The notes beneath the pieces were generated by a model. That model worked only from the letters and a program-made list of their open reading frames with translations, did not search any database and was not told the origin of the DNA. A stretch of 64,000 nucleotides of DNA from Stigmatella ashevillena (GTDB lineage Bacteria > Myxococcota > Myxococcia > Myxococcales > Myxococcaceae). How positions within the stretch are numbered: position 1 is the first letter of the stretch; each line of letters starts with the position of its first letter. Shown here piece after piece: positions 1 through 64,000 of the stretch. The DNA lies in NCBI RefSeq assembly GCF_028368975.1, contig NZ_JAQNDM010000002.1, positions 2,056,007-2,120,006 on the forward strand, in the 5' to 3' direction. The translations under genes were made by a program, and so were the position numbers.

Positions 1-1213
1 TCAGGGGCATCGCCCGGAGCAGGTCGAGCTTCGGCAGGTCCATGCGCAGATCCGAGCGGAAGGAGCCCGGCCCGATGAAGGTCAGCAAGGCGGCGACCCC
101 CAAGTACACGCTGGCCACCATCTGACGGACCCCTGGGAGCGCATGCGGCAGGAAGATCGCCACCCCCAAGGGAACGAGCAGGCCGATCAGGGCCAGACTG
201 AAGAGGATGTCGACGCCTCCCATCCTCCGCGCCGCGATGAGGTTCTTCCACAGCAGCGCCACCTCGGGACGCCCGGACGGTTTGAGGCGAAAGAAGGGCG
301 CACGCAGGACGATGTGCCCCACCCTGGCCAGCCGCTGGCCCCGCTGGAGCGAGACTTCTTCCGCACGGGCGACCACCACCTCTTCGAAGGGAACGATGAG
401 CGCCAGGACCCCGAGGTAGTGCACCCCCAGCAGCCCCAACGCCAGCGGCAACTCGTGGAGAAAGGCGCTGACACTCGCCGCCATGGGCAGCGCGACCAGC
501 AGCCTGCCCGGCCAGAGGACGGCCTGAAGCGCCGAGCCCTCGAGCACCGCGGAGAGCCACTCCCACACCTGCTTCTCGCGGATGACTTCCTCTGGAAACG
601 GGTGCGCCTGGACCGCCGAATACACCGAGAGCCCCAGGGCCCCCAGCAGCCCCGCGAAGACCGTCCACCGCAGCGCCGCCCCCCGCCACCCCCACCGCGC
701 CAACCGCGTCCTCAAGAAGGAGACGGCCACCACGTGCAGGTTGACCGTCACGAACGTCACCAGGGCCCCCAGAAAGAACAGCACGGGGGATGGGCTCACC
801 AGCCGGCCCATGAAGAACGTGGAGAAGAAGGCCCCGACCGCCGCCCCAAACACCCCTCGCGCCAGCTTGTAGTGCACGAGCGCCCGCCGACTGATGGGCG
901 CGGGAAAGAGCTGTTGGATCTCCATCTCGGAAAAGGTGACCGCGGGCCGGTCCTGTCCCAGGGCCCACGCGGACACCAGCGTCACCATCATCATCCCGGC
1001 CAGCGAGAACTCCGCCAGCGAATGCGCCTCGGGCGTGAGTGCCTCCGAGCGCGCACCGAAGTTCAATCGCCGCAGGAAGAAGGAGTAGAGGTAGATGCCG
1101 CCCGCCACGAGGCCGAGCAGGTATTTGGGGCGGCGGAGACGCTCCACCTGCTTGCGCACCCGGTTGCGCAGGGAGGCCCACCACAGAAACGCCACCGCGC
1201 GTGGAAAGCTCAC
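1..1213 (-). CDS. ABC exporter permease, partial (cut by window edge)
   Basis: An open frame of 404 codons runs from GTG at 1213 off the left edge. It begins VSFPRAVAFLWWASLRNR and contains several hydrophobic segments, such as GMMMVTLVSAW, VLFFLGALVTFVTV and LIGLLVPLGVAIFL, separated by long polar loops. This is the layout of the putative ABC-exporter membrane proteins that lack a strict ABC-2 signature. The GTG overlaps the TGA stop of the upstream ATPase gene (GTGA), so the two are translationally coupled and almost certainly form one transporter. The substrate cannot be read from the sequence. The C-terminus is missing, so the total length is unknown. Confidence 0.72.
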   Translation of the reverse strand, partial: MSFPRAVAFLWWASLRNRVRKQVERLRRPKYLLGLVAGGIYLYSFFLRRLNFGARSEALTPEAHSLAEFSLAGMMMVTLVSAWALGQDRPAVTFSEMEIQQLFPAPISRRALVHYKLARGVFGAAVGAFFSTFFMGRLVSPSPVLFFLGALVTFVTVNLHVVAVSFLRTRLARWGWRGAALRWTVFAGLLGALGLSVYSAVQAHPFPEEVIREKQVWEWLSAVLEGSALQAVLWPGRLLVALPMAASVSAFLHELPLALGLLGVHYLGVLALIVPFEEVVVARAEEVSLQRGQRLARVGHIVLRAPFFRLKPSGRPEVALLWKNLIAARRMGGVDILFSLALIGLLVPLGVAIFLPHALPGVRQMVASVYLGVAALLTFIGPGSFRSDLRMDLPKLDLLRAMPL

Positions 1214-1944
1214 GGTTTGGACGCGCTCGTGATGCGGATGAAGAGCTCCTCCAGCGAGGCGCTTCCGCCTTCCATCCCCGTGAGCTGCGCGCGGATCTCC
1301 GCCAGGCTCCCCAGCGCCACCGCGCGCCCCCCCGCGATGACGAGGATGCGGTGGCACAGCTCCTCCACCAGCGGCAGCAGGTGCGAGGAGAGCACCAGCG
1401 CCGCCCCCCGCTCCGCCCGCTCGCGCAGGGAGATTTTCATGCGCCGGATGCCGAGCGGATCCAACCCCGTGAGCGGCTCGTCCAGGAGAATGAGCCGGGG
1501 CTTGTGCAGAAAGCCGCAGGCAATGGACAGCTTCTGCTTCATGCCCCGGGAGAGCTCTCCGGGCAGCGCCCGCTCCTTGCCCTCGAGCTCCATCTCCGCC
1601 AGCAGCGCCCGCGCCGGCGGCTCCCAGTCCTCCACACCGTACAGCCGCGCCACGAAGTTCAGGTGCTCCCAGACGGTGAGGTACTCGAAGAGGCGCGGCT
1701 CGTCCGGCAGGAACGCCAGGGTCTGCTTGGCCTCCACGGGCGACTGCGCCATGTCATGTCCTGCCACCACCACGCGGCCGGAGGAGACCGGGAGAATGCC
1801 CGCCAGGCAGCGCAGCGTGGACGTCTTGCCCGCCCCGTTGGGCCCGACCAGCCCCAGCACCTCTCCCGGCGCCACCCGGAAATTCAACCCCTGGACGGCC
1901 TTCACGGCGCCATACGTCTTCTCCAGGGCCTCCACCTTCAGCAT
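1210..1944 (-). CDS. ABC transporter ATP-binding protein
   Basis: A 244-residue ATPase subunit that would drive export with the overlapping permease downstream. Walker A is GPNGAGKTST, the signature is LSRGMKQKLSIA, Walker B is LILLDEPLTGLDP, and the switch His lies in LSSHLL. The QKLSIACGF context fits the DrrA/CcmA-like ABC-2 exporter ATPases. I chose ATG at 1944 (MLKVEALEKTYG) because the protein then starts as family members do. An in-frame ATG at 2019 would add 25 low-complexity residues and lies just after the cheY stop. Short spacing suggests cotranscription with the chemosensory genes upstream, but the functions look unrelated. Confidence 0.88.
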   Translation of the reverse strand: MLKVEALEKTYGAVKAVQGLNFRVAPGEVLGLVGPNGAGKTSTLRCLAGILPVSSGRVVVAGHDMAQSPVEAKQTLAFLPDEPRLFEYLTVWEHLNFVARLYGVEDWEPPARALLAEMELEGKERALPGELSRGMKQKLSIACGFLHKPRLILLDEPLTGLDPLGIRRMKISLRERAERGAALVLSSHLLPLVEELCHRILVIAGGRAVALGSLAEIRAQLTGMEGGSASLEELFIRITSASKP

Positions 1945-2024
1945 GGCCACGGTGGGCCTTGCCGGAGGCAGAACGGAGATGGGCCCTTCTTCATGGAAAT
2001 CGGACGAAGTCACCAGCATCCCGG

Positions 2025-2402
2025 TCAGTGCAGGTTGAGCAGCTCTTTCACCGTGTCGAGCACCACCTTCGACTGCACGGGCTTGACGAGGTACGCGCTC
2101 GCCCCCAGGGCCATGGCGCGCTCCCGGTCCGCCACCGCCCCTTCCGTGGTGATGACCACGATGGGCACCTCCCGGTTCTCCGCCGTCTGCCGGATGTGGC
2201 TGATCAGCTTGAGCCCATCCATCAGCGGCATGTTGATGTCGGTGAGGACCAGGTCGAAATCGCCCTGGGTGAACTTCTTGAGCCCGTCGGCCCCGTCCTC
2301 GGCCTCGGTGCAGACAACTCCTCCCAGGCGTTGCAGCGCGTGCATCAGGCTGCGCCGCATGGCCAGGGAGTCATCGATCACCAGCGCCTTGATCTGCGTC
2401 AT
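2025..2402 (-). CDS. cheY: CheY-like single-domain response regulator
   Basis: A 125-residue receiver domain with no output domain, starting MTQIKALVIDDSLAMRR. The acidic pocket is DD at 10-11, the phosphoacceptor is Asp55 in LTDINMP, the switch Thr is in VVITTEG and the conserved Lys is K107 in YLVKPV. It is the last chemosensory gene of the operon, about 40 bp after cheB, and is a probable phosphoryl target of the CheA encoded upstream. The other cheY (9675-10049) shares the DINMP and ITTEG motifs, so the operon has two diffusible regulators. ATG at 2402 was chosen because the upstream extension translates to low-complexity sequence and would overlap cheB. Confidence 0.9.
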   Translation of the reverse strand: MTQIKALVIDDSLAMRRSLMHALQRLGGVVCTEAEDGADGLKKFTQGDFDLVLTDINMPLMDGLKLISHIRQTAENREVPIVVITTEGAVADRERAMALGASAYLVKPVQSKVVLDTVKELLNLH

Positions 2403-2445
2403 GGCCGTGAGAATACCACCACGCCCCCCCCAGGGGCGCAGCCGT

Positions 2446-3495
2446 TCACTCCGGCGACGAGCGGCGGCGCCGGGCACGCACCACCAGCGCCGGGCCGATC
2501 TTTCCCAAGGGAAGCACCCGCCTCACCACCCCGGTGGCGATGGCCTCCTGAGGCATCCCGAAGACCACCGCCGTCTCCTCGGACTCCGCCCAGATCTCTC
2601 CACCGGCCCGGTGGATCTGCCGTGCGCCCTCGGTCCCATCCGAGCCCATCCCCGTCAGCACCACCGCCAGGGCCTTGTCCCCCAGCAGCCGCGCGATGCT
2701 GGAGAAGAGCCGGTCCGCCGAGGGCGCATACCGGTCTCCTGGACTCTGCGGTGGAACACTCAGCTCCAGTCTCCCCGCGCGCTCCTCGAGCACCATGTGC
2801 CGTCCTCCCGGGGCGATGTAGACATGGCCGGGCAGGAGGCGATCTCCCTCGCTGGCCTCCGTGACCGTGAACGGCCCGATGCGATCCAGCCGCTCGGCGA
2901 AGGCCCGGGTGAACTGGGCGGGCATGTGCTGGCAGACGAGCACGCACGGCGTGGGCTCCACCGCGAGCGCCTCCAGCAAGCGCTGCACCGCGGGAGGGCC
3001 CCCCGTGGAGGCAGCCACCGCCACGACGAAGGGGGGAAGCTCCGCTGTCCCCAGGGCCCGCTGCATCGCCTCGCGCTGGGAGCTTCGCGAACGGGCGAAC
3101 CGCGAGGCCCGGACCTTCTCCAGCAGCTCCACGCGCAGGCTCTCGAGGGCCTCGGCGGTGGCCTTCTGGGGCTTGGCGATGAAGTCGAAGGCCCCCAGCT
3201 CCAGCGCCTTGAAGACGTCCGTCTGGTGGGAATAGCTGGAGATGACGATGACGGGCGTGGGCGCCGTGCCGCGCAGCAGCCGCAAGAAGGTGTATCCCCC
3301 CAGCCGGGGCATCTCCAGATCCACCGTCACCACGTCCGGGTGCAGATCCAGCACCTTGCGAAGCCCCTCCTCGCCGTGCTCCGCCTCGCCCACGACGTCC
3401 ACATCCAGCGCGGAGCCCAACAACTGGGTCAGCGTCCGCCGGTTCTGTGCCGAATCGTCGATGACGAGCACCCGGATGGGGGCGCGCGCGGTCAT
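2446..3495 (-). CDS. cheB: CheB, chemoreceptor glutamate methylesterase/deamidase
   Basis: A 349-residue protein with a receiver domain (about 5-125; phosphoacceptor Asp59 in VDLEMP, Lys in FIAKPQ) joined to a methylesterase domain. The catalytic triad is visible as Ser163 (AASTGGPP), His190 (CQHMPAQFT) and Asp286 (GMGSDGTEG). It removes methyl groups added by CheR, giving adaptation. ATG at 3495 overlaps the cheR TGA (ATGA), and both are normally antagonistic partners on the same receptor. No receptor is encoded in this operon, so the substrate must be elsewhere in the genome. Start choice is firm: MTARAPIRVLVIDDS begins the receiver fold directly. Confidence 0.96.
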   Translation of the reverse strand: MTARAPIRVLVIDDSAQNRRTLTQLLGSALDVDVVGEAEHGEEGLRKVLDLHPDVVTVDLEMPRLGGYTFLRLLRGTAPTPVIVISSYSHQTDVFKALELGAFDFIAKPQKATAEALESLRVELLEKVRASRFARSRSSQREAMQRALGTAELPPFVVAVAASTGGPPAVQRLLEALAVEPTPCVLVCQHMPAQFTRAFAERLDRIGPFTVTEASEGDRLLPGHVYIAPGGRHMVLEERAGRLELSVPPQSPGDRYAPSADRLFSSIARLLGDKALAVVLTGMGSDGTEGARQIHRAGGEIWAESEETAVVFGMPQEAIATGVVRRVLPLGKIGPALVVRARRRRSSPE

Positions 3496-4334
3496 CCGCC
3501 CCCCTTCGAAGGCAACATGGGCCTGCGGTACGCCAAGTCTCCGCGCAAGTGCACCAGTTCGAAGTCCGCGCCCAGGTTGAGCAGGTTCTCCGAGTGTCCC
3601 AGCATCAAATAACCCCCCGGCACGAGCCGCTCGTTGAAGATGCGCAGCAGGCGCCGGCGCGCGGGCAGATCGAAGTAGATCATCACGTTGCGGCAGAAGA
3701 TGACGTCCATGCGCGGCACCAGCTGGTAGGACTCCTCGTCCAGCAGGTTGAGGTGCCCGAAGGAGACCCAGGCGCGGACCTCGTCGCGCACCCGGACCTT
3801 GTTGCCCGCAAGCGGCTCGAAGAAACGGGACACCATCTCCGGCGGCGTCGTTCGCAAGGAAGAAGGGCCGTACTCCGCGCGCCGCGCCGTGGTCAACACG
3901 CGGCGGGAAATGTCCGTGCCATAGACTTCCACGTCCCAGCCGTCGAAGCGGCGGCTGTCCCGGAGCAGCATCGCAATGGTGTAGGCCTCCTCTCCGGTGG
4001 AGCACCCCGCGGACCAGATGCGCAGGCGCCGCGTCGAGGCATTGCGCTGCTGGAGCAAGGGCAGCAGCTCGTCGGTGAAGGCATTGAGCTGAGCCATCTC
4101 CCGGAAGAAATAGGTCTCGTGCGTGGTGAGCGCCTCGACGGCCGCTTCCAGCTCCGCGCGGCGCTGCGCGTCGTAGCGCAGGTAGCGGTGGTAGGCGGAG
4201 AAGTTGGACATCCCCAGCGCCTCCAGCCTGGGCCACAGGCGCCGCTCCATCACGAACTTCATGTCCTCACGCATGAGAATGCCGCAGTGGGAGTACACGT
4301 GATCGCGAAGCAGCCGGAACTCTTCGGCGGTCAT
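3492..4334 (-). CDS. cheR: CheR, chemoreceptor methyltransferase
   Basis: A 280-residue S-adenosylmethionine-dependent glutamate methyltransferase. The N-terminal CheR domain begins MTAEEFRLLRDHVYSHCGI. The SAM-binding core is seen as IWSAGCSTGEEAYTIAM with the following acidic strand (EVYGTDIS), and the family motif DVIFCRNVMIYFD is intact near the C-terminus. I chose ATG at 4334, preceded by an AGGAC-type ribosome binding site. An ATG at 4415 would overlap the HEAT gene and add 27 residues of unconvincing sequence. Overlap with cheB (ATGA) couples production of the two adaptation enzymes. No C-terminal TPR extension is present. Confidence 0.96.
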   Translation of the reverse strand: MTAEEFRLLRDHVYSHCGILMREDMKFVMERRLWPRLEALGMSNFSAYHRYLRYDAQRRAELEAAVEALTTHETYFFREMAQLNAFTDELLPLLQQRNASTRRLRIWSAGCSTGEEAYTIAMLLRDSRRFDGWDVEVYGTDISRRVLTTARRAEYGPSSLRTTPPEMVSRFFEPLAGNKVRVRDEVRAWVSFGHLNLLDEESYQLVPRMDVIFCRNVMIYFDLPARRRLLRIFNERLVPGGYLMLGHSENLLNLGADFELVHLRGDLAYRRPMLPSKGGG

Positions 4335-4386
4335 CTCAGGCCGGTCCTGGTCTTTGAAGTGTGGTGGCACCCGAGTCCCCGTCCCC

Positions 4387-6363
4387 TCAACGCCGTGACA
4401 GCCGGTCCGCCGCATCCGACAGCGCCCGCCGAGCCAACGTGTCCTGCTCTGACTCGAGTGCGATCCGCACCGCGTTCAGACACTCTTTCCCTCCAGAATC
4501 TCCCAGGACCCGCGCCGCAGCAGCCCTCACGTCCCACCCCGAATGGCCGAGCAGCTCGATGGCCAGGGCCACCCCTTCCGCGGACACCGCCCCCGCCTGG
4601 AGCGCGGCCTTCACCACCTCCGCGTCGGCATGGTGCGCGGCCTCCCGCAGGACGTCCGGCCGGACGATGCTGATGCGCGCCAGCGCCCGCACGGCCCGGC
4701 CCGCCAGCGCCCCATCCGGGTGTGTCACCAGCACCTCCAAGTCAGGCACCCGCTCGGTGGTCCCGCATTCGCCCAGCGCCTCCACGGCGGCCAGTTGAAC
4801 CGCGATGTCCTCATCTTGAAGCGCCCGCTTGAGCAAGGCGCTGGCGAGCTTGTCCCCCACCCGCCCCACCGCCCGCGCCCCAGCGGCCCGGACCCGGGAC
4901 GACTCGTCCACCAACGCCCCGCGCGCCAGCTCCAGTCCCACGGACGGATCGACATCCACCGCGGAATCCAGGGCCGCGGCGCGCAGCAGGGGATCCGCGG
5001 CGCGCGCCAGCCGCCGCAGCGTGGGCAGCGCCGTCACGCCTCCCGCATGGGCGAAGGCCGCCACCGCCGCTGGTGAAGGGCGCCGCTCCATGGTCTCTTC
5101 CAATCCCCGCAGGACGGCCTCGCGGCAGCCTCCGGAAAGAACGCCCAGTGCCCGAACCGCGGCCCCCGCCAGCGCGGGCTCATCCAGCAGCATCACCAGG
5201 GGCCGTACCGCATCCTGCGACTGCGTGCGGCCCAATGCCTTCACCGCCACCGCGCGCAGGTCATCCTCGGCCCACTCCAGGAGCGCGCTCAGCGCGGGGA
5301 CATACGAGGGGTCCGCCAGCTCCAGCAAGGCCTGGGCGGCGGCGGCCCGCGCGGGCAGGGACAGCTCCGCCATGCGCCCGAGCAGCTCCCGGCCGGCGTC
5401 GGAGCCCAGCCGGGACAGGGTGCGGATGACTTCGCGCAGCAACCGGTCCTCCCGGGCCGCCTCCGCCACCTGGACGGCGAGCGAGGCCTCCCGCAGGGCT
5501 CCTGCGGCCGCGAGTGCTCCCGCGCGCAAGGAGACCTCCTCGGCCTCGAAGGCCTTGGACACGAACGCCACGGCATCGGGGATCCGCTTGAGCGCGGTGC
5601 GCACCTCGATGTCGATCTCCGAGCGCAGGGTGGCGTCCACCACCCCCACCTGGGTGCCGAGCGCCGAGAGGGCCGCCTCCCGGGTGGAGCGGGACTCGTG
5701 GCTCAACCCCCGGATGATGAGCTCCGTGGCGGCCATCTGGGGAATGAGCCCCAACACCCGGTAGGCGCTGCGCCGCAGGGGAGGCTCCGTGAGCATCGGC
5801 ACCACGACTGGCAGCGGCGGCGGCCACTGAAGCTGCGCGAGCGCCTCCAACGCGGCCAGCCGCAGCAGCGAGGCGGGCTCCTTCAGCAGGTGCTCCACGG
5901 CACGGGCCCCCACCTCGGAGCCCACATGTCCCAGGGCCTCCACCGCGGAGACCCGGACGTTGAGGTCCGGATCCGCCAGCGCCCCCACCAGCGCCCCCTC
6001 CGCGCTGCGGCGCCCCAACTGGCCAAGGATGTCCGCGGCGAACTTGCGCTGATCCGGATCGGAATGGGCGAGCAGCTGGATCAACGGCGCCACCGCCGCA
6101 TCGCCCAGCCCCACCAGGGCCTCGGCCGCGGCGTTGCGTGCGCCCGTCTCTCCCCGTTCTCCCAGGACGGAGACCAGCCGCGCGGCGACCTCTGCCTGCG
6201 CGGGCAGCCGCCGGAGCCCCTCCGCGGCGGCGCGGCGCACACGCCAGCTCTCGTCGTGCAGGCCTGTGATGAGCGCCTCGAGCGCCCCCTTCCCCGAGGG
6301 CTCTACCCCCAGCACCGTCTGGTAGCGCTCTTCCTCTTCTTGAAGAGAGTGGGCGTTGGTCAT
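4387..6363 (-). CDS. HEAT-repeat scaffold protein of the chemosensory operon
   Basis: A 658-residue protein made almost entirely of HEAT/PBS-lyase-type helical repeats. Typical units are HDESWRVRRAAAEGLRRL, SDPDQRKFAADILGQLG, ADPDLNVRVSAVEALGHVG and GHSGWDVRAAAARVLGDSG. There is no signal peptide or membrane segment, so it should be a cytoplasmic protein-protein scaffold. ATG at 6363 overlaps the upstream cheW stop (ATGA) and cheR follows, so it is an integral operon member. HEAT-like proteins are known in a few myxobacterial che clusters (I recall Cpc7 of the M. xanthus Che7 system), but the role here is inferred. It might link CheW/CheA to a non-canonical input or output. Confidence 0.88.
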   Translation of the reverse strand: MTNAHSLQEEEERYQTVLGVEPSGKGALEALITGLHDESWRVRRAAAEGLRRLPAQAEVAARLVSVLGERGETGARNAAAEALVGLGDAAVAPLIQLLAHSDPDQRKFAADILGQLGRRSAEGALVGALADPDLNVRVSAVEALGHVGSEVGARAVEHLLKEPASLLRLAALEALAQLQWPPPLPVVVPMLTEPPLRRSAYRVLGLIPQMAATELIIRGLSHESRSTREAALSALGTQVGVVDATLRSEIDIEVRTALKRIPDAVAFVSKAFEAEEVSLRAGALAAAGALREASLAVQVAEAAREDRLLREVIRTLSRLGSDAGRELLGRMAELSLPARAAAAQALLELADPSYVPALSALLEWAEDDLRAVAVKALGRTQSQDAVRPLVMLLDEPALAGAAVRALGVLSGGCREAVLRGLEETMERRPSPAAVAAFAHAGGVTALPTLRRLARAADPLLRAAALDSAVDVDPSVGLELARGALVDESSRVRAAGARAVGRVGDKLASALLKRALQDEDIAVQLAAVEALGECGTTERVPDLEVLVTHPDGALAGRAVRALARISIVRPDVLREAAHHADAEVVKAALQAGAVSAEGVALAIELLGHSGWDVRAAAARVLGDSGGKECLNAVRIALESEQDTLARRALSDAADRLSRR

Positions 6364-6881
6364 GCGGCCCCCCCCGGTCTCGGCACCTGGCGTTCGACCT
6401 CCATGCGCAGCAGGGCCTTGATGTCCAACAACAACCGGGCGCGCTCCGGCGGACCGCAGACGCCCACCACGAACGGCGCCCGGCCTGGAGACAGCAACGC
6501 GGGCGCGGGTTTGATGTCACTGCGGCGCACCCGCATCACCTCCGTCACGCGATCCACCCTCAGCGCCAGCCGCCGCTTTCCCAGCAGACAGACCAGCAGC
6601 CTCGTCCGGTCGGACAGCGGCGCCGCCGTGAGGCTCAGCCGCTGCCGCAGATCCACCACCGGCAACAAGGCCCCCCTCACGTGCAACATGCCCTCCACGA
6701 ACGCGGGGGCATGCGGAACGGCGATGATCCGCTGAGGTGGGAGAATCTCCTCCACGCGCATGATGTCGACGGCGTACTCCTCTTTTCCCACCAGGAAGGA
6801 ACAGAGCTGGACGATGGGGTCCCGCCCTGCGGCGCCCTCGGGCTGCAGCCTTCGGGGAGACAGGTTCGCGGGCTCCCTCAT
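6360..6881 (-). CDS. cheW: CheW-like coupling protein (second copy)
   Basis: A 173-residue CheW-domain protein. After a short basic N-terminus it reads LCSFLVGKEEYAVDIMRVEEIL, then the FVEGMLHVRGALLPVVDLR motif typical of CheW, and a C-terminal LLLDIKALLRM strand. CheW couples receptors to CheA at the membrane or in cytoplasmic arrays. ATG at 6881 overlaps the TGA of the preceding cheW (ATGA), and its own stop overlaps the HEAT gene start. The two CheW proteins differ clearly in sequence, so they may bind different partners or build a mixed array. An upstream in-frame start at 7034 would read through the preceding cheW and is rejected. Confidence 0.9.
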   Translation of the reverse strand: MREPANLSPRRLQPEGAAGRDPIVQLCSFLVGKEEYAVDIMRVEEILPPQRIIAVPHAPAFVEGMLHVRGALLPVVDLRQRLSLTAAPLSDRTRLLVCLLGKRRLALRVDRVTEVMRVRRSDIKPAPALLSPGRAPFVVGVCGPPERARLLLDIKALLRMEVERQVPRPGGAA

Positions 6882-7438
6882 GCGAGGGCCTGCTGGACAT
6901 CCAGGAGAACGAAGAGCTGGGAGTTGCGCCGCCCGATGCCCACCACGCAGTCGCGCTCGTTGCCCATCCCCGGCAGAGGAGGTTCCAGCATGGAAGGTTT
7001 CAACCGCACCACATCCCTCACGGAATCCACCCATATCCCCGCCGGGCCTTCGTCGGTCCGGGCCACCAGGATGCGCGCTGCCCGGGGAGGAGGCACCGCG
7101 TCCGGACCCGCCACTTTCGGGGGCTTGTCCGTCAACTTCAACCGAAGCTTGATGTCATACACGGGGATGACATCTCCGCGCAGGTTCATCACCCCCAGCA
7201 GGGAGGGTTCTGCCCGGGGAATCTCCGTCAAGGGGGGCACCTTGCCAATCTCCTGCACGGCGCGGATGGGAACGGCGTAGCACTCTCCCTCCAGGAGGAA
7301 GGCGAGGTACTCCTCGGGGATTTCCTCCGGAAGGGGCGGCAGGACCTCGTCGCTGCCAGCGGCGAACTCCAGCAACCCTCCGACGTCCTCGTCCGGGCGG
7401 TAGAAGAACTCATCGAGCAATTCGGAGAAACGGGACAC
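6878..7438 (-). CDS. cheW: CheW-like coupling protein (first copy)
   Basis: A 186-residue CheW-domain protein with an acidic N-terminal extension of about 40 residues (MSRFSELLDEFFYRPDEDVG) before the CheW fold. The fold starts at EYLAFLLEGECYAVPIRAVQEI and contains the core motif LLGVMNLRGDVIPVYDIKLRL. It ends with a QLFVLLDVQQAL strand. The extension is absent from minimal CheW proteins and could be a docking tail. It lies 36 bp after cheA and overlaps the second cheW by four bases (ATGA). The pair sits between cheA and the HEAT gene, so it probably forms the coupling layer of the array. Confidence 0.9.
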   Translation of the reverse strand: MSRFSELLDEFFYRPDEDVGGLLEFAAGSDEVLPPLPEEIPEEYLAFLLEGECYAVPIRAVQEIGKVPPLTEIPRAEPSLLGVMNLRGDVIPVYDIKLRLKLTDKPPKVAGPDAVPPPRAARILVARTDEGPAGIWVDSVRDVVRLKPSMLEPPLPGMGNERDCVVGIGRRNSQLFVLLDVQQALA

Positions 7439-7474
7439 GCGCCCGGGAGAATAGCAGCCCCGGCGGCCTGGACG

Positions 7475-9655
7475 TCACGCCCAGCGTCGCTCCGGATTCA
7501 TTCCCTCCTCCAACAAAGCGGCCACATCCAGTACCAGAACGGTCCGGCGATTGCCCAGATCGGTGGCCCCCGAGACCCCCCGGATGGACTGGAGCCGCCC
7601 GCCCAGAGGCTTGGTGACGATGTCCTGCTGCCCGAACAGCTCGTCCACGGCGATGCCCAGCCGCTCCTGGGCCAGGCCCACCACCACCACGAAGTACCGG
7701 CTGACGGGGCGCTCGGGCAGCGCGAACATCCGCGCCAGCCGGGTGAAGGGCAGCGTCTGCCCACGCAGGTCCAGCACCTCCCGGCGCTCCACCGTCCGGA
7801 TGTCCTGGGGCTGGACGGAGAGGATTTCGAGCACGCTGTTGATGGGAATGGCGTAGGTGCGCCCGCTCACCCCCACCACCAGCGCCCGGATGATGGCCAG
7901 CGTCAGCGGCAGGGTGAGCTGGAAGGCGGACCCCCTCCCCCGCTCGCTCCAGACGTCGATGAGGCCGGAGAGGTTGCTGAGGTTGTTCTTCACCACATCC
8001 AGCCCCACCCCCCGTCCGGACAGCTCCGAGACGCTCCGGGCGGTGGAGAAGCCCGGAAGGAAGATGAGGTTGAGGATCTCCCGCCGGCTCATCTCCGCCG
8101 CCTGCGCCTCGGTGATGAGGCCCCGCTGCAAGGCCACCTCCCGGACGCGCGATTCGTCGATGCCGCCTCCGTCGTCGCTCACCTCGATGACGACATGGTT
8201 GCCCTTCTGCTCCGCCCGCAGCGACACCGAGGCCCGCCGCGGCTTGCCCACGGCCACCCGGGCCTCGGGCTTCTCCACGCCGTGATCAATGGCGTTGTGG
8301 ATGATGTGCATCAGCGGGTCGCTCAGCTCCTCGACGATGAGCTTGTCCAGCTCCACCTCGCCGCCGCTGCTGATGAAGTCCAGCTCCTTGCCCGCCTCGC
8401 GGGCGATGCGGCGCACCAGCCGGGCCAGCTTGTCGAAGACCTGGCCCACGGGGACCATGCGCGCCTCGAGCAGACCGTTCTGGAGCGAGTCCAGCTTGCG
8501 CTCGAGCTGCCGCGCCTCCCGTGCCAGCTCCTGCCCCCACAGCTTGGAGAGCGGCTGCGAGCCGTCATGCCGGGCCCCCTCGGCGATGCGCTGGAGGTTG
8601 GCCTTGATGAGCAGCAGCTCGCCCACCGTGTTCATCAACCCGTCCAGACGGCGGATGTCCACCCGCACCGTCTGCGTGAGCGAGCGCAGGGACATGTCCG
8701 CGTCCATGCGAGGAGCCCGGGAGAAAGCCTCGGCGCCGGGCCCGTTCGCCTCGGTCAGCACCGGGACGGGTGACACGGGCACGGCGGGCGCTTCGGGCAC
8801 CACGGCCTGTGAGGCCCGGGACTTGCCCTTCCGGGAGCCCGAGCGGCGCGGCGCGGCCGAGGGAGAAGCCGGGGCGGGGGCAGGCGGTGCCGAGGCCGGG
8901 ATGGACGCCTGCACCGGGAGCCGGAAGAGCTGGGCGGGGGTGCCCTCCAGGGCCTTGGCCAGCTCCTGCTCCGGCACCTTCGCGCCAAAAATGAGATCAA
9001 ACGCGATCCCGCTCGCGCTGCTGGGCTGCGCGGAGGGCAGCGTGCTGATGATTTCGCCCTGGGGCTTGAGGCGCTGGTTGAGCTCGGAGAGCCCCTTGTC
9101 GAAGTCGGACAGATCAAAGTCCGCGCGCACCCGCCAGAGGATCACTCCCCGCCGGACGTTCTCTCGAAGGCGGTGCTCCTCGTACTCGGTGAAGACCGCG
9201 CGGATCTGGGGATCCAGCTCCAGCCGGTCGAGCGGATCCCCGTCCCCCGACGAGGCGGTGGTCCCCAGCCGGGTGAATCGCTCGGCGAGCGCATCCGAGC
9301 GGGTGGCCAACGCGGGAGACATCTCTCCCTTGGAGGCCTCCACGAGCAACGCGTGGAAAACGTCCAGGGATTCGATCAGCGAATCCAGGATCGTGCCGTC
9401 CAGCGTCATCTTGCCCAGGCGCAGCCGATCCAGCAGGTCCTCCGCGCCATGGGCGAGCCGGGTGACGCGATCCTGGCTGAACAGGCCCGCGAGCCCCTTG
9501 AGCGAGTGCGCCGCGCGGAAGATGCCATTGATGAGGTCCGGATTCGGCTCCTGTCCACGCTGCTCATCCAGCGTGAGCAGGTCCTTGCTCAACGTGTCGA
9601 GGATCTCCGTCGCCTCGGCGACGAACTCCGCCAGCGCTTTTCCTCCGGGATTCAA
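7475..9655 (-). CDS. cheA: CheA, chemotaxis histidine kinase
   Basis: A 726-residue kinase with the class order P1-P2-like-P3-P4-P5. The Hpt domain has phospho-accepting His50 in FRAAHSLKGLAGLF. A middle region (about 140-235) resembles a regulator-binding P2 domain, followed by an Ala/Pro-rich linker. Dimerisation helices follow (VDIRRLDGLMNTVGELL). The ATPase domain shows the N box HNAIDHGVEKPEAR, the G1 box VSDDGGGID and RGVGLDVVKNNL. A CheW-like P5 domain ends the protein. There is no fused receiver, so signal leaves through the separate CheY proteins. ATG at 9655 begins MNPGGKALAEFVAEA, giving a normal Hpt N-terminus. Confidence 0.97.
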   Translation of the reverse strand: MNPGGKALAEFVAEATEILDTLSKDLLTLDEQRGQEPNPDLINGIFRAAHSLKGLAGLFSQDRVTRLAHGAEDLLDRLRLGKMTLDGTILDSLIESLDVFHALLVEASKGEMSPALATRSDALAERFTRLGTTASSGDGDPLDRLELDPQIRAVFTEYEEHRLRENVRRGVILWRVRADFDLSDFDKGLSELNQRLKPQGEIISTLPSAQPSSASGIAFDLIFGAKVPEQELAKALEGTPAQLFRLPVQASIPASAPPAPAPASPSAAPRRSGSRKGKSRASQAVVPEAPAVPVSPVPVLTEANGPGAEAFSRAPRMDADMSLRSLTQTVRVDIRRLDGLMNTVGELLLIKANLQRIAEGARHDGSQPLSKLWGQELAREARQLERKLDSLQNGLLEARMVPVGQVFDKLARLVRRIAREAGKELDFISSGGEVELDKLIVEELSDPLMHIIHNAIDHGVEKPEARVAVGKPRRASVSLRAEQKGNHVVIEVSDDGGGIDESRVREVALQRGLITEAQAAEMSRREILNLIFLPGFSTARSVSELSGRGVGLDVVKNNLSNLSGLIDVWSERGRGSAFQLTLPLTLAIIRALVVGVSGRTYAIPINSVLEILSVQPQDIRTVERREVLDLRGQTLPFTRLARMFALPERPVSRYFVVVVGLAQERLGIAVDELFGQQDIVTKPLGGRLQSIRGVSGATDLGNRRTVLVLDVAALLEEGMNPERRWA

Positions 9656-9674
9656 GACGGCGGCGATTCCTGAC

Positions 9675-10049
9675 TCATGCCAGCTTCAGATAGTGCCGCA
9701 GGAGCCGCTCCAGGCTCGCCGGCTGAAAAGGCTTCACCAGATACTCCACCGCCCCCAGCTTCATGCCCCGCTCCCGGTCCTGGTCCCGCCCTTCGGTGGT
9801 GATGATGAAGAGCGGTGTGTCGCAGTGCTGGGGGGTCTTCTTGACGAAGTTGATCAACTCCAGCCCGTTGATGTCGGGCATGTTGATGTCGGTGATGATG
9901 AGATCGAAACGATGCCGGGGCAGCAGCCGGAGCGCCTCGAAACCGCTGGCCGTGGTGATGGCTTCGACTCCGGAAATGGACTCCACGGCCGCCGCGATGA
10001 ACTCGCGCGATGACTTGGAATCCTCAACGATCAGGACCTTGAATCCCAT
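9675..10049 (-). CDS. cheY: CheY-like response regulator, first gene of the chemosensory operon
   Basis: A 124-residue stand-alone receiver: MGFKVLIVEDSKSSREF, phosphoacceptor Asp54 in IITDINMPDI, ITTEG switch motif, and Lys106 in YLVKPF. It precedes cheA by 19 bp and is the promoter-proximal gene of the operon. The 70 bp upstream, before the rib/nusB operon end at 10120, hold a TGCTAGCAT sequence that could serve as an extended -10, but I see no convincing -35. Probably phosphorylated by the neighbouring CheA. Whether it acts on a motility apparatus or on gene expression cannot be told. Confidence 0.93.
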   Translation of the reverse strand: MGFKVLIVEDSKSSREFIAAAVESISGVEAITTASGFEALRLLPRHRFDLIITDINMPDINGLELINFVKKTPQHCDTPLFIITTEGRDQDRERGMKLGAVEYLVKPFQPASLERLLRHYLKLA

Positions 10050-10119
10050 AGCGCGCGCCTCGGTCCGGGAATGCTAGCAGAAGCCCGCCTGACCGGTGAG
10101 CGCCCAGACGGCGGCTCAC

Positions 10120-10608
10120 TCAGGATTTGCGGTTGGACAACAGCTTCGCCAGCGCCTTGTCCGCCAGGATCGAAACGTTCTTCCCCTTGAAGCTTGGCAG
10201 GAAGTGTTCCCGGAGGGCCGTGGCCTGGACGGCCTCGTCCACCGGGTCCGCGCCAGGAATCTCCAGGGCCACCGATTCCACCTTGGCCTTGGTCAGCACC
10301 CGGGCCGCGCCCGCCAGGGACTCCGCCAGGGACTCCGGCCTCAGGTGCTTCCGGCGGCCGAGCCCCACCGCGAAGATGCGCGGGAAGGGAAGCCGTCCAT
10401 CCGAAGGGAGCAGGAGCCAGTCATCCTTCGCCCCCAGGAAGAAGCCTTGCTGGAGCACGCGCGAGAGGGCGCCGCACAGCCGCCAGTCCACGTAGCCAGC
10501 GGTGCCGGTCAGCGGCCGGTCATCCTCGGCCACGAAGAGGCAGAGGGCGTCCACCCCGGCGAGCGAATCCAGGCCATCGAGGCCGATGTCATGGGCCGAG
10601 ACGCTCAC
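10120..10608 (-). CDS. Stand-alone leucyl-aminopeptidase N-terminal (M17-N) domain protein
   Basis: A 162-residue protein resembling only the N-terminal regulatory domain of M17 leucyl aminopeptidases: GVDALCLFVAEDDRPLTG, then PFPRIFAVGLG with RKHLRPESLAESLAGAARVL. The catalytic M17 domain that would follow is absent, so peptidase activity is not expected. The GTG start at 10608 overlaps the nusB TGA (GTGA), making it the last gene of the rib-nusB run by translational coupling. The role is unknown; it could be a small macro-like or ligand-binding fold. Longer upstream starts run through nusB and are rejected. Confidence 0.72.
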   Translation of the reverse strand: MSVSAHDIGLDGLDSLAGVDALCLFVAEDDRPLTGTAGYVDWRLCGALSRVLQQGFFLGAKDDWLLLPSDGRLPFPRIFAVGLGRRKHLRPESLAESLAGAARVLTKAKVESVALEIPGADPVDEAVQATALREHFLPSFKGKNVSILADKALAKLLSNRKS

Positions 10609-11030
10609 GGCTTTCCAAGGGCCAGGGCGACCCGGTCGAGCAGACCATTGACGAAGGCGCTGGACTCCTCGGTGCCGAAGTTCTTGCCCAGCTCCACGGC
10701 CTCGTTGATGGAGACCTTCTTGGGAATGTCGGGACGGTACTTCAGCTCGAAGACGCCCAGGCGCAGCACGTTGCGGTCGATCCGGGACATGCGGTCGAGC
10801 CGCCAGTTGTGGCTGTGCTTCTCGATGAGCTGATCCACCTCCGCCCGGTGGGTCTGCACGCCCTCGACGAGTTCCTGGGCGAACCGGACGGCCTCGGGGT
10901 CGGGCTTGCCCTCCTCGGAGGAGGCGGCCCACGCGGACGAAAGCGCCTCGTACGCGGACATGCTGGGCGTCATTTCCAACTGGTAGAGCGCCTGGAGTGC
11001 ACGCTCACGCCCTGTTCTGCGAGCACCCAT
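10605..11030 (-). CDS. nusB: NusB transcription antitermination factor
   Basis: A 141-residue all-helical NusB: MGARRTGRERALQALYQLEM at the start and the conserved C-terminal blocks RMSRIDRNVLRLGVFELKY, SINEAVELGKNFGTEESSAFVNGLLD. NusB binds BoxA RNA with NusE/S10 during rRNA antitermination. It follows ribH by 2 bp, the common ribH-nusB arrangement in bacteria. ATG at 11030 gives the normal family length. An upstream in-frame start at 11087 lies inside ribH. Confidence 0.96.
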   Translation of the reverse strand: MGARRTGRERALQALYQLEMTPSMSAYEALSSAWAASSEEGKPDPEAVRFAQELVEGVQTHRAEVDQLIEKHSHNWRLDRMSRIDRNVLRLGVFELKYRPDIPKKVSINEAVELGKNFGTEESSAFVNGLLDRVALALGKP

Positions 11031-11032
11031 GC

Positions 11033-11530
11033 TTAGCCCCGCTTCCCTTCCGGCATCTTCACGTAGAGGTTGACCATCTCCAGGCACGCCATGGCCGCGT
11101 CGGCCCCTTTGTTGCCCGCCTTCACGCCTGCCCGGTCAATGGCCTGCTCCACCGTATCGCACGTCAGCACGCCGAAGGTGACGGAGACGGGCTTGGCGAG
11201 GGCGGCGGCACTAAAGGCCACCGAGCCGATGCCCTTGGAGCACTCCCCCGCCACGTAGTCGAAGTGGGGCGTGCCTCCGCGGATGACGGCGCCCAGGGTG
11301 ATGACGCCCACGTAGCCCTGGGTCTCGGTGACCCGGCGCGTCAGGCCCGGCAGCTCATAGGTGCCCGGGCAGCGGTAGACATCAATGTCCGAGTCCGCCA
11401 CCCCGTGGCGGACCAAGGAGTCCACGGCCCCCTTGACCAGCTCCTCGGTGATGAACGCGTTGAAGCGGGCCACGCAAATGGCGAAACGCCCCTTGGGCGG
11501 CAGGAAATCACCTTCGATGTAACGAGGCAT
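11033..11530 (-). CDS. ribH: 6,7-dimethyl-8-ribityllumazine synthase
   Basis: A 165-residue enzyme that condenses 5-amino-6-ribitylaminouracil with 3,4-dihydroxy-2-butanone 4-phosphate to make lumazine, the direct riboflavin precursor. Family blocks are intact: ICVARFNAFITEELVKGAVD, the PGTYELPG phosphate/substrate loop, VITLGAVIRGGTPHFDYV with the active-site His, and VTFGVLTCDTVEQAIDRAG. It normally assembles into a 60-mer or pentamers. It sits between ribBA (36 bp upstream) and nusB, completing the riboflavin operon ribD-ribE-ribBA-ribH. Confidence 0.97.
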   Translation of the reverse strand: MPRYIEGDFLPPKGRFAICVARFNAFITEELVKGAVDSLVRHGVADSDIDVYRCPGTYELPGLTRRVTETQGYVGVITLGAVIRGGTPHFDYVAGECSKGIGSVAFSAAALAKPVSVTFGVLTCDTVEQAIDRAGVKAGNKGADAAMACLEMVNLYVKMPEGKRG

Positions 11531-11565
11531 GTGCGCTTCCTACACCAGCGGCCCGCTCCGCGTCT

Positions 11566-12756
11566 TCACGACTTGTCACGCCGACGGCGCGGGGTGCGCG
11601 CGGCCATCCGGCGGGGCGCCTCCCCGTCCGTCAGGGGGATCTGCTCCACCACCTGCAGCGAGTAGCTCTCCAGACCCACGATCTTCTTGGGGTTGTTGGT
11701 CAGAAGCTTCAGCCGGGACAGGCCCAGGTCCTTGAGAATCTGCGCTCCCACCCCGAACTCCCGCAGGCGCGTCTGGTCCGGCTTTCCTTGGACGACCTCC
11801 TCGTTGGAGATGTGCGTACATTGGAGCTGGGCCTTCGCGGGGACGTCCTTCTGGAGGTAGATGATGACCCCCTTGCCCTCTTCCTGGATGCGCTGGAAGG
11901 CCTGCTCGAGCTGGCTGCCGCAATCACACTGGCCGCTGCCCAGCTGATCTCCCATCAGACAGCCCCGGTGGACCCGGGTCAGCACCGCGTCCTTGCCACG
12001 CACCTCTCCCTTGACCAGCGCCACATGGACGGCGGAGTCCACCTCGCTGCCGTAGGTGAAGGCCTGGAAGGTCCCTCCGCCCCGGCGCTCCAAGGTGGCC
12101 GTGCCGATGCGCTTGATGAGCTGCTCGCGCTCCAGCCGGTAGCGGATGATGTCCGCCACCGAGAGCAGCACCAGCTTGTGCTTCCGGGCGAACTTCACCA
12201 GGTCCGGCCGGCGGGCCATGGTCCCGTCGGGATTCATGATTTCGCAGATGACGCCGGCCGGCGAGAGCCCCGCCATCCGCGCCAGGTCCACGCTGCCCTC
12301 GGTCTGCCCGGTGCGCACCAGCACCCCGCCCTCCCGGGCGCGCAAGGGGAAGATGTGGCCGGGGCGCACCAGGTCTCCGGGCTTGGCGTTCGGCGCCACC
12401 GCCGCCTGGATGGTGCGGGCCCGGTCCGCAGCCGAGATGCCGGTCGTCACCCCCCGGGCCGCTTCGATGGAGACGGTGAAGGCCGTCTGGAAGGGCGAGT
12501 TGTTGTCCTGCACCATCAACGGCAGGCTCAACCGGCGGATGCGCTCCTCGGTGAGCGACAGACAGATGAGCCCTCGCCCATGGAGGGCCATGAAGTTGAT
12601 GGCCTCCGGGGTCGCCTTCTCGGCGGCCATCACGAGGTCTCCCTCGTTCTCGCGATCCTCGTCATCGGTGAGGATGACCATGTGGCCCTTGCGGATCTCC
12701 GCGAGTGCCCGCTCCACCAACTGGATGACCGCCGAACCCTGCGTTCCGCGCCCCAT
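11566..12756 (-). CDS. ribBA: Bifunctional RibBA (DHBP synthase / GTP cyclohydrolase II)
   Basis: A 396-residue fusion of two riboflavin-precursor enzymes. The N-terminal DHBP synthase domain shows [16 protein letters not shown] and GRGLICLSL, with TGISAADRA and [10 protein letters not shown]. The C-terminal GTP cyclohydrolase II domain has the zinc cluster in [20 protein letters not shown] and the [12 protein letters not shown] block. One oddity: the block usually written GHTEA in DHBP synthases, whose His binds the metal, reads GQTEG here (CAG at about 12311-12313). ATG at 12756 is preceded by GAGGGA. Translations upstream of it belong to the antisense or other frames of ribE. Confidence 0.94.
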
Positions 12757-12767
12757 GTTGCCGTCCC

Positions 12768-13418
12768 TCAACCTTTCAACCCGAAGCCGGCCGCCCTGAG
12801 GGCCTCCTCGGTCAGCCCGCTCACCGGGCCCTGGCGCAGCGAGAACAGCCGCGCCACGTACTTGCCAATCATGTCCGCTTCCAGGTTCACCCGGGCACCC
12901 ACGGGCTTGGCGCGCAGGGTGGTGCGCTCCTGCGTCTCCGGAATGAGCTGCACGGTGAACCGGTCGGAGAGCACCGCGTTGACGGTGAGGCTGATGCCAT
13001 CCACCGCCACCGAGCCCTTCTCGATGAAGTAGGGCGCCAGATCCTGCGACAGCCGGAAGGCCATCACCCACGAGCCGCCCTCGGGCCGCGTCTCCAGGAC
13101 TTCGCTCACCGCGTCCACGTGGCCCGCCACCAGGTGTCCCCCCAGCCGGTCTCCCAGCGCCATCGCCCGCTCCAGGTTCACCCGGGTGCCGGGGCGCAGC
13201 TCGCCCATCGTGGTCCTGCGCAGCGTCTCGGGGGCCGCCTGGACCTTGAAGCTGTCCCCTCCGCGCTCCACCACGGTGAGACAGGCGCCATCCACGGCAA
13301 TGGACTCGCCCAGGGCAAAGCTGCCCGCGCCCAGCGACGTCCGAAGCCACAGGTCCGTCATCCCACCTGTGACGACACGCTCGACGACACCCACATCCTG
13401 AATGAGGCCGGTGAACAT
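12768..13418 (-). CDS. ribE: Riboflavin synthase alpha subunit
   Basis: A 216-residue enzyme that dismutates two lumazines into riboflavin. It begins with the invariant [10 protein letters not shown] and consists of two homologous lumazine-binding barrels. Each contains a [14 protein letters not shown]- or [14 protein letters not shown]-type block, with GHVDAV in the first. Length and start match the family. It is 23 bp after ribD and 11 bp before ribBA on the minus strand. The 5' region shows no FMN-riboswitch-like fold that I can recognise. Confidence 0.96.
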
Positions 13419-13441
13419 CGGCGGGGCTTATAACGGATTCT

Positions 13442-14605
13442 TCACAGACGTGCCTGGAGGAGCAGGTCCTCGCCCAGTTGCTGGAAGGTGAGGTTCTTCA
13501 GGGAGAGGGCATTGGCCATGAGCTTCACCCCCAGGTCTCCCGACCAGGAGAGCCCCTGGCTGCCAATCAGCTTGGGCGCCAGAAAGAGGGCCAGGGCGTC
13601 CGCGAGCCGCTCGCGCAGGAAGGAGCCATAGATTTCCGCCCCGCCCTCCACGAGCACATGGTTGAAGCCCTCCTGGGCCACCCGGGCCAGCAGGGCTTTG
13701 AGGGCCACCTGCCCCTGCCGGGACGGGATCTGCCACACCTCCACACCCAACCGGGTGAAGCGGCGGGCCTTCGTGCCCAGGGGGTCCTCCAGGGTGGCCA
13801 GAATCACCCGGGCGGGCGAGCGCTGGGTGAAGACAGTGTGCGTGGACTTCAAGCGCAGGTGGGAGTCCACCACCACGCGCACCGGGTCCTTGCCCCCGCC
13901 GCCGGGAAGCCGGGTGGTGAGCTGCGGATTGTCCCGCCGCACCGTGTTGGCCCCCACCAGGATGACATCCACCTTGTCGCGCAGTTGGTGGACCCACTGC
14001 CGGGCAGCGTCGCCCGTCACCCAGCGCGAGTCTCCCGTGGCCGTGGCCAGCTTGCCGTCCAGCGTCACCGCCGCCTTGAGGGTGACGAACGGCAAGCCGG
14101 TGTGCATGACCTTGAAAAAGGGCTGATTGAGCTGGTCCGCGTCCTGCGGGAGGACGCCGGTGAGCACCTCGACGCCCGCCTTCTTCAACCGGGCGACGCC
14201 CTTGCCATTCACCTTGGGGTTGGGGTCCGAGGAGCCACAGATGACCCGGCGCACCCCGGCATCGATGATGGCCTGGCTGCACGGCCCCGTCCGCCCGTAA
14301 TGGTCACACGGCTCCAGCGTCGTGTAGAGGTCCGCGCCCCGGGCCCGGGGGCCCGCGGCCTCCAGCGCCACCACCTCCGCATGCGCCGTGCCGGCCTTCT
14401 TGTGGTAGCCGCGCGCGATGATGCGGCCGCCCTTGACCAGCACCGCCCCCACCGCGGGATTGGGACTGGTCCGCCCCAGCCCCTTGGCGGCCTCTTCCAG
14501 CGCGATGCGCATGAAGAACTCGGCCACCGCGCGGTCGAAATCCGCTGCCCGCTTGGCGCGAGGCGTGCTGGCCGCCCTCAGGTGCGCCCGCGTCAGCAAC
14601 CTCAT
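13442..14605 (-). CDS. ribD: RibD, bifunctional pyrimidine deaminase/reductase
   Basis: A 387-residue enzyme for the second and third steps of riboflavin synthesis. The N-terminal cytidine-deaminase-like domain carries the zinc site [11 protein letters not shown] and [14 protein letters not shown]. The C-terminal RibD reductase domain includes [39 protein letters not shown] and the NADPH-site [13 protein letters not shown]. The N-terminus carries about 30 basic residues before the deaminase fold, longer than E. coli RibD. ATG at 14605 overlaps the nrdR TGA (ATGA). An in-frame ATG at residue 32 ([15 protein letters not shown]) could be an alternative start. Confidence 0.96.
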
Positions 14606-15105
14606 GACGGCGGACCCTCCTCCCCCGTCTGTGGCTTGGACCCCCCTGCCTTCGATTGGCCAGCGAGTTCCTTGAGCTCATTCATGAATTCGTCGACGTC
14701 CCGGAAGCTCCGGTACACCGAGGCGAACCGCACGTAGGCCACCACATCCAGCGCCTGCAGCCGCCGCATCACCTCTTCGCCAATGACGCGGGAGGGCACT
14801 TCCTTCTCGCCCGTGCCCTGGAGAAGCCGCTCGATGGCGCCCACCGTCTCTTCAATCTGGTCGGCGGAGACGGACCGCTTCTCACAGGCCTTCTTCAGGC
14901 CGGTGAGGATCTTCTCCCGGTCAAAGGCCTCCCGGCGGCCGTCCTTCTTCACGATGAGGGGGTAGAGCTCCTCCACCCGCTCATAGGTGGTGAAGCGCCG
15001 CTTGCACTGCAAGCACTCGCGGCGCCGGCGGATGACGGTCCCCTCGTGCGACTCGCGCGAGTCGATGACCTTGTTCTCGGCGTCCTGGCAGAAGGGGCAA
15101 CGCAC
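14602..15105 (-). CDS. nrdR: NrdR, ribonucleotide reductase repressor
   Basis: A 167-residue zinc-ribbon/ATP-cone repressor. The ribbon is [20 protein letters not shown] followed by [20 protein letters not shown] with four Cys. The ATP-cone follows ([26 protein letters not shown]). It represses nrd genes in response to dATP/ATP. The position just before ribD with a 4-base overlap is a widespread gene pair. The C-terminus ends in a Gly/Pro tail beyond the usual length. No NrdR box pair was seen near this gene, as expected, since its targets lie elsewhere. Confidence 0.97.
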
Positions 15106-15115
15106 GAAGGAGAGG

Positions 15116-16372
15116 TTACCTCAAGCGCGAGGCGTAGAGCGGAAAGGACTTCGTCAGCTCTTTCACCTGCCCATGGATGCGGGACAGCCGGGCATCGTCC
15201 GAGGCATGGTCCAGCGCCTCGCCGATGAGCTGGCCGACGATGGCCATCTCCGGTTCCTTCATTCCCCGCGTGGTGACGGCCGGGGTGCCCACCCGGATGC
15301 CCGAGGTCGTCACCGGCTTCTCGGGATCGAACGGAATCATGTTCTTGTTCACGGTGAAGCCCGCCTTGCCCATCACCGCCTCGGCATCCTTGCCGGTGAT
15401 CTTCTTGGCGCGCAGGTCCACGAGCATCAGGTGGTTGTCCGTGCCGCCGGAGCACAGGCGCAGCCCCGCCCGCAAGAGCGCCTCCGCCAGCGCCTGGGCG
15501 TTGGAGACGATCTGCCGCTGGTACACCTTGAATTCGGGGGTGAGGGCTTCCTTGAACGCCACCGCCTTCGCGGCAATGACGTGCATCAGCGGTCCGCCCT
15601 GGATACCGGGGAAGATCTGGCTGTTGACCGGCTTGGAGAACTGCTCGCGGCACAGGATGAGCCCGCCCCGGGGCCCCCGGAGCGTCTTGTGCGTGGTGGA
15701 GGTGACGAACTCCGCCAGGGGCACCGGCGAGGGGTGGACCCCCGCGGCCACCAGGCCGGCGATGTGCGCCATGTCCACCATCATCGCCGCGCCCACGCTG
15801 TCGGCGATCTCCCGGAACTTGCCGAAATCGAGCGTGCGCGGGTAGGCGCTCGCGCCCACGACGATGACCTTGGGCTTGTGCTCCTTGGCGAGGCTCGCTA
15901 CCTGGGCGAAGTCAATGGTCTCCGTGTCCCGGGTGAGCCCGTAGTGGACCACCTTGTAGAGCTTGCCGGAGAAGTTGAAGGCCGCGCCGTGGGTGAGGTG
16001 GCCGCCCGAGTTGAGGTCCAGGGACAGCAGGGTGTCTCCCGGCTTCATCAGGGCCATGTAGGCGGCCATGTTGGCCTGGCTGCCGGAGTGGGCCTGGACG
16101 TTGGCGGCCTCGGCCCCGAAGAGATCCCGGGCCCGCTGGATCGCCAGCGTCTCCGCCACGTCGACGACCTCGCAGCCGCCGTAGTACCGCTTGCCGGGGT
16201 AGCCCTCGGCGTACTTGTTCGTCAGCGTGGAACCCAGCGCCTCCAGCACCGCAGGGCTGACGAAGTTCTCCGAGGCAATGAGCTCAATGCCCTCCTCCTG
16301 GCGCTGCGTCTCCTGGCGGATGACCTGGGCGATCTCGGCATCAACCTCGGCCAGCGTGCGGGTATTTTCCAT
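15116..16372 (-). CDS. glyA: Serine hydroxymethyltransferase
   Basis: A 418-residue PLP enzyme converting serine and tetrahydrofolate to glycine and methylene-THF. The PLP lysine lies in [16 protein letters not shown]. Also conserved are [59 protein letters not shown] and [18 protein letters not shown]. Length is standard. It is 23 bp after rpiB and 10 bp before nrdR, all on the minus strand, so these are probably cotranscribed. One-carbon units feed the purine precursors of flavins, which fits the adjacent rib genes loosely. Confidence 0.98.
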
Positions 16373-16395
16373 GGTTCCCTCGGAAGTAGAAGGTG

Positions 16396-16839
16396 TCAGT
16401 GCCCTGCTTCGGCGTCGCGGATCTTCTGCACGCGCTTCTCGTGCCGTCCGCCCTCGAAGGGCGTGGCCAGGAAGGCCTCGAGAATGGCCCGGGCCACCCC
16501 AGCGCCCACCACCCGCTGCCCCAGGCAGAGCACATTGGCATCATTGTGCGCGCGCGCCATGCGGGCCTCGAACTCGGTGGAGCACAGCGCCGCGCGCACC
16601 CCGCAGTGCTTGTTGGCGGCGATGCTCATCCCGATGCCGGTGCCACACACCAGCACCCCGAGCGCGTACTCCCCTGCCACCACGGCATGAGCCACCTTCG
16701 CCGCGAAGTCCGGGTAGTCCACGGATTCGCGTGAAGGGGGCCCCGCATCCTCGAAGGAGGCGCCCCGCTCCCGAAGCGCGGCCACGAGCTCCTGGCGCAA
16801 CTCAAAACCCGCATGATCAGACGCGAGGATGATCTTCAC
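16396..16839 (-). CDS. rpiB: Ribose-5-phosphate isomerase B
   Basis: A 147-residue RpiB/LacAB-family isomerase interconverting ribose 5-phosphate and ribulose 5-phosphate. It begins [40 protein letters not shown] is the active-site block with the catalytic Cys (17-residue core [17 protein letters not shown]), and [18 protein letters not shown] completes the fold. Ribulose 5-phosphate is a riboflavin precursor through RibBA, so the location upstream of glyA-nrdR-rib is sensible. Start ATG at 16839 is unambiguous. Confidence 0.95.
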
Positions 16840-16855
16840 GCCAGAACCTCCCTTG

Positions 16856-16889
16856 CCCTCTCCTCCCCTTGGGTGAAGGGGAAGAGGGG
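16856..16889 (-). other. Imperfect stem-loop between fabF and rpiB
   Basis: Pyrimidine-rich 16856-16870 pairs with purine-rich 16876-16889 around a five-base loop, giving a stem of about 13 pairs with small defects. It lies in the 55-bp gap between the end of fabF and the start of rpiB. There is no T-run on the minus strand, so it is not a classical Rho-independent terminator. It could attenuate or stabilise the message between the fatty-acid and the ribose/folate/riboflavin gene runs. Confidence 0.35.
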
Positions 16890-16894
16890 ACGGC

Positions 16895-18151
16895 CTACTT
16901 GAAGCGGCGGAACAGCAGCACCACGTTGGTGCCGCCGAAGCCGAACGAGTTACTCATGGCAGCATCCACCCGGACTTCGCGGGGCTGGTTCGGAACGTAG
17001 TCCAGATCGCAGTCCGGATCGGGCGAGGTGAGGTTGATGGTCGGGGGCAGGACCCCGCGCGTCAGCGCCAGAACGCTGATGACCGCCTCCGCGCCGCCGG
17101 CCGCACCCAGCATGTGGCCCGTCATCGACTTGGTGGAGGAGATCGCCACCTTGCGGGCGTGATCGCCGAAGACCGTCTTGATGGCCTTCGTCTCGTTCGC
17201 GTCGTTGTAGGGCGTGGACGTGCCGTGCGCGTTGATGTAGCCCACCTCGTCCGGCCGCATCCCAGCCGAGGCCAGGGCCAGGCGGATGCAGCGCGTGGCG
17301 CCCTCTCCCTCGGGTGCAGGGGCCGTCACATGGTGGGCATCGGAGTTGGCCCCGTAGCCCACCAGCTCCGCCAGGATGTTGGCGCCGCGCTTCTTCGCGT
17401 GCTCCAACTCCTCCAGGATGACAATACCGGCGCCCTCGCCCATGACGAAACCATCCCGCTCCTTGTCGAACGGGCGGCTGGCGGTCGCCGGATCCTCGTT
17501 GCGGGAGGACAGCGCCTTCATCACCGAGAAGCCACCCATGCCCAGCGGGGTGATGGCGGCCTCGGCGCCTCCGGCGATGACCGCGTCACACTCGTTCAAC
17601 CGGATGGCCTTCCACGCCTCACCGATGGCGTGAGCGCTGGTGGCGCAGGCCGACACGGGGGACCAATTGGGCCCCTTGGCGCCATACCGGATGGAGATGA
17701 GTCCGGGCGCCATGTTGATGATCATCTGGATGATGAAGAAGGGCGACAAGCGGTCGAACCCCTTCTCCAACCCCTTCTTGTGCTGCTCTTCGAGCGAGGA
17801 GATGCCTCCGATGCCAGAGCCCACGATGACGCCCACGCGCTCTGGCTCGTAGCCGTTCGCCTTGTCCGCCCCGACTGGCAGCTTGCTCTCCTCCATGGCC
17901 AGCTCCGCGGCGGCCATGGCATACTGAGCGAACAGGTCCATCCGGCGCGCCTCGCGCCGGTCGAGGAACTTCTCGACCTCGAAGTCCTTCACCTCACCCG
18001 CAAAGCGGGTGTCGAGCTTCGCGGTGTCGAAGCGCGTGATGGGGGCGATTCCCGACTTACCGGCAAGGAGTGCCTGCCAGGTTTTCTCGGTGCCGGTGCC
18101 CAGAGCGGTAATCAGCCCAGTCCCGGTGATGACGACGCGACGGTTTGACAC
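16895..18151 (-). CDS. fabF: 3-oxoacyl-ACP synthase II (FabF)
   Basis: A 418-residue condensing enzyme that elongates acyl-ACP. The active-site Cys is in [17 protein letters not shown], and the two His lie in [16 protein letters not shown] and [17 protein letters not shown]. The C-terminal [13 protein letters not shown] motif is present. The start is GTG at 18151 ([18 protein letters not shown]), preceded 4 bp upstream by a strong GGAGAGGA site. This is preferred over an in-frame ATG at 18205 that adds non-conserved residues. It is the last gene of the fab operon, 72 bp after acpP. Confidence 0.97.
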
Positions 18152-18223
18152 GATCCTCTCCAACAGGGGCGCGGCCACGGAACGCTGAACCAGCGCTCCA
18201 CCCACTCGGCCGCGCCTGCTGCC

Positions 18224-18460
18224 TTACTTCTTGTGGGTATTGATGTAGTTGATGGCGTCGCCGACGGTCTTGATGTTCTCGGCCTCTTCGTCGGGAATCT
18301 CGACCTCGAACTCCTCTTCCATCGCCATCACGAGCTCCACGATGTCGAGGCTGTCGGCACCCAGGTCTTCAATGAACTGGGACTCAGGCTTGATCTCATC
18401 CTCTCCCACCCCGAGCTGGTCGGCGATGATGGACTTGATCTTGGTTTCGATGGTCGACAT
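18224..18460 (-). CDS. acpP: Acyl carrier protein
   Basis: A 78-residue acidic carrier with the phosphopantetheine-attachment Ser in [19 protein letters not shown]. It begins [18 protein letters not shown] and ends [15 protein letters not shown], the canonical AcpP outline. Its ATG is preceded by GGAGGATTTT. The 107-bp gap upstream, after fabG, is long enough for its own promoter and could give the high ACP expression usually needed, but no clear box is visible. It lies between fabG and fabF as in E. coli. Confidence 0.98.
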
Positions 18461-18567
18461 ACGTTCAAAATCCTCCAGGGAACCATATGGAAGCCCAGCG
18501 TACTTCCCAGGGCGCGGTCAGAAACGGGCGCGGTATATCCCACGCCCGGCAGCAATCCAACCGTGGG

Positions 18568-19317
18568 CTACATGTACATGCCGCCATTTACCTTCAGAAC
18601 TTCTCCGGTGATGTAGGACGCCGCGTCACTGGCCAGGAAAAGCACGGATTGGGCCACCTCTTCGGGGGCGCCCAGCCGGGCCAGGGGGATGCTGTCCACC
18701 ATCCGCTTGCGTGTCTCCTCATTGAGGGCGGCCGTCATGTCCGTCCCAATAAACCCCGGAGACACGGCGTTGACGCGGATATTCCGGCTGGCCAGCTCCT
18801 TGGCCACGGATTTCGTCAACCCGATGAGGCCCGCCTTGGAGGCGGAGTAGGCAACTTGCCCACCATTGCCCGTCTCGCCCACGATGGAGGTGAGGTTGAT
18901 GATGGCCCCGCCCCGCTGCTTCATCATCGGGCGGCTGACGGCCCGGATGAGGGCAAAAGCCCCCTTGAGGTTGGTGTCCAGCTGCTTGTCCCAGTCCTCG
19001 TCCTTCACCCGCATGACGAGGCCATCGACCGCCACGCCCGCGTTGTTGACGAGCACGTCCAGTCGGCCATGTGCCTTGACGATGCCCTCGATGGCACTGG
19101 AGCACGCCGCACTGTCCGACACGTCGAACTTGAGGGCCTCGCCCTTGGCACCAGCGGCCTGGATGAGCCCCAGGGTCTCCTGGGCGGCGCTCTCATTGCC
19201 CGCGTAGCTGATAACGACCGTGGACGCGCCCGCCTGGGCGAACGCCACCGCGCAAGCGCGGCCGATCCCGCGCGACCCACCCGTGACCAGCACCACCTTG
19301 TCCTTGAACCCGCTCAT
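18568..19317 (-). CDS. fabG: 3-oxoacyl-ACP reductase (FabG)
   Basis: A 249-residue short-chain dehydrogenase reducing 3-oxoacyl-ACP with NADPH. The cofactor loop is VTGGSRGIGRACAVAFAQAG, the NNAG motif is present, and the catalytic Ser-Tyr-Lys lie in NLTSIVGETG and AYSASKAG. The C-terminus ends ITGEVLKVNGGMYM, typical of FabG. ATG at 19317 overlaps the fabD TGA (ATGA). The longer upstream frame reads through fabD and is not used. Confidence 0.97.
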   Translation of the reverse strand: MSGFKDKVVLVTGGSRGIGRACAVAFAQAGASTVVISYAGNESAAQETLGLIQAAGAKGEALKFDVSDSAACSSAIEGIVKAHGRLDVLVNNAGVAVDGLVMRVKDEDWDKQLDTNLKGAFALIRAVSRPMMKQRGGAIINLTSIVGETGNGGQVAYSASKAGLIGLTKSVAKELASRNIRVNAVSPGFIGTDMTAALNEETRKRMVDSIPLARLGAPEEVAQSVLFLASDAASYITGEVLKVNGGMYM

Positions 19318-20252
19318 GCGGCCCCCAGCGCCGCGAGCGTCTTCTCCAGGCTCGCGGAATCCTCGATGTTGAACGTCTCGATACCCTTGTTGATGCGCTT
19401 GACGAGCCCAGCGAGCACCTTGCCCGGCCCCAGTTCCACCACGCGCGTGACGCCCTCCGCGTGGAGGGCCTCGACGCACTCGAGCCAGCGGACCGGCGCG
19501 CTCACCTGCTCGACCAGCAGCGGAACCACGCGGGCGGCCTCACTGTTGGGGCGGGCCTCCACGTTGGACACCACGGGAATCTGGAGCGCGGACACCTTCA
19601 CCTTGCCCAGCACCTCCTGGAGCAGCGGCTTCACCGGATCCATCAGCACACAGTGAAAGGGGGCAGAGACCGGCAGGGACAGGACGCGCTTGGCACCTGC
19701 CTCCTTGAGCTTCACCTCGGCCCGCGCCACCGCCGAGGCATGGCCGGCGATGACCGTCTGCTCGGGAGAGTTGTAGTTGGCGGGCGCCAGCACCTCCCCT
19801 TCGGCCACGGCGTCACAGACGGCCTTCACCTGACCCGGCTCCAGGCCAAGCACCGCCGCCATGGCACCGGTCCCCACTGGGACAGCCTCCTGCATGAACA
19901 TCCCACGATCCCGGACGGCCCGGGCCGCGTCTCCCAGCGAGAGGGCCCCCGCGGCCACCAGCGCGGAGTACTCCCCCAGCGAGTGCCCCGCGACAAAGGC
20001 CGGGGCAGGGCCCCGCCGGGAGAAGACCGCATGCACCGCCAAGGACACGGTGAGGATGGCGGGCTGGGTGTTGGCCGTGAGCTTCAGCTCGGCATCCGGC
20101 CCATCGAAGCAGCGGGCAGACAACTTCTCGCCCAAAACATCGTCCACCGCCTCGAAGACGGCCCGTGCCTCGGGGAACTTCTCGAAAAGGTCCTTCCCCA
20201 TTCCCACCTTCTGACTGCCCTGCCCGGGGAAGACAAACGCGACCTTCGACAT
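19314..20252 (-). CDS. fabD: Malonyl-CoA:ACP transacylase (FabD)
   Basis: A 312-residue acyltransferase that loads malonate on ACP. The N-terminal FPGQGSQKVGMG motif, the GHSLGEYSALVAAGAL nucleophile elbow with the catalytic Ser, and the catalytic His in PVSAPFHCVLM are all intact. A C-terminal VVELGPGKVLAGLVKRI block completes the family pattern. It follows fabH by 19 bp and overlaps fabG by four bases, so it belongs to one transcription unit for type II fatty-acid synthesis. Confidence 0.97.
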   Translation of the reverse strand: MSKVAFVFPGQGSQKVGMGKDLFEKFPEARAVFEAVDDVLGEKLSARCFDGPDAELKLTANTQPAILTVSLAVHAVFSRRGPAPAFVAGHSLGEYSALVAAGALSLGDAARAVRDRGMFMQEAVPVGTGAMAAVLGLEPGQVKAVCDAVAEGEVLAPANYNSPEQTVIAGHASAVARAEVKLKEAGAKRVLSLPVSAPFHCVLMDPVKPLLQEVLGKVKVSALQIPVVSNVEARPNSEAARVVPLLVEQVSAPVRWLECVEALHAEGVTRVVELGPGKVLAGLVKRINKGIETFNIEDSASLEKTLAALGAA

Positions 20253-20271
20253 GGATCTCCACTCCCTCCGT

Positions 20272-21255
20272 TTACCAGCGCACCACCGAGCAACCCCACG
20301 TCATGCCGGCCCCAATGGCCATCATGGCGATGACGTCTCCTCGCTTGAATCGGCCGGCCCGGTGCGCCTCGTCCAAGGCCAGCGGCACCGAGGCCGCCGA
20401 CGTGTTGCCGTATTTGTCGAGGTTGAGCCAGCACTTCTCGATCGGAATCTCCAACCGGTGCATCACCGATTCGAGGATGCGGATGTTGGCCTGGTGCGCA
20501 ATGACATGGTCCACCTGGGCAGGGGTGAGCCCATTGGCGTTCAGCGCCTCCAGGGTCACCTCCGTCAACGTGCGCACCGCGCACTTGAAGACCTCGCGGC
20601 CGTTCATGGTCACCGTCTGCCGGTGGGCCCGGACCCCTTCCTCCGTCATCGGCTCACGCGAGCCGCCTCCTGGAATGGCGAGAATCTCCGACAGCGTGCC
20701 ATCCGTCTTCAGATGGGTGGAGAGGATTCCGCGCCCCTCGTCCTCCGAGGGGGCCAGCACCATCGCGCCCGCCCCATCCCCAAAGAGGATGCAGGTGTTG
20801 CGGTCCTCCCAGTTCAGGATGCGGGTGAAGAGGTCGGCGCCAATGGCGAGCGCCCGGCGAACCTTCCCCGTGCGAAGGAACTGCTCCGCCACGGACATGG
20901 CATACAACGCCCCGGCACAGGCGGCGCCCACATCGAAGGCAAAGGCGTTGACGGCCCCCAGCTTCGCCTGCACCAGCGCGGCACAGGACGGCATGGGCAT
21001 GTCCGCCGTCACGGTGCCCACGACGATGAGGTCCAACTCCTCGGGGCGTGTGCCCGCCATGGCCAGGGCTTCGCGGGCAGCGGCAAGCGCCATGTCGCTC
21101 GTCGCCTCGCCGGGCGCGGCCCGCCGCCGTTGCCTGATGCCTGTCCGCTCGACGATCCAGGCATCGGAGGTATCGACAATCTTCTCAAGCTCCTGGTTGG
21201 TGATGACCTGGGTCGGAGCGTATGAACCGGTTCCAATGATCTGCGCGAGCGCCAC
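20272..21255 (-). CDS. fabH: 3-oxoacyl-ACP synthase III (FabH)
   Basis: A 327-residue initiator condensing enzyme joining an acyl-CoA primer to malonyl-ACP. The active-site Cys lies in DVGAACAGALYAM, the His in DHVIAHQANIRILES and the Asn in YGNTSAASVPLAL. GTG at 21255 (VALAQIIGTGSYAPTQ) has a GGGAG site five bases upstream and gives the normal N-terminus. An in-frame ATG at 21291 adds 12 unrelated residues. In myxobacteria FabH also supplies branched starters for iso fatty acids, but specificity cannot be read here. A plsX gene, which often precedes fabH, is absent. Confidence 0.96.
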   Translation of the reverse strand: MALAQIIGTGSYAPTQVITNQELEKIVDTSDAWIVERTGIRQRRRAAPGEATSDMALAAAREALAMAGTRPEELDLIVVGTVTADMPMPSCAALVQAKLGAVNAFAFDVGAACAGALYAMSVAEQFLRTGKVRRALAIGADLFTRILNWEDRNTCILFGDGAGAMVLAPSEDEGRGILSTHLKTDGTLSEILAIPGGGSREPMTEEGVRAHRQTVTMNGREVFKCAVRTLTEVTLEALNANGLTPAQVDHVIAHQANIRILESVMHRLEIPIEKCWLNLDKYGNTSAASVPLALDEAHRAGRFKRGDVIAMMAIGAGMTWGCSVVRW

Positions 21256-21557
21256 GGGAGACTCCCAAAGTGTCGTCGGACCCCAACGCACCGCAGGCGG
21301 TGTCTAATCGGAAATCTTGTTTCCTGTCGCTCTTTTTCCTCTCCGCTGAGCGGGCATCCAGGCTTGGCCTCCGCCCCCGTGCGGAAAGGAAACGCCCTCC
21401 TCAAGACGCACGCCCCCCATGGCCACCCTCTTCGTGGCCCTTGAAAGGCGTCGTCGCGTCAGGGTCAGTCACCCCACCATTCGGACACACGAACCCCGTC
21501 TCGGACGAGCCCATGGCTCGTCCGGAGCGGCAGCGTGCTCTTCGGCGGGTGCCTCGA
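21256..21557. other. Gene-free gap between rpmF and fabH, where plsX is usually found
   Basis: These 302 bases hold no convincing gene on either strand; a short minus-strand frame (21401-21607) overlaps rpmF and has no family features. A perfect 10-bp inverted repeat with a 3-base loop occupies 21502-21524, just after the rpmF stop. I see no clear promoter for fabH. PlsX (acyl-ACP:phosphate acyltransferase) usually sits here in other bacteria and must be elsewhere or replaced. Confidence 0.7.
21502..21524 (-). other. Perfect 10-bp hairpin downstream of rpmF
   Basis: Arms CGGACGAGCC and GGCTCGTCCG are exact complements around the loop CAT. It begins about 33 bp beyond the rpmF stop on the minus strand. 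There is no following T-run, so it is either a Rho-dependent or processing structure rather than an intrinsic terminator. It may separate the level of rpmF mRNA from that of the fab genes. Confidence 0.5.
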
Positions 21558-21740
21558 CTACTGCGTGGCAATGACCTCACGGCCGCTGTAGTTGCCACAC
21601 GCGGCACAGGCGCGGTGCGGCAACACGGGCTCCTTGCACTTGGAGCACTTGATGACCTGCACAGCCGTCCGCAGGTTGCTGTTGGCCGCGCGGCGGCGGT
21701 CCCGGCGCATCTTCGACGTCCGCTTCTTGGGAACTCCCAC
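21558..21740 (-). CDS. rpmF: 50S ribosomal protein L32
   Basis: A 60-residue basic protein with the L32 signature MGVPKKRTSKMRRDRRRAAN and a zinc-ribbon made of CSKC and CAACG (four Cys), followed by YSGREVI. Members of the family either keep or lose this Cys set; here it is complete, so this is the zinc-binding (C+) form. It lies 61 bp after yceD, the conserved yceD-rpmF pair. Confidence 0.97.
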   Translation of the reverse strand: MGVPKKRTSKMRRDRRRAANSNLRTAVQVIKCSKCKEPVLPHRACAACGNYSGREVIATQ

Positions 21741-21801
21741 GACTCACCTCGTCATCGTCGGCTCCGTCCGCCCTCGCGGGGTGCGAGGGACATAGGAACC
21801 G

Positions 21802-22386
21802 TCAGTTCAACTTGATGTTCATCAACGGAGCCAGCCGAGGGTCAACGACCTTGGGCTGACAGCCGCACAGCTTCTCGTTGAGGTTCTGGCCACACTGCGC
21901 ACAGAGCCCCTTGCAGTCTTCACGGCAGACCGCATTCATCGGCAGGGCGAGCAATACCTGCTCCCGGACGATCGGATCCAGATCGATCGTCTTCCCGTCG
22001 AACACTTCCTGGTCCGTGTCCTCCAACTCGAAGGACCCACCCCGCTCTGCGGGGTTGCGGTCATCCGCGGCCTCATCCTTGCCACCCACCCCCTCACCCC
22101 TGGCGAGGGACTCTGGAACCAGGTTGAGGGTAAAGGACACCGGGACGTCCAGCGTCACATCCGCCAGGCAGCGCTTACACGGCGCCGCCACATGGGCGGT
22201 GAAGTTCGCCTGCAGCAGCACCCCACCGCTCACCTTCCGGAAGGAGGCATGCAGGGTCGACGGCTGGGTTGCCCGGAAGCCGGTGTCCTGACCGGCCCCT
22301 CCCAGTGCCTCCTGAAGGAGTTGGAGACCGATGGGCTCATCCAGCTTCAGCCCCGTCTCTAGAATTTGTTCAATCTTTACGACCAT
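21802..22386 (-). CDS. yceD: YceD/DUF177 family protein
   Basis: A 194-residue member of the DUF177 family, which is almost always encoded just before rpmF and is linked in E. coli and plants to 23S rRNA accumulation. Seen here: MVVKIEQILETGLKLDEPIG, a Cys pair in CKRCLADV, and the C-terminal CREDCKGLCAQCGQNLNEKL cluster. Between them is an acidic stretch rich in Glu/Asp. It is the first gene of the yceD-rpmF-fab run and lies under the promoter at 22416-22444. Confidence 0.92.
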   Translation of the reverse strand: MVVKIEQILETGLKLDEPIGLQLLQEALGGAGQDTGFRATQPSTLHASFRKVSGGVLLQANFTAHVAAPCKRCLADVTLDVPVSFTLNLVPESLARGEGVGGKDEAADDRNPAERGGSFELEDTDQEVFDGKTIDLDPIVREQVLLALPMNAVCREDCKGLCAQCGQNLNEKLCGCQPKVVDPRLAPLMNIKLN

Positions 22387-22415
22387 CTACAAGGCTTCCA
22401 GGCAAAAGGGCGCGC

Positions 22416-22444
22416 AACATAGAGGGGGGTCCCCCAAAAGTCAA
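22416..22444 (-). promoter_or_regulatory. Sigma-70-like promoter of the yceD-rpmF-fab operon
   Basis: On the minus strand TTGACT (22439-22444) is followed after exactly 17 bp by TATGTT (22416-22421). It is 30 bp upstream of the yceD start codon at 22386, so the leader would be short. The spacer holds a G5/C6 block. It fits the vegetative consensus well, which is notable in such GC-rich DNA. Confidence 0.65.
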
Positions 22445-22613
22445 CGCGCCGTCGTTTTCACTCCCTCCTCTATAACGCCGGCAAAGACCCCCTTCCGGAG
22501 GAGGTTCTTCCCCATGCAGAGGCTCCTCCTGGCAGGCAAGCCCCAGCGCCGCTCCCCGTCCCCCCAGCAGGCCGGGTTCCGGGAGGAGCCTTCCGGGAGC
22601 CTCCCCCCAGCGC

Positions 22614-22631
22614 GTTTCACATCGCTGTCAC
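22614..22631 (+). promoter_or_regulatory. Pho-box-like direct repeat upstream of phoB
   Basis: Two 7-mers, GTTTCAC (22614-22620) and CTGTCAC (22625-22631), are separated by four bases, the 11-bp period of PhoB half-sites (E. coli CTGTCAT). An AT-rich stretch follows. It would give PhoB autoregulation of the phoB-phoR genes. Confidence 0.55.
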
Positions 22632-22703
22632 AATTGGATCTGCTAGTGCTCCCGCGCCAGGGGCCACCCATGGCCCCCTCCTCTTTGCAGAGCGGAGACC
22701 CCT

Positions 22704-23384
22704 ATGGCGCGAATCCTGATCATCGAAGACGAGCAGGACCTCGCCGGACTCATTGAGTACAACCTGCGGGCCGCGGGGTTCAACCCCGAGGCGGCGAACA
22801 CCGGCGCGGGAGGACTGGCCAAGGCCCGGGCCCGGGTGCCGGACCTCGTGCTGCTGGACTTGATGCTTCCGGACATCTCGGGCAACGAGGTGCTCCGGAT
22901 GTTGAAGAACGACCCCGGGCTGCGCGGGGCGCCGGTGGTCATCGTCAGCGCCAAGGGCCAGGAGGCCGACCGCATCCAAGGCCTCGAGATGGGGGCGGAC
23001 GACTATGTGGTGAAGCCCTTCTCCGTCCGCGAGCTGATGCTCCGGGTCAAGGCGGTGCTGCGCCGGGCGGATGCGGATGAAGGGCCCGCCACCCAGCTCA
23101 CCGCGGGGGAGATCCAGCTCGACACCTCGCGGCACCAGGTGCGCGTCAAGGGCGAAGAAGTCGTGCTCACCGCCCTCGAGTTCCGCCTGCTGCACACCCT
23201 GCTGGAGCGGGGAGGCCGGGTGCAGACGCGCGAGGTCCTCCTCTCGGATGTGTGGGGCATCCAGGCGGAGATTCATACCCGCACCGTGGACACCCACATC
23301 AAGCGCCTGCGCGAAAAGTTGGGGCCCGCCGGCGACATCATCGAGACGGTTCGAGGCGTGGGCTACAAGCTCAACCCCCCGTGA
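22704..23384 (+). CDS. phoB: PhoB-type phosphate response regulator (paired with phoR)
   Basis: A 226-residue OmpR/PhoB-family regulator. The receiver domain has Asp52 in LLDLMLPD and Lys in VVKPFSVREL. The winged-helix DNA-binding domain ends HTRTVDTHIKRLREKLG and ETVRGVGYKL. GGAG lies upstream of ATG 22704. It is followed after 10 bp by a PhoR-type kinase, so it is the cognate regulator of that sensor. A very similar paralogue lies at 25852-26538 next to pstS. The upstream gap carries a Pho-box-like repeat, suggesting positive autoregulation. Confidence 0.93.
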   Translation: MARILIIEDEQDLAGLIEYNLRAAGFNPEAANTGAGGLAKARARVPDLVLLDLMLPDISGNEVLRMLKNDPGLRGAPVVIVSAKGQEADRIQGLEMGADDYVVKPFSVRELMLRVKAVLRRADADEGPATQLTAGEIQLDTSRHQVRVKGEEVVLTALEFRLLHTLLERGGRVQTREVLLSDVWGIQAEIHTRTVDTHIKRLREKLGPAGDIIETVRGVGYKLNPP

Positions 23385-23394
23385 GGCGCCCGCC

Positions 23395-24756
23395 ATGACC
23401 CTGCGCGCCGTGCTCCTCTCCCTCTTGCTGCCCGCGGCCGTGGTCATGCTCCTGCTCATGGCCCTGGGGCAGCCTGGCACCGCCGTGGGTGCGGCTCTGG
23501 TCACGCTGGCCGGCTCCATCGCGGCCCACGTGGCCAACCGGGACCAGGTCCAACGCCAGATTCAAGCCCTTGCCAGCAAGACGCGGGAGCGCGCCGAAGG
23601 CCCCTCTCTGCGCCCTCCGCCCGATCCGGAGCGGATGGACGAGATGGCCAGCCTGGAGGGAGCGATCGACTCTCTCCACTCCCGGCTCACCACGCAGAAC
23701 GTCCAGCGGACCCAGGAGGCCCACACCCTCACCGCCGTGCTGGATGGCATGGTCGAGGGCATCTGGATCACCGACGCCGAGGGCACCGTCATCCGGCACA
23801 ACGACGCCCTGCGGGAGATGCTCCAGCCGGGCAGAGGGGCCGCCATCGTGGGCCAACGCCCGCTGGCCCTCATTCGTGACGAAGCCCTCAACGATGCGGT
23901 GGCACGCGCCTGCCGGGAGGGAACCTCCTCGCGCCTGGAGCTGACCTTGGAGGGGCTCTTTCCCCTCACGCTCTCCATCCGGGTGACGCCGCTTGGCAAG
24001 GACCTGCCGGGCAGCGCCGCCGTCTTCAATGACGTCACCGAGCTGCGCCGACTGGAAAACGTGCGCAAGGACTTCGTGGCCAACGTCTCCCACGAGTTGC
24101 GCACGCCCATCACCGCCATTCGAGGCTACGCGGAGACGCTTCAAAACGGGGCCCTGCAGGACCCGGCGGTGGCCCCCAAGATGGTGGAGATCATCCACCG
24201 TCAGTCGGAGCGCCTCTCCGAGCTCGTCGAAGATCTGCTGGAGCTGTCCCGGCTCGAGTCGCGCGAGATGAAGCTCCGGTTCGCCGACGTGTCCCTCGCT
24301 GTCGCCGCCTCCCGGGCGGCTGAAACGGTCAAACCCAAGGCGGAAGGCAAGAACATCCACCTGGAGCTGCACGTGCCCCCGGATCTCCAGGCCCGGGGGG
24401 ATGAGCGAGCAGTCGAGCAGGTGCTCCTCAACCTGCTCGACAACGCCGTCAAATACACCCCGGCCGGCGGGCGAGTGGACGTGCGGGGGAGCCGGGAGAA
24501 CGGGCGCTGCGTGGTGCGCGTGAAGGACACCGGCGTGGGCATCGAGCCCAAGCACTTGTCCCGTATCTTCGAGCGCTTCTACCGGGTGGACAAAGGTCGC
24601 AGCCGGGACATGGGCGGCACCGGCCTGGGCCTGTCCATCGTCAAGCACCTCCTGGGCGCCATGGACGGCGAGGTGAAGGTGGAAAGCCACCCTAATGTAG
24701 GCAGTGTTTTCGTAATTTTTCTTCCAGCAACCCCCTCGGAGGCCGCATCTGGGTAG
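23395..24756 (+). CDS. phoR: PhoR-type sensor histidine kinase
   Basis: A 453-residue kinase with two N-terminal hydrophobic segments (about 5-25 and 30-47) and almost no periplasmic loop, as in PhoR proteins that sense through the Pst/PhoU complex. A PAS domain follows (about 112-210, starting AVLDGMVEGIWITDAEGTVI). The dimerisation/phosphoacceptor block has His233 in FVANVSHELRTPITAIRGY. The ATPase domain shows NLLDNAVKYTPAGG, DTGVGIEPKHLSRIFERFY and GTGLGLSIVKHLL. It lies 10 bp after phoB. Start MTLRAVLL at 23395 gives the membrane anchor. The pst genes downstream support phosphate as the signal. Confidence 0.93.
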   Translation: MTLRAVLLSLLLPAAVVMLLLMALGQPGTAVGAALVTLAGSIAAHVANRDQVQRQIQALASKTRERAEGPSLRPPPDPERMDEMASLEGAIDSLHSRLTTQNVQRTQEAHTLTAVLDGMVEGIWITDAEGTVIRHNDALREMLQPGRGAAIVGQRPLALIRDEALNDAVARACREGTSSRLELTLEGLFPLTLSIRVTPLGKDLPGSAAVFNDVTELRRLENVRKDFVANVSHELRTPITAIRGYAETLQNGALQDPAVAPKMVEIIHRQSERLSELVEDLLELSRLESREMKLRFADVSLAVAASRAAETVKPKAEGKNIHLELHVPPDLQARGDERAVEQVLLNLLDNAVKYTPAGGRVDVRGSRENGRCVVRVKDTGVGIEPKHLSRIFERFYRVDKGRSRDMGGTGLGLSIVKHLLGAMDGEVKVESHPNVGSVFVIFLPATPSEAASG

Positions 24757-24768
24757 GATGGGGTAACC

Positions 24769-25770
24769 ATGCGGGTCGCGATCCTCGCGGACATTCACGG
24801 CAATCTCCCCGCCTGCGAGGCCGTCCTCGAGGACATCGACAGGATGGCGCCCGACTATGTCGTGGCCGCGGGAGACCTTGCGTTGCGAGGCGCTCACCCT
24901 CGCGAGACGGTGGAGCTGCTGCTCGATCGCTGCGACTCCGTCTTGATGGGCAACACCGACTGCTACCTGGCGGGCAACTACCTGGGCGGAGCCTACCGGG
25001 AGCGAGACCACTGGAAGACGGAGCTGCTGCGCTGGACCCGGGACCAACTGGGCGAAGCCCACCTCAAGACGTTGGGCGCCCTTCCCTTCTCCATGCGCTA
25101 CACGCCGCGCAAGGGGCAGGACCTCTTCGTCTGCCACGCCAACCCGAAGAACCTCGAGGAGTCGCTGGATCCCACCCTCGATGAGATCTCCATCCGCCGC
25201 TTCTTCATGCACCTGGACGCGGCAGCCTGCGCCTTTGGCCACCTGCACTTCCCCTACCGCCGCCGGGTAGGCCGCATGCTCATCGCGGACGTGGCCAGCG
25301 CGGGCATTCCCCGGGATGGAGACCTGCGCCCCGCCTATGGAATCTTCACCTACACCCCCAAGGGCTGGCGGGTGCAGATCCGCCGGGTGCGCTATCCCGT
25401 TCGCAAAGCCACCCAGGCCCTCACCGCGCGCCGGGTCCCCGGCGGTCCCATTCTCATCCACAAGCTGGTCGAGGCGCGCTACCGCCACCACCACGCCTTG
25501 CTAGAGGCAGCGCGCCGCCACTCAGGCCTTCCCCCGCCGGGGCCCGTGCTGCGTCCGCCCCCCGGGGCGCCGCCCCGCCGCCTTCCAGCCCCTGGGGCAC
25601 CTCCGGCAGGAGACCTGGAAACAGAGCTGCCCGTGCCGCGTCAAGACGAGCTGGATGCCGTGGCCCTGCGCATGGAAGCGCTGGACTCCGTCGAACTCCC
25701 TCCCGCGCAAGAAATCGCGGCGTCGGACGAGTCCTCCCTGTCCACCGGTACGACAGATCTCGACGGCTGA
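24769..25770 (+). CDS. Metallophosphoesterase (YfcE/MJ0936-like) in the pho locus
   Basis: A 333-residue calcineurin-like phosphoesterase. The metal ligands are in DIHGN, AAGDLAL, GNTD, CHAN and GHLH. The catalytic fold covers about 1-220. A Pro-rich tail with no known domain follows (from about 255). There is no signal peptide, so it acts in the cytoplasm. It begins 12 bp after phoR with a GGATGGGG ribosome binding site, so it is in the phoB-phoR transcription unit. Substrate unknown: family members hydrolyse phosphodiesters or nucleotides, and scavenging phosphate from internal pools is a reasonable guess. Confidence 0.85.
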   Translation: MRVAILADIHGNLPACEAVLEDIDRMAPDYVVAAGDLALRGAHPRETVELLLDRCDSVLMGNTDCYLAGNYLGGAYRERDHWKTELLRWTRDQLGEAHLKTLGALPFSMRYTPRKGQDLFVCHANPKNLEESLDPTLDEISIRRFFMHLDAAACAFGHLHFPYRRRVGRMLIADVASAGIPRDGDLRPAYGIFTYTPKGWRVQIRRVRYPVRKATQALTARRVPGGPILIHKLVEARYRHHHALLEAARRHSGLPPPGPVLRPPPGAPPRRLPAPGAPPAGDLETELPVPRQDELDAVALRMEALDSVELPPAQEIAASDESSLSTGTTDLDG

Positions 25771-25785
25771 CGGAACGAGCCCGGC

Positions 25786-25814
25786 CCGTCACGCACTTGT
25801 TTCCAGCGAGTCAC
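25786..25814 (+). promoter_or_regulatory. Pho-box-like triple repeat upstream of second phoB
   Basis: Three 7-mers at 11-bp spacing: CCGTCAC (25786-25792), TTGTTTC (25797-25803) and GAGTCAC (25808-25814). The outer two match the GTCA core of the Pho half-site; the middle one is weak. The site lies 37 bp before the start codon of the second regulator gene. Confidence 0.5.
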
Positions 25815-25851
25815 GCAAGCGCCCGCGGAGACGTGGAGATTGGGCCATGCC

Positions 25852-26538
25852 ATGTCCCATGTCCTCATCGTCGACGACGAGCGTGACCTTGCCGAGCTCA
25901 TCGACTTCAACCTCCAGGCGGCCGGCTTCTCCACCCGCGTCGCCGCCACGGGCGAAGCCGCTCTCACCGCCGCCAGCGAGCAGACGCCTCAGCTCGTCCT
26001 GCTCGACTTGATGCTGCCCGACATCTCCGGGACGGAGGTGTGCCGGCAGCTGCGCTCGAACGCGCTCACCCGGGACGTCCTCATCGTCATGCTCACCGCC
26101 AAAGGAGAGGAAGCCGACCGTGTGCGCGGCTTCGAGGTGGGAGCGGATGACTACGTCACCAAGCCCTTCAGCGTCCGGGAGTTGGTCCTGCGCATCAAGG
26201 CCGTCCTGCGCCGGGGGACGCCCGCCAAGGAAGGCGCGGCACCGCTCACGCTGGGCCCGCTCACGCTCGATGTGGCCACCCACCGCTTCTACGTGGAGGG
26301 CAAGGAGGTGCTCCTCACCGCGCTCGAGTTCCGGCTCCTGGAGCACATGATGACCCGGCTGGGCCGCGTGCAGACGCGTGAGCAGCTCCTGGAAGAGGTC
26401 TGGGGCCTTTCCAGCAACCTCGAGACGCGCACCATCGACACGCACGTGATGCGGCTGCGCGACAAGTTGGGTCCGGCCCGGGCACACCTGGAGACCGTGC
26501 GGGGCGTTGGCTACCGCATCGTCGCCCCGCTGGCCTGA
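25852..26538 (+). CDS. phoB: Second PhoB-type response regulator, adjacent to pstS
   Basis: A 228-residue OmpR/PhoB-family regulator closely resembling the one at 22704. Asp52 is in LLDLMLPDISG, Lys in VTKPFSVREL, and the C-terminal DNA-binding motifs are TRTIDTHVMRLRDKLG and ETVRGVGYRI. It has no kinase gene directly beside it. In M. xanthus the orphan regulator PhoP4 sits by pstSCAB-phoU and controls it; this is probably its counterpart (inference from position). I chose ATG at 25852 (MSHVLIVDDE), with GGAG 13 bp upstream. A TTG at 25840 is too close to that site. Confidence 0.92.
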   Translation: MSHVLIVDDERDLAELIDFNLQAAGFSTRVAATGEAALTAASEQTPQLVLLDLMLPDISGTEVCRQLRSNALTRDVLIVMLTAKGEEADRVRGFEVGADDYVTKPFSVRELVLRIKAVLRRGTPAKEGAAPLTLGPLTLDVATHRFYVEGKEVLLTALEFRLLEHMMTRLGRVQTREQLLEEVWGLSSNLETRTIDTHVMRLRDKLGPARAHLETVRGVGYRIVAPLA

Positions 26539-26539
26539 G

Positions 26540-26573
26540 CCGTCACCCACCTGAGCCGTCACCCATTTGTCAC
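26540..26573 (+). promoter_or_regulatory. Pho-box-like repeat upstream of pstS
   Basis: The main pair is CCGTCAC (26556-26562) and TTGTCAC (26567-26573), four bases apart. A further CCGTCAC lies at 26540-26546, 16 bp upstream and so off the 11-bp register. The site starts directly after the stop of the second phoB, 80 bp before the pstS start, as expected for the strongest Pho promoter of the locus. Confidence 0.65.
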
Positions 26574-26653
26574 CACGCAGTCGTGAAACGGCCACAGGCG
26601 TCCCATAAGCCGCCGTTGCAGTTGCCCAGGCCAGCCAAGGAGCGCCTCTCCCC

Positions 26654-27475
26654 ATGAAGAAGTGCATCGCGTCACTCCTCGTTCTCTTCCACGTCGTCCT
26701 TCCCGCCGCGGCCCAGGCAGGCACGCTCTCCGTCAAGGGCTCGGACACCATGGTCATCCTCAGCCAGCGGTGGGCCGAGGAGTTCATGAAGAAGAACGCG
26801 GCCACCAAGGTCCAGGTGACGGGCGGCGGCTCGGGAACGGGCCTGGCCGCGCTCATCAACGGCACCACCGACATCGCCATGTCCAGCCGCCCCATCAAGG
26901 AGGCCGAGAGCGAGAAGATCCGCACCCAGTTCAAGGCGGCCGCGGAGCAGATCGCCGTCGCCAAGGATGGCGTCACCTTCTACGTGAACGAGAAGAACCC
27001 GCTGAACGCGCTGACGGTCGAGCAGCTCAAGGGCATCTACCTGGGCGACATCACCAACTGGAAGGAAGTGGGCGGCGCCGATGCCCCCATCGTCCTCTAC
27101 TCGCGCGAAAACTCCTCCGGCACCTACGTCTTCGTGAAGGACCACCTGCTCAACGGCGAGGACTACGCCGCCCAGGCCCAGACGCTGCCCGGCACCGCCG
27201 CGGTGGTGAACGCCATCACCCAGGAAAAGAACGGCATCGGTTACGGAGGCGCGGCCTATGCCAAGGGCATCAAGGAGCTGAAGATCAAGACCGCCGCCGG
27301 CGAGGTCGCCCCCTCCGCCGAGAACATCAAGAGCGGCAAGTACCCCCTCTCGCGGGACCTGTATTTCTACCTGCGTGGCAAGCCTACCGGTGAGGTCAAG
27401 ACCTTCATCGACTTCGCCCTGTCTTCCGAGGGCCAGCAGATCGTCAACAAGGTGGGCTATTTCCCGGTGAAGTAA
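26654..27475 (+). CDS. pstS: Phosphate ABC transporter substrate-binding protein PstS
   Basis: A 273-residue periplasmic phosphate-binding protein. A signal peptide (MKKCIASLLVLFHVVLPAAA, cleavage after AQA) precedes the mature GTLSVKGSDTMVILSQRWAEE. Phosphate-binding loops are GSDTM, GGGSGTGLAAL, SSRPI and the RENSSGTYVF segment. It has no lipobox, so it should be soluble. Its gene starts the pst operon behind a Pho-box-like site. The stop codon is followed at once by another Pho-box-like repeat ahead of pstC. Confidence 0.96.
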   Translation: MKKCIASLLVLFHVVLPAAAQAGTLSVKGSDTMVILSQRWAEEFMKKNAATKVQVTGGGSGTGLAALINGTTDIAMSSRPIKEAESEKIRTQFKAAAEQIAVAKDGVTFYVNEKNPLNALTVEQLKGIYLGDITNWKEVGGADAPIVLYSRENSSGTYVFVKDHLLNGEDYAAQAQTLPGTAAVVNAITQEKNGIGYGGAAYAKGIKELKIKTAAGEVAPSAENIKSGKYPLSRDLYFYLRGKPTGEVKTFIDFALSSEGQQIVNKVGYFPVK

Positions 27476-27478
27476 CCG

Positions 27479-27496
27479 CCGTCACACGATTGTCAC
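27479..27496 (+). promoter_or_regulatory. Pho-box-like repeat between pstS and pstC
   Basis: CCGTCAC (27479-27485) and TTGTCAC (27490-27496) are four bases apart, starting 4 bp after the pstS stop. This is the same pair of 7-mers as in the main site ahead of pstS. It could drive pstCAB-phoU separately from pstS, or be a duplicated control element. Confidence 0.6.
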
Positions 27497-27531
27497 GCGA
27501 GGCTCCGGCGCAGATGGATAGAGAGACCCTC

Positions 27532-28524
27532 ATGCAGCAGAGTCTCGCGGAAACCGTGGTGGTCCCGCAGCTGTCGCCCACGGCCCGGCGGCGGCAGCTC
27601 CGGGAGAAGGCCATCGCAGGCATCATCACGGTCATGGCCTTCACCGGCATCGCCGCCCTGGTGTTGATCATCGTCTTCGTCGCCAAGGAGGCGCTGGCGC
27701 TCTTCACGGACGCCCACGCCCGCGAGGAGGCGAGCTTCTCCAAGATGTTCCTGCCCCAGGTGGCCCGTCAGGGGCGGCCCCCCACGTTCACCTGGCAGCC
27801 GGTGTCTTCGATCCCGAAGGTGAGCATGATTCCGCTCTTCATCGGCACGCTGAAGACGACGCTCGTCTCCATGCTGGTGGCCGTCCCGCTGGGGGTGGCC
27901 GGCGCACTGTTCGCGGCCGAGTTCGCGCCCCGGCGGCTGCGCGAGTTTCTCAAGCCCATCATCGAGTTGCTGGCGGGCATCCCCTCGGTGGTGCTCGGCT
28001 TCTTCGCCCTAATGGTCCTGGCCACCTTCCTTCAGGACACCTTCGGTTTCACCTACCGGCTCAACGCGGTGGTGGCGGGCCTGGGGCTGGCGCTGGCCAT
28101 CGTGCCCGTCATCTTCACCGTGGCCGAGGATGCGCTCACGGCGGTGCCCCGCAGCTACCGCGAAGCCTCTCTGGCCCTGGGCGCCACCCCCTGGGAGACC
28201 GCCTGGAAGGTCGTCCTGCCCGCAGCGGCCCCCGGCATCCTCGCCGCCTGCGTGCTGGGCTTCGGCCGCGCCATCGGCGAGACGATGATCATCCTGATGG
28301 CCTCCGGCAACGCCGCCATCGTCTCCCCCAGCCTGGGGGACTCGGTCCGCTCGCTGTCCGCGACCATCGCGGCGGAGATGGGCGAAGTGGTGGTCGGCAG
28401 CCCCCACTACTCGTTGCTGTTCTTCATCGGCGTGGAGCTGTTCATCTTCACCTTCGTCCTGAACATGGTGGCGTCCTCCTGGACGAAGAAAGTCCTCAAG
28501 CGGCTCACGGGGGGCGCGTCGTGA
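27532..28524 (+). CDS. pstC: Phosphate ABC transporter permease PstC
   Basis: A 330-residue inner-membrane permease. Hydrophobic segments start with IITVMAFTGIAALVLIIVFVA. The binding-protein-dependent transport signature is [20 protein letters not shown], and LAGIPSVVLGFFAL is the PstC-typical block. Start choice: ATG 27532 (MQQSLAETVVV) lies downstream of the Pho-box-like repeat, preceded by GAGAGA. ATG 27514 is also in frame, and a TTG at 27490 falls inside the repeat itself. The stop overlaps the pstA GTG (GTGA). Confidence 0.94.
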   Translation: MQQSLAETVVVPQLSPTARRRQLREKAIAGIITVMAFTGIAALVLIIVFVAKEALALFTDAHAREEASFSKMFLPQVARQGRPPTFTWQPVSSIPKVSMIPLFIGTLKTTLVSMLVAVPLGVAGALFAAEFAPRRLREFLKPIIELLAGIPSVVLGFFALMVLATFLQDTFGFTYRLNAVVAGLGLALAIVPVIFTVAEDALTAVPRSYREASLALGATPWETAWKVVLPAAAPGILAACVLGFGRAIGETMIILMASGNAAIVSPSLGDSVRSLSATIAAEMGEVVVGSPHYSLLFFIGVELFIFTFVLNMVASSWTKKVLKRLTGGAS

Positions 28525-29432
28525 AGCACGCCACACGGCGGACGGTCGGCGCGGCCCTCACCTCCCTCACGGGCCTGGCCGCCCTGCTCATCGTGGCCAT
28601 GCTCGCCCTCATCCTCCTGGATGTGCTCCGCGGTGGCGCGGGCCATGTCACCTGGGAGTTCCTCTCCCAGCCTCCGTCCGATGGAATGATGCGCGGCGGC
28701 ATCTTCCCCGCGCTCTACGGCACGGCGGCCCTCACGTTGCTGATGACCCTCGCCGTGATGCCCGTGGGCGTGCTCACCGCGGTCTACCTGCACGAGTACG
28801 CTCCGCCCGACTCGCGGCTGGCGCGCTGGGTGCGGGTGGCGGTCGTCAACCTCGCGGGTGTGCCCTCCATCGTCTTTGGTCTGTTCGGCCTGGGCTTCTT
28901 CATCCACTTCGTCGGTGGAGGGATGGACCGTGCGATGGGCTATCAGACCATGCACTGGGCCCAGCCCAGCATCCTCTGGGCTTCGCTCACCCTGGCCGTG
29001 TTGACCCTGCCGGTGGTCATCGTCTCCACGGAGGAGGCCCTGCGCGCGGTGCCCTTGGACCACCGCACCGCCAGCCTGGCGCTGGGGGCCACCCAGTCCC
29101 AGACCCTCATGCGGGTGGTGCTTCCGGGCGCACTCCCGGGCATCCTCACGGGGGCGGTACTGGCGGTCTCCCGAGGCGCGGGCGAAGTCGCCCCCATTCT
29201 CTTCACCGGCGCGGCCTACTTCCTGCCGGATCTGCCCACGTCGTTGAACTCCCAGTTCATGCACCTGGGGTACCACACGTACGTGCTGGCCACGCAGTCG
29301 CCCGACATCGAGGCCACCCGTCCGCTGCTGTATGCCACGGTGCTGGTGCTGCTGATGCTCACCTTTGCCCTCAACCTTGTCGCGGTCATCATCCGCACCC
29401 GGACGCGCCGACGCTCCGCCAACGCCCACTGA
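28521..29432 (+). CDS. pstA: Phosphate ABC transporter permease PstA
   Basis: A 303-residue permease partner of PstC. GTG at 28521 overlaps the pstC stop. It starts [23 protein letters not shown] and has about six membrane segments. The PstA blocks are [35 protein letters not shown], and [20 protein letters not shown] (transport signature). A C-terminal segment [15 protein letters not shown] is followed by a basic tail. Order pstS-C-A-B-phoU is the classic one. Confidence 0.95.
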
Positions 29433-29442
29433 GACGCCGTTC

Positions 29443-30219
29443 ATGACCTTCCAGCCGAACAGCCCGCGCATCAAGATGGAGGCGCGGGCGCTGACCCTCC
29501 GCTACGGCTCCAAGGTGGCCATCCGCGAGGTGAGCCTCGCGATTCCCGAGCATCAGGTCACGGCGATGATCGGTCCCTCCGGGTGTGGCAAATCCACCTT
29601 CCTGCGCTCGCTCAACCGGATGAACGATCTCATCCCCCACACCCACCACACCGGCACCATTTCGCTGGATGGCATGAGCATCCACGACCGGAACGTGGAC
29701 GTGGTGGACCTGCGCCGCCGCGTGGGCATGGTGTTCCAGAAGTCAAACCCCTTCCCCAAGTCCATCTTCGAGAACGTTGCCTACGGCCTGCGGGTGGGCG
29801 GGCTGAAGAACAAGTCGGAACTGGCCACCCGGGTGGAGAAGTCGCTCCGGAGCGCGGCGCTCTGGGACGAGGTGAAGGACCGGCTCGACGACAGCGCCCT
29901 GGGGTTGTCGGGAGGCCAGCAGCAGCGCCTGTGCATCGCGCGCGCCCTGGCGGTGGAGCCCGAGGTGCTCTTGATGGACGAGCCCGCCAGCGCCCTGGAT
30001 CCGATCGCCACCGCGAAGATCGAAGAACTCATCTACGTGCTGAAGACCACCTACACCATCGCCATCGTCACCCACAACATGCAGCAGGCCGCCCGGGTCA
30101 GCGACCGGACCGCTTTCTTCTACATGGGGGAATTGGTGGAATGCGGTCCGACAGAGCAGATCTTCACGAACCCGCGTGAGAAGCGCACCGAGGACTACGT
30201 CACCGGGAAGTTCGGGTAG
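29443..30219 (+). CDS. pstB: Phosphate ABC transporter ATPase PstB
   Basis: A 258-residue ATPase driving phosphate uptake. Walker A is GPSGCGKST followed by [12 protein letters not shown], the signature is [12 protein letters not shown], and Walker B is [12 protein letters not shown]. The PstB-specific [18 protein letters not shown] is present, and the switch His lies in [11 protein letters not shown] at 29443 gives 258 residues, nearly identical to E. coli PstB. A longer in-frame start at 29365 is inside pstA and is rejected. phoU follows after 15 bp. Confidence 0.97.
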
Positions 30220-30234
30220 GAACGAGGGACACGA

Positions 30235-30924
30235 ATGCCGGCGACCCATACCGACAAGGCGTTTGAGCAGGATCTGCGGGACTTGCGTGAGCGGCTTCTG
30301 GCCATGGGGGCCAAGGTGGAGGCGCTCATCGCAGGCAGCGTGCGCGCGCTCACCGAGCGGGACTCCACGCTTGCCGAGAAAGTCATCCAGTCGGACAAGG
30401 ACGTGAACCGCCTGGAGGTGGAGATCGACGATCTCTGCCGCCGCATCCTGGCCCTGCGCCAGCCCGCCGCCAGTGATCTGCGGCTGATCACCACGGCCTT
30501 GAAGATCGTCACCGACCTGGAGCGCATTGGCGATCTGGCGGTGAACATCGCCGAGCGCGCCCATGATCTGAACCAGGTGCCGCCCCTGGCGCCCTATGTG
30601 GACACGCCGAAGCTGGCGGAGCTGGCCCAGCAGCAGGTGAAGAAGGCGCTGGATGCCTTCGTCTCCAATGATGTGGCGAAGGCCGAGGAAGTGCTGAAGG
30701 GCGATGACCTGCTGGATGCCCTCTTCCTGAAGATCTTCAACGAGCTGCTCGCCTACATGATGGAGGACTCGAAGAACATCCGGCGGGCCACGGCGTTGAT
30801 GTTCATCGCCAAGCACCTGGAGCGCATCGGAGACCACGCGCTGAACGTGGCCGAGATGGTCGTCTACATGGTGCGCGGCAAGGACATCCGCCACCCGCTG
30901 AGCCGGAACCTGACCATGGAGTAG
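30235..30924 (+). CDS. phoU: PhoU, negative regulator of phosphate signalling
   Basis: A 229-residue protein of two three-helix PhoU bundles. Each carries a metal-binding E/DxxxD-type motif seen in DVNRLEVEIDDLCRRILAL with DLERIGDLAVNIAERA, and AKHLERIGDHALNVAEMVVY. PhoU links the Pst transporter to PhoR and keeps the kinase off when phosphate is plentiful. It is the last gene of the pst run before a Pho-box-like repeat and a glycosyltransferase gene. Confidence 0.96.
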   Translation: MPATHTDKAFEQDLRDLRERLLAMGAKVEALIAGSVRALTERDSTLAEKVIQSDKDVNRLEVEIDDLCRRILALRQPAASDLRLITTALKIVTDLERIGDLAVNIAERAHDLNQVPPLAPYVDTPKLAELAQQQVKKALDAFVSNDVAKAEEVLKGDDLLDALFLKIFNELLAYMMEDSKNIRRATALMFIAKHLERIGDHALNVAEMVVYMVRGKDIRHPLSRNLTME

Positions 30925-30934
30925 AGGGCGCGGC

Positions 30935-30952
30935 GCGTCACACCGCCGTCAC
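30935..30952 (+). promoter_or_regulatory. Pho-box-like repeat upstream of the GT21 gene
   Basis: GCGTCAC (30935-30941) and CCGTCAC (30946-30952) are four bases apart, in the 95-bp gap between phoU and the glycosyltransferase at 31020. The motif repeats the pst/pho pattern, implying that the lipid gene is a separate Pho-regulon member. Confidence 0.55.
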
Positions 30953-31019
30953 CCCGTTTTTCCGCGGCCGCCGTCAGCAGGTCGCGGAGCTGTCGCCGGG
31001 CTCTTCTAGCGTTCCGCGC

Positions 31020-32231
31020 ATGCCCGTTGCCGCCCTGCTGCTGTTCTCCGCCGCCCTCGTGGGACTCCTCGCCCTGGCCGTCCAGCTCGTGCTTGTCCTG
31101 CGTCACCGGCCCAGCCCTGGCCATGCCCTCCCCCATTCCGAGACATCTCCTGGCATCTCCATCCTCAAGCCCCTGTGTGGAGTGGATGACGACCTGGAGG
31201 CCAACCTGGAGCAGTTCGCCACGTTGGACTACCCCCACTATGAAGTCATCCTGGGGGTCAAGGACATGCGGGACCCGGCCTATGCTCTGGCCCGGATGGC
31301 AGTCGCCCGCTGGCCTCACGTCATGAAGCTGGCGCTGCAAGAAGGCGAGCCCGGACTCAATCCCAAGGTGAACCAGCTCATCACCCTCTCGGCGGAGGCC
31401 CAGCACGGCCTGTGGGTGATCAGCGACTCGAACGTGCGTGTGGCGCCAGGCTACCTGCGGGAGATCGCCGAGGGGTTCGAAGATCCAGACGTGGGCTGTG
31501 TCACCCATCCCATCGCCGGCATTGGCGAGAGAACCGTGGGCTCGCTGATGGACAACCTGCACCTGGCCTCCAGCGCGGCAGCCGGGGTAATCGCCGCCAA
31601 GCGCCTGGCGGACAAGGACATCGTGGTGGGCAAGTCCATGGCCTTGCGGCGAGAGGACGTGGAAGCACTGGGAGGCTTCTTTTCCGTCAAGGACGTGCTC
31701 GCGGAGGACTTCGTCATTGGCCAGTGGATCACCCGCAAGCTGAGCAAGCGCGTGGTGGTCGCTCGGACACCGGTCTTCAACGTCTCCCTGAACAAGCGCG
31801 TGGGAGACTTCTTCAAGCGGTACGTGCGCTGGAGCGTCATCCACCACATGTCGGTCTCCACGCCCACGTACGTGGCCCAAGGCCTGCTCAACCCGGCGCC
31901 CCTGGCCCTGCTTGCCGCCCTGCTGGAGCCTTCTCCGGAGTCCTTCACCGCTGCGGGAGCAGTGGCCCTCTTGAAGGCACTGCTCGACCTCACGGTGTTC
32001 CGCGCCCTGCGCCCGGAGCCCGTTTCTTGGAGTGCGGTTCCGGTGGTCTTCCTCAAGGACGCGCTGCTCTTCGTGGCTTGGTGCAACGGCCTGTTCAGCC
32101 GGACGGTCCAGTGGCGCGGCACGCGGCTTCGGGTCCTTGCGGGCACGCGGCTGGCAGCGGCCATGGCCCCCCGTCACCCACCGCTCGCTCCGAGCGACGT
32201 GGGGGCGCGCGAGGAACTGCTCGCGGGCTGA
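31020..32231 (+). CDS. Ceramide-glucosyltransferase-like GT21 family enzyme
   Basis: A 403-residue membrane glycosyltransferase. An N-terminal hydrophobic segment (about 3-27) is followed by a GT-A domain with SILKPLCGVDDDLEANLEQF, LNPKVNQL, the metal/sugar motif ISDSNVRV, LAEDFVIGQWI and RYVRW, matching the D1/D2, D3 and (Q/R)xxRW motifs of ceramide glucosyltransferases. Hydrophobic C-terminal segments occur around LLNPAPLALLAALL and FLKDALLFVAWCNGLF. It would transfer a sugar from a nucleotide sugar to a lipid such as ceramide. HpnI-type hopanoid transferases share the same fold and are the main alternative. It lies behind phoU and a Pho-box-like repeat. Confidence 0.82.
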   Translation: MPVAALLLFSAALVGLLALAVQLVLVLRHRPSPGHALPHSETSPGISILKPLCGVDDDLEANLEQFATLDYPHYEVILGVKDMRDPAYALARMAVARWPHVMKLALQEGEPGLNPKVNQLITLSAEAQHGLWVISDSNVRVAPGYLREIAEGFEDPDVGCVTHPIAGIGERTVGSLMDNLHLASSAAAGVIAAKRLADKDIVVGKSMALRREDVEALGGFFSVKDVLAEDFVIGQWITRKLSKRVVVARTPVFNVSLNKRVGDFFKRYVRWSVIHHMSVSTPTYVAQGLLNPAPLALLAALLEPSPESFTAAGAVALLKALLDLTVFRALRPEPVSWSAVPVVFLKDALLFVAWCNGLFSRTVQWRGTRLRVLAGTRLAAAMAPRHPPLAPSDVGAREELLAG

Positions 32232-32398
32232 CCTGAGCGGCAGCCGCCCCGACGCCTGGCTGCTCCACGGCCAGCCAGAGCGCCACGGCACGCGGATGCC
32301 TGCTCTCCGGACCAGCACTCCCCACTCTTATGGAGCGAATGATGGGAGGACGGTACCGGGTTCACCTCTTGTCCAGGGGAGGTTCTTTGAGTCGACCG

Positions 32399-32761
32399 AT
32401 GGCGGACGATGCACGCAAGGTCCTGGTCGTGGACGACGACGCGGACTGGAGAGAGTTCCTGAGGCTCTGCCTCGAAGAGCTCGGCTACGAGACCATTGAA
32501 GCGGCCGATGGGCACGAGGCACTGGCCTCCCTCTCGCGCGAGCGGTGCGGCGTCATGCTCCTGGACCTGAACATGCCGGGAATGAGCGGACTGGAGGTCG
32601 TCGAGCGCATGCCTCGAAACGCCACTCCCCGCATTGTCTTCCTGACTTCCGCGGCGGCACAGGACGTGGGCAGCGCGCTGCTCTCCGGGCCGCACTACTA
32701 CCTCCCCAAGGGTGCGAGCCGGGACGAGCTGTCGCTCCTCCTCCAGTCACTGGATGCCTGA
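32399..32761 (+). CDS. Single-domain response regulator
   Basis: A 120-residue receiver: KVLVVDDDADWREFLRLCLE, phosphoacceptor Asp56 in LLDLNMPGMSG, Thr in VFLTSAAAQ and a Lys in YYLPKGASRDEL. There is no output domain. ATG 32399 (MADDARKVLV) starts the fold directly. An upstream in-frame ATG at 32330 would add 23 residues and has a similar ribosome-binding context. It stands alone, 168 bp after the glycosyltransferase, with no kinase nearby, so its partner is unknown. Confidence 0.85.
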   Translation: MADDARKVLVVDDDADWREFLRLCLEELGYETIEAADGHEALASLSRERCGVMLLDLNMPGMSGLEVVERMPRNATPRIVFLTSAAAQDVGSALLSGPHYYLPKGASRDELSLLLQSLDA

Positions 32762-33060
32762 AGCCCCCACCCAGGGTTGTGAAAAGCCCTTCGGGCGAGT
32801 ACCTTCTACGGAGGTACTTGGAGGCGTTGTGTCCCGATTCATCCTCTCGCTCAGAGCATCGATGCCCAGGCGCGGCGCTCCGGGAAGGTGTGTCCGGAAA
32901 ACGCCCTGCCCTGGGTTCCGCGCCTCGACGGTCATGGGTTAACCCCACCGCCGACGGCGCATCGCTCCTTCGCGGCCCGCTGGACTGCTTCTTCTCACCC
33001 ATCACCTTCCTCTGACGGACTCCCGGCCACCATGGTGCGCCAGGAGCGCCGGGGTTCACC
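32762..33060. other. Intergenic stretch without a convincing gene
   Basis: These 299 bases separate the response regulator from the Rnk-like gene. Short frames exist but look like chance translations. The only visible structure is an inverted repeat with 7-bp arms, AGTACCT (32798-32804) and AGGTACT (32812-32818), around a 7-base loop. It has dyad symmetry that could be an operator; there is no T-run for a terminator. Confidence 0.5.
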
Positions 33061-33510
33061 ATGATCTCACGTTCAGTGCACGCGCCGCGTTCCGCGGCAA
33101 CCGTTCCAGCCTTGCAAATCACCACCGAGGACATGACGCGCCTGCGGGCGGTGGTAGAGCGTCACCTGGAGGGCTCCAAGGCGGCTGCGGCCGAGCAACT
33201 GGAGCTGGAGTTGGAACGGGCCCGGGTGGTGCAACCGGAGCAAATCCCTCCCAACGTCGTCACCATGAGATCGCGCATCCTCTTCGAGGACCTGGAGACA
33301 GGCCGTCGCCGGGAGGCGTCGCTGGTCTATCCGGAAGAAGCGAACATCGATCAGTCGAGGGTCTCGATCCTGGCACCAGTAGGGCTGGCCGTGTTGGGCC
33401 TCCAGGTGGGTGACATCATCGAGTGGCCGCTCCCGAATGCTCGCCTCGGCAAATTCCGCATCCTGGAGGTGCTCTACCAACCTGAGGCAGCAGGCGACTT
33501 CCACCTGTGA
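33061..33510 (+). CDS. Rnk/GreA-C-terminal-domain protein
   Basis: A 149-residue protein with an N-terminal helical part (about 20-60, MTRLRAVVERHLEGSKAAAAE) and a C-terminal GreA/GreB-type FKBP-like domain (about 65-140). The latter shows VVTMRSRILFEDLETGRR, LVYPEEA, ISILAPVGLAVLGLQVGD-like sequence (SILAPVGLAVLGLQVGDIIE) and WPLP. The plan matches the nucleoside-diphosphate-kinase regulator Rnk, which binds RNA polymerase without the GreA coiled-coil. It probably modulates transcription. A 75-residue gene follows 19 bp downstream. Confidence 0.8.
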   Translation: MISRSVHAPRSAATVPALQITTEDMTRLRAVVERHLEGSKAAAAEQLELELERARVVQPEQIPPNVVTMRSRILFEDLETGRRREASLVYPEEANIDQSRVSILAPVGLAVLGLQVGDIIEWPLPNARLGKFRILEVLYQPEAAGDFHL

Positions 33511-33529
33511 GCCCAGGGACCGCCAAGAA

Positions 33530-33757
33530 ATGGCACACGACAACCGCTGGGCAAACCTCGTGAACACAGCCTTCCTCCTGGACCAGGCGCCAAGGCGTCC
33601 AGGTCCGGAGGGCCTCCGGCCGACACTCGAGATGATCGAAAGCGCGCTGGAGGTGTTTCCTTCAGCCGTGGATCCCGTGGAAGACTTTGAAGGCTATGCC
33701 GTGCGCCGGTTGCTCTTGGCGCTCAAGGCCGTCTTGTCCGAGCAAGTCTCTTCCTAG
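33530..33757 (+). CDS. Small hypothetical protein downstream of the Rnk-like gene
   Basis: A 75-residue frame, MAHDNRWANLVNTAFLLDQ to LKAVLSEQVSS, mostly helical and acidic in the middle (IESALEVFPSAVDPVEDFEG). I do not recognise the family. It starts 19 bp after the Rnk-like gene and its stop overlaps the stop of the convergent GNAT gene by four bases. Codon use has the high GC at third positions expected of coding DNA here, which supports it being real. Confidence 0.55.
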   Translation: MAHDNRWANLVNTAFLLDQAPRRPGPEGLRPTLEMIESALEVFPSAVDPVEDFEGYAVRRLLLALKAVLSEQVSS

Positions 33758-34398
33758 AGGAGTCTCCGGAGGGGCTCAAGGATCACCTCGAGGAGTCGCC
33801 CCGCAGCGTGCACGCTCGACGGGCCGTTCTTCGGAGCACTTGCGAGCCGCGAAAAGTCCCAGAGCATCACGCGGTACAGTCCGGCGTCGAGCCCGGCCGG
33901 GTCGCCGAGCAGCGTCGCATGCTCGAAAGCCGGACCGTACGTCTCGAAACCCAGCTTTTCGTAGAACGGGACGTGCCGGGGCAGGCAGGAGAGCGCGATG
34001 CGCGTCTGCCGAAGACGCGACAGGACATCGAGAAATGCGATCTGCAGCATCGCAAGTGCGATGGTCTTCCTGCGGGGCAACGCGACGACCGGCGAGTCGG
34101 TGCCCCAAAGGGAGCGCTGGAACTCGTCATCGACCATCAGCTTCCCTGCGCATGCGATCCCGACGGGGATAGGGGCTCCATCGAGCAGGCCCGACGAAAG
34201 CCAGACCCGAACTGTCGCGACACAGACTCCGTCGCGCCAGGCAACCCACCAACCGTCTTCGACTCGAGCCAGCGGCGCTCTCAGTCTTCGCTCACGCTCC
34301 CCGTAGATTCGCGTGACGAACCCATGTGCCGCAGCGACCTCGTCCTCGCTCTCGGCAGCGCGAATGACGACTTCGCCAGCACGAGCAGACCGCAGCAC
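33754..34398 (-). CDS. GNAT-family N-acyltransferase
   Basis: A 214-residue GNAT-fold protein: VVIRAAESEDEVAAAHGF, the central strand VCVATVRVWLSS, the acetyl-CoA-side LPRRKTIALAMLQIAFLDVL and the late motif VPFYEKLGFETYGPAFEH. Length and layout are also compatible with N-acyl amino acid synthases or autoinducer-synthase-like GNATs; substrate unknown. GTG 34398 is preferred, with GGGAG 13 bp upstream. An in-frame ATG at 34482 adds 28 residues that look non-coding. It lies just downstream of tRNA-Arg and its terminator, on the same strand. Confidence 0.65.
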   Translation of the reverse strand: MLRSARAGEVVIRAAESEDEVAAAHGFVTRIYGERERRLRAPLARVEDGWWVAWRDGVCVATVRVWLSSGLLDGAPIPVGIACAGKLMVDDEFQRSLWGTDSPVVALPRRKTIALAMLQIAFLDVLSRLRQTRIALSCLPRHVPFYEKLGFETYGPAFEHATLLGDPAGLDAGLYRVMLWDFSRLASAPKNGPSSVHAAGRLLEVILEPLRRLL

Positions 34399-34492
34399 CC
34401 ACTGGGCTTGCTCCCGATTAGGTGGACAGTGGGCGGATGCTGCCAACTTAACCCCTTCGCGTTTGCTGCACCCTTGCTGCAAGCCTCTCCGG

Positions 34493-34546
34493 AAAAGCGA
34501 AGGGCCCGGAACCGGCGGGGAGCTTCCCCATCGATTCCGGGCCCTT
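34493..34546 (-). terminator. Intrinsic terminator of tRNA-Arg
   Basis: A perfect 12-bp stem, AAGGGCCCGGAA (34500-34511) with TTCCGGGCCCTT (34535-34546), lies 8 bp beyond the tRNA 3' end. Its loop contains a second small hairpin (GGGGA/TCCCC). On the minus strand the stem is followed by a short T-run (complement of AAAA at 34493-34496). Confidence 0.75.
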
Positions 34547-34553
34547 GTGTCTG

Positions 34554-34627
<74 letters not shown>

Positions 34628-35039
34628 AGGAGGCCGACGACTGGGGGGACAAGTAGCCGAGATCGTGGGCTGACGCAAGCACGCACTCCCTCAACCGCGG
34701 ACAAGACAACGCCCCTTCCGGGGTTCGTGTCACCCACCGCTCCGAGGGTCAACCGCCTGCCCTCTCTGGGAGTGAGCAGCCCACCCTCAGATTCCGTCAG
34801 TGTGCTCGCCCCCCTTTTGGACGTCCTTCGAGTTCCGAGCCGATACCCGAACAGGAATCGAATGTTCCGTGGGCACTGAAATCTCTCGGGTCTGCCCTCC
34901 AGGGCGCCCAGGGGATCCGGTAACCCAAGGGGGATGCTGAAAACGGCTTCGATGCCGCGTGGGAAGCAGAGGTGGCAGCCCCCAGGGTCATGGCCCCGTT
35001 CCGGAGCGCGACCAGACATTGGGCCCTCATGCCACTCCC
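34628..35039. other. Unassigned stretch between tRNA-Arg and the deacetylase remnant
   Basis: About 410 bases with no recognisable gene. A plus-strand frame around 34972 leads into the deacetylase remnant but its first 20 residues resemble nothing. Any 5' part of that gene, including the expected DDG metal motif of NodB domains, is lost or unrecognisable here. I see no integrase, insertion sequence or direct copy of the tRNA end. Confidence 0.5.
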
Positions 35040-36101
35040 TTCTCTTGCGTTCCTCTCCCTGGAAGAGCTGAGGGCACTCGCGGAGGCCGGACACGAGGTG
35101 GGCAGCCACACCCTGGAGCGCAAAAAATTGGAGGAGCTCCCCCCGCGGAGGTGCGCAGGCAGGTGTGTGATGACCGCGTCGCCCTCATGGGGCTGGGCTT
35201 CCCCGTCACGTCGTTCTCCTACCCTTTCAGCTCGGACACGCCCCCCGTGCGGCAGATCGTCAGCGACTGCGCTTTCAACAGCGCCAGCGCCACGGGCCTG
35301 ATCCGCAACCCCACCGGCTGTCCGAACTGCCCGCTCGCGGAGACCCTTCTCCCTCTGGACCCCTTCCGCGTCCGCGCGGTCACCTCCATCAAGGCGGATT
35401 GGACGCTGGAGGACTTGAAGAGCCTGGTGATCCAAGCCGAGGGGGCAGGAGGCGGATAGATCATGCTCTCCTTCCATCAAATCTGTGAGGGGTGCGCGAC
35501 GTACAGCATCTCCGAGGCGAAGCTGGACGCGTTCCTCGCATGGCTGGCGCCCCGCTCCTCACGGGGGACCTCCGTCATGACCACGCACGAAGTCATCGGA
35601 GGACCGGTCAGGCCCCCCATCCAGAGCGATGGCGGCGTCGCCGACGCGGGCATCCCGGACGAAGGTCTCCCGGAAGAAAACCTCTCCCTGCGCAACCCCT
35701 CCCTCGAGCTCGACAGCGACGAAGACAACGTGCCCGACTGCTGGAAGCGGCAGAACCCGGGGGCCGCCCAGGGCGGCTGGCTGCGAACCTCCGAGTCCCT
35801 CACGGGGCAATGGGCGCAACGGGCACGCATTGGCAGCAACCCTCCGGGGGAGCGGCAGCTGGTCATCCTCCAGGACAGCGGAGCGTGCGCGCTGGCGGTG
35901 ACGCCCGGCCGCGCTTACCGGTTCTCCGCCTGGTACAAGACTGACGCACGCGCTGGGTTCGTCGCCGACTACCGCACCGCCAGCGGCGGTTGGGTGTCCT
36001 GGGCAACGGGGCCAGACCTCGTGGCGAGGGCCGACGCCTATGCCCACGGAACGTGGACCACCCCTCCGCTGCCAGCGGAGGCCCTGAGCACTCACCAGTA
36101 A
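35040..36101 (+). pseudogene. Decayed polysaccharide deacetylase with C-terminal extension
   Basis: A broken NodB-type polysaccharide deacetylase. The late NodB blocks are readable: LSLEELRALAEAGHEVGSHT in one frame and then, in the +2 frame, AEVRRQVCDDRVALMGLGF, VTSFSYPFSSDTP and ADWTLEDLKSLVIQAEG. The switch needs one missing base near 35144. An in-frame TAG at 35457-35459 then interrupts the expected GGWIMLSFHQICEG, probably a TGG-to-TAG change, and the same frame runs on to 36101. A carbohydrate-binding-like tail follows (RAYRFSAWYKTDARAG) but stops abruptly before tRNA-Leu. The 5' catalytic part is missing, so the product is inactive. Confidence 0.8.
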
Positions 36102-36119
36102 ATTCAAGTAGTTAGGGCA

Positions 36120-36205
36120 TGCACGAGCCGGGGATCGAACCCGGACGGTCCTTGCGAACCAACGGATTTTAAGTCCGCTGCGTCTACCTGTTCCGCCACT
36201 CGTGC
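36120..36205 (-). tRNA. tRNA-Leu (anticodon TAA)
   Basis: An 86-nt class II tRNA on the minus strand. The acceptor stem is GCACGAG/CTCGTGC, the anticodon stem GCGGA/TCCGT carries loop CTTAAAA (anticodon TAA, reads UUA), a long variable arm follows (TTGGTTCGCAAGGACC region), and the T-arm is CCGGG-TTCGATC-CCCGG. The discriminator is A; CCA is not encoded. UUA is a rare codon in DNA this GC-rich. Confidence 0.95.
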
Positions 36206-36287
36206 TCGAAGAAGCTGACGTCGGGACCTTCTCTCAACTGCTGGACGGCCGCAATGCGCGCGACGGTCGATTCTGCCCCGCCCCTGG

Positions 36288-36293
36288 TATAAA
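36288..36293 (+). promoter_or_regulatory. Possible -10 element of ffh
   Basis: TATAAA ends 9 bp before the ffh ATG. No good -35 is visible about 17 bp upstream. If used, transcription would begin within a few bases of the start codon, giving an almost leaderless message. This agrees with the lack of a purine-rich ribosome binding site there. Confidence 0.3.
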
Positions 36294-36302
36294 GCGCCCG
36301 CC

Positions 36303-37946
36303 ATGCTAGAGACCGTCACCAAGGGATTCCGTTCCGCCAAGAACCGCCTCGCGGGTAAGAGCGAGCTCACCCCAGAGCTGGTGGATGAGTCCCTCCGCGA
36401 CATCCGCGTCTCCCTCCTCGAGGCGGACGTCTCCTTTGATGTGGTGAAGAAGTTCGTCTCCCGCGTCCGCGAGAAGGCCGTGGGCGAGGTGGTGCAGACG
36501 ACCATCACCGACAAGAGCGGCCAGAAGCGCAAGGTCAGCCCTGCGGACTACTTCGTCAAGGTGTGCCACGACGAGCTTGAGGCCCTCATGGGGCCGGTGG
36601 ACACCAGCCTCAAGCTCAAGCCCCGGGGCCAGCTGAGCGGCATCATGATGGTGGGCCTGCAGGGCTCCGGAAAGACGACGACGACGGGCAAGCTGGCCAG
36701 TCGGCTGCTCCAGGAAGGCCGCAAGCCCCTGCTGGTGGCCGCCGACATCTACCGCCCCGCGGCCGTGGACCAGCTCAAGGTGCTCGGGGAGCGGCTCAAG
36801 GTCCCCGTGTACTTCGAGCCCGGCGTGGCCCCTCCGGAGCTGGCCGTGCGTGGGTACGCCGCAGCGCGTGAGCAGAAGTGCGATGTGGTGCTCATCGACA
36901 CGGCAGGCCGACTCGCGATCGACGATGCCCTGATGGCCGAGTTGGAGTCCATCAAGGGCAACGTCCACCCGGACAACATCCTGCTCGTCTGCGACGCGAT
37001 GATCGGCCAGGACGCCGTGCGGACGGCGGCCGAGTTCGACCGGCGGTTGACGCTCGACGGCTTCATCCTCACGAAACTGGACGGCGATGCGCGCGGTGGC
37101 GCGGCGTTGTCCATCAAGGAAGTCACCGGCAAACCCATCAAGTTCCTGGGCATGGGTGAGTCGATGGACAAGCTCGAGGAGTTCCGGCCCGAAGGACTTG
37201 CGGGCCGCATCCTGGGCTTTGGCGACATCGTCGGCCTGATGAAGGACTTCGAAAAGGTCGTCGACGAGAAGCGGGCCGAGGAGGATGCGCTCAAGCTGCT
37301 GTCCGGCAACTTCTCGATGAAGGACTTCGTCGAGCAGATCCGCATGGTGCGGAAGATGGGTCCGTTGAAGGACCTGTTGGAGAAGTTCCCGTTGTTCGGG
37401 GAGCTGACCGAGCAGCTCAACCCGGATGAGAAGGAGCTCACGAAGATCGAGGCGATGTACGACTCGATGACGGAGAAGGAGCGCCTGAGGCCGGACCTGA
37501 TCAACGCCAGCCGGATCAACCGCATCTCGAAGGGCAGCGGGCGCAAGCCAGAGGACGTGCGCGACCTGCTCCAGAAGTTCGGGATGATGCAGCAAGTGAT
37601 GGGGACGATTGGCCAGAACCCGGGCCTGCTCGGACGCATCCCCGGCTTCAAACAACTGGGCCAGCTCTCTCAGCTCAAGAACATGGACCTGTCGGGGGTG
37701 CTCGGGAAGGACAAGATGCTGCAGCAGGCCATGAGTGGCATGGGCGGGATGGGTGGAATGCCCATGCAGCTGCCGCAGATTGCGCCTGGCTACACGGCCC
37801 CGATGGGACAAGCCGCGATGGCCAAGGCCCGCCTGATGGGCTACGCGCCGCCTTCATCGAGCGGCAAGGCCGATGACCGCGACGCCATCAAGGAACGGCG
37901 CAAGCGCGAGAAGGCCAACAAGAAGAAGAACCGGAAGAAGAAGTAA
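36303..37946 (+). CDS. ffh: Signal recognition particle protein Ffh
   Basis: A 547-residue SRP54 GTPase, longer than E. coli Ffh (453). N domain about 1-90; G domain with G1 GLQGSGKTTTTGKLA, DTAGRL and TKLDGDARGG. The Met-rich M domain follows (FSMKDFVEQIRMVRKMG, LQKFGMMQQVMG), binding 4.5S RNA and signal sequences. The C-terminal ~100 residues are an extension rich in Met, Gly and Pro (GMGGMGGMPMQLPQ) ending in a strongly basic run KANKKKNRKKK. It targets membrane proteins cotranslationally. It stands alone on the plus strand behind tRNA-Leu. Confidence 0.97.
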   Translation: MLETVTKGFRSAKNRLAGKSELTPELVDESLRDIRVSLLEADVSFDVVKKFVSRVREKAVGEVVQTTITDKSGQKRKVSPADYFVKVCHDELEALMGPVDTSLKLKPRGQLSGIMMVGLQGSGKTTTTGKLASRLLQEGRKPLLVAADIYRPAAVDQLKVLGERLKVPVYFEPGVAPPELAVRGYAAAREQKCDVVLIDTAGRLAIDDALMAELESIKGNVHPDNILLVCDAMIGQDAVRTAAEFDRRLTLDGFILTKLDGDARGGAALSIKEVTGKPIKFLGMGESMDKLEEFRPEGLAGRILGFGDIVGLMKDFEKVVDEKRAEEDALKLLSGNFSMKDFVEQIRMVRKMGPLKDLLEKFPLFGELTEQLNPDEKELTKIEAMYDSMTEKERLRPDLINASRINRISKGSGRKPEDVRDLLQKFGMMQQVMGTIGQNPGLLGRIPGFKQLGQLSQLKNMDLSGVLGKDKMLQQAMSGMGGMGGMPMQLPQIAPGYTAPMGQAAMAKARLMGYAPPSSSGKADDRDAIKERRKREKANKKKNRKKK

Positions 37947-38134
37947 CCGTTCCGGGACCCAGTCCATGACGTAGACGGACCCATCCATCTATTGGACGGG
38001 TGTTGGGCATGAGTGAGCCCAGAACACGCTGGGATTCGAGGCTCGGAAGCCCTTCTTGCCGCTAATCTGGCTCCATGATCGACGGGCTCGCTCCACGACA
38101 AGCGGTGGAACGACTCTTGCCATGGAGCAGCGGC

Positions 38135-39460
38135 ATGACCCTCTTCAAACGCCTCATTCCTCTGCTTCTGCTGGTTCTCCAATCCGCATGCATCCAGTTG
38201 CCCGAGGTCGGCGACGCGGCTCCGCCCGAGACGCCTGACGCAGGAGTTCCCGCCGACACGGCATCGCCGACCATCACGGCGGTCTCCCCGCAGAACGACT
38301 CGACCCAAGTCGCGATTGACAGCCAGATCCAGCTCATCTTCTCCGAGCCGATGGATGAGAATTCGGTCCAGATCCGCATTGCGCCCCTGGTGCTGTTCAG
38401 CGCATTGGAATGGTCGAATGGCAATACCGTCGTGACCTTTCAACCCGCCTCGCCGCTCGCTCAGAACACGGCTTACACGATCGTCGTCGACGGGAAGGAT
38501 CGAAGCGGAAACCCGCTTTCCGATCGCAAAGCATTTTCGTTCAGTACGACAGGTCCAGCCCCCGATACCACGCCGCCCACCGCGCTCCGTGCAACTCCGA
38601 GCCATGGAGCCATCGGTATCGCAAGAGCCGCATCCATCACGGTGATGTTCTCGGAGCCTATGGACAAAGCCGCAGCGCAGACAGCTTTTGCGATCACGTC
38701 TCCGCCCGGCTTCAATTCAGGGGTTTTCGACTGGAACGCAGCAGGAACGGAAATGACATTCAACCCAGATGTGGACTTTCCCTACGGCACGGACGTGACG
38801 TGGCGAGTGTCCACAACGGCGAAAGATCTCTCAGGCAACACACTTGAGACAAACGTGACGAGCACATTCCGTGTCATCCGGACGAACACCGTCACAATTG
38901 ACTTCGATCCAGCGACCAGCGGTTCAGCGGCCGCACCTGACTATTGGAAACAAAGCCATTACTACAATTTTGAACTGGTCGGGGACAATATACACAATAA
39001 AGAGTATCGACTCTTCATTGGATTCAAAACAGATGCCCTTCCAGAAAATCTAACATCCATCACTCGAAGTCTTATGAAGTGGCACCAGACCGGACGACGT
39101 GGAGCTCCATTTTCATCTTTAGGCAATCTTTTGCTGGAGAGAGTTTACATAGGAGATGAAATTGCTCTCTCAACTAATGACTGGACAAATCCCAGCGCCA
39201 GGATTCAATATGAATCCACACCAATAGGCCCAGCTATGCTCATGACAGACGGCAACCCAACCTCCCCCCGAGTTTTTGACGTAAGATCATTCATTATCCT
39301 CGACTGGCAAGATAGGCACAGCCGTCATAACAAGCGATCTCAATTTAGACTTCGCTTCGAGTCGCCAAGCAACGGCAACAGCGCCTATGATTGCCTGCAA
39401 ACGGATCAAGCGTTCACCCCTAAGCTTGCCGAGCTTGAAGTCTCATACGAGTATCCTTGA
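38135..39460 (+). CDS. Lipoprotein with two bacterial Ig-like (Big_5) domains
   Basis: A 441-residue lipoprotein: signal MTLFKRLIPLLLLVLQSAC with lipid-modified Cys19, then a Pro/Ala linker. Two SbsA-type Ig-like repeats follow, with SPQNDSTQVAIDSQIQLIFS and SEPMDENSV in the first and SHGAIGIARAASITVMFSEP and MDKAAAQ in the second. After residue ~250 the protein changes to a domain I do not recognise (YWKQSHYYNFELVGDNIHNK), likely jelly-roll or DNRLRE-like. The DNA also becomes much AT-richer from about 38,900. GGAG precedes ATG 38135; an upstream ATG at 38075 would mask the signal peptide. Confidence 0.78.
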   Translation: MTLFKRLIPLLLLVLQSACIQLPEVGDAAPPETPDAGVPADTASPTITAVSPQNDSTQVAIDSQIQLIFSEPMDENSVQIRIAPLVLFSALEWSNGNTVVTFQPASPLAQNTAYTIVVDGKDRSGNPLSDRKAFSFSTTGPAPDTTPPTALRATPSHGAIGIARAASITVMFSEPMDKAAAQTAFAITSPPGFNSGVFDWNAAGTEMTFNPDVDFPYGTDVTWRVSTTAKDLSGNTLETNVTSTFRVIRTNTVTIDFDPATSGSAAAPDYWKQSHYYNFELVGDNIHNKEYRLFIGFKTDALPENLTSITRSLMKWHQTGRRGAPFSSLGNLLLERVYIGDEIALSTNDWTNPSARIQYESTPIGPAMLMTDGNPTSPRVFDVRSFIILDWQDRHSRHNKRSQFRLRFESPSNGNSAYDCLQTDQAFTPKLAELEVSYEYP

Positions 39461-39553
39461 GCGACAGCGCAAGAGGTAGCTTATTACCAGCTAAAGACTA
39501 AAGCTGCCTCTGCGTAACTCTCACCAAACTCAGGAAGTGACCCGTCATAAACT

Positions 39554-40651
39554 CTATTTTCTCTTTGGGACAACCAACCCTCTGGCCAAGCGTCTCAGGA
39601 CCCGACGCTTCTGCCGACGCTTGTACAATTTATGAGCGTTCTCTCCTTCTTCATTCAGGCGGGATGTCTCTTCATCAACGATCTGGAACTCCACCAGGGT
39701 AAAAACGATACGCCCTTTCCGCTGGCGAATGTCCTCTTCGGGAGCTGGCAGATAGCCATCCATCCTCAAAGGCATATCCACGACAAAATTAAGCGCCCGG
39801 TATGTATTGCCCGAAAATTGATTCGTAGAGGGATCCTCGCGAGCTTCGTAATCGCGATCAAGATGAAGTTGAGTTGCGTAGCGTTCGAAGTGAGGGTTTT
39901 CCGCTAGAACTGTCTTAAACGGCATGAGCGAATTGTCTGTTTGCCCAGGCACTACAAAGTTGAATGGGAATAGCCTCTGCACAAGAAGGTACAAGATAGG
40001 AAGAATGTCCGCCCTGCTTTTCGTGATGACTCGGAAACGAGTGCGATCATAAACCTGTGCAGCCACTGTCTCCTTTTTTGCAATCAGCTTGGTAACAAGC
40101 GAGTCACGAGTTTTTATCGAATGCTCAAACTCTACGACAGGCAGACCCTTGGCTTTAATTTCCTGTGCGACGCCCAAGACTTTTGATGTCACCAGATCCG
40201 CTAGTTCTGCCTCCGACACTGCTAAGCGGAAGAGTAAATCCCGCCCTTCAATGTGCTGAATAACGTGCATGACCTTCAGCACAATACAAGCAATACGGCG
40301 ATACTTAGGGGGACCTCGAACGCCAGATGCAAACAAAAAGAGGTCATGAATCTCTTCTGGCTCGGCCACAACTTCCGCAACCCGATAATTGAAGGTCTTT
40401 CGAAGGTATTCGACCGCATCGGCCAGCACAGTCCGAGCCCAGGCCTCGTCATATGGTCTCGATGTATCGAGCTGGCATAGCCTCAAAAAGTGGTCGACCT
40501 CCTCGCGAGACTGAAAGTGCATCCTCCGCCAATCGATGACCGAGCCACCTCGGAGAATCAGCCGCAGACGCTCAAGTTCCCGCAGCCCCATCTCTGCCAC
40601 AGTGCAGATGGGGAGTTCGGGTATCAAAGGGATCAGAGAGGCGACCTTCAC
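39554..40651 (-). CDS. Uncharacterised protein with RelA/SpoT-synthetase-like motifs
   Basis: A 365-residue cytoplasmic protein from a family I recall only as a myxobacterial conserved hypothetical. In its second half the motif order resembles (p)ppGpp synthetase folds: IKTRDSLVTKLIAKK (179-193, like the RxKS...K ATP loop), YDRTRFRVI (201-209, like the DxxGxR metal site), SGNTYRALNFVV (280-291, like NGYxSxH) and LVEFQI (319-324, like VEIQI with catalytic Glu). The His of the YxSxH motif is Asn288 here. No HD hydrolase domain or TGS/ACT regulatory part. It has a basic C-terminal tail. The start is uncertain: GTG 40651 or ATG 40591. Confidence 0.6.
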   Translation of the reverse strand: MKVASLIPLIPELPICTVAEMGLRELERLRLILRGGSVIDWRRMHFQSREEVDHFLRLCQLDTSRPYDEAWARTVLADAVEYLRKTFNYRVAEVVAEPEEIHDLFLFASGVRGPPKYRRIACIVLKVMHVIQHIEGRDLLFRLAVSEAELADLVTSKVLGVAQEIKAKGLPVVEFEHSIKTRDSLVTKLIAKKETVAAQVYDRTRFRVITKSRADILPILYLLVQRLFPFNFVVPGQTDNSLMPFKTVLAENPHFERYATQLHLDRDYEAREDPSTNQFSGNTYRALNFVVDMPLRMDGYLPAPEEDIRQRKGRIVFTLVEFQIVDEETSRLNEEGENAHKLYKRRQKRRVLRRLARGLVVPKRK

Positions 40652-40703
40652 AATGGCGCTTCTAGCCGAGCAGGTGGACCAAGAGCAACGTGCCGAAAAG
40701 CCA

Positions 40704-40733
40704 AAGGCCCCTTCCCTTAGAGGAAAGGGCCCT
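40704..40733 (-). terminator. Hairpin between the MORN-repeat and RelA/SpoT-like genes
   Basis: AAGGCCCCTTCCC (40704-40716) pairs imperfectly with GGAAAGGGCCCT (40722-40733). It lies just after the stop of the minus-strand MORN gene and is followed on that strand by TTT and then TTTT. Plausible intrinsic terminator. Confidence 0.45.
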
Positions 40734-40761
40734 CTCTCTTGAACACCAGACTTGGAGTCAG

Positions 40762-41277
40762 CTACTTACTAGCAACCGGCTTCCCGTTTTCGAACCGCTG
40801 CTCCTTCACCATACGGTCGCCCTGGAAGTACATCTCAGCCACCTTTTGCCCATCCTCCGAGTAAGCAACAGAGAGCCCTTCCCGCTTGCCGTGGTTCCAT
40901 TGCTGCTCAATCTTCTTATTGCCGTTAGCGTGGAATTCGGTGCGGGTGCCGTGATAGTTACCACGAGAAAAGTCCGTCTCTCCTGCTTTCGCGCCGTTGG
41001 CATCCCAGAAGGTCCAGTGGCCAGACCGGAATCCATCCTGGTACTGCCCCTCGGCCATCTTCCGACCACTAGGGTAAAGGTCCACATAGGGGCCGTGATT
41101 TCTGGGCTCGCTGGCATCTGCGCGCACCTTAGCGCAGTAGACAGACTCCCTCTTCAGCTCCTTGCGAACCGTCCCAGTTGGGCAGTTGAGTTGCACAGTG
41201 TCTCCCGCGAAAGCGGCAGGAGCGGCAGCGACAGCAAGGACTATGATCACGAAACGAGAAGGCTTCTTGGAGAACAT
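40762..41277 (-). CDS. Exported MORN-type (YwqK-like) repeat protein
   Basis: A 171-residue protein with a signal peptide (MFSKKPSRFVIIVLAVAAAP, cleavage after AFA). Four or more MORN-variant units follow: YVDLYPSGRKMAEGQYQDG, GHWTFWDANGAKAGETDFS, GTRTEFHANGNKKIEQQWNHG and SEDGQKVAEMYFQGDRM. The family includes proteins annotated YwqK antitoxin, but export makes an antitoxin role unlikely. It may bind envelope components. AAGGAAG precedes ATG 41277. It lies upstream of the RelA/SpoT-like gene on the same strand, separated by a hairpin. Confidence 0.75.
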   Translation of the reverse strand: MFSKKPSRFVIIVLAVAAAPAAFAGDTVQLNCPTGTVRKELKRESVYCAKVRADASEPRNHGPYVDLYPSGRKMAEGQYQDGFRSGHWTFWDANGAKAGETDFSRGNYHGTRTEFHANGNKKIEQQWNHGKREGLSVAYSEDGQKVAEMYFQGDRMVKEQRFENGKPVASK

Positions 41278-41411
41278 GAAAGCTTCCTTTCTAGGCGATA
41301 CAGGCGTTCGCTGCATCACTGCCCTTAGAGACGATGAAGGGTGAGTACAAATTCAACCTGAGTTTTCAAGCGGTTCAGAGCAAAAATGGCGACTTACTAG
41401 TCCTAAATAAC

Positions 41412-41440
41412 AAAACCCCACCCCAGTGAAGGGATGGGGC
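41412..41440 (-). terminator. Intrinsic terminator of the Cys-rich lipoprotein gene
   Basis: On the minus strand a 9-bp stem formed by 41431-41439 and 41417-41425 (one wobble pair) with a five-base loop is followed directly by TTTTG. It begins about 40 bp beyond the stop codon at 41482. Confidence 0.75.
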
Positions 41441-41481
41441 TTGTGACAACATCCTTTCCAGACCTCGGAAAGGGCGCTCGG

Positions 41482-42378
41482 CTACTTATTGAGCTGGGCG
41501 CAGATCTCGTTACCACCCGTGAAGTACAAGCCGATCGAGAGCGTGGTCGAGGTGTTACCCGGACAGAAGTTCATGGTGAATTCCACGCTCTTCTTGTCGG
41601 CCGAAGGGCTGTACTCGCTCTGCCGGATCAGTTCATCACCGTCCAACTCACTTCCGTTGATCCGAACATAGAACAGGCCAGGCAGGGCGCTCTTCTGGTC
41701 GGGGAAAATCGCCGACGTCGAGTACGCCTTCACTCGCGCCTTAGCGGTAACGTCTCCGCCGCAGAACGAGTCATTGGCGTAGGAAACCTTGGTCACATCA
41801 TAGATGATCGGACCGGTGGAGGACGTGGTCCACACAGGCTGCTTGCCACCCTGAGAAGGAGTGAAGTTGGCGCAGGTGGGCGCAGGCACAGCGGTGCACT
41901 TGCTGGCGCTGCAGAACTGACCGTAAGCACAGGTAGACTGGCCGGTGCCCGTGCACGTACCACCGGGATCGGGATTGCCACCGGCCACGCACTGACCCGT
42001 CGCCGTCTCACAGGTACGGCCCGTGCCACAGTCCGTGTTCGACGCGCACTTCTGGGTGCAGACCCGGTCCAGCGACGAGCAGGTAAAGTCGTCGCCGAAC
42101 TCGTCCGCGCAGAAGTTGGTCCCTGCCGTGCACTTGCAAACCTTCCGGGAGTCGCTCGCGCTGAGCACATCACACGTCTTCGCGCTGTCCGGACAGTCGC
42201 TCCCTGAATCACAGGTCTGAACACATACCCCGGCGCCCGGGTGGCAGATCTCATCCGTGCTGCACTGTGAATCGCTGGTGCAGCTTGACCCACCCTCTTC
42301 ATCGCCGCCGCAAGCCGTCATCATCAGGCTCATCGCGCTCAGCGCAGTGAGCATCCACATCGTCTTCCGAAGCTGCAT
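41482..42378 (-). CDS. Cys-rich lipoprotein
   Basis: A 298-residue lipoprotein: MQLRKTMWMLTALSAMSLMM followed by TAC with lipid-modified Cys23 and a GGDEEGG linker. About residues 30-175 form a Cys-rich region of EGF/Dickkopf-like units (SCTSDSQCSTDEICHPG, CVQTCDSGSDCPDSAKTC, TQKCASNTDCGTGRTC), common in myxobacterial surface lipoproteins. The C-terminal ~120 residues are a separate beta-rich part. It has its own promoter-like element upstream and a terminator, so it is monocistronic. Function unknown; probably outer-membrane or surface located. Confidence 0.8.
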   Translation of the reverse strand: MQLRKTMWMLTALSAMSLMMTACGGDEEGGSSCTSDSQCSTDEICHPGAGVCVQTCDSGSDCPDSAKTCDVLSASDSRKVCKCTAGTNFCADEFGDDFTCSSLDRVCTQKCASNTDCGTGRTCETATGQCVAGGNPDPGGTCTGTGQSTCAYGQFCSASKCTAVPAPTCANFTPSQGGKQPVWTTSSTGPIIYDVTKVSYANDSFCGGDVTAKARVKAYSTSAIFPDQKSALPGLFYVRINGSELDGDELIRQSEYSPSADKKSVEFTMNFCPGNTSTTLSIGLYFTGGNEICAQLNK

Positions 42379-42457
42379 GTTGGACTTCCTCCCGTGGTGC
42401 TTCGCTCGGGGCTTACCGGCCCTCACAAGCCCCCTCCATCCCTTGCAAGCGGGGGTC

Positions 42458-42487
42458 GCTTTAGTCCCGCCGCTCCAGGGGTGTCAA
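42458..42487 (-). promoter_or_regulatory. Promoter-like element of the Cys-rich lipoprotein gene
   Basis: On the minus strand a perfect TTGACA (42482-42487) is followed after 18 bp by TAAAGC (42458-42463). The leader to the ATG at 42378 would be about 75 nt. The -10 is weak. Confidence 0.4.
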
Positions 42488-42539
42488 CGGTTGTCGACAG
42501 CGCTTGGACGTAAACCCTTCGAGGAAATTCAACGCATAC

Positions 42540-42590
42540 AAAAGCGGACAGTGTCACAGGGCTTTTCACGCCGCCCGTGACACTGTCCGC
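42540..42590 (-). terminator. Intrinsic terminator at the end of the glt operon
   Basis: A perfect 14-bp inverted repeat, GCGGACAGTGTCAC (42544-42557) and GTGACACTGTCCGC (42577-42590), lies 12 bp beyond the gltJ stop. On the minus strand it is followed by TTTTGT. This marks the end of transcription of the motility genes. Confidence 0.85.
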
Positions 42591-42602
42591 AGGAGATCTC
42601 AC

Positions 42603-44579
42603 TCAGAAGGTGAACGGGAAATCGATGGGATCCCCTTGCTTCCGGTGCTTCGGGAAAGTCCAACCCTTGATCAGTCCCGAGATACAGGTCGCCAGGTACG
42701 TCTTGCGGAACTCTTCTGTCCTCACCGCCACCCCGGTCGTCCTGCCGCTCGTCTGGATGACCCAGCGCATCACCAGCTTGCCGCTGCTCCCAGGCTCCCG
42801 CTTCTTCTGCTCGCTCACGCACTTCACGATGGCGGGCCGGTTCGCGAGCACCACTTCCATGACGTCGGACTGCGCGAGCTGCTCACGCACACTTCCCCCG
42901 CTTCCAGGCGCAGGGGGAATGTAGGTGGAGGGCGTACTCTCTTGAGACTTCTTCGTCTCCGTCTTCTTCGAACCAAACAGCTCGTCGAAATCGTCGTCCG
43001 AGGCAGGCTCGGGCTTTGAGCGCGGCGAGGCACTGGCCACGGGCTCGCTTTGGCTCGGGCGCGGCTTGCTCGTCGCCCTCGGCGGATCCTGGCGAGCCAC
43101 GGCGGGCTCGGTCCGGGGCTGCTCGGCGGGCTTCGCCGCCGCAGGCTCGACTGCCGCCGGAGGCGGGGGCGTCGCCGCAGCCACAGCGGGCGGTGTCGCG
43201 GCTGGGGCCGCTGGAGCCGGGGTAGGCGCCGCAGCAGGAGGCGGTGTCGCGGCTGCGACCGCGGGAGGCGTCTGAGTCGTGGCAGGTGGCGCAGCAGGTG
43301 GCGGTTCCACGGGCTTCGTAGCGACGGGCGGCGGAGCCGCCGCCACCGGTGGGGAGGCTTCCGACTGCGAGGAAGGCTTGAGGGCGAAAAAGAGCCCAAT
43401 CCCCACCACGGCGATGGCCGCCACGGCGATCCCCGCGATCAAGCCCGTCTTGTTTCCGCCCTGCGGGGCGGCAGGGGGCGGGGGCTGATACCCCCCGTAC
43501 CCAGGCTGAGGATAGCCCGCCGGAGCGTACGCGGCTTGCGGGTAGGCAGGAGCCGGTTGCGGATACGCCGGGGCCGCGACAGGAGGCGCATAAGGCATCG
43601 CCGCGGGCTGCGGCGCATGCTCCGGGGCCGCCGCCATCATCGGGGCCACCCGTGCCGCTGGAGCCGGGGCCTCAGGGGGCGGCAGATCCAACAAACCGCC
43701 CACGGCGGGCTTCTCCGCCACCGGTGCAGGCTTGGGAGGCTTGGACAGCGCGTCGTTCTCCTCCTTCACCAGCGAGGCGAGCACGCTCGCCGCAGAAGGC
43801 TTCCAGCCCGAGGAGGTCGGCTCGGCGCCCAAAGCGGGAGCGGGCGGAATCTCGGCCCGTGCGCTCTTCGCGGCGGCGCCCGCGCTGAAGGCGGACTCCA
43901 CCGGCGCGGAAACAGCGGCGGTCTGGCCCGACATCGCCGCGGGAGCGACGATGACCGGCTTGGCAGGGCGCGGCGCGAGGGCCGGGGCCAGCTCCGTCGC
44001 GTCAGAGAGGGGGATCCAATCACTGAAGCCCTGACGCCAACACAGGCTGTCCGGCCCCACCTCGCCACGATCCCAGTAGTCCTTCACCTTCTCCACGGTG
44101 AGGGGACCCACCTGCTTCTCGTCGATGGCGACGAACCAGTCATGCGCGGGTGCAGAGGACTGCAGCTCATCGGGCTCCGACTCGGCCTCCGCCAGCTTGC
44201 GCACTGCCGCTGGCGTCGAGGACTTGCCCTCCCCTCCTGAAGCGTCACCCGCGGGGATCTTGTTCGAGCCCGAGTTGAGCACCTGGTCGAAGACGGCGCC
44301 AATCTCGTCCTCTTCGACATCCGTGAAGAGACCGCCCTCCGGCGGCGTTCCCAAGGATGCAGGCAATCCGGCGGCCGTGGAGTTCATCCCTCCATTGCTC
44401 GCGGCCGCACTCGCCGCAGGCGTCTCCTGGGCCTCATCATCCTTGGACGCCGCGGCGCCGGCAGGACGCACCAGGATGACATGGCCGCACTTCTTGCAAC
44501 GAACCTTGACGCCCTTGGCGCCAACCTTGTCGTCGCTAATCATGTACTGCGCGCGGCAGCTGTCGCAGACGAAACGCAT
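42603..44579 (-). CDS. gltJ: GltJ (AgmX), gliding-motility zinc-ribbon/GYF transmembrane protein
   Basis: A 658-residue protein. The N-terminus is a cytoplasmic zinc ribbon (MRFVCDSCRAQYMISDDKVG with a later CKKCG) followed by a GYF-type domain (about 146-190, DWFVAIDEKQVGPLTVEKVK). A long Ala/Pro linker with YPQ repeats leads to one membrane segment (about 380-399, LIAGIAVAAIAVVGIGLFFA). The periplasmic Pro-rich arm ends in a TonB-like AgmX/PglI C-terminal domain (WVIQTSGRTTGVAVRTEEF, IKGWTFPKH). In M. xanthus GltJ binds the GTPase MglA through its cytoplasmic domains and is part of the gliding motor. ATG 44579 starts the zinc ribbon; 44591 is an alternative. Confidence 0.92.
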   Translation of the reverse strand: MRFVCDSCRAQYMISDDKVGAKGVKVRCKKCGHVILVRPAGAAASKDDEAQETPAASAAASNGGMNSTAAGLPASLGTPPEGGLFTDVEEDEIGAVFDQVLNSGSNKIPAGDASGGEGKSSTPAAVRKLAEAESEPDELQSSAPAHDWFVAIDEKQVGPLTVEKVKDYWDRGEVGPDSLCWRQGFSDWIPLSDATELAPALAPRPAKPVIVAPAAMSGQTAAVSAPVESAFSAGAAAKSARAEIPPAPALGAEPTSSGWKPSAASVLASLVKEENDALSKPPKPAPVAEKPAVGGLLDLPPPEAPAPAARVAPMMAAAPEHAPQPAAMPYAPPVAAPAYPQPAPAYPQAAYAPAGYPQPGYGGYQPPPPAAPQGGNKTGLIAGIAVAAIAVVGIGLFFALKPSSQSEASPPVAAAPPPVATKPVEPPPAAPPATTQTPPAVAAATPPPAAAPTPAPAAPAATPPAVAAATPPPPAAVEPAAAKPAEQPRTEPAVARQDPPRATSKPRPSQSEPVASASPRSKPEPASDDDFDELFGSKKTETKKSQESTPSTYIPPAPGSGGSVREQLAQSDVMEVVLANRPAIVKCVSEQKKREPGSSGKLVMRWVIQTSGRTTGVAVRTEEFRKTYLATCISGLIKGWTFPKHRKQGDPIDFPFTF

Positions 44580-44716
44580 CGTTCCCCGCAAGTCTCAGAA
44601 ATGGCGGAAGAAATTCCGCCAAAATCGTAGAGGTGGCTCCCGGAGGGGTCAAGGATGCGACCCATGCCCGCCCGGTCACCTTTCAACGGTTGAACCCCTT
44701 CGGAGTTCTTCCCCTA

Positions 44717-47700
44717 CTACTTCCTCACCTGCACCTCCACGTGTGTGCCGATGGCAACACGCAGATCATGCAGATCCTCGGAAGTAGCGAATACCATGAG
44801 TTCCCGTAGCTTGGTACCGGTTGGCATCCGGAAGGCCGAGCCCGTTTCTCCCAGCACCATCCGCTTGACCGGCTCCATTTCCCCCGCGGCGAACAGGCCT
44901 GCCCGGGCCGCCGTGAGTTCGGCCCCCTCCAGCCAGGAGCGCACATCCCCGGGGGTGGCTGTCGGCAGGTAGGCGCGCGCCACCTTGGTCAAGGCGGCGC
45001 GGGCGGGCTCGCTGAGGCTCTTCTCCAGCATTCGCCGGGCCTCGTCGAAGTGGCGTGGATCCGCTGTCGGACGGAGCTGTCCCACCATGCTGAGCGCGGC
45101 TTGCAGGAGCGCCTCGAGGCGTTCTGGCGCCAACCGCTGGCTGAAGGCGAGTTCCGGCCGAACCAGGGCGAGCGCCCGTCCCAGCAGGTAGTACACTTCC
45201 TTCTGCCCCTGCTCCGCGAAGAACTTGCCACCCACACGAATGCTGGCCGGGTGGGTCTGGAGCAGTTCCACATTGATGAGCGGCTCGGGGACCGGATCGT
45301 TCGAGCGGCGGTTCATGCGCTCGCGGGTGGCCACCAGGAACGGGGAGTACAACTCCACCGACTCCATGCCCAGGAGCCGCGCCACATACCGGTAGTGGTG
45401 GACGTGGTACTCCTGAGCGCTGCCGACATCGATGCGGTGCTTCTTCGGCACCAGTTGGTACTGAGGGAATGCCACCGCGTAGTGGTGTCCCACCTGCTCG
45501 AAGAGAATGCCCAGGAACTCCGAGAGCGGGCCGCGGACCTTCGGGTGGAAGAGGTGCGCCTGCCAGAGCCGGTCCGTCAACGGGCGCTGTGCCACTTCCT
45601 TGCGCTTCGCGTAGGGCCCCAGCTTGGTGAGGATCTCCTTCTCATCATCTCCGGGATCCCCAATGAGCCCCGCGACCACCTGCGCGGCCAACCACGCCTC
45701 GTCGTACTCTTTGCGCAGCGCGGACAAGCGGACAATCTGGCCGCACACCTTGCGGGGATCCTTCGTATTCGGCAGGGCGCGGCGAAGGGCCGCGAGCGCC
45801 TCCTGCTCCTTGCCGGGAGTCTGAGAGGCCACCTCCGCGAAGGTCTCCTGCACCCCCGCGTCGTCCGGGAGCCCCTTGGCCACCACGCCGTAGGCCGCCA
45901 CCGCCCCGTCCGTGTTCTTCAGCACCTGGAGATAGAGGTCTCCCAGGGCCCGCCAGAGCGCCATGCGCGCCGTGTGAGTGTCCGGAGTCTTCGGGATGCG
46001 CGAGAGCATCCGCGCATAGTTGTCCTCCAGGGCCTTCCACTGGCTCGCCCCTCCGAGCATCGCCTCCAGCGAGCTGAAGGCCTCGACGAAGCGCGGATCC
46101 ACATCGAGCGCCCGGTTGAACGCCTCCGTGGCGCCCTCCACATCGCGCAGTTCGTCGCGACGGATTTCTCCAAGGGCGAACCACACGCGCTTGGCCTTGT
46201 GCGGCTCGGCGTTCAGCGCTGGCAACGTCAGCATCCGTGCCAACACGTCCGCGGCCTTGTGGCCCTGGCGCGTCTCGCGCAACAGCACGTAGAGCGAGTC
46301 CATCACCTCGAGCGCATCCGGCTGGACCTTCAAGGCACCGGTGAATGCGTCGATGGCCATGTAGGGATCCTTGAGCTTGTCACGGGCGATCTGCCCAAGC
46401 TCCAGGTAGACGCGCGCTTTCGCCTCCCCGTCCACCACGCTGACGAGCTGCTGGCGAAGCTCGGCGGCCTTCTCGTGGCGGCCCGCCTTGTCCATCAGCA
46501 CCACCAAGGCCCGCAGGGAGGGCTCATGGCCCGGATCAATGGCCAGGGCCTTCTCGAAGTGGTTCTGCGCGCGATCCGAATGGCCCAGCGCGGCCAGTAC
46601 GTCGCCGAGCTGCCAGTAGACCTCCACCACCTCCAGATCCGTCAGGCTCTCCCGGTGATGCACGAGGATGGCCTGGAGCACCTTGAGCGCATCGTCATAG
46701 CGCTTCGCCTGCACGAGCAGGTGGCCATAGCTCTCCAACGTGGCCAGGTACCGCGCATCCAGGCCGTACGACTTCTCGTAGGCGTCGAGTGCCTTCTCCC
46801 GCTTGCCCAGCTTCTCCGCCACGTAGCCCAGCCGGTAGAGCTGCCGGGACAGCTCGAGGGTGAGCGCCCCGTCCTTCTCCGCGATGGCCTTCTCCGCCAT
46901 CTTGCGCGTGACGATGTCGAGCATCCGCTCACCCGCCGCCCAGTCCTCTCGCGCGACGTAGACGTCCGCCAGGGGGCGGGCCGCCTCCAGGCTGTCATGC
47001 ACGTGCTTGAGCACCTGCTCGTAGTAGTGCGTGGCCGTCTCGCCATCCTCACGCGTCTCCGCGTGATACTTCGCCACGTCCAACAGCGCGCGCGCCTTGG
47101 CCTGCGGATCCTCGGTCTGCTGCGCTTCCTGCAACAGCGTCTGCTCGTACCCGCCCCAGTCCTTCTCCTGCTCCTGGATGCCCTTCAAGGCCCGGATGCT
47201 GGCCAGGTGCCCGGGATCAATGGCGAGCGCCTGCTGGTAGCAGGTCTTCGCGCTGCCCGTATCCATGAGCATGTCTTCGTTGATCTTGCCCGTGCGGTGC
47301 AGCAGCTCCACCGCGTCCTGGGTCTGGCCCGCGATCTGCGCCTCGCGCTGCAACATCTCCAGGGCGAAGGGCCAGTTGCCGCTGCGCTCGTAGAGGTTGC
47401 CCAGCGCGTGGAGCGCGGGCCGACAGTTGGCGTCCGCGTTCAGCGCGTAGTGGAAGGTGTCCGCCGCACGGTCCACCAACCGGAGCTGCTGGTAGTAGAC
47501 GTTGCCAACCTCCACGTACAGCTCTGCCTGCTCCTCGGGGCTCGTCACCAGCGCAAGCTGGCGCTCGTAGGCCTCGATGAGCTCCTCCCAGCGCGCTTGC
47601 GCGCGCCGCAGCCGGATGAGCGTCTTGATGGCCTGAAGGTTCTGCTGATCGATGGCCAGGATGGCCTCGATGCAGGCATCCGCGTTGGCCGGGTTCTGGT

Positions 47701-50700
47701 ATTTGTCCTCCCAGATGCCCGCGCTGCGGAAGAGCACCCGGACCCGCTCGCGGTAGTCCGTGCTCAGCTCCAGCATCCGCTCGTACACCCCCAGCAACTC
47801 CGCGGGCTGGTCGAGCTTCGTGTGCAGCCGCTCCAGGGACTCCAGCGCCTCGCTGTTGTTCGGATCGAACTCCAGCGCCTGCCGGTAGGCCACCACCGCG
47901 GCCTCTTCGTCTCCAATGTCCCGCTCGTAGACGCCCGCCACCTCGACCTGGATGCGCGCCCGCTCCTCGGGCGTCGCCACCAGATCCCGGGTCCGCATCA
48001 GCGTGGAGGCCACCTCCGCGTGCGCGTTCTGACGGCGGTAGAGCGCCGCGAGCACGCCCAGCGTTTCCAAGTCCGGCTCGAGTTCCAGTGCCCGGAGCAA
48101 CGCCGAGGCGGCCTCTTGAGGATCCTCGATGCGCGTGTCGTAGACGTGGGCGATCTCCTTGAGAATGCCCTTGCGCACCTCGATCGAGGCCGCCGCCTCG
48201 AGCTTCTGCTCCAGCGACACCACGTACTCGCGGTCTCGGCCGCGGCGCTGGAACATCGCCGCGAGCCCATCGAGGGCCGTGGCGTTGGTCGGATCGAACT
48301 CGAGAATCTTCCGGAACGCGCCTTCGGCTGCGGGGGCGTCGTCCAGGCGCGTGTCATGAACACGCGCCAGCGTGGCGTAGAGCCGCTCGGCAAGCCGCCC
48401 GCGAGGCAGTGCGTCCGCCACCTCCTCGTAAACGGCAGCCAGCTCTTCGTGAGAGCCCGTCTCGTCCGCCAGCCGCTCCACCTCTTCCCGGAGGGTGTCA
48501 TCGGCGACGTCGATCTGAAGCGCGCGGCAGAGCGCCAGGAACGCAACGTCCTTCTGCCCGAGCCGCTCCTCCTGCACCCGCGCCAGCTCCCGCAGCCAGG
48601 TGAGCTTTTCCTCGTCCGTGACGAGGTGCGGCATGTACCGGTCCACCACCCCGGCGTAGGCGCGCCAATCGTTATGGCCACGGTACAGCGTGGACACGCG
48701 CTCGAAGGCCGTCCGGTTGGCGGGATCCAACTCCAGCACCTTCTCCAACGCGCTCGCGGACTGCTCCGGCTTGGAGCCGGGGCCTTCCCACAGGTCCGCC
48801 ACCGTGAAGTACGTGAGCACGGCCTGCTCACGCTCCTCGGCCGCGAGGTGCACCTGCACCTTCAACTCCAGAGCACGCACGGCGTCGTTGTAGGCACGCA
48901 GCGAGACAAAGAGCGCGTGAACACGGTCCAGGTCGGGCACCGTGTGCGGCTCGACTTCCAGCGCCCGGCGAGCCGCGTCCAGCGCCTCCTCGCGGCGTCC
49001 CTCTTCCGCGAGCACCTCGGCCAGCCGCAGGCGCAGCCCCTTCACGCCTTCGGAAGACTCCTGCAGCGGCACCAACCGCCGCAGCACGCTGACCAGCTCC
49101 TCGCGAGGGCCCGTCTCCTCGTACAGCTCCCGCAGGGTGTCCAGCACGCCCCGGTGGCGTGCGTCACGGTCCAGCGCCGCCTTGAAGTACGGCACCGCCG
49201 CCTCGGGCTGCTTCAGCAGCCGGTACACCACGCGGCCCAAGCGCTCGTTGAGGCGCACCATCTCGCGCGGATCCAGCGTCTGCGCCAGCCGGTCGGCCAG
49301 CAACGTGCGCAGCTCCTCGGGACGCTCCGCCCGCTCCAGCAACGTTTCCAGCGCCGCGAACGCCTGCTCGTTGCGCGGGTTCTTCGACAGCAACTCCCGG
49401 TAGAGCTCGATGGAGCGTCCCAGGTTGTCCAGCCCCTCGGCAGACACGTGGGCCATCTTCGAGAGGACACGCTCCCGCTCCTGGCCCGTGACACGCTCGG
49501 ACTGGTGCTCGAGGATCGCATACAGCTTGTCCGAGGCACCCGCCGTCTCATACAGCCCCTCCAGCAGGCGCGCGGACGCCAGATGTCCGGGCTCAAGCGT
49601 GAGGATCTGCTCATAGGCCGAGGCCGCCCGGTCCGGGCTGTCCAGCCGCTCCTGGCAGAGCTGGCCCAGGCGGAACAGGAAGCCCACCTTGTCCGCGAGG
49701 GCCGTTGCGCCCACCGCCAACGCCTCCAGGACACCGCCCAGCTCCGGCCACGCCTCCAGCTCCACATAGAGCCGGTCCAGCGCCACCAGGGCCCGCTCCT
49801 GCACGGACGCGTGCAGTCCGCGCGCACGCTCGTAATAGATGATGGCGCGCTCAGGCTCCTGAAGACGCGTCTCCAGCATCTGGCCCAGCTTGAAGCAAAT
49901 CTCCGCCGTATCCGCCGCCTCGGCCACGCGCGGCAGCGATTCCTCGTATGCCACCACCAGCTCGTCATACGAGAGGGAGGCGTCGGTGGCGCTCTCCAGC
50001 CGGCGGCGCAGCTCGGCGTCGTTCGGGTCCTCCTTGAAGGCGCGGAAGAGCGCCAGGAAGGCCAGCTCCGCTTCGCCTTGAGTCTCGCGCAGCGTGGCCA
50101 GCTCTCCGAGGAGCGCCTTCTTCTCGAAGGCGTCCGTGGACACCCCCACGCGCGTCTCGATGAGCTGCGCCAGGCGGAAGATGTCACTGCTCGCCCGAAA
50201 GGCGCGAAGCAAGGTCTCCACCGCGAGCAGATTCTGGGGCTCGCGGGCCACCCACGCCTCCATCCGCCCCACTGCGCCTGGGTGGTTGGGTTGCAGCACG
50301 AGCACCTCGCCATAGAGGCCCAGCGCTCCTGGCTTGTCGAGCAGCTTCGTCTCGCGCACGCTGCCCAGCCGGAACTTCAGCTCCAGCGCCTCCTCCGCAG
50401 GCATCAGCGCGATGCGCTTGGCCAGCACGTCCGCCAGCTCCGGCCACCGCTCCTGCTTCTGGCAGAGCCCCTCCATGCGGGACAGCGCCCCCGCATCGTC
50501 GGGCTTGAGTTCCAACAGCCGCCGGAAGGTGGCCAGCGCCCCCAGGTTGTCCTTGAGTTGGTCCTCCTGAAGCACGCCGATCTGAAACAGCACCGCCGCG
50601 CGGCGGACCGGTTCCTCGGCCATCGCCAGCTGGCGTCGGAGCACTTCCAGCAGCTCGGCGGGCTTGCCCTCCGACGTGAGCAACCGGCCGATGCTCTCCA

Positions 50701-53700
50701 GGGCCTCGACGTCCGTGGGGCGCACTTCCAACACCTTGCGCCACGCGGCGAGTGCCTCCGTGTCCTCGCCCATACGGGCCTGGAGCTGCGCGAGGGCCCG
50801 GTACAGCTCCCCACGCGCCGCATCTCCCGCCTTCGGCGCGATGTTGGAGAGGACATCCGCCAGCTCTTCGTGCGTCGACGCAGGCTCCACCAAGGAGAGG
50901 CAGAGTTCCAACGAACGCGACTCGTCCGGGAGATCCTGGAGCGCCCTCACGGCGTACACGAAGGCCAGCTCCGCGTTCTCCATGGGGCCGGCGTAGGTCT
51001 CCGCGATGCGCCGCAGCAAGGCCGCGCGCTCCTGAGGCACCGGCTCCACGGAGGCCCGGGCCTCCAACATCTGCACCTGCTTGAGGTGATCGCCCACCCC
51101 GGCGAACACCGGCTCCAGCGCACTCGCCGCCGCGCCTCGCAGCGGACTGTCCGAGCGCGCCATCTCCTCCAGCGCCCCCACGGCTCCGGCATGGCCCGCC
51201 CGGCGCGCCAGCACGGACTGGTAGAGCGCCAGTGCTCCACGAGGATCCTCCAGCCGGGAGAGCTTCAGCCGCCCCAGGCGGACGCGAAGCTCCGAGGCCT
51301 CCTCCAAGGCGTTGCGCTCGTCCGCGATCTGGATCTCCCGCTCGATGTGCTGCGCCAGCTCCTGCCAGCGCTCCATCTCCGCGAGCACCTTGCCGAGCAG
51401 CTTGAGCGCGTTGCCATTGTCAGGCCTCCGCTCGAGAACCTCCCGGTAGGCCTGCGAGGCGAGCGCCTTGTCCGACAGCGTTTCTTCCGCCAGATGGCCC
51501 AGCTCGAACAGCAGGTTCACCTGTGAGCTGGGGTTCGGGTCGGCCGCCACCTGCCTGCGCATCACCAGCGCCAGTTCCCGGTGCGCTCCCGTGCGGCGAT
51601 GGACGCGCGCGATGGCCTCCAACACCTGTCGGTCTTTCGGATCGCGGCGGCTGACCTCTTCCAGCGCGCGCACGGCCAGATCGTACCGCTTGAGACGCCC
51701 GTCGTAGAGCGCCGCGAGACGCTTCCACAGGTCCCCCGCCAGGGGTTCCTGAACATCCCGGTCGAGCTGATCCTCGTAGGCGGCGGCGACCTCCTCGAAG
51801 GAACCCGAGTCCGCCGCGAGCCGCTCCAGCTCGTCGCGAACACTGGCCTCCTGCGGGTTCTCGTTGAAGGCCCGCAGGCGGGCGGCGAAGGCCAGCGAGG
51901 TCTGCCCCAGCGCCTCGCGCAGGATGGCAATCTCCTGGATGCGCTCCAGGCGCTGCTCTGGCGCGGCGGACCCCTGGAGAACCTCCAGCACCTCCACCAA
52001 TTTCCGGGTGTCGTTGATCCCCCGGTAGAAGGCTTCCAGCGACCGGGCCGCCTCCAGACGCTGCGCCTCCTGGGCGAACAAGCGCTCCAGGCCCGCGATG
52101 GCCTGAGGATCCCCCGGAACCATCTCCAGCAGCCCCCGGTAGGCCAGAAGCGCCTCGGAGGGACTCCCTTCCTTCTCCAGCAGCTGCGCCCGGCGGACGA
52201 CGAAACCGCGCCGGGACTCGGGCTCAGGGGCCAGCTCCGCCAACTGGGCCAGCACATCCGCCTGCTCCTGGATGCGCCGCCCCTTGGCGAACAGCTGCTC
52301 CAGGGCCAGCAGCCCCTCGGGCGCCTTGCGGATGGCCAGTGCCGAGCGATAGGCCTCGATGGCCCTCGCATCTTCGCCCGCGTTCGCGCACGCCTCGCCT
52401 GCCTTGAGCAACAGGCCCAGCCGCGTCTCGGGATCGGCCGCGATGCGGGCCTGGGTGGCGTAGACCTCGGAGAGGTTCTTGGCGTTCTGGCCCTTCTCGT
52501 ACAACCGCGACAGGGCATCGAGCGCCTGGCGGTCCTGCGGAGCTTCCTCCAGCAGGCTCTTCCACAAGCGCGTCGCGTCCTCGGGCTGATTGAGCTGCTC
52601 GCGAAGCTCCGCCGCCCGGCGGATCAACACCAGCGTGGCTGGATCCCCCGCGGACAGGTCCGAGATGGCGTTCTCGTAGATCTCCGCCAGCACCTCGTGC
52701 GAGCCCGTCTCGCGCGCCAGCCGCTCCAGCTCAGGGCGCAGTCCGTCCCGGTCGATCCCCGCAGCGAAAGCCTTCACCGCGGCCATGAAGGCCAGCGAAG
52801 GCTGCTGCATCTCCTGCTCGTAGATGCGGCGGATCTCTCCTGCCAGGAGCACCTTCTCGACCGTGAGCGCGGCCTCCATCCGCGCCTCACGCAGGGCGAC
52901 GCGGCGGGCATGGTCGCCCACCTTCTTGAGCACCGGATCCAGCACCTCCAGTGCCGTCCCACTCGTCGGCAACGCCGCCTTCACCCACATCTCCAGCGCG
53001 GCCAGCGCGCCCGGATGGCCCGAGTCTTCGGCCAGGATGCGCTCGTAGAGCTTGAGCGCGGCGTTGGGATCATTCAGTTCCGTGCGCAACAGCTCCGCGA
53101 GGCGGAAGGAGACCTCACGCCCCTGCGGGCTCTGTCCCTCCTGGTTCCGCCGGAACGAGAGCGCCCAGGCCAGCTCCTTGGCGCGTCCCAGGTCCGTATA
53201 GAGACGATCCAGGGCAACGGCCGCCTCGCGCTGGAGAGGGTCACGCTCCGCCAGCGTGCGCCAGGCGGCGGCCGCACGCTCCTTGTTCGTCAGCTTCGTC
53301 TCGTGAAGCAGGGCCGCCTCGCGCAGGTACGCCACCTGCTCTGCGGGCTCGGTGGCCACCGAGGCCAGCCGCTCGAGCACCTCCGCCAGCTCGGCCCACT
53401 GCTCTCCCGCACGGTGAAGACGCTGGAGCGACTTGAGGCAGTCAACGTTGGAGGGCTCCAGCACCAGCAAGGCGCGCAGGGCCTGAACCGCCCCTGCCTT
53501 GTCGTCGAGCTTCTTTTCCTGCACGTCGGCCAGCTCACGCAGCAACGACGCCCGCGCGGCCCCCACGTTCCCCTCCTCCGTCAGCTCCTGGAGGATCTCG
53601 GCATAGCTGTCCAGCGCATCCGCATCTTCCGCGGCCTGGCGCGCGGTGACCCGCAGGGCGGCATCCGCTGGCATCATGCGCACGGCCCGCGCCAACGAGG

Positions 53701-56700
53701 CGAAGGCCAGCTCTGGCTGGCGCAGGTGCGTCAAGTGGACCTGTGCGACCTGGCGGAGGGCTTGAGCCCGCGCAGCATCGTCCCGCGCCACCTCCGCGAG
53801 CACGTCGAGCGCCGCCACCAGCTTCCGGTGGTCCTTCGTCAGCTCATAGGCCGGCAACAGCGCTCGCGCGGCATCCTCCCGCGCGGGTCCCGAGGCCAGC
53901 ATTCCCTCCAGGGCGGCAAGCGCGTCTGGATCCGACGGGCGCTGACGGAGGATGTCCGCGTAGCTGCGCACAGCCTCCGCCTGGTCTCCGCCTGGCGAAT
54001 CCTGGAGGAGCTGGGCACGCTTGAGCTTCAAACGCGCCACCTTGTCCGCGTCTCCGGCGGTCTCTGCCAGGGCCACCATCCGCGCCAGCGTCTCGTTCAG
54101 CTCGCGAGGGCGGTTCGCCTTCTCGTACAGCTCGGCAAGCCGAGGCAGGTGCTTGCCCTCCTCGGCGCCATGGGACAGCGCGGACTGAAGGGCTTCTGCC
54201 GCCTCCAAGGGGCGATTCGTCTGGGAGTTGAGTTCCACCAGCTGGAGCAACAACTTCAGGCGCTCAGCCCCCTTGGTTCCCTGGATGCGCTTGCGCAACA
54301 GGGCTTCGGCGTCCGCCACGCGCCCGGCCCGCCAGTAGGCGCGCAACAACCGCTGGAGCAGCTCCGGCGAGTCCGGAGAGCGGCCCAGCGCCGATTGCAG
54401 CGCGTCGGTCGCGTCCTCGTGCGCCCCCGCTTCCTCGGCCAGCGCCGCCGCGTCCGAGAAGAGCTGCACGGCCACCGCCAGCTCCTCAGATTGCGCTGCG
54501 AGCGTCTTCAACACGCGCACCAGCTCGACCTGAGCCGAGAGATCATGCGCCAAGCGCAATGCCTCTGCCCGGCTCGCGTCATCTTTCGGATCCTCGCGCA
54601 GAGCGCGGACGAGGCAGTCGAAGGCGGCCCGGCTGTCCGCGAGCTGCTTCTCGTAGATGCCCGCCAGCAACGACACCAGCCGACGGCGCGCCGTGGGCTC
54701 GGTCGTGACATCGAGTTGCTGTTGGATCGCCGCCACCTGACGCTGGTGATCTCCCGTGCGGCCGTAGTGGCTGGCAAGCGCTTCGGTGATCTCCGAGGTG
54801 CGGACTCCCGCCGCCGCCAGCCGTTCGAGGCCACCGACCACCAGACCCGTGGACACGTTCTCCGCCAACAGCTTCAGGAAGAGCTGCGCCGCATCCTGCG
54901 GCCGGTTCAGACGCTCCGCGTAGAGCTTGGCCTGACGCGCCGTCCAGTCGCTGCGCTCCACCTGGGTCTCGGCAAGCGTTGCCAACCGGGCGGCCAGGGC
55001 CGCGGCCTCCTCGAACTTGGAGAGCGCCACACACAATGCCTGGAGGCGCAGAAGCGGGGCGGGCTCATCTGGAGCCAACGCGACGAGCTGCCTCACCAGA
55101 GGCTCCAGCTCCTCGGAGGGCGCCCCCGCCGCCTCCTTCTTGACAATCTCTCCCTCCAGGCGCGTCCGCGGATCATCCGCGAGCGCCGCGGCGGCCTTGA
55201 GCTCCTTCACGGCCGCCTGCGCCATCGAATCGCCCGGTGCACGAGCCAGCACTTCCTGCCAAGCCGCCTCGGCGCCCACGGGATCCGCGAGGAACCCCTG
55301 GAGCAACTGTGCCAGCTGTCTCCAGATGGCCAGCGCATGCGAATCCGGAGCGGCCATCGCGGCACGCTTCAGGGCCTTGGCCAGCGGGGCCTGGGCCTGA
55401 GCCGTCTCCGCGTGCTCGACCACCGTTTCGAGCAGCAGGGGCCTTGCGGGCTCCAGCACCAGGGCCCGGGCCAGAACCTCGAAAGCCCGGCGCGAATCCT
55501 CGCGCTCCTCGAACATCAACGCGAGGGCCTCACAGAAGGCGACGCGCTCGGAGAGCGGACGCGGCGCGAGCATGGCCAGCTCCAACAGGGGCTCCGCCTC
55601 GTCCAGCTGCTCATCCTCCACGAGGAGCTTGGCGAGGTGGAACGCCGCCAGGGCGTTGGCGGGGTCCGCCTTGAGGGCGGCATCCAGGTGGGCACGCGCC
55701 GCATCCGCGTCCTTCACCTGATTCAGGCACAGGTCCGCCAGGCGCAACCGCAGGGAGGCCTGCGCCGTACGGTCCTTCACGCTGCCCACGTGGCGTTCGA
55801 GCACCGCGACCGCTTCTGCTGCCTTCTGCTGCTCCAGAAGCGCCTCCGCGGCAACGTTCGCGGCGTCCGCCCGCGAAGGATCTGCCGCCGCGGCCTTCTC
55901 GAAGGCCACGAGTGCACCCGCGGGATCATTGAGCCGCTTCAACCGGCCGGTTCCCACCCGCATCCACAGGTCCACCTGGGCTGTACGGTCCTTGGCCTCC
56001 CCCGCCATCGTCTCGAACTGAGCAATGGCCGGGGCAAAATCGCCCGCGCGCTCCGCCATCCGCTCGATGAGACCGAGGGCCTCAGGCATCCCGGGCCACA
56101 AGAGGAAGCACCGATCCAGCGCTTCCTTCACCTTGCCGCTCGAAGCCGGGTCGTACCAGGCGAAGAGCTTCGCCACGAGCAGCGACAACCTCGCTGCGCT
56201 CTTGCGGTCCCGCTCTTCCAGGGACATCCCGCGCAGCATCCGCACGCGGTCCCGCCACGTCTGCTCGAAGCGCTGCAGCGCCTTCTGCGCCTTGTCCACG
56301 CGCGCGTTCTCGGGCTCCATGGCGCGCGCCACCTCCAGCACGCGCCCGGCCAGGGCATGCTCGGTGGGATCATCCACCAGCCGCTCGGCGAAGGCCGCGT
56401 ACTCGTCCGCCATCCCCTCCAGCCCGAGTGCTTCGCGCTCGCTCTCCAGAGCCTCGAAAGCAGCCTGGAAACGGTCTTCAGACACCAGCAACTGGCGCAT
56501 GCGCCGGAAGGTGGCCCGCTCCGGCGCGGCACGTGCCGCCTGCTGGAGACAGGTGACCGCCCGATCCCGCCGGAAGAGCTTGGTCTCGTAAAGGTCCGCG
56601 GCCTTCACGAGGAAGGCCGCCCCCTCTGGGCCGGGGGTCAGTTCCCCCAACCGCTCCAGCACGTCCGCGAGCGAGGCCACATCCTGCTTCGCCTCGTAGA

Positions 56701-56986
56701 GCGTCTTCAGCCCTCGCAACACGGGACCCGGCTCAGGCGCCATGAGCAGCGCGCGCCGCAGCAATTCCTCCGCCCGGGCGGGGTTGCGGAGCCGCTCCAT
56801 GACAAGGTCCGCGGCACGGGTCAGCAGGCGCGCGGCATCAGGGGCCGACACCTCTTTCCCACGGCCCTCGTAGAGCCGAATGAGATCTTCGACACGACCT
56901 GCCTTCTCCAGCGCAGCCTCGGTTTCGAGGAAGGACCGATCATCGGTCGCACGCGTGGAGAGTCGCGAGAAGGAGGTCTGTTCCAT
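44717..56986 (-). CDS. gltI: GltI (AgmK), giant TPR gliding-motility protein
   Basis: A single 4,089-residue reading frame of TPR-like repeats with unit sequences such as [20 protein letters not shown] and [20 protein letters not shown]. There is no signal peptide or membrane segment, so it is cytoplasmic. The last ~330 residues (from about [20 protein letters not shown]) are non-repetitive and form a separate domain. In M. xanthus the counterpart AgmK/GltI is a very large TPR protein needed for A-motility and found in the motor complex with MglA/AglZ-dependent components. ATG 56986 ([14 protein letters not shown]) is preferred over 57043. It lies between an RGG/TPR gene and gltJ. Long antisense frames on the plus strand are by-products of GC-rich third positions. 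Confidence 0.93.
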
Positions 56987-57100
56987 TGAAAGCGGGCCTC
57001 GTGGGAAAGGGAGCGCAACGCACGGAGGCGCTAGAGGCCGCAACTCTAGCGACCGCGAGCGCCTCCAAGCAAACGCGCAAAACTCGCCAAGCGGCGAGAT

Positions 57101-58990
57101 TTATTGACTTTCCTGCTCTTCGGGCGAGGAGGCAGGCGATGAATTGTCCCCGGAGTCCGACTCCTTGGTAGACGGGCCGGCAGACGGGGGCGGTGTCTCG
57201 GGCAACGCGTTGGCACGCTCGATTCCCGCGGCATCATTGAGGCGGGTATAGAGCTCAATGGCCTTGGCGCGTTGCTGGAGCTCCTCGGCGAGTTGAGCGG
57301 CGTGGCCCAGGTTGCCCAGCTGCTCGTACAAGGGGAGTGCCTTTTCCTTGCGGCCTGCCTGCTCCCAGGTCTCCGCAGCAGCAGCAGTCTCCCCGAGCAG
57401 TTCCAGCCACCGTGCACGCCCAGCAGGCTTCTTCTCCTCCTCGGCACGGGCCAGCTCGCGCTGAGCCAGTGCCTTGGCCTCTTCATCCAGCTTGAGCCGC
57501 TGCATGAAGTGGAAGGCCTTGGGCGGAGGCAAGGGGCTGAGAATCTCGACGGCCTCGCGGCGTTGGCCTGCGGCGGCCAGGAGGGTCGCTGCACCCAGCC
57601 GATCCCCTCTCTCCACGAGCGACTTCACCTCGAGGGCACGGACGCGGTTGGCCCCCACGATGTCCCGGGCCCGCTCGTACGACTTACGGGCCTGGGTCAG
57701 CTTGTTGGCCCGCTCATAGGCGAGTGCCGCCTGATCGAACTGGCGCGCCCGCTCGTACAGTCGAGCCACGTTCTCGAAGTCGCTCTTGGCGACGTAGTGC
57801 TCCATCAACAGCTCGTATGCCCCCGCCTTCTCCAGCGTGGGAGCAATCTGATCCGCAGGCAGACCCGACACGAGGCGCCGGGACGTGTCCAGATCTTTGC
57901 CCTGGAGCGAGGTCCGCAGGGCGCTCTTGAGGTCACCACCGGCCTCGAAGAGGCGCGTGGCCTCCACGAAGGAGTTGTTGCGCTCGTGCAGCCGTGCCGC
58001 GTCGCGGGTACGGCCCATCGTCTCAAGCTGCTTGACCTGCTCGGACCAATCTCCCGTCAGCTCGGGCAGCGGGCGGCGCTCGGGGCGCTCTCCCCGCTCC
58101 GGACGCTCGGCGCGCTCCGGACGAGCTCCCCGCTCAGGACGATCCCTCCGCTCGCCCCGCTCGCCCCGTTCGGGGCGATCACGGCGCTCGCCCCGCTCAG
58201 GACGGTCGCGGCGCTCTCCTCGCTCGGGCCTGTCGCGGCGTTCACCTTCCGGGCGCGTCGCAGGCTCTTCCTGCTCAGGCCCCGGCTGACGGCCGCTGAT
58301 GGCAAACGCCGCCTCGGCCCGCTCGCGATCTCCCGCGGCCCGCCACACCTGTCCCACGAGGAACATCACATTCAGATAGGCCGTGTGCTTCTCACGGGCG
58401 GGATCCACGGCAGGCGCTGCCGGCGCTCCCTCCGCGGCAGGAGCCGTTCCCTCGGCCGCAGCAGGAGCCGTTCCCTCGGCCGCAGCAGGAGCCTCGGCGG
58501 AAGCAGCAGCCTCGGCGGGAGGAGTTTCCGCAGCGGGCGCAGCCTCCTCGGCGGCAGGTGCTGCTGCCTCACTCGCCGCAGGAGGTCCTCCCTCGGCGGC
58601 AGCCTCAGGCGCAGGCGGCTTCGGCTGGCGCTGCACGCGCAACAGCGTCGTGATGAGCCGACCCCTCGTATTGAGGTCCAGATCCTCCAGCGACTTGACG
58701 CGCATGGGACGCAGCGCCCGGACAATGGCCTCGAGCGAGCCCTTCTCCCCGGCCAGATCGCTCTTGGAGAGCGCCTTTTCCAGGACACTCAGCTCCGAGA
58801 TGACCCGCTGTCCCGGACCGCCAAAACCGGGCTCTTCCCGGCCCCGACCCCGGCCCGGCCCATCCCCACGGCCACGGCCGCCGTCACGGCCACCGAAACC
58901 CCCGGGCCCGTCACGACGAGGACCTTGGCCCGGCCCACCACCCCGCGGTCCACCACCGCGCGGCCCACCGCTTCCATTCTCCTGAGGCAC
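57101..58990 (-). CDS. RGG-rich TPR protein of the glt locus
   Basis: A 629-residue cytoplasmic protein with three regions. Residues 5-62 are a Gly/Arg/Pro RGG-type low-complexity tail (GGPRGGGPGQGPRRDGPGGF). Residues ~125-195 are Ala/Glu/Pro-rich; 250-307 are an alternating-charge Arg/Glu block of ERRDRPERG units. From ~310 onward TPR-like helices continue to the C-terminus (MEHYVAKSDFENVARLYERA, AALAYERANKLTQARKSYER). The length and start are clear: MPQENGSGG with the following gene 57 bp away. It sits between gltH and gltI, so a role in A-motility is inferred. Its low-complexity parts suggest RNA binding or condensation. I do not recognise a named protein. Confidence 0.78.
   Translation of the reverse strand: MPQENGSGGPRGGGPRGGGPGQGPRRDGPGGFGGRDGGRGRGDGPGRGRGREEPGFGGPGQRVISELSVLEKALSKSDLAGEKGSLEAIVRALRPMRVKSLEDLDLNTRGRLITTLLRVQRQPKPPAPEAAAEGGPPAASEAAAPAAEEAAPAAETPPAEAAASAEAPAAAEGTAPAAAEGTAPAAEGAPAAPAVDPAREKHTAYLNVMFLVGQVWRAAGDRERAEAAFAISGRQPGPEQEEPATRPEGERRDRPERGERRDRPERGERRDRPERGERGERRDRPERGARPERAERPERGERPERRPLPELTGDWSEQVKQLETMGRTRDAARLHERNNSFVEATRLFEAGGDLKSALRTSLQGKDLDTSRRLVSGLPADQIAPTLEKAGAYELLMEHYVAKSDFENVARLYERARQFDQAALAYERANKLTQARKSYERARDIVGANRVRALEVKSLVERGDRLGAATLLAAAGQRREAVEILSPLPPPKAFHFMQRLKLDEEAKALAQRELARAEEEKKPAGRARWLELLGETAAAAETWEQAGRKEKALPLYEQLGNLGHAAQLAEELQQRAKAIELYTRLNDAAGIERANALPETPPPSAGPSTKESDSGDNSSPASSPEEQESQ
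58070..58243 (-). repeat. Tandem 27-bp repeats encoding ERRDRPERG units
   Basis: Codons 250-307 of the RGG/TPR gene encode three full ERRDRPERG units followed by degenerate copies (ERGERRDRPERG, ARPERAERPERGERPERR). DNA copies are close but not identical. Such tracts can vary in number by slippage. Confidence 0.75.
58437..58484 (-). repeat. Exact 24-bp tandem duplication in the RGG/TPR gene
   Basis: 58437-58460 and 58461-58484 are identical, encoding AAEGTAPA twice in the Ala/Glu-rich linker. Exact identity suggests a recent duplication. Confidence 0.8.
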
Positions 58991-59002
58991 GTGTCTCTCC
59001 CG

Positions 59003-59638
59003 CTAGAACGCGTAGCGAAGGTTCGGCGATACCGCGAACCCGAACGATCCCGAGGAGACCAGATAGCTGGCCGATACCTCGAGGCCCACCGAGAAGTGGC
59101 GCAAACGCGTGTAGTACTCCACTCCAGGTCCCGCGAACACCAGAATGTCTGAGTCCGGCAGGAGCAACTTGGGCGAAAACAAGGTGTAACCCACTCCGCC
59201 GCGGGCGTAGATCCAGGTGCGCTTCACATCCTGGTTGTCCGCGAAGCCCACCAGGTGCACCCGGGCCACGGCTCCCGGAACCAGGTAGGAAAAGTCACCG
59301 GAGGCCGCCCCTCCGGAGTTACCGGTATAATCGGACCCCGCGCGGTTGGCACCGCCCATCAAGAACACGCCCAGCGACAGGCGGTCGCTGATGTCGAAGC
59401 CCACCTCCACCTGGGCCATTTGCCCAGACGAGAAAGGCCGCTCCCCCTCTTCTGCCGGAGGGTTGACGATGAAGGACAGCCCTCCCTGCACGGAGAAGTA
59501 GAGGCCGCGCTCGATCTCGTTGAACGTCACGGCCGGCCGGTCCTGCACCGAATTGGTGTCCGAAGAAGACGGCTGAGCGCCCACGAGCGTTGGCGCGGCC
59601 AGCACGGAGAAGAGGACGAAGGGGGCGAGAGCTTTCAT
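59003..59638 (-). CDS. gltH: GltH (CglE), outer-membrane beta-barrel of the gliding machinery
   Basis: A 211-residue protein with signal peptide MKALAPFVLFSVLAAPTLVG (cleavage after VGA). Alternating amphipathic strands then run to a C-terminal aromatic residue (NLRYAF), the mark of BAM-inserted outer-membrane barrels. Strands include GLYFSVQGGLSFIV, QVEVGFDISDRLSLGVFLMG, WIYARGGVGYTLF and FSVGLEVSASYLV. Position between gltG and the RGG/TPR gene matches GltH/CglE in M. xanthus. It would be the outer-membrane part that links the motor to the surface adhesin complex. Confidence 0.82.
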   Translation of the reverse strand: MKALAPFVLFSVLAAPTLVGAQPSSSDTNSVQDRPAVTFNEIERGLYFSVQGGLSFIVNPPAEEGERPFSSGQMAQVEVGFDISDRLSLGVFLMGGANRAGSDYTGNSGGAASGDFSYLVPGAVARVHLVGFADNQDVKRTWIYARGGVGYTLFSPKLLLPDSDILVFAGPGVEYYTRLRHFSVGLEVSASYLVSSGSFGFAVSPNLRYAF

Positions 59639-59740
59639 GCGGATCGTGACGTTATCGCGTTGGCGGCCACTCGCGCCTAAAAAGCGACGCGGGCGGTCCC
59701 GGTATCGGGGCCGCCCGCGCTCAAAACCGTCCGATCCGCG

Positions 59741-61648
59741 CTACTCGCCGGACTGCTTGAAGATGAACGGGTAGGTGACGATCACCACGCCGCCGCCCTT
59801 CGGCTTGGGGAACTGCCAGGTCCGCACGCGGCCCGCCACGCAGCTCTCCAGTTCCGCATTGCCCGCGGTGGACTGGGCGACGTCGGAGGAGACCACCCGC
59901 CCCTCGGCGTTGATGACGAACTTCACCGCCACCTTGCCGCCCAGCTTCGGGTACTTGGTCAGCTGGCTCTCGTAGCAGAATCGGATCTGACTGCGGTTGC
60001 GCTGGATGACCTGGCGGATGAGCTCCTTGTCCAGAGAGCCCATGACCATGGGCTCCGACGAGGTGATTCCCACGTCCACACTCTGCTTGCCCCCCAGCGT
60101 ACCTACACCGGAGCCATAGCTGGCGGTACCACCTCCGCGGCCCTTGGTGCCAATGCCGCCGATGCCGACGGTGTCACCCGTGCCGCCGCCACCGCCACCG
60201 CCACCGCGGATGCCCAGGCCGCCGAAGCCACCCGAGGCGCCCGTCTTGGCACCGAACATGTTGCCCATGGCGCTCTTGAGATCACCGCCCAGGCCCGCGC
60301 TGCCAAAGATGGCGGCCGCGCCGCCCTTGCCACCGAAGATCTTCTGCGTCAGGGCCCGAGCCTCATCGCGCTTGTCCTTGACAGGAGTGCGATTCGTCTT
60401 GACCTCGTCCTTCTTGCTGACCTGGTTTTCGTCTTTTTTCTGCTTGATCTCCCCGCTCTTCTTCTTCTCCTTCTCGGCCTTCTGCTCGTTGAGCTTCTCG
60501 AGGAACTTGTTCTTCTGGGTCTCGGGAGGCTTGATGATGAGCTTGGCCAGACGCGCGTTGTTGCCCGCCAGCTCGTCGGCGAACGCCTCGCCGTCTCCGC
60601 TCCGGTTGGCCGCGCTGATGACGAACATCGTTCCGGCGAAGAACGTCAGCAGGAAGACGTTCAGCGTCCTGTAGTCCACCGAGTCGGCGAACGGCACGTG
60701 GACCTTCTTGGGCACGGCCTGGAAACACACCTCCACCGTGATGCCGCCCAGGTCGACCCAGCAAAAGTCATCGGACTCCAGCGTCAGACCGTACGCCCCA
60801 CCATCATTGGAGGCCTTGCCGGACTCGATGACGGCCTTGAGGTCCAGCGTCTCATCCTTGCGGACCAGCTCGCCCTTCATCTTCCCCGTGAAGAGCAGCG
60901 TGAAGGACTGCCCATCCGTGCGCAGCAACTCCATGCGGGGCTGCTCCAGCTTGGTGTCGCCCATCACGAAGTTCACGCCCGCGGCACTGCCCACCGTGAA
61001 GGACGTCTTCTTGCCGGGGGCAAGGAGGAACTCGCCTACCCGCTGATCCCCCCACATGAACCGCAGGGACACCCCGAGCGGGCCATTCGACTTGCCCCGA
61101 CGCACGGTGCGCACGCGCTCCACGGGAGCGGCCGGCTCGGCCACCACGGGCTGCACCGTCTCGTGCTTCTGTGTGGCGAGGAAGGACGAATCCATCGCCT
61201 GCACGGGCTCGGGGGCCACGGGGGCCACCACGGCTTGCGCCAGAGACGAGGCCAACGGCGCCTCGGCGATCGGCGCGGGCGCCACGGGAACCGCCACCGT
61301 CGCCTCCGTCCCGGAGACGGCCGCCGCCAGGTTCACCGCGGCCATGGCAGCCGGGTTCTCCAGGCGGATGGTGGTGCCACCCACGCGGATCTCGTCTCCA
61401 AAGGCGATGCGCCCCTTGTTGACGCGCTTGCCGTTGACGTAGGTGCCCTCGACGCTGCCCATGTCGATGATGGACAACGAGCCGTCCGCCGCGGCCTCGA
61501 TGACGGAGTGGATGCGGCTGACCTTCTCATCCTCCAGGCACAGGTGCGCCGAGGACAGACGGCCGATCTTGATGATGTCCCGGTCGAAATCCTTCGACGA
61601 GACAAGGGTTTCGTTTTTGAAGACTTTGAGCGTCAGAGGAACGGCCAT
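59741..61648 (-). CDS. gltG: GltG (PglI), FHA-domain transmembrane gliding protein
   Basis: A 635-residue inner-membrane protein. A cytoplasmic FHA domain (about 10-95, DIIKIGRLSSAHLCLEDEKV and SRIHSVIE with TYVNGKRV) binds phosphothreonine partners. After an Ala/Pro linker and a second beta-rich region, one membrane segment follows (about 330-347, LNVFLLTFFAGTMFVISA). A Lys-rich helical part and a Gly-rich stretch (FGGLGIRGGGGGGGG) lead to the periplasmic AgmX/PglI C-terminal domain (VKFVINAEGRVVSSDV). Two Cys flank the repeats of that domain. ATG 61648 has GGGAG upstream; the ATG at 61684 adds 12 residues. GltJ shares the C-terminal domain. Confidence 0.92.
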   Translation of the reverse strand: MAVPLTLKVFKNETLVSSKDFDRDIIKIGRLSSAHLCLEDEKVSRIHSVIEAAADGSLSIIDMGSVEGTYVNGKRVNKGRIAFGDEIRVGGTTIRLENPAAMAAVNLAAAVSGTEATVAVPVAPAPIAEAPLASSLAQAVVAPVAPEPVQAMDSSFLATQKHETVQPVVAEPAAPVERVRTVRRGKSNGPLGVSLRFMWGDQRVGEFLLAPGKKTSFTVGSAAGVNFVMGDTKLEQPRMELLRTDGQSFTLLFTGKMKGELVRKDETLDLKAVIESGKASNDGGAYGLTLESDDFCWVDLGGITVEVCFQAVPKKVHVPFADSVDYRTLNVFLLTFFAGTMFVISAANRSGDGEAFADELAGNNARLAKLIIKPPETQKNKFLEKLNEQKAEKEKKKSGEIKQKKDENQVSKKDEVKTNRTPVKDKRDEARALTQKIFGGKGGAAAIFGSAGLGGDLKSAMGNMFGAKTGASGGFGGLGIRGGGGGGGGTGDTVGIGGIGTKGRGGGTASYGSGVGTLGGKQSVDVGITSSEPMVMGSLDKELIRQVIQRNRSQIRFCYESQLTKYPKLGGKVAVKFVINAEGRVVSSDVAQSTAGNAELESCVAGRVRTWQFPKPKGGGVVIVTYPFIFKQSGE

Positions 61649-61718
61649 GAAGGCTCCCGGTTGACTGTCCGCGGTGTCTGACACCGCAAGCGGTAGAAGG
61701 TTCCCGTACGGCGCGGAA

Positions 61719-61985
61719 TTACAGCTCTCCCACCGACTGCATCACCTTGTCCTGAAAATCCTCGCGGGTACGGATGAGGTTGGAGTGCTTCACCTTCTTG
61801 CGCGCCTCCACGTACTCGCCGTCCGGCTTGGTGAGGTCGCCTTCGATGGTGTCGTCCTCGAAGTCGATGTTGGTCGCCTTGTTGTAGCGCACGTTGCCTT
61901 CGCCCCCCGCCTGGGCACCGCCCTCATCCTGGGCGAAGGCCGGGGCCATCGAGAGCATCACGCACACGGTCACGAGCTTCCGCAT
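61719..61985 (-). CDS. gltF: GltF (CglF), small exported gliding protein
   Basis: An 88-residue protein with signal peptide MRKLVTVCVMLSMAPAFA followed by an acidic mature part (QDEGGAQAGGEGNVRYNKAT, NIDFEDDTIEGDLTKPDGEY) and a basic helical end (RKKVKHSNLIRTREDFQDKV). It is periplasmic. GGAGG precedes ATG 61985; an in-frame ATG at 61997 is less well placed. Size, position between gltE and gltG, and the signal peptide match CglF/GltF of M. xanthus. Confidence 0.85.
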   Translation of the reverse strand: MRKLVTVCVMLSMAPAFAQDEGGAQAGGEGNVRYNKATNIDFEDDTIEGDLTKPDGEYVEARKKVKHSNLIRTREDFQDKVMQSVGEL

Positions 61986-62110
61986 TACTGCCTCCACAGG
62001 CCTACCGGCCCGAACACGTCTACCGATTCTTCCATTATTTCAGGAATCCAGGTTCGCATCACCTGGCACGGCTCCGCCACACCCGCGAGCCGTGCCAAGC
62101 GCTCACCGGC

Positions 62111-63538
62111 TCACATGAAGTCGTCTGCAGGCTCGTCAGAATCCGCCTGGGCTGGATTTTTCTGCTCAGGCGCACCCTGTCCTGGGTCCGTCGTTCCCGC
62201 CTCCCCAGGAGGAGCCGTTTGAGGCGCCTGCGCGTTGCCAGCGGTGTTCGCCGCCGTCCCGCCCACGGCCTTCTGCTTGTCCTCTTCGGCCTTGAGCACC
62301 TTCTGCTGCTCGGCCTGGAGCGCCTCCATCTGCTTGGCCTGGGCCTCAGCGGCCTGGGCCTCGCCCTTGGCCTGGATCACCGCCTCCGCCTCACGCAGCA
62401 GGTTGAAGACAGGGGCCTCGGCGTTGAGGGCCACATCGCCCCCCGCCATGCCGATGTACTTCTTGTAGAGCTCGATGGCGCGCTCCGGAGCGTCCTTGGC
62501 CCGGTGCAGGATGATGGCGCGGTTCAGGTAGATGGCTGCCACCTTCGGATCGAGCTTCTCGGCCGCATCGTATTCCTGCATCGCCTTGTCGTACTGGCCC
62601 TGGCCTTTGTAGGCGATGCCCAGGTTGACGTGCGCGGCAGCGCTCTTGGCGCCCGCCTGAAGGATGCGGCGCAGGTGCTCCTCCGCGCCGGGATAGTCCT
62701 CGGCCTCGAGCGCCAGCTGCGCCAGGACGACGTGCGAAGGCACATAGTCCGCGCGGGTTTCCAGGGCGCTCTTGAACTGCAGCCGGGCACCGTCCGCATC
62801 CCCTTCCTGCTGGAGGATGAGGCCGATGGTGTGGTGCAGCTCGGGATCATTCTCGTCGAGCTTCAAGGCCCGCAGCGCCACCAGCTTCGCCATGGCCAGC
62901 TGCTTGCGATCGAGGTAGCTGCGCATCATCACCTTGAGGGCCGTGGTGGACTGGGGCTCGCGCATGAGCGCCGCCCGAGAGAACTCCATGGCCCGGTCGT
63001 GATCGCCCGTCTGACGGTAGATCTCCGCCAAGCGGGCCCGGCTGGGGGCGTCGTCCGGATAGCGCTTGAGGACGTCCTGGTACAGGGCCACCGCCCCGCC
63101 GATGTCCCCATCGTTCTGGGCCAAGACGGCCAGGTTCTCGGAGGCTTGGCGCAGCGACGGCTTCTTCTTCAGCGCCGACTGGTACCAGGTCTTGGCCTCC
63201 TCCTTCTTGCCCTGCCGTTCGGCGACGACGCCCAGGTTGTAGTCCGCCTCGGCGATGTTCGCGTCCGCCTCCAAGGCGGCCTTGAACTTGCGCTCCAGCG
63301 AGGGGAAGTCGAACGCCTTGGACTTCTTCTGAGCGTCGAACGCCTTCACCGCGTCCTCGAAGAGGAGCTTGGCGCGGTTGGAGATGGAGACAGGCTCATT
63401 GTCCTTCGCCTGAGCCTGGGGAGTCAGATTCTTCGGGCCCGTGGGGCCCGAGGCCGTGGAAGAGGTACAGCCCGTGGCAAGCATCACCACGGCCGCAACC
63501 CACAGCGACGTACGGAGGCAACGGGTAGGGGTCGTCAT
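62111..63538 (-). CDS. gltE: GltE (AglT), TPR outer-membrane lipoprotein of gliding machinery
   Basis: A 475-residue TPR lipoprotein: signal MTTPTRCLRTSLWVAAVVML with lipobox ATGC, lipid-modified Cys24. TPR units follow, for example IAEADYNLGVVAERQGKKEE, AAHVNLGIAYKGQGQYDKAM and VAAIYLNRAIILHRAKDAPE. The C-terminus is Gln/Ala/Glu-rich (coiled-coil-like) and ends SDEPADDFM. The ATG overlaps the gltD stop by one base (TAATG), so the two are coupled. In M. xanthus GltE/AglT is needed for A-motility, acting as a periplasmic or outer-membrane scaffold. Confidence 0.91.
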   Translation of the reverse strand: MTTPTRCLRTSLWVAAVVMLATGCTSSTASGPTGPKNLTPQAQAKDNEPVSISNRAKLLFEDAVKAFDAQKKSKAFDFPSLERKFKAALEADANIAEADYNLGVVAERQGKKEEAKTWYQSALKKKPSLRQASENLAVLAQNDGDIGGAVALYQDVLKRYPDDAPSRARLAEIYRQTGDHDRAMEFSRAALMREPQSTTALKVMMRSYLDRKQLAMAKLVALRALKLDENDPELHHTIGLILQQEGDADGARLQFKSALETRADYVPSHVVLAQLALEAEDYPGAEEHLRRILQAGAKSAAAHVNLGIAYKGQGQYDKAMQEYDAAEKLDPKVAAIYLNRAIILHRAKDAPERAIELYKKYIGMAGGDVALNAEAPVFNLLREAEAVIQAKGEAQAAEAQAKQMEALQAEQQKVLKAEEDKQKAVGGTAANTAGNAQAPQTAPPGEAGTTDPGQGAPEQKNPAQADSDEPADDFM

Positions 63539-64000
63539 TACAGGAAGTCCTCAGGCTCTTCGTCGTCCGCGGACGCGTTCTTGGGCGCGGAGCCGTCCTG
63601 GGCCCCGGCCGGGCCAGCACTGACGTCGGTCGCCGTCTGCTCACGCAGCTTCTTGGTGAGGTCGGCGAGATCCTCTCGGAGCTCTTCGGTCCTCGCCTGC
63701 TTGGCTGGCTCGTCATCCACCACGGGCGGCGGGACATCCTGGATGGCCACCAGCAAGTCCCCGCCGAGGGCCAGCTCCGAGCCCTTCTTCAACGACACAC
63801 GCTCCTCGTGCACCTCCGGGAATTGATCCGGACGGTAGGTGGTGCGCAGCATCTTCAGGCTCTCGCGCGAGCAGTCATTGAAGAAGTCCAACTCTTGGCT
63901 CTTGGCGACCGCGCTGGAGAAGGCCTCGGTGGCCTTGTCGCGAAGCGGCGTGGCCTGGTTGGAGAACTCGTCGCGCAGCGCCTGCTCGGTCTCCGCGTCG
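63538..64000 (-). CDS. gltD: GltD (AgmU), gliding-motility TPR protein, C-terminal part
   Basis: An open frame of 153 residues that continues beyond the window edge on the minus strand. It reads ATPLRDKATEAFSSAVAKSQ, then SRESLKMLRTTYRPDQFPEV, and ends in an acidic tail (ASADDEEPEDFL). It is the end of a long TPR protein in the position of M. xanthus gltD/agmU, directly before gltE with a one-base overlap. AgmU is a roughly 1,200-residue protein found in cytoplasm and periplasm near focal adhesions. Only the C-terminus is visible, so the assignment rests mostly on gene order. Confidence 0.75.
   Translation of the reverse strand, partial: DAETEQALRDEFSNQATPLRDKATEAFSSAVAKSQELDFFNDCSRESLKMLRTTYRPDQFPEVHEERVSLKKGSELALGGDLLVAIQDVPPPVVDDEPAKQARTEELREDLADLTKKLREQTATDVSAGPAGAQDGSAPKNASADDEEPEDFL

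Follow-up and report, generated by a model that had tools for sequence, protein, structure and literature searches.

A gene directly downstream of phoU in the pho/pst gene row described here encodes a glycosyltransferase of family GT21 (hereafter GT), and there is good comparative support for a link to the Pho regulon: both its linkage to pho genes and a Pho-box-like repeat at fixed spacing are conserved among relatives. We consider it likely that GT is a Pho-regulon lipid glycosyltransferase that would make a glycolipid in place of phospholipid under phosphate scarcity, a reading drawn from sequence comparison. Phosphate-limited membrane remodelling is well studied in Alphaproteobacteria, and because the gene and its box are also present in a strain of Myxococcus xanthus, this reading is open to experiment in a widely used laboratory organism.

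The stretch of DNA that was analysed, 64,000 nucleotides in length and referred to here as the window, corresponds to G000:C2:2056007-2120006 of a 10.95 Mb genome in two contigs. It contains a one-strand row composed of a PhoB-like regulator, a PhoR-like kinase, a phosphoesterase, another PhoB-like regulator, pstS, pstC, pstA, pstB and phoU, followed by GT (Table 1). The start of pstB is likely the ATG given in the table, which lies inside a longer listed ORF beginning at 29365. The TTG listed as the start of pstC falls within a Pho box (27481-27496), and therefore the true start is probably the ATG at 27514; the position of this box suggests a second Pho-controlled start within the pst operon. 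We also note that the phosphoesterase-like protein between phoR and phoB (24769-25770; PF12850) is 67-90% identical in the loci that cover that stretch.

Table 1. Features of the pho/pst-GT row, in positions of the window.
Feature	Position	Strand	Evidence or remark
Second PhoB-like regulator	22704..23384	+	named by eye from translation
PhoR/PnpS-like histidine kinase	23368..24756	+	NF046044 390 bits, just under cut-off 400
PhoB-like response regulator	25840..26538	+	NCBIfam TIGR02154 259 bits, just under cut-off 296.2
PstS-family binding protein	26654..27475	+	NCBIfam TIGR02136 248.6 bits, cut-off 206.6
pstC	27490..28524 (listed TTG start)	+	NCBIfam TIGR02138 242.5 bits, cut-off 196.45
pstA	28521..29432	+	NCBIfam TIGR00974 248 bits, cut-off 193.45
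pstB	29443..30219	+	NCBIfam TIGR00972 405.2 bits, cut-off 343.2
phoU	30235..30924	+	NCBIfam TIGR02135 232.9 bits, cut-off 130.25
PhoB-box-like direct repeat GTCAC-N6-GTCAC, 11-bp period, GTCACACCGCCGTCAC	30937..30952	+	pattern count; relatives' spacers
Degenerate second repeat GTCGC-N6-GTCGC	30981..30996	+	44 bp (4 x 11) behind first, 10 nt before TAGCGT
TAGCGT, candidate -10 element	31007..31012	+	sequence comparison of spacers
GT21 membrane glycosyltransferase gene (GT), 403 aa	31020..32231	+	ATG start; Pfam PF13506 2.7e-42

The family assignment of GT is clear, with a score of 144.6 bits against the Pfam Glyco_transf_21 profile (cut-off 21.7), and the three motifs on which the first-pass annotation had based it (SDSN, EDFVIGQWI and RYVRW) are all present in the translation. 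The protein also retains D, D, D and (Q/R)xxRW, which we take to be the catalytic set of GT21, as D85, D136, D230 and R267-R270-W271, residues that are invariant or nearly so in 23 aligned sequences. Its AlphaFold2 model (mean pLDDT 89.9) has a predicted GT2-type fold resembling those of membrane GT2-type enzymes; among the fold matches listed, which include no ceramide glucosyltransferase structure, the best is hyaluronan synthase (VIA Z 23.8, rmsd 3.6 over 348 residues), and the archaeal PcManGT also aligns (VIA Z 22.5, rmsd 4.0 over 309). The helices modelled at the N terminus (3-29) and towards the C terminus (281-359) would fit a membrane enzyme. By sequence, ceramide glucosyltransferase (26qf and others) is the sole PDB match under E 0.01 (E 1.4e-27, 99.8 bits, over 255 residues), and it is matched at 1.2e-72 by a profile built from 23 relatives.

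A match to GT with an E value of 0.001 or lower is found in 67 of 76 family genomes and, by our own reading of the match list, an orthologue of at least 300 bits in 58 of the 76, plus a 280-bit fragment in G039. Whether the linkage to phoU is kept in other myxobacterial genomes, a check proposed by the first-pass annotation, can be answered in the affirmative: phoU lies less than 400 bp before GT in 52 fetched loci, several of which represent the window's own locus or a genome that was retrieved twice, and which yield 41 distinct phoU-GT spacers. The linkage is seen in loci of the Stigmatella/Hyalangium type and of Myxococcus, Corallococcus, Pyxidicoccus, Citreicoccus and Archangium, and the arrangement in M. 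xanthus AM003 (L054) is the same as in the window. Farther away, one locus (L170) has the full phoU-GT order, phoU stands 0.65-3.6 kb upstream of GT in Anaeromyxobacter-type loci (L061-L063), and in some distant genera GT is found beside phoB, phoR or their adjoining phosphoesterase (L059, L171, L174, L175, L179 and L181). No pho gene was found beside GT in the fetched stretch of ten loci (L060, L065, L168, L169, L172, L173, L177, L178, L180 and L182), which belong to more distant relatives and several of which are on short contigs. A second GT21 copy, 54% identical to GT and far from pho genes, is present in one family genome (G037, 12.7 Mb; L128 7428-8702, minus strand).

The 95-bp gap between phoU and GT and the repeat of the pho/pst type within it, both described in the first-pass annotation, were found as described, and thus a PhoB-type direct repeat, the mark of a Pho-regulon site, lies upstream of GT. 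The pattern KTCACN6GTCAC occurs at four sites in the window against 0.18 expected, a number reached in none of 100 shuffles, and all four repeats adjoin pho/pst genes or GT: at 22616 (22616-22631, upstream of the 22704 regulator), at 26558 (26558-26573, between phoB and pstS and upstream of the latter), at 27481 (between pstS and pstC) and at 30937 (between phoU and GT). Because the pattern was derived from the phoU-GT spacers ahead of counting, the site at 30937 is not an independent hit, whereas the other three are. The exact repeat is present in 36 of the 41 distinct spacers and a relaxed form in two more (L025 and L042), and even the relaxed form is absent from three (L011, L056 and L058); the sequence TAGSST is found in 37 of the 41 and missing from four. 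Where a repeat, exact or relaxed, and TAGSST occur together, the distance between them is exactly 54 nt (36/36 spacers). When 38 distinct segments (15 once those at least 85% alike are dropped) are aligned without gaps, the best conserved stretches include CTTCAC-N5-tGTCAC, a downstream GA.TT and TCTAGcGTG, and most other positions vary.

This spacing bears on whether GT is anything more than a read-through neighbour of phoU that plays no role in phosphate metabolism, with the repeat belonging to phoU or to nothing. The short gap and shared strand would suit such an arrangement, as would the failure of a consensus scan to detect a sigma-70-like promoter and the ten distant loci in which a pho link was not seen in the fetched stretch. 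However, read-through does not account for a repeat and TAGSST held at a fixed distance while most other positions of the spacers vary, nor for GT standing beside phoB or phoR without phoU in some distant genera, and we regard it as unlikely. Control of GT from a Pho site of its own would fit these observations, although the promoter model is uncertain, since the box and the putative -10 element are 54 nt apart here and the box before the 22704 regulator is followed by TAG at 12 nt. The degenerate second repeat is treated as suggestive only, because it is not kept in Corallococcus-type rows. Within the genus the gap is 137 bp in the other genomes and 95 bp in the window and L010. The latter two are shorter by 39 bp downstream of TAGCGT, ahead of the ATG, and by 3 bp upstream of the repeat; should TAGCGT serve as the -10 element, the GT transcript would be nearly leaderless. 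In one same-genus genome (G063), the phoU-GT spacer is the same as that of Hyalangium versicolor (L014 and L039), which suggests that the window comes from a myxobacterium of the Stigmatella/Hyalangium type.

The best NCBIfam model for GT is the hopanoid glycosyltransferase HpnI, which makes bacteriohopanetetrol glucosamine, and the match is nearly full length, yet at 241.1 bits it does not reach the cut-off of 310. A phmmer search with GT likewise places HpnI-type rows (up to 163 bits) ahead of presumed Pgt-type rows (77-106 bits), where 'Pgt-type' is a presumed label for alphaproteobacterial genes. In a tree of 57 rows that contains no characterised Pgt, however, the myxobacterial enzymes, 23 in number, group on a branch of their own (100/95) and the 12 HpnI rows on another (100/99); seven presumed Pgt-type rows, with one unlabelled row among them, are also apart. 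Moreover, the only cyclase matched in the genome that carries the window, next to a squalene epoxidase, is of the 2,3-oxidosqualene type (1058.8 bits, cut-off 851), and hopene cyclase exceeded its cut-off in none of the 76 family genomes, a count that has no positive control since the same was true of all 14 control genomes. A hopanoid acceptor, which the first-pass annotation had set up as the alternative that would refute its proposal, is therefore disfavoured by score, tree and cyclase type, and an HpnI identity for GT seems very improbable.

Cyclases also have GT21-like neighbours of their own. In six loci of Corallococcus-type and other genomes (L120, L122, L123, L124, L125 and L130), a further GT21-like gene of about 28-30% identity stands no more than a few kb from a cyclase gene, typed in L120 as an oxidosqualene cyclase. 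The six paralogs group on their own branch (100/100) and are candidate sterol glycosyltransferases. HpnI was considered for the paralogs of about 28% identity and rejected: the two that were compared with HpnI reached 101 and 113 bits, and the genes lie near cyclases.

What GT glycosylates can be narrowed by comparison to two main candidates. Ceramide was the acceptor named in the first-pass annotation, in which a Pho-controlled ceramide glycosyltransferase would produce glycosphingolipids; its GT21 assignment holds, and the ceramide part is not established, as likeness to ceramide glucosyltransferase is also seen in other GT21 enzymes. Against the solved structure an alphaproteobacterial plasmid GT21 (presumed Pgt-type, and itself annotated as ceramide glucosyltransferase) scores 134.7 bits, GT 99.8 and an HpnI 84.9, so that we rejected this likeness as a guide to the acceptor even though the structure is the only PDB match of GT. 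The Caulobacter glycosphingolipid enzymes offered as a precedent came from GT-4 rather than GT21 candidates, according to the accessible text of the paper (PMC6445935).

Genome content speaks for ceramide to some extent. The genome encodes a serine palmitoyltransferase (SPT; best PDB matches SPTs, 7.9e-118, and 511 bits against NF047600, below its cut-off of 640), and its gene precedes those of a GNAT-like acyltransferase and an NAD-dependent epimerase; these are likely a ceramide operon, with the acyltransferase and reductase roles assigned from gene order, and the organism is probably able to make ceramide. An SPT of over 800 bits is found in 51 of the 76 family genomes, and 50 of these 51 also have GT. 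Conversely, nine of the 59 GT genomes lack an SPT above that score (G001, G003, G005, G016, G025, G043, G050, G054 and G060), but this argument against ceramide is weak, because in five of the nine an SPT-like domain is part of a long ORF and four are less than 88% complete; for the same reasons we discarded it as proof of a diacylglycerol acceptor. One of the nine (G001, 98% complete) has three oxoamine-synthase matches only, of 126-228 bits, which were left unclassified.

The long ORFs are of interest in themselves. In G054 a 2270-aa polyketide synthase (L183 7503-14315, minus strand), KS-AT-KR-DH by Pfam, has an SPT-like oxoamine synthase domain at its end. Of the 25 family genomes that have no strong SPT, at least 18 contain ORFs of more than 2000 aa that match SPT, the Pfam run covering the G054 one only. 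Such a protein may replace SPT. In the polyketide-synthase-derived sphingolipids described for Pseudomonas, the polyketide synthase and the oxoamine synthase are separate genes, as far as the accessible text indicates (PMC12134224).

Taken together, diacylglycerol is the acceptor that we place first, if at somewhat less than an even chance, and ceramide follows as a substantial possibility; perhaps both are used, by analogy with what has been reported for Pgt. The proposal of a Pho-controlled ceramide enzyme dedicated to glycosphingolipids is accordingly best viewed as plausible but rather doubtful. Diacylglycerol is slightly favoured because Pgt of Agrobacterium, a GT21 enzyme with a predicted Pho box, uses both diacylglycerol and ceramide and favours the former (accessible text of PMC3972451 and PMC8231724), and because a phosphoesterase gene follows GT in most GT genomes.

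This phosphoesterase is a calcineurin-like protein of 276-283 aa encoded directly after GT in many relatives' loci. By hand count, a GpdQ/Rv0805-like phosphoesterase adjoins GT in 41 of 59 GT genomes, including a copy in G005 that ends at the contig end. It is missing from the genome that carries the window (best match 27 bits), and an adjacent partner is likewise lacking in three same-genus genomes (G015, G030 and G038), in G014 and in seven genomes of genus g23 (G023, G035, G042, G055, G067, G068 and G074). G008 and G024 have a copy elsewhere in the genome, G016, with GT at a contig edge, has one on another contig, G025 has a fragment on another contig, and G009 and G010 gave weak matches only. 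In Archangium/Cystobacter-type loci (L055, L056, L058, L103-L105, L176 and L184) a box is found between GT and the phosphoesterase. The phosphoesterase model (pLDDT 77.2) is nearest to Lmo2642 (VIA Z 21.1, rmsd 5.4 over 261) and also resembles Rv0805 (Z 20.2, rmsd 3.1 over 216) and the glycerophosphodiesterase GpdQ (Z 20.0, rmsd 3.0 over 217), and the enzyme may free phosphate or an acceptor from lipid. A relationship to the LpxH-like phosphoesterase that adjoins Pgt-type genes on plasmids is not clear (BLASTP E 0.002, 32% over 81 aa), and a search of plasmids with the myxobacterial protein gave no match.

These observations are consistent with a scheme in which, when phosphate is scarce, PhoR-PhoB would activate a promoter of GT's own in the phoU-GT gap, and GT would attach the hexose of a nucleotide sugar to a lipid acceptor free of phosphorus, the resulting glycolipid standing in for phospholipid. 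In many relatives the calcineurin-like phosphoesterase would act on phospholipid or its glycerophosphodiester to free phosphate and, perhaps, the acceptor as well; the lineage of the window, without this partner, would have to rely on another source. Lineages in which the phosphoesterase is missing thus offer a natural experiment on the supply of acceptor lipid. We tentatively suggest that myxobacteria evolved a remodelling module of their own, in which a GT21 clade apart from HpnI, the presumed Pgt and the sterol-cluster paralogs became wired to phoU/phoB, with a GpdQ-like phosphoesterase as the counterpart of PlcP in most GT genomes that was dropped in the Stigmatella/Hyalangium-type lineage.

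Among characterised relatives, ceramide glucosyltransferase is a homologous GT21 to which the presumed Pgt-type enzyme is closer than GT, and HpnI is homologous over nearly its full length but belongs to a separate clade, and the cyclase of the genome is of the sterol type. A review of Pho control describes several PhoRP systems in M. xanthus and names no lipid gene in its accessible text (PMC4415409), and a literature search that covered few subscription papers returned, among the matches listed, no paper that treats phosphate-limited membrane remodelling, phosphate-dependent glycolipids or the GT gene of myxobacteria.

The arrangement of GT and phosphoesterase is reminiscent of the PlcP-Agt system of marine bacteria, in which a phosphoesterase gene adjoins a lipid glycosyltransferase gene and Pho boxes are present; in some of these bacteria plcP lies directly upstream of glycosyltransferase genes, one of which was confirmed for di-/triglycosyl-diacylglycerol (accessible text of PMC4796936). 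The parallel extends to the 41 GT genomes with an adjoining partner. However, Agt is a GT4 enzyme (PMC8231724, accessible text) and GT a GT21, and the myxobacterial phosphoesterase is GpdQ/Rv0805-like, lies downstream of GT and is absent from the genome of the window, where a search with the presumed PlcP (the LpxH-like phosphoesterase beside a Pgt-type gene) gave no match, a search that had no positive control. The processive Pgt of Agrobacterium tumefaciens and Mesorhizobium loti shares with GT the GT21 family, a predicted Pho box and a link to phosphate deprivation (PMC3972451 and PMC8231724, accessible text). The presumed Pgt-type relatives nevertheless form another clade, in a comparison without a characterised Pgt sequence, and the gene neighbourhoods differ: three plasmid Pgt-type genes, annotated as ceramide glucosyltransferase, stand behind an LpxH-like phosphoesterase gene annotated as UDP-2,3-diacylglucosamine diphosphatase, whereas GT stands behind phoU.
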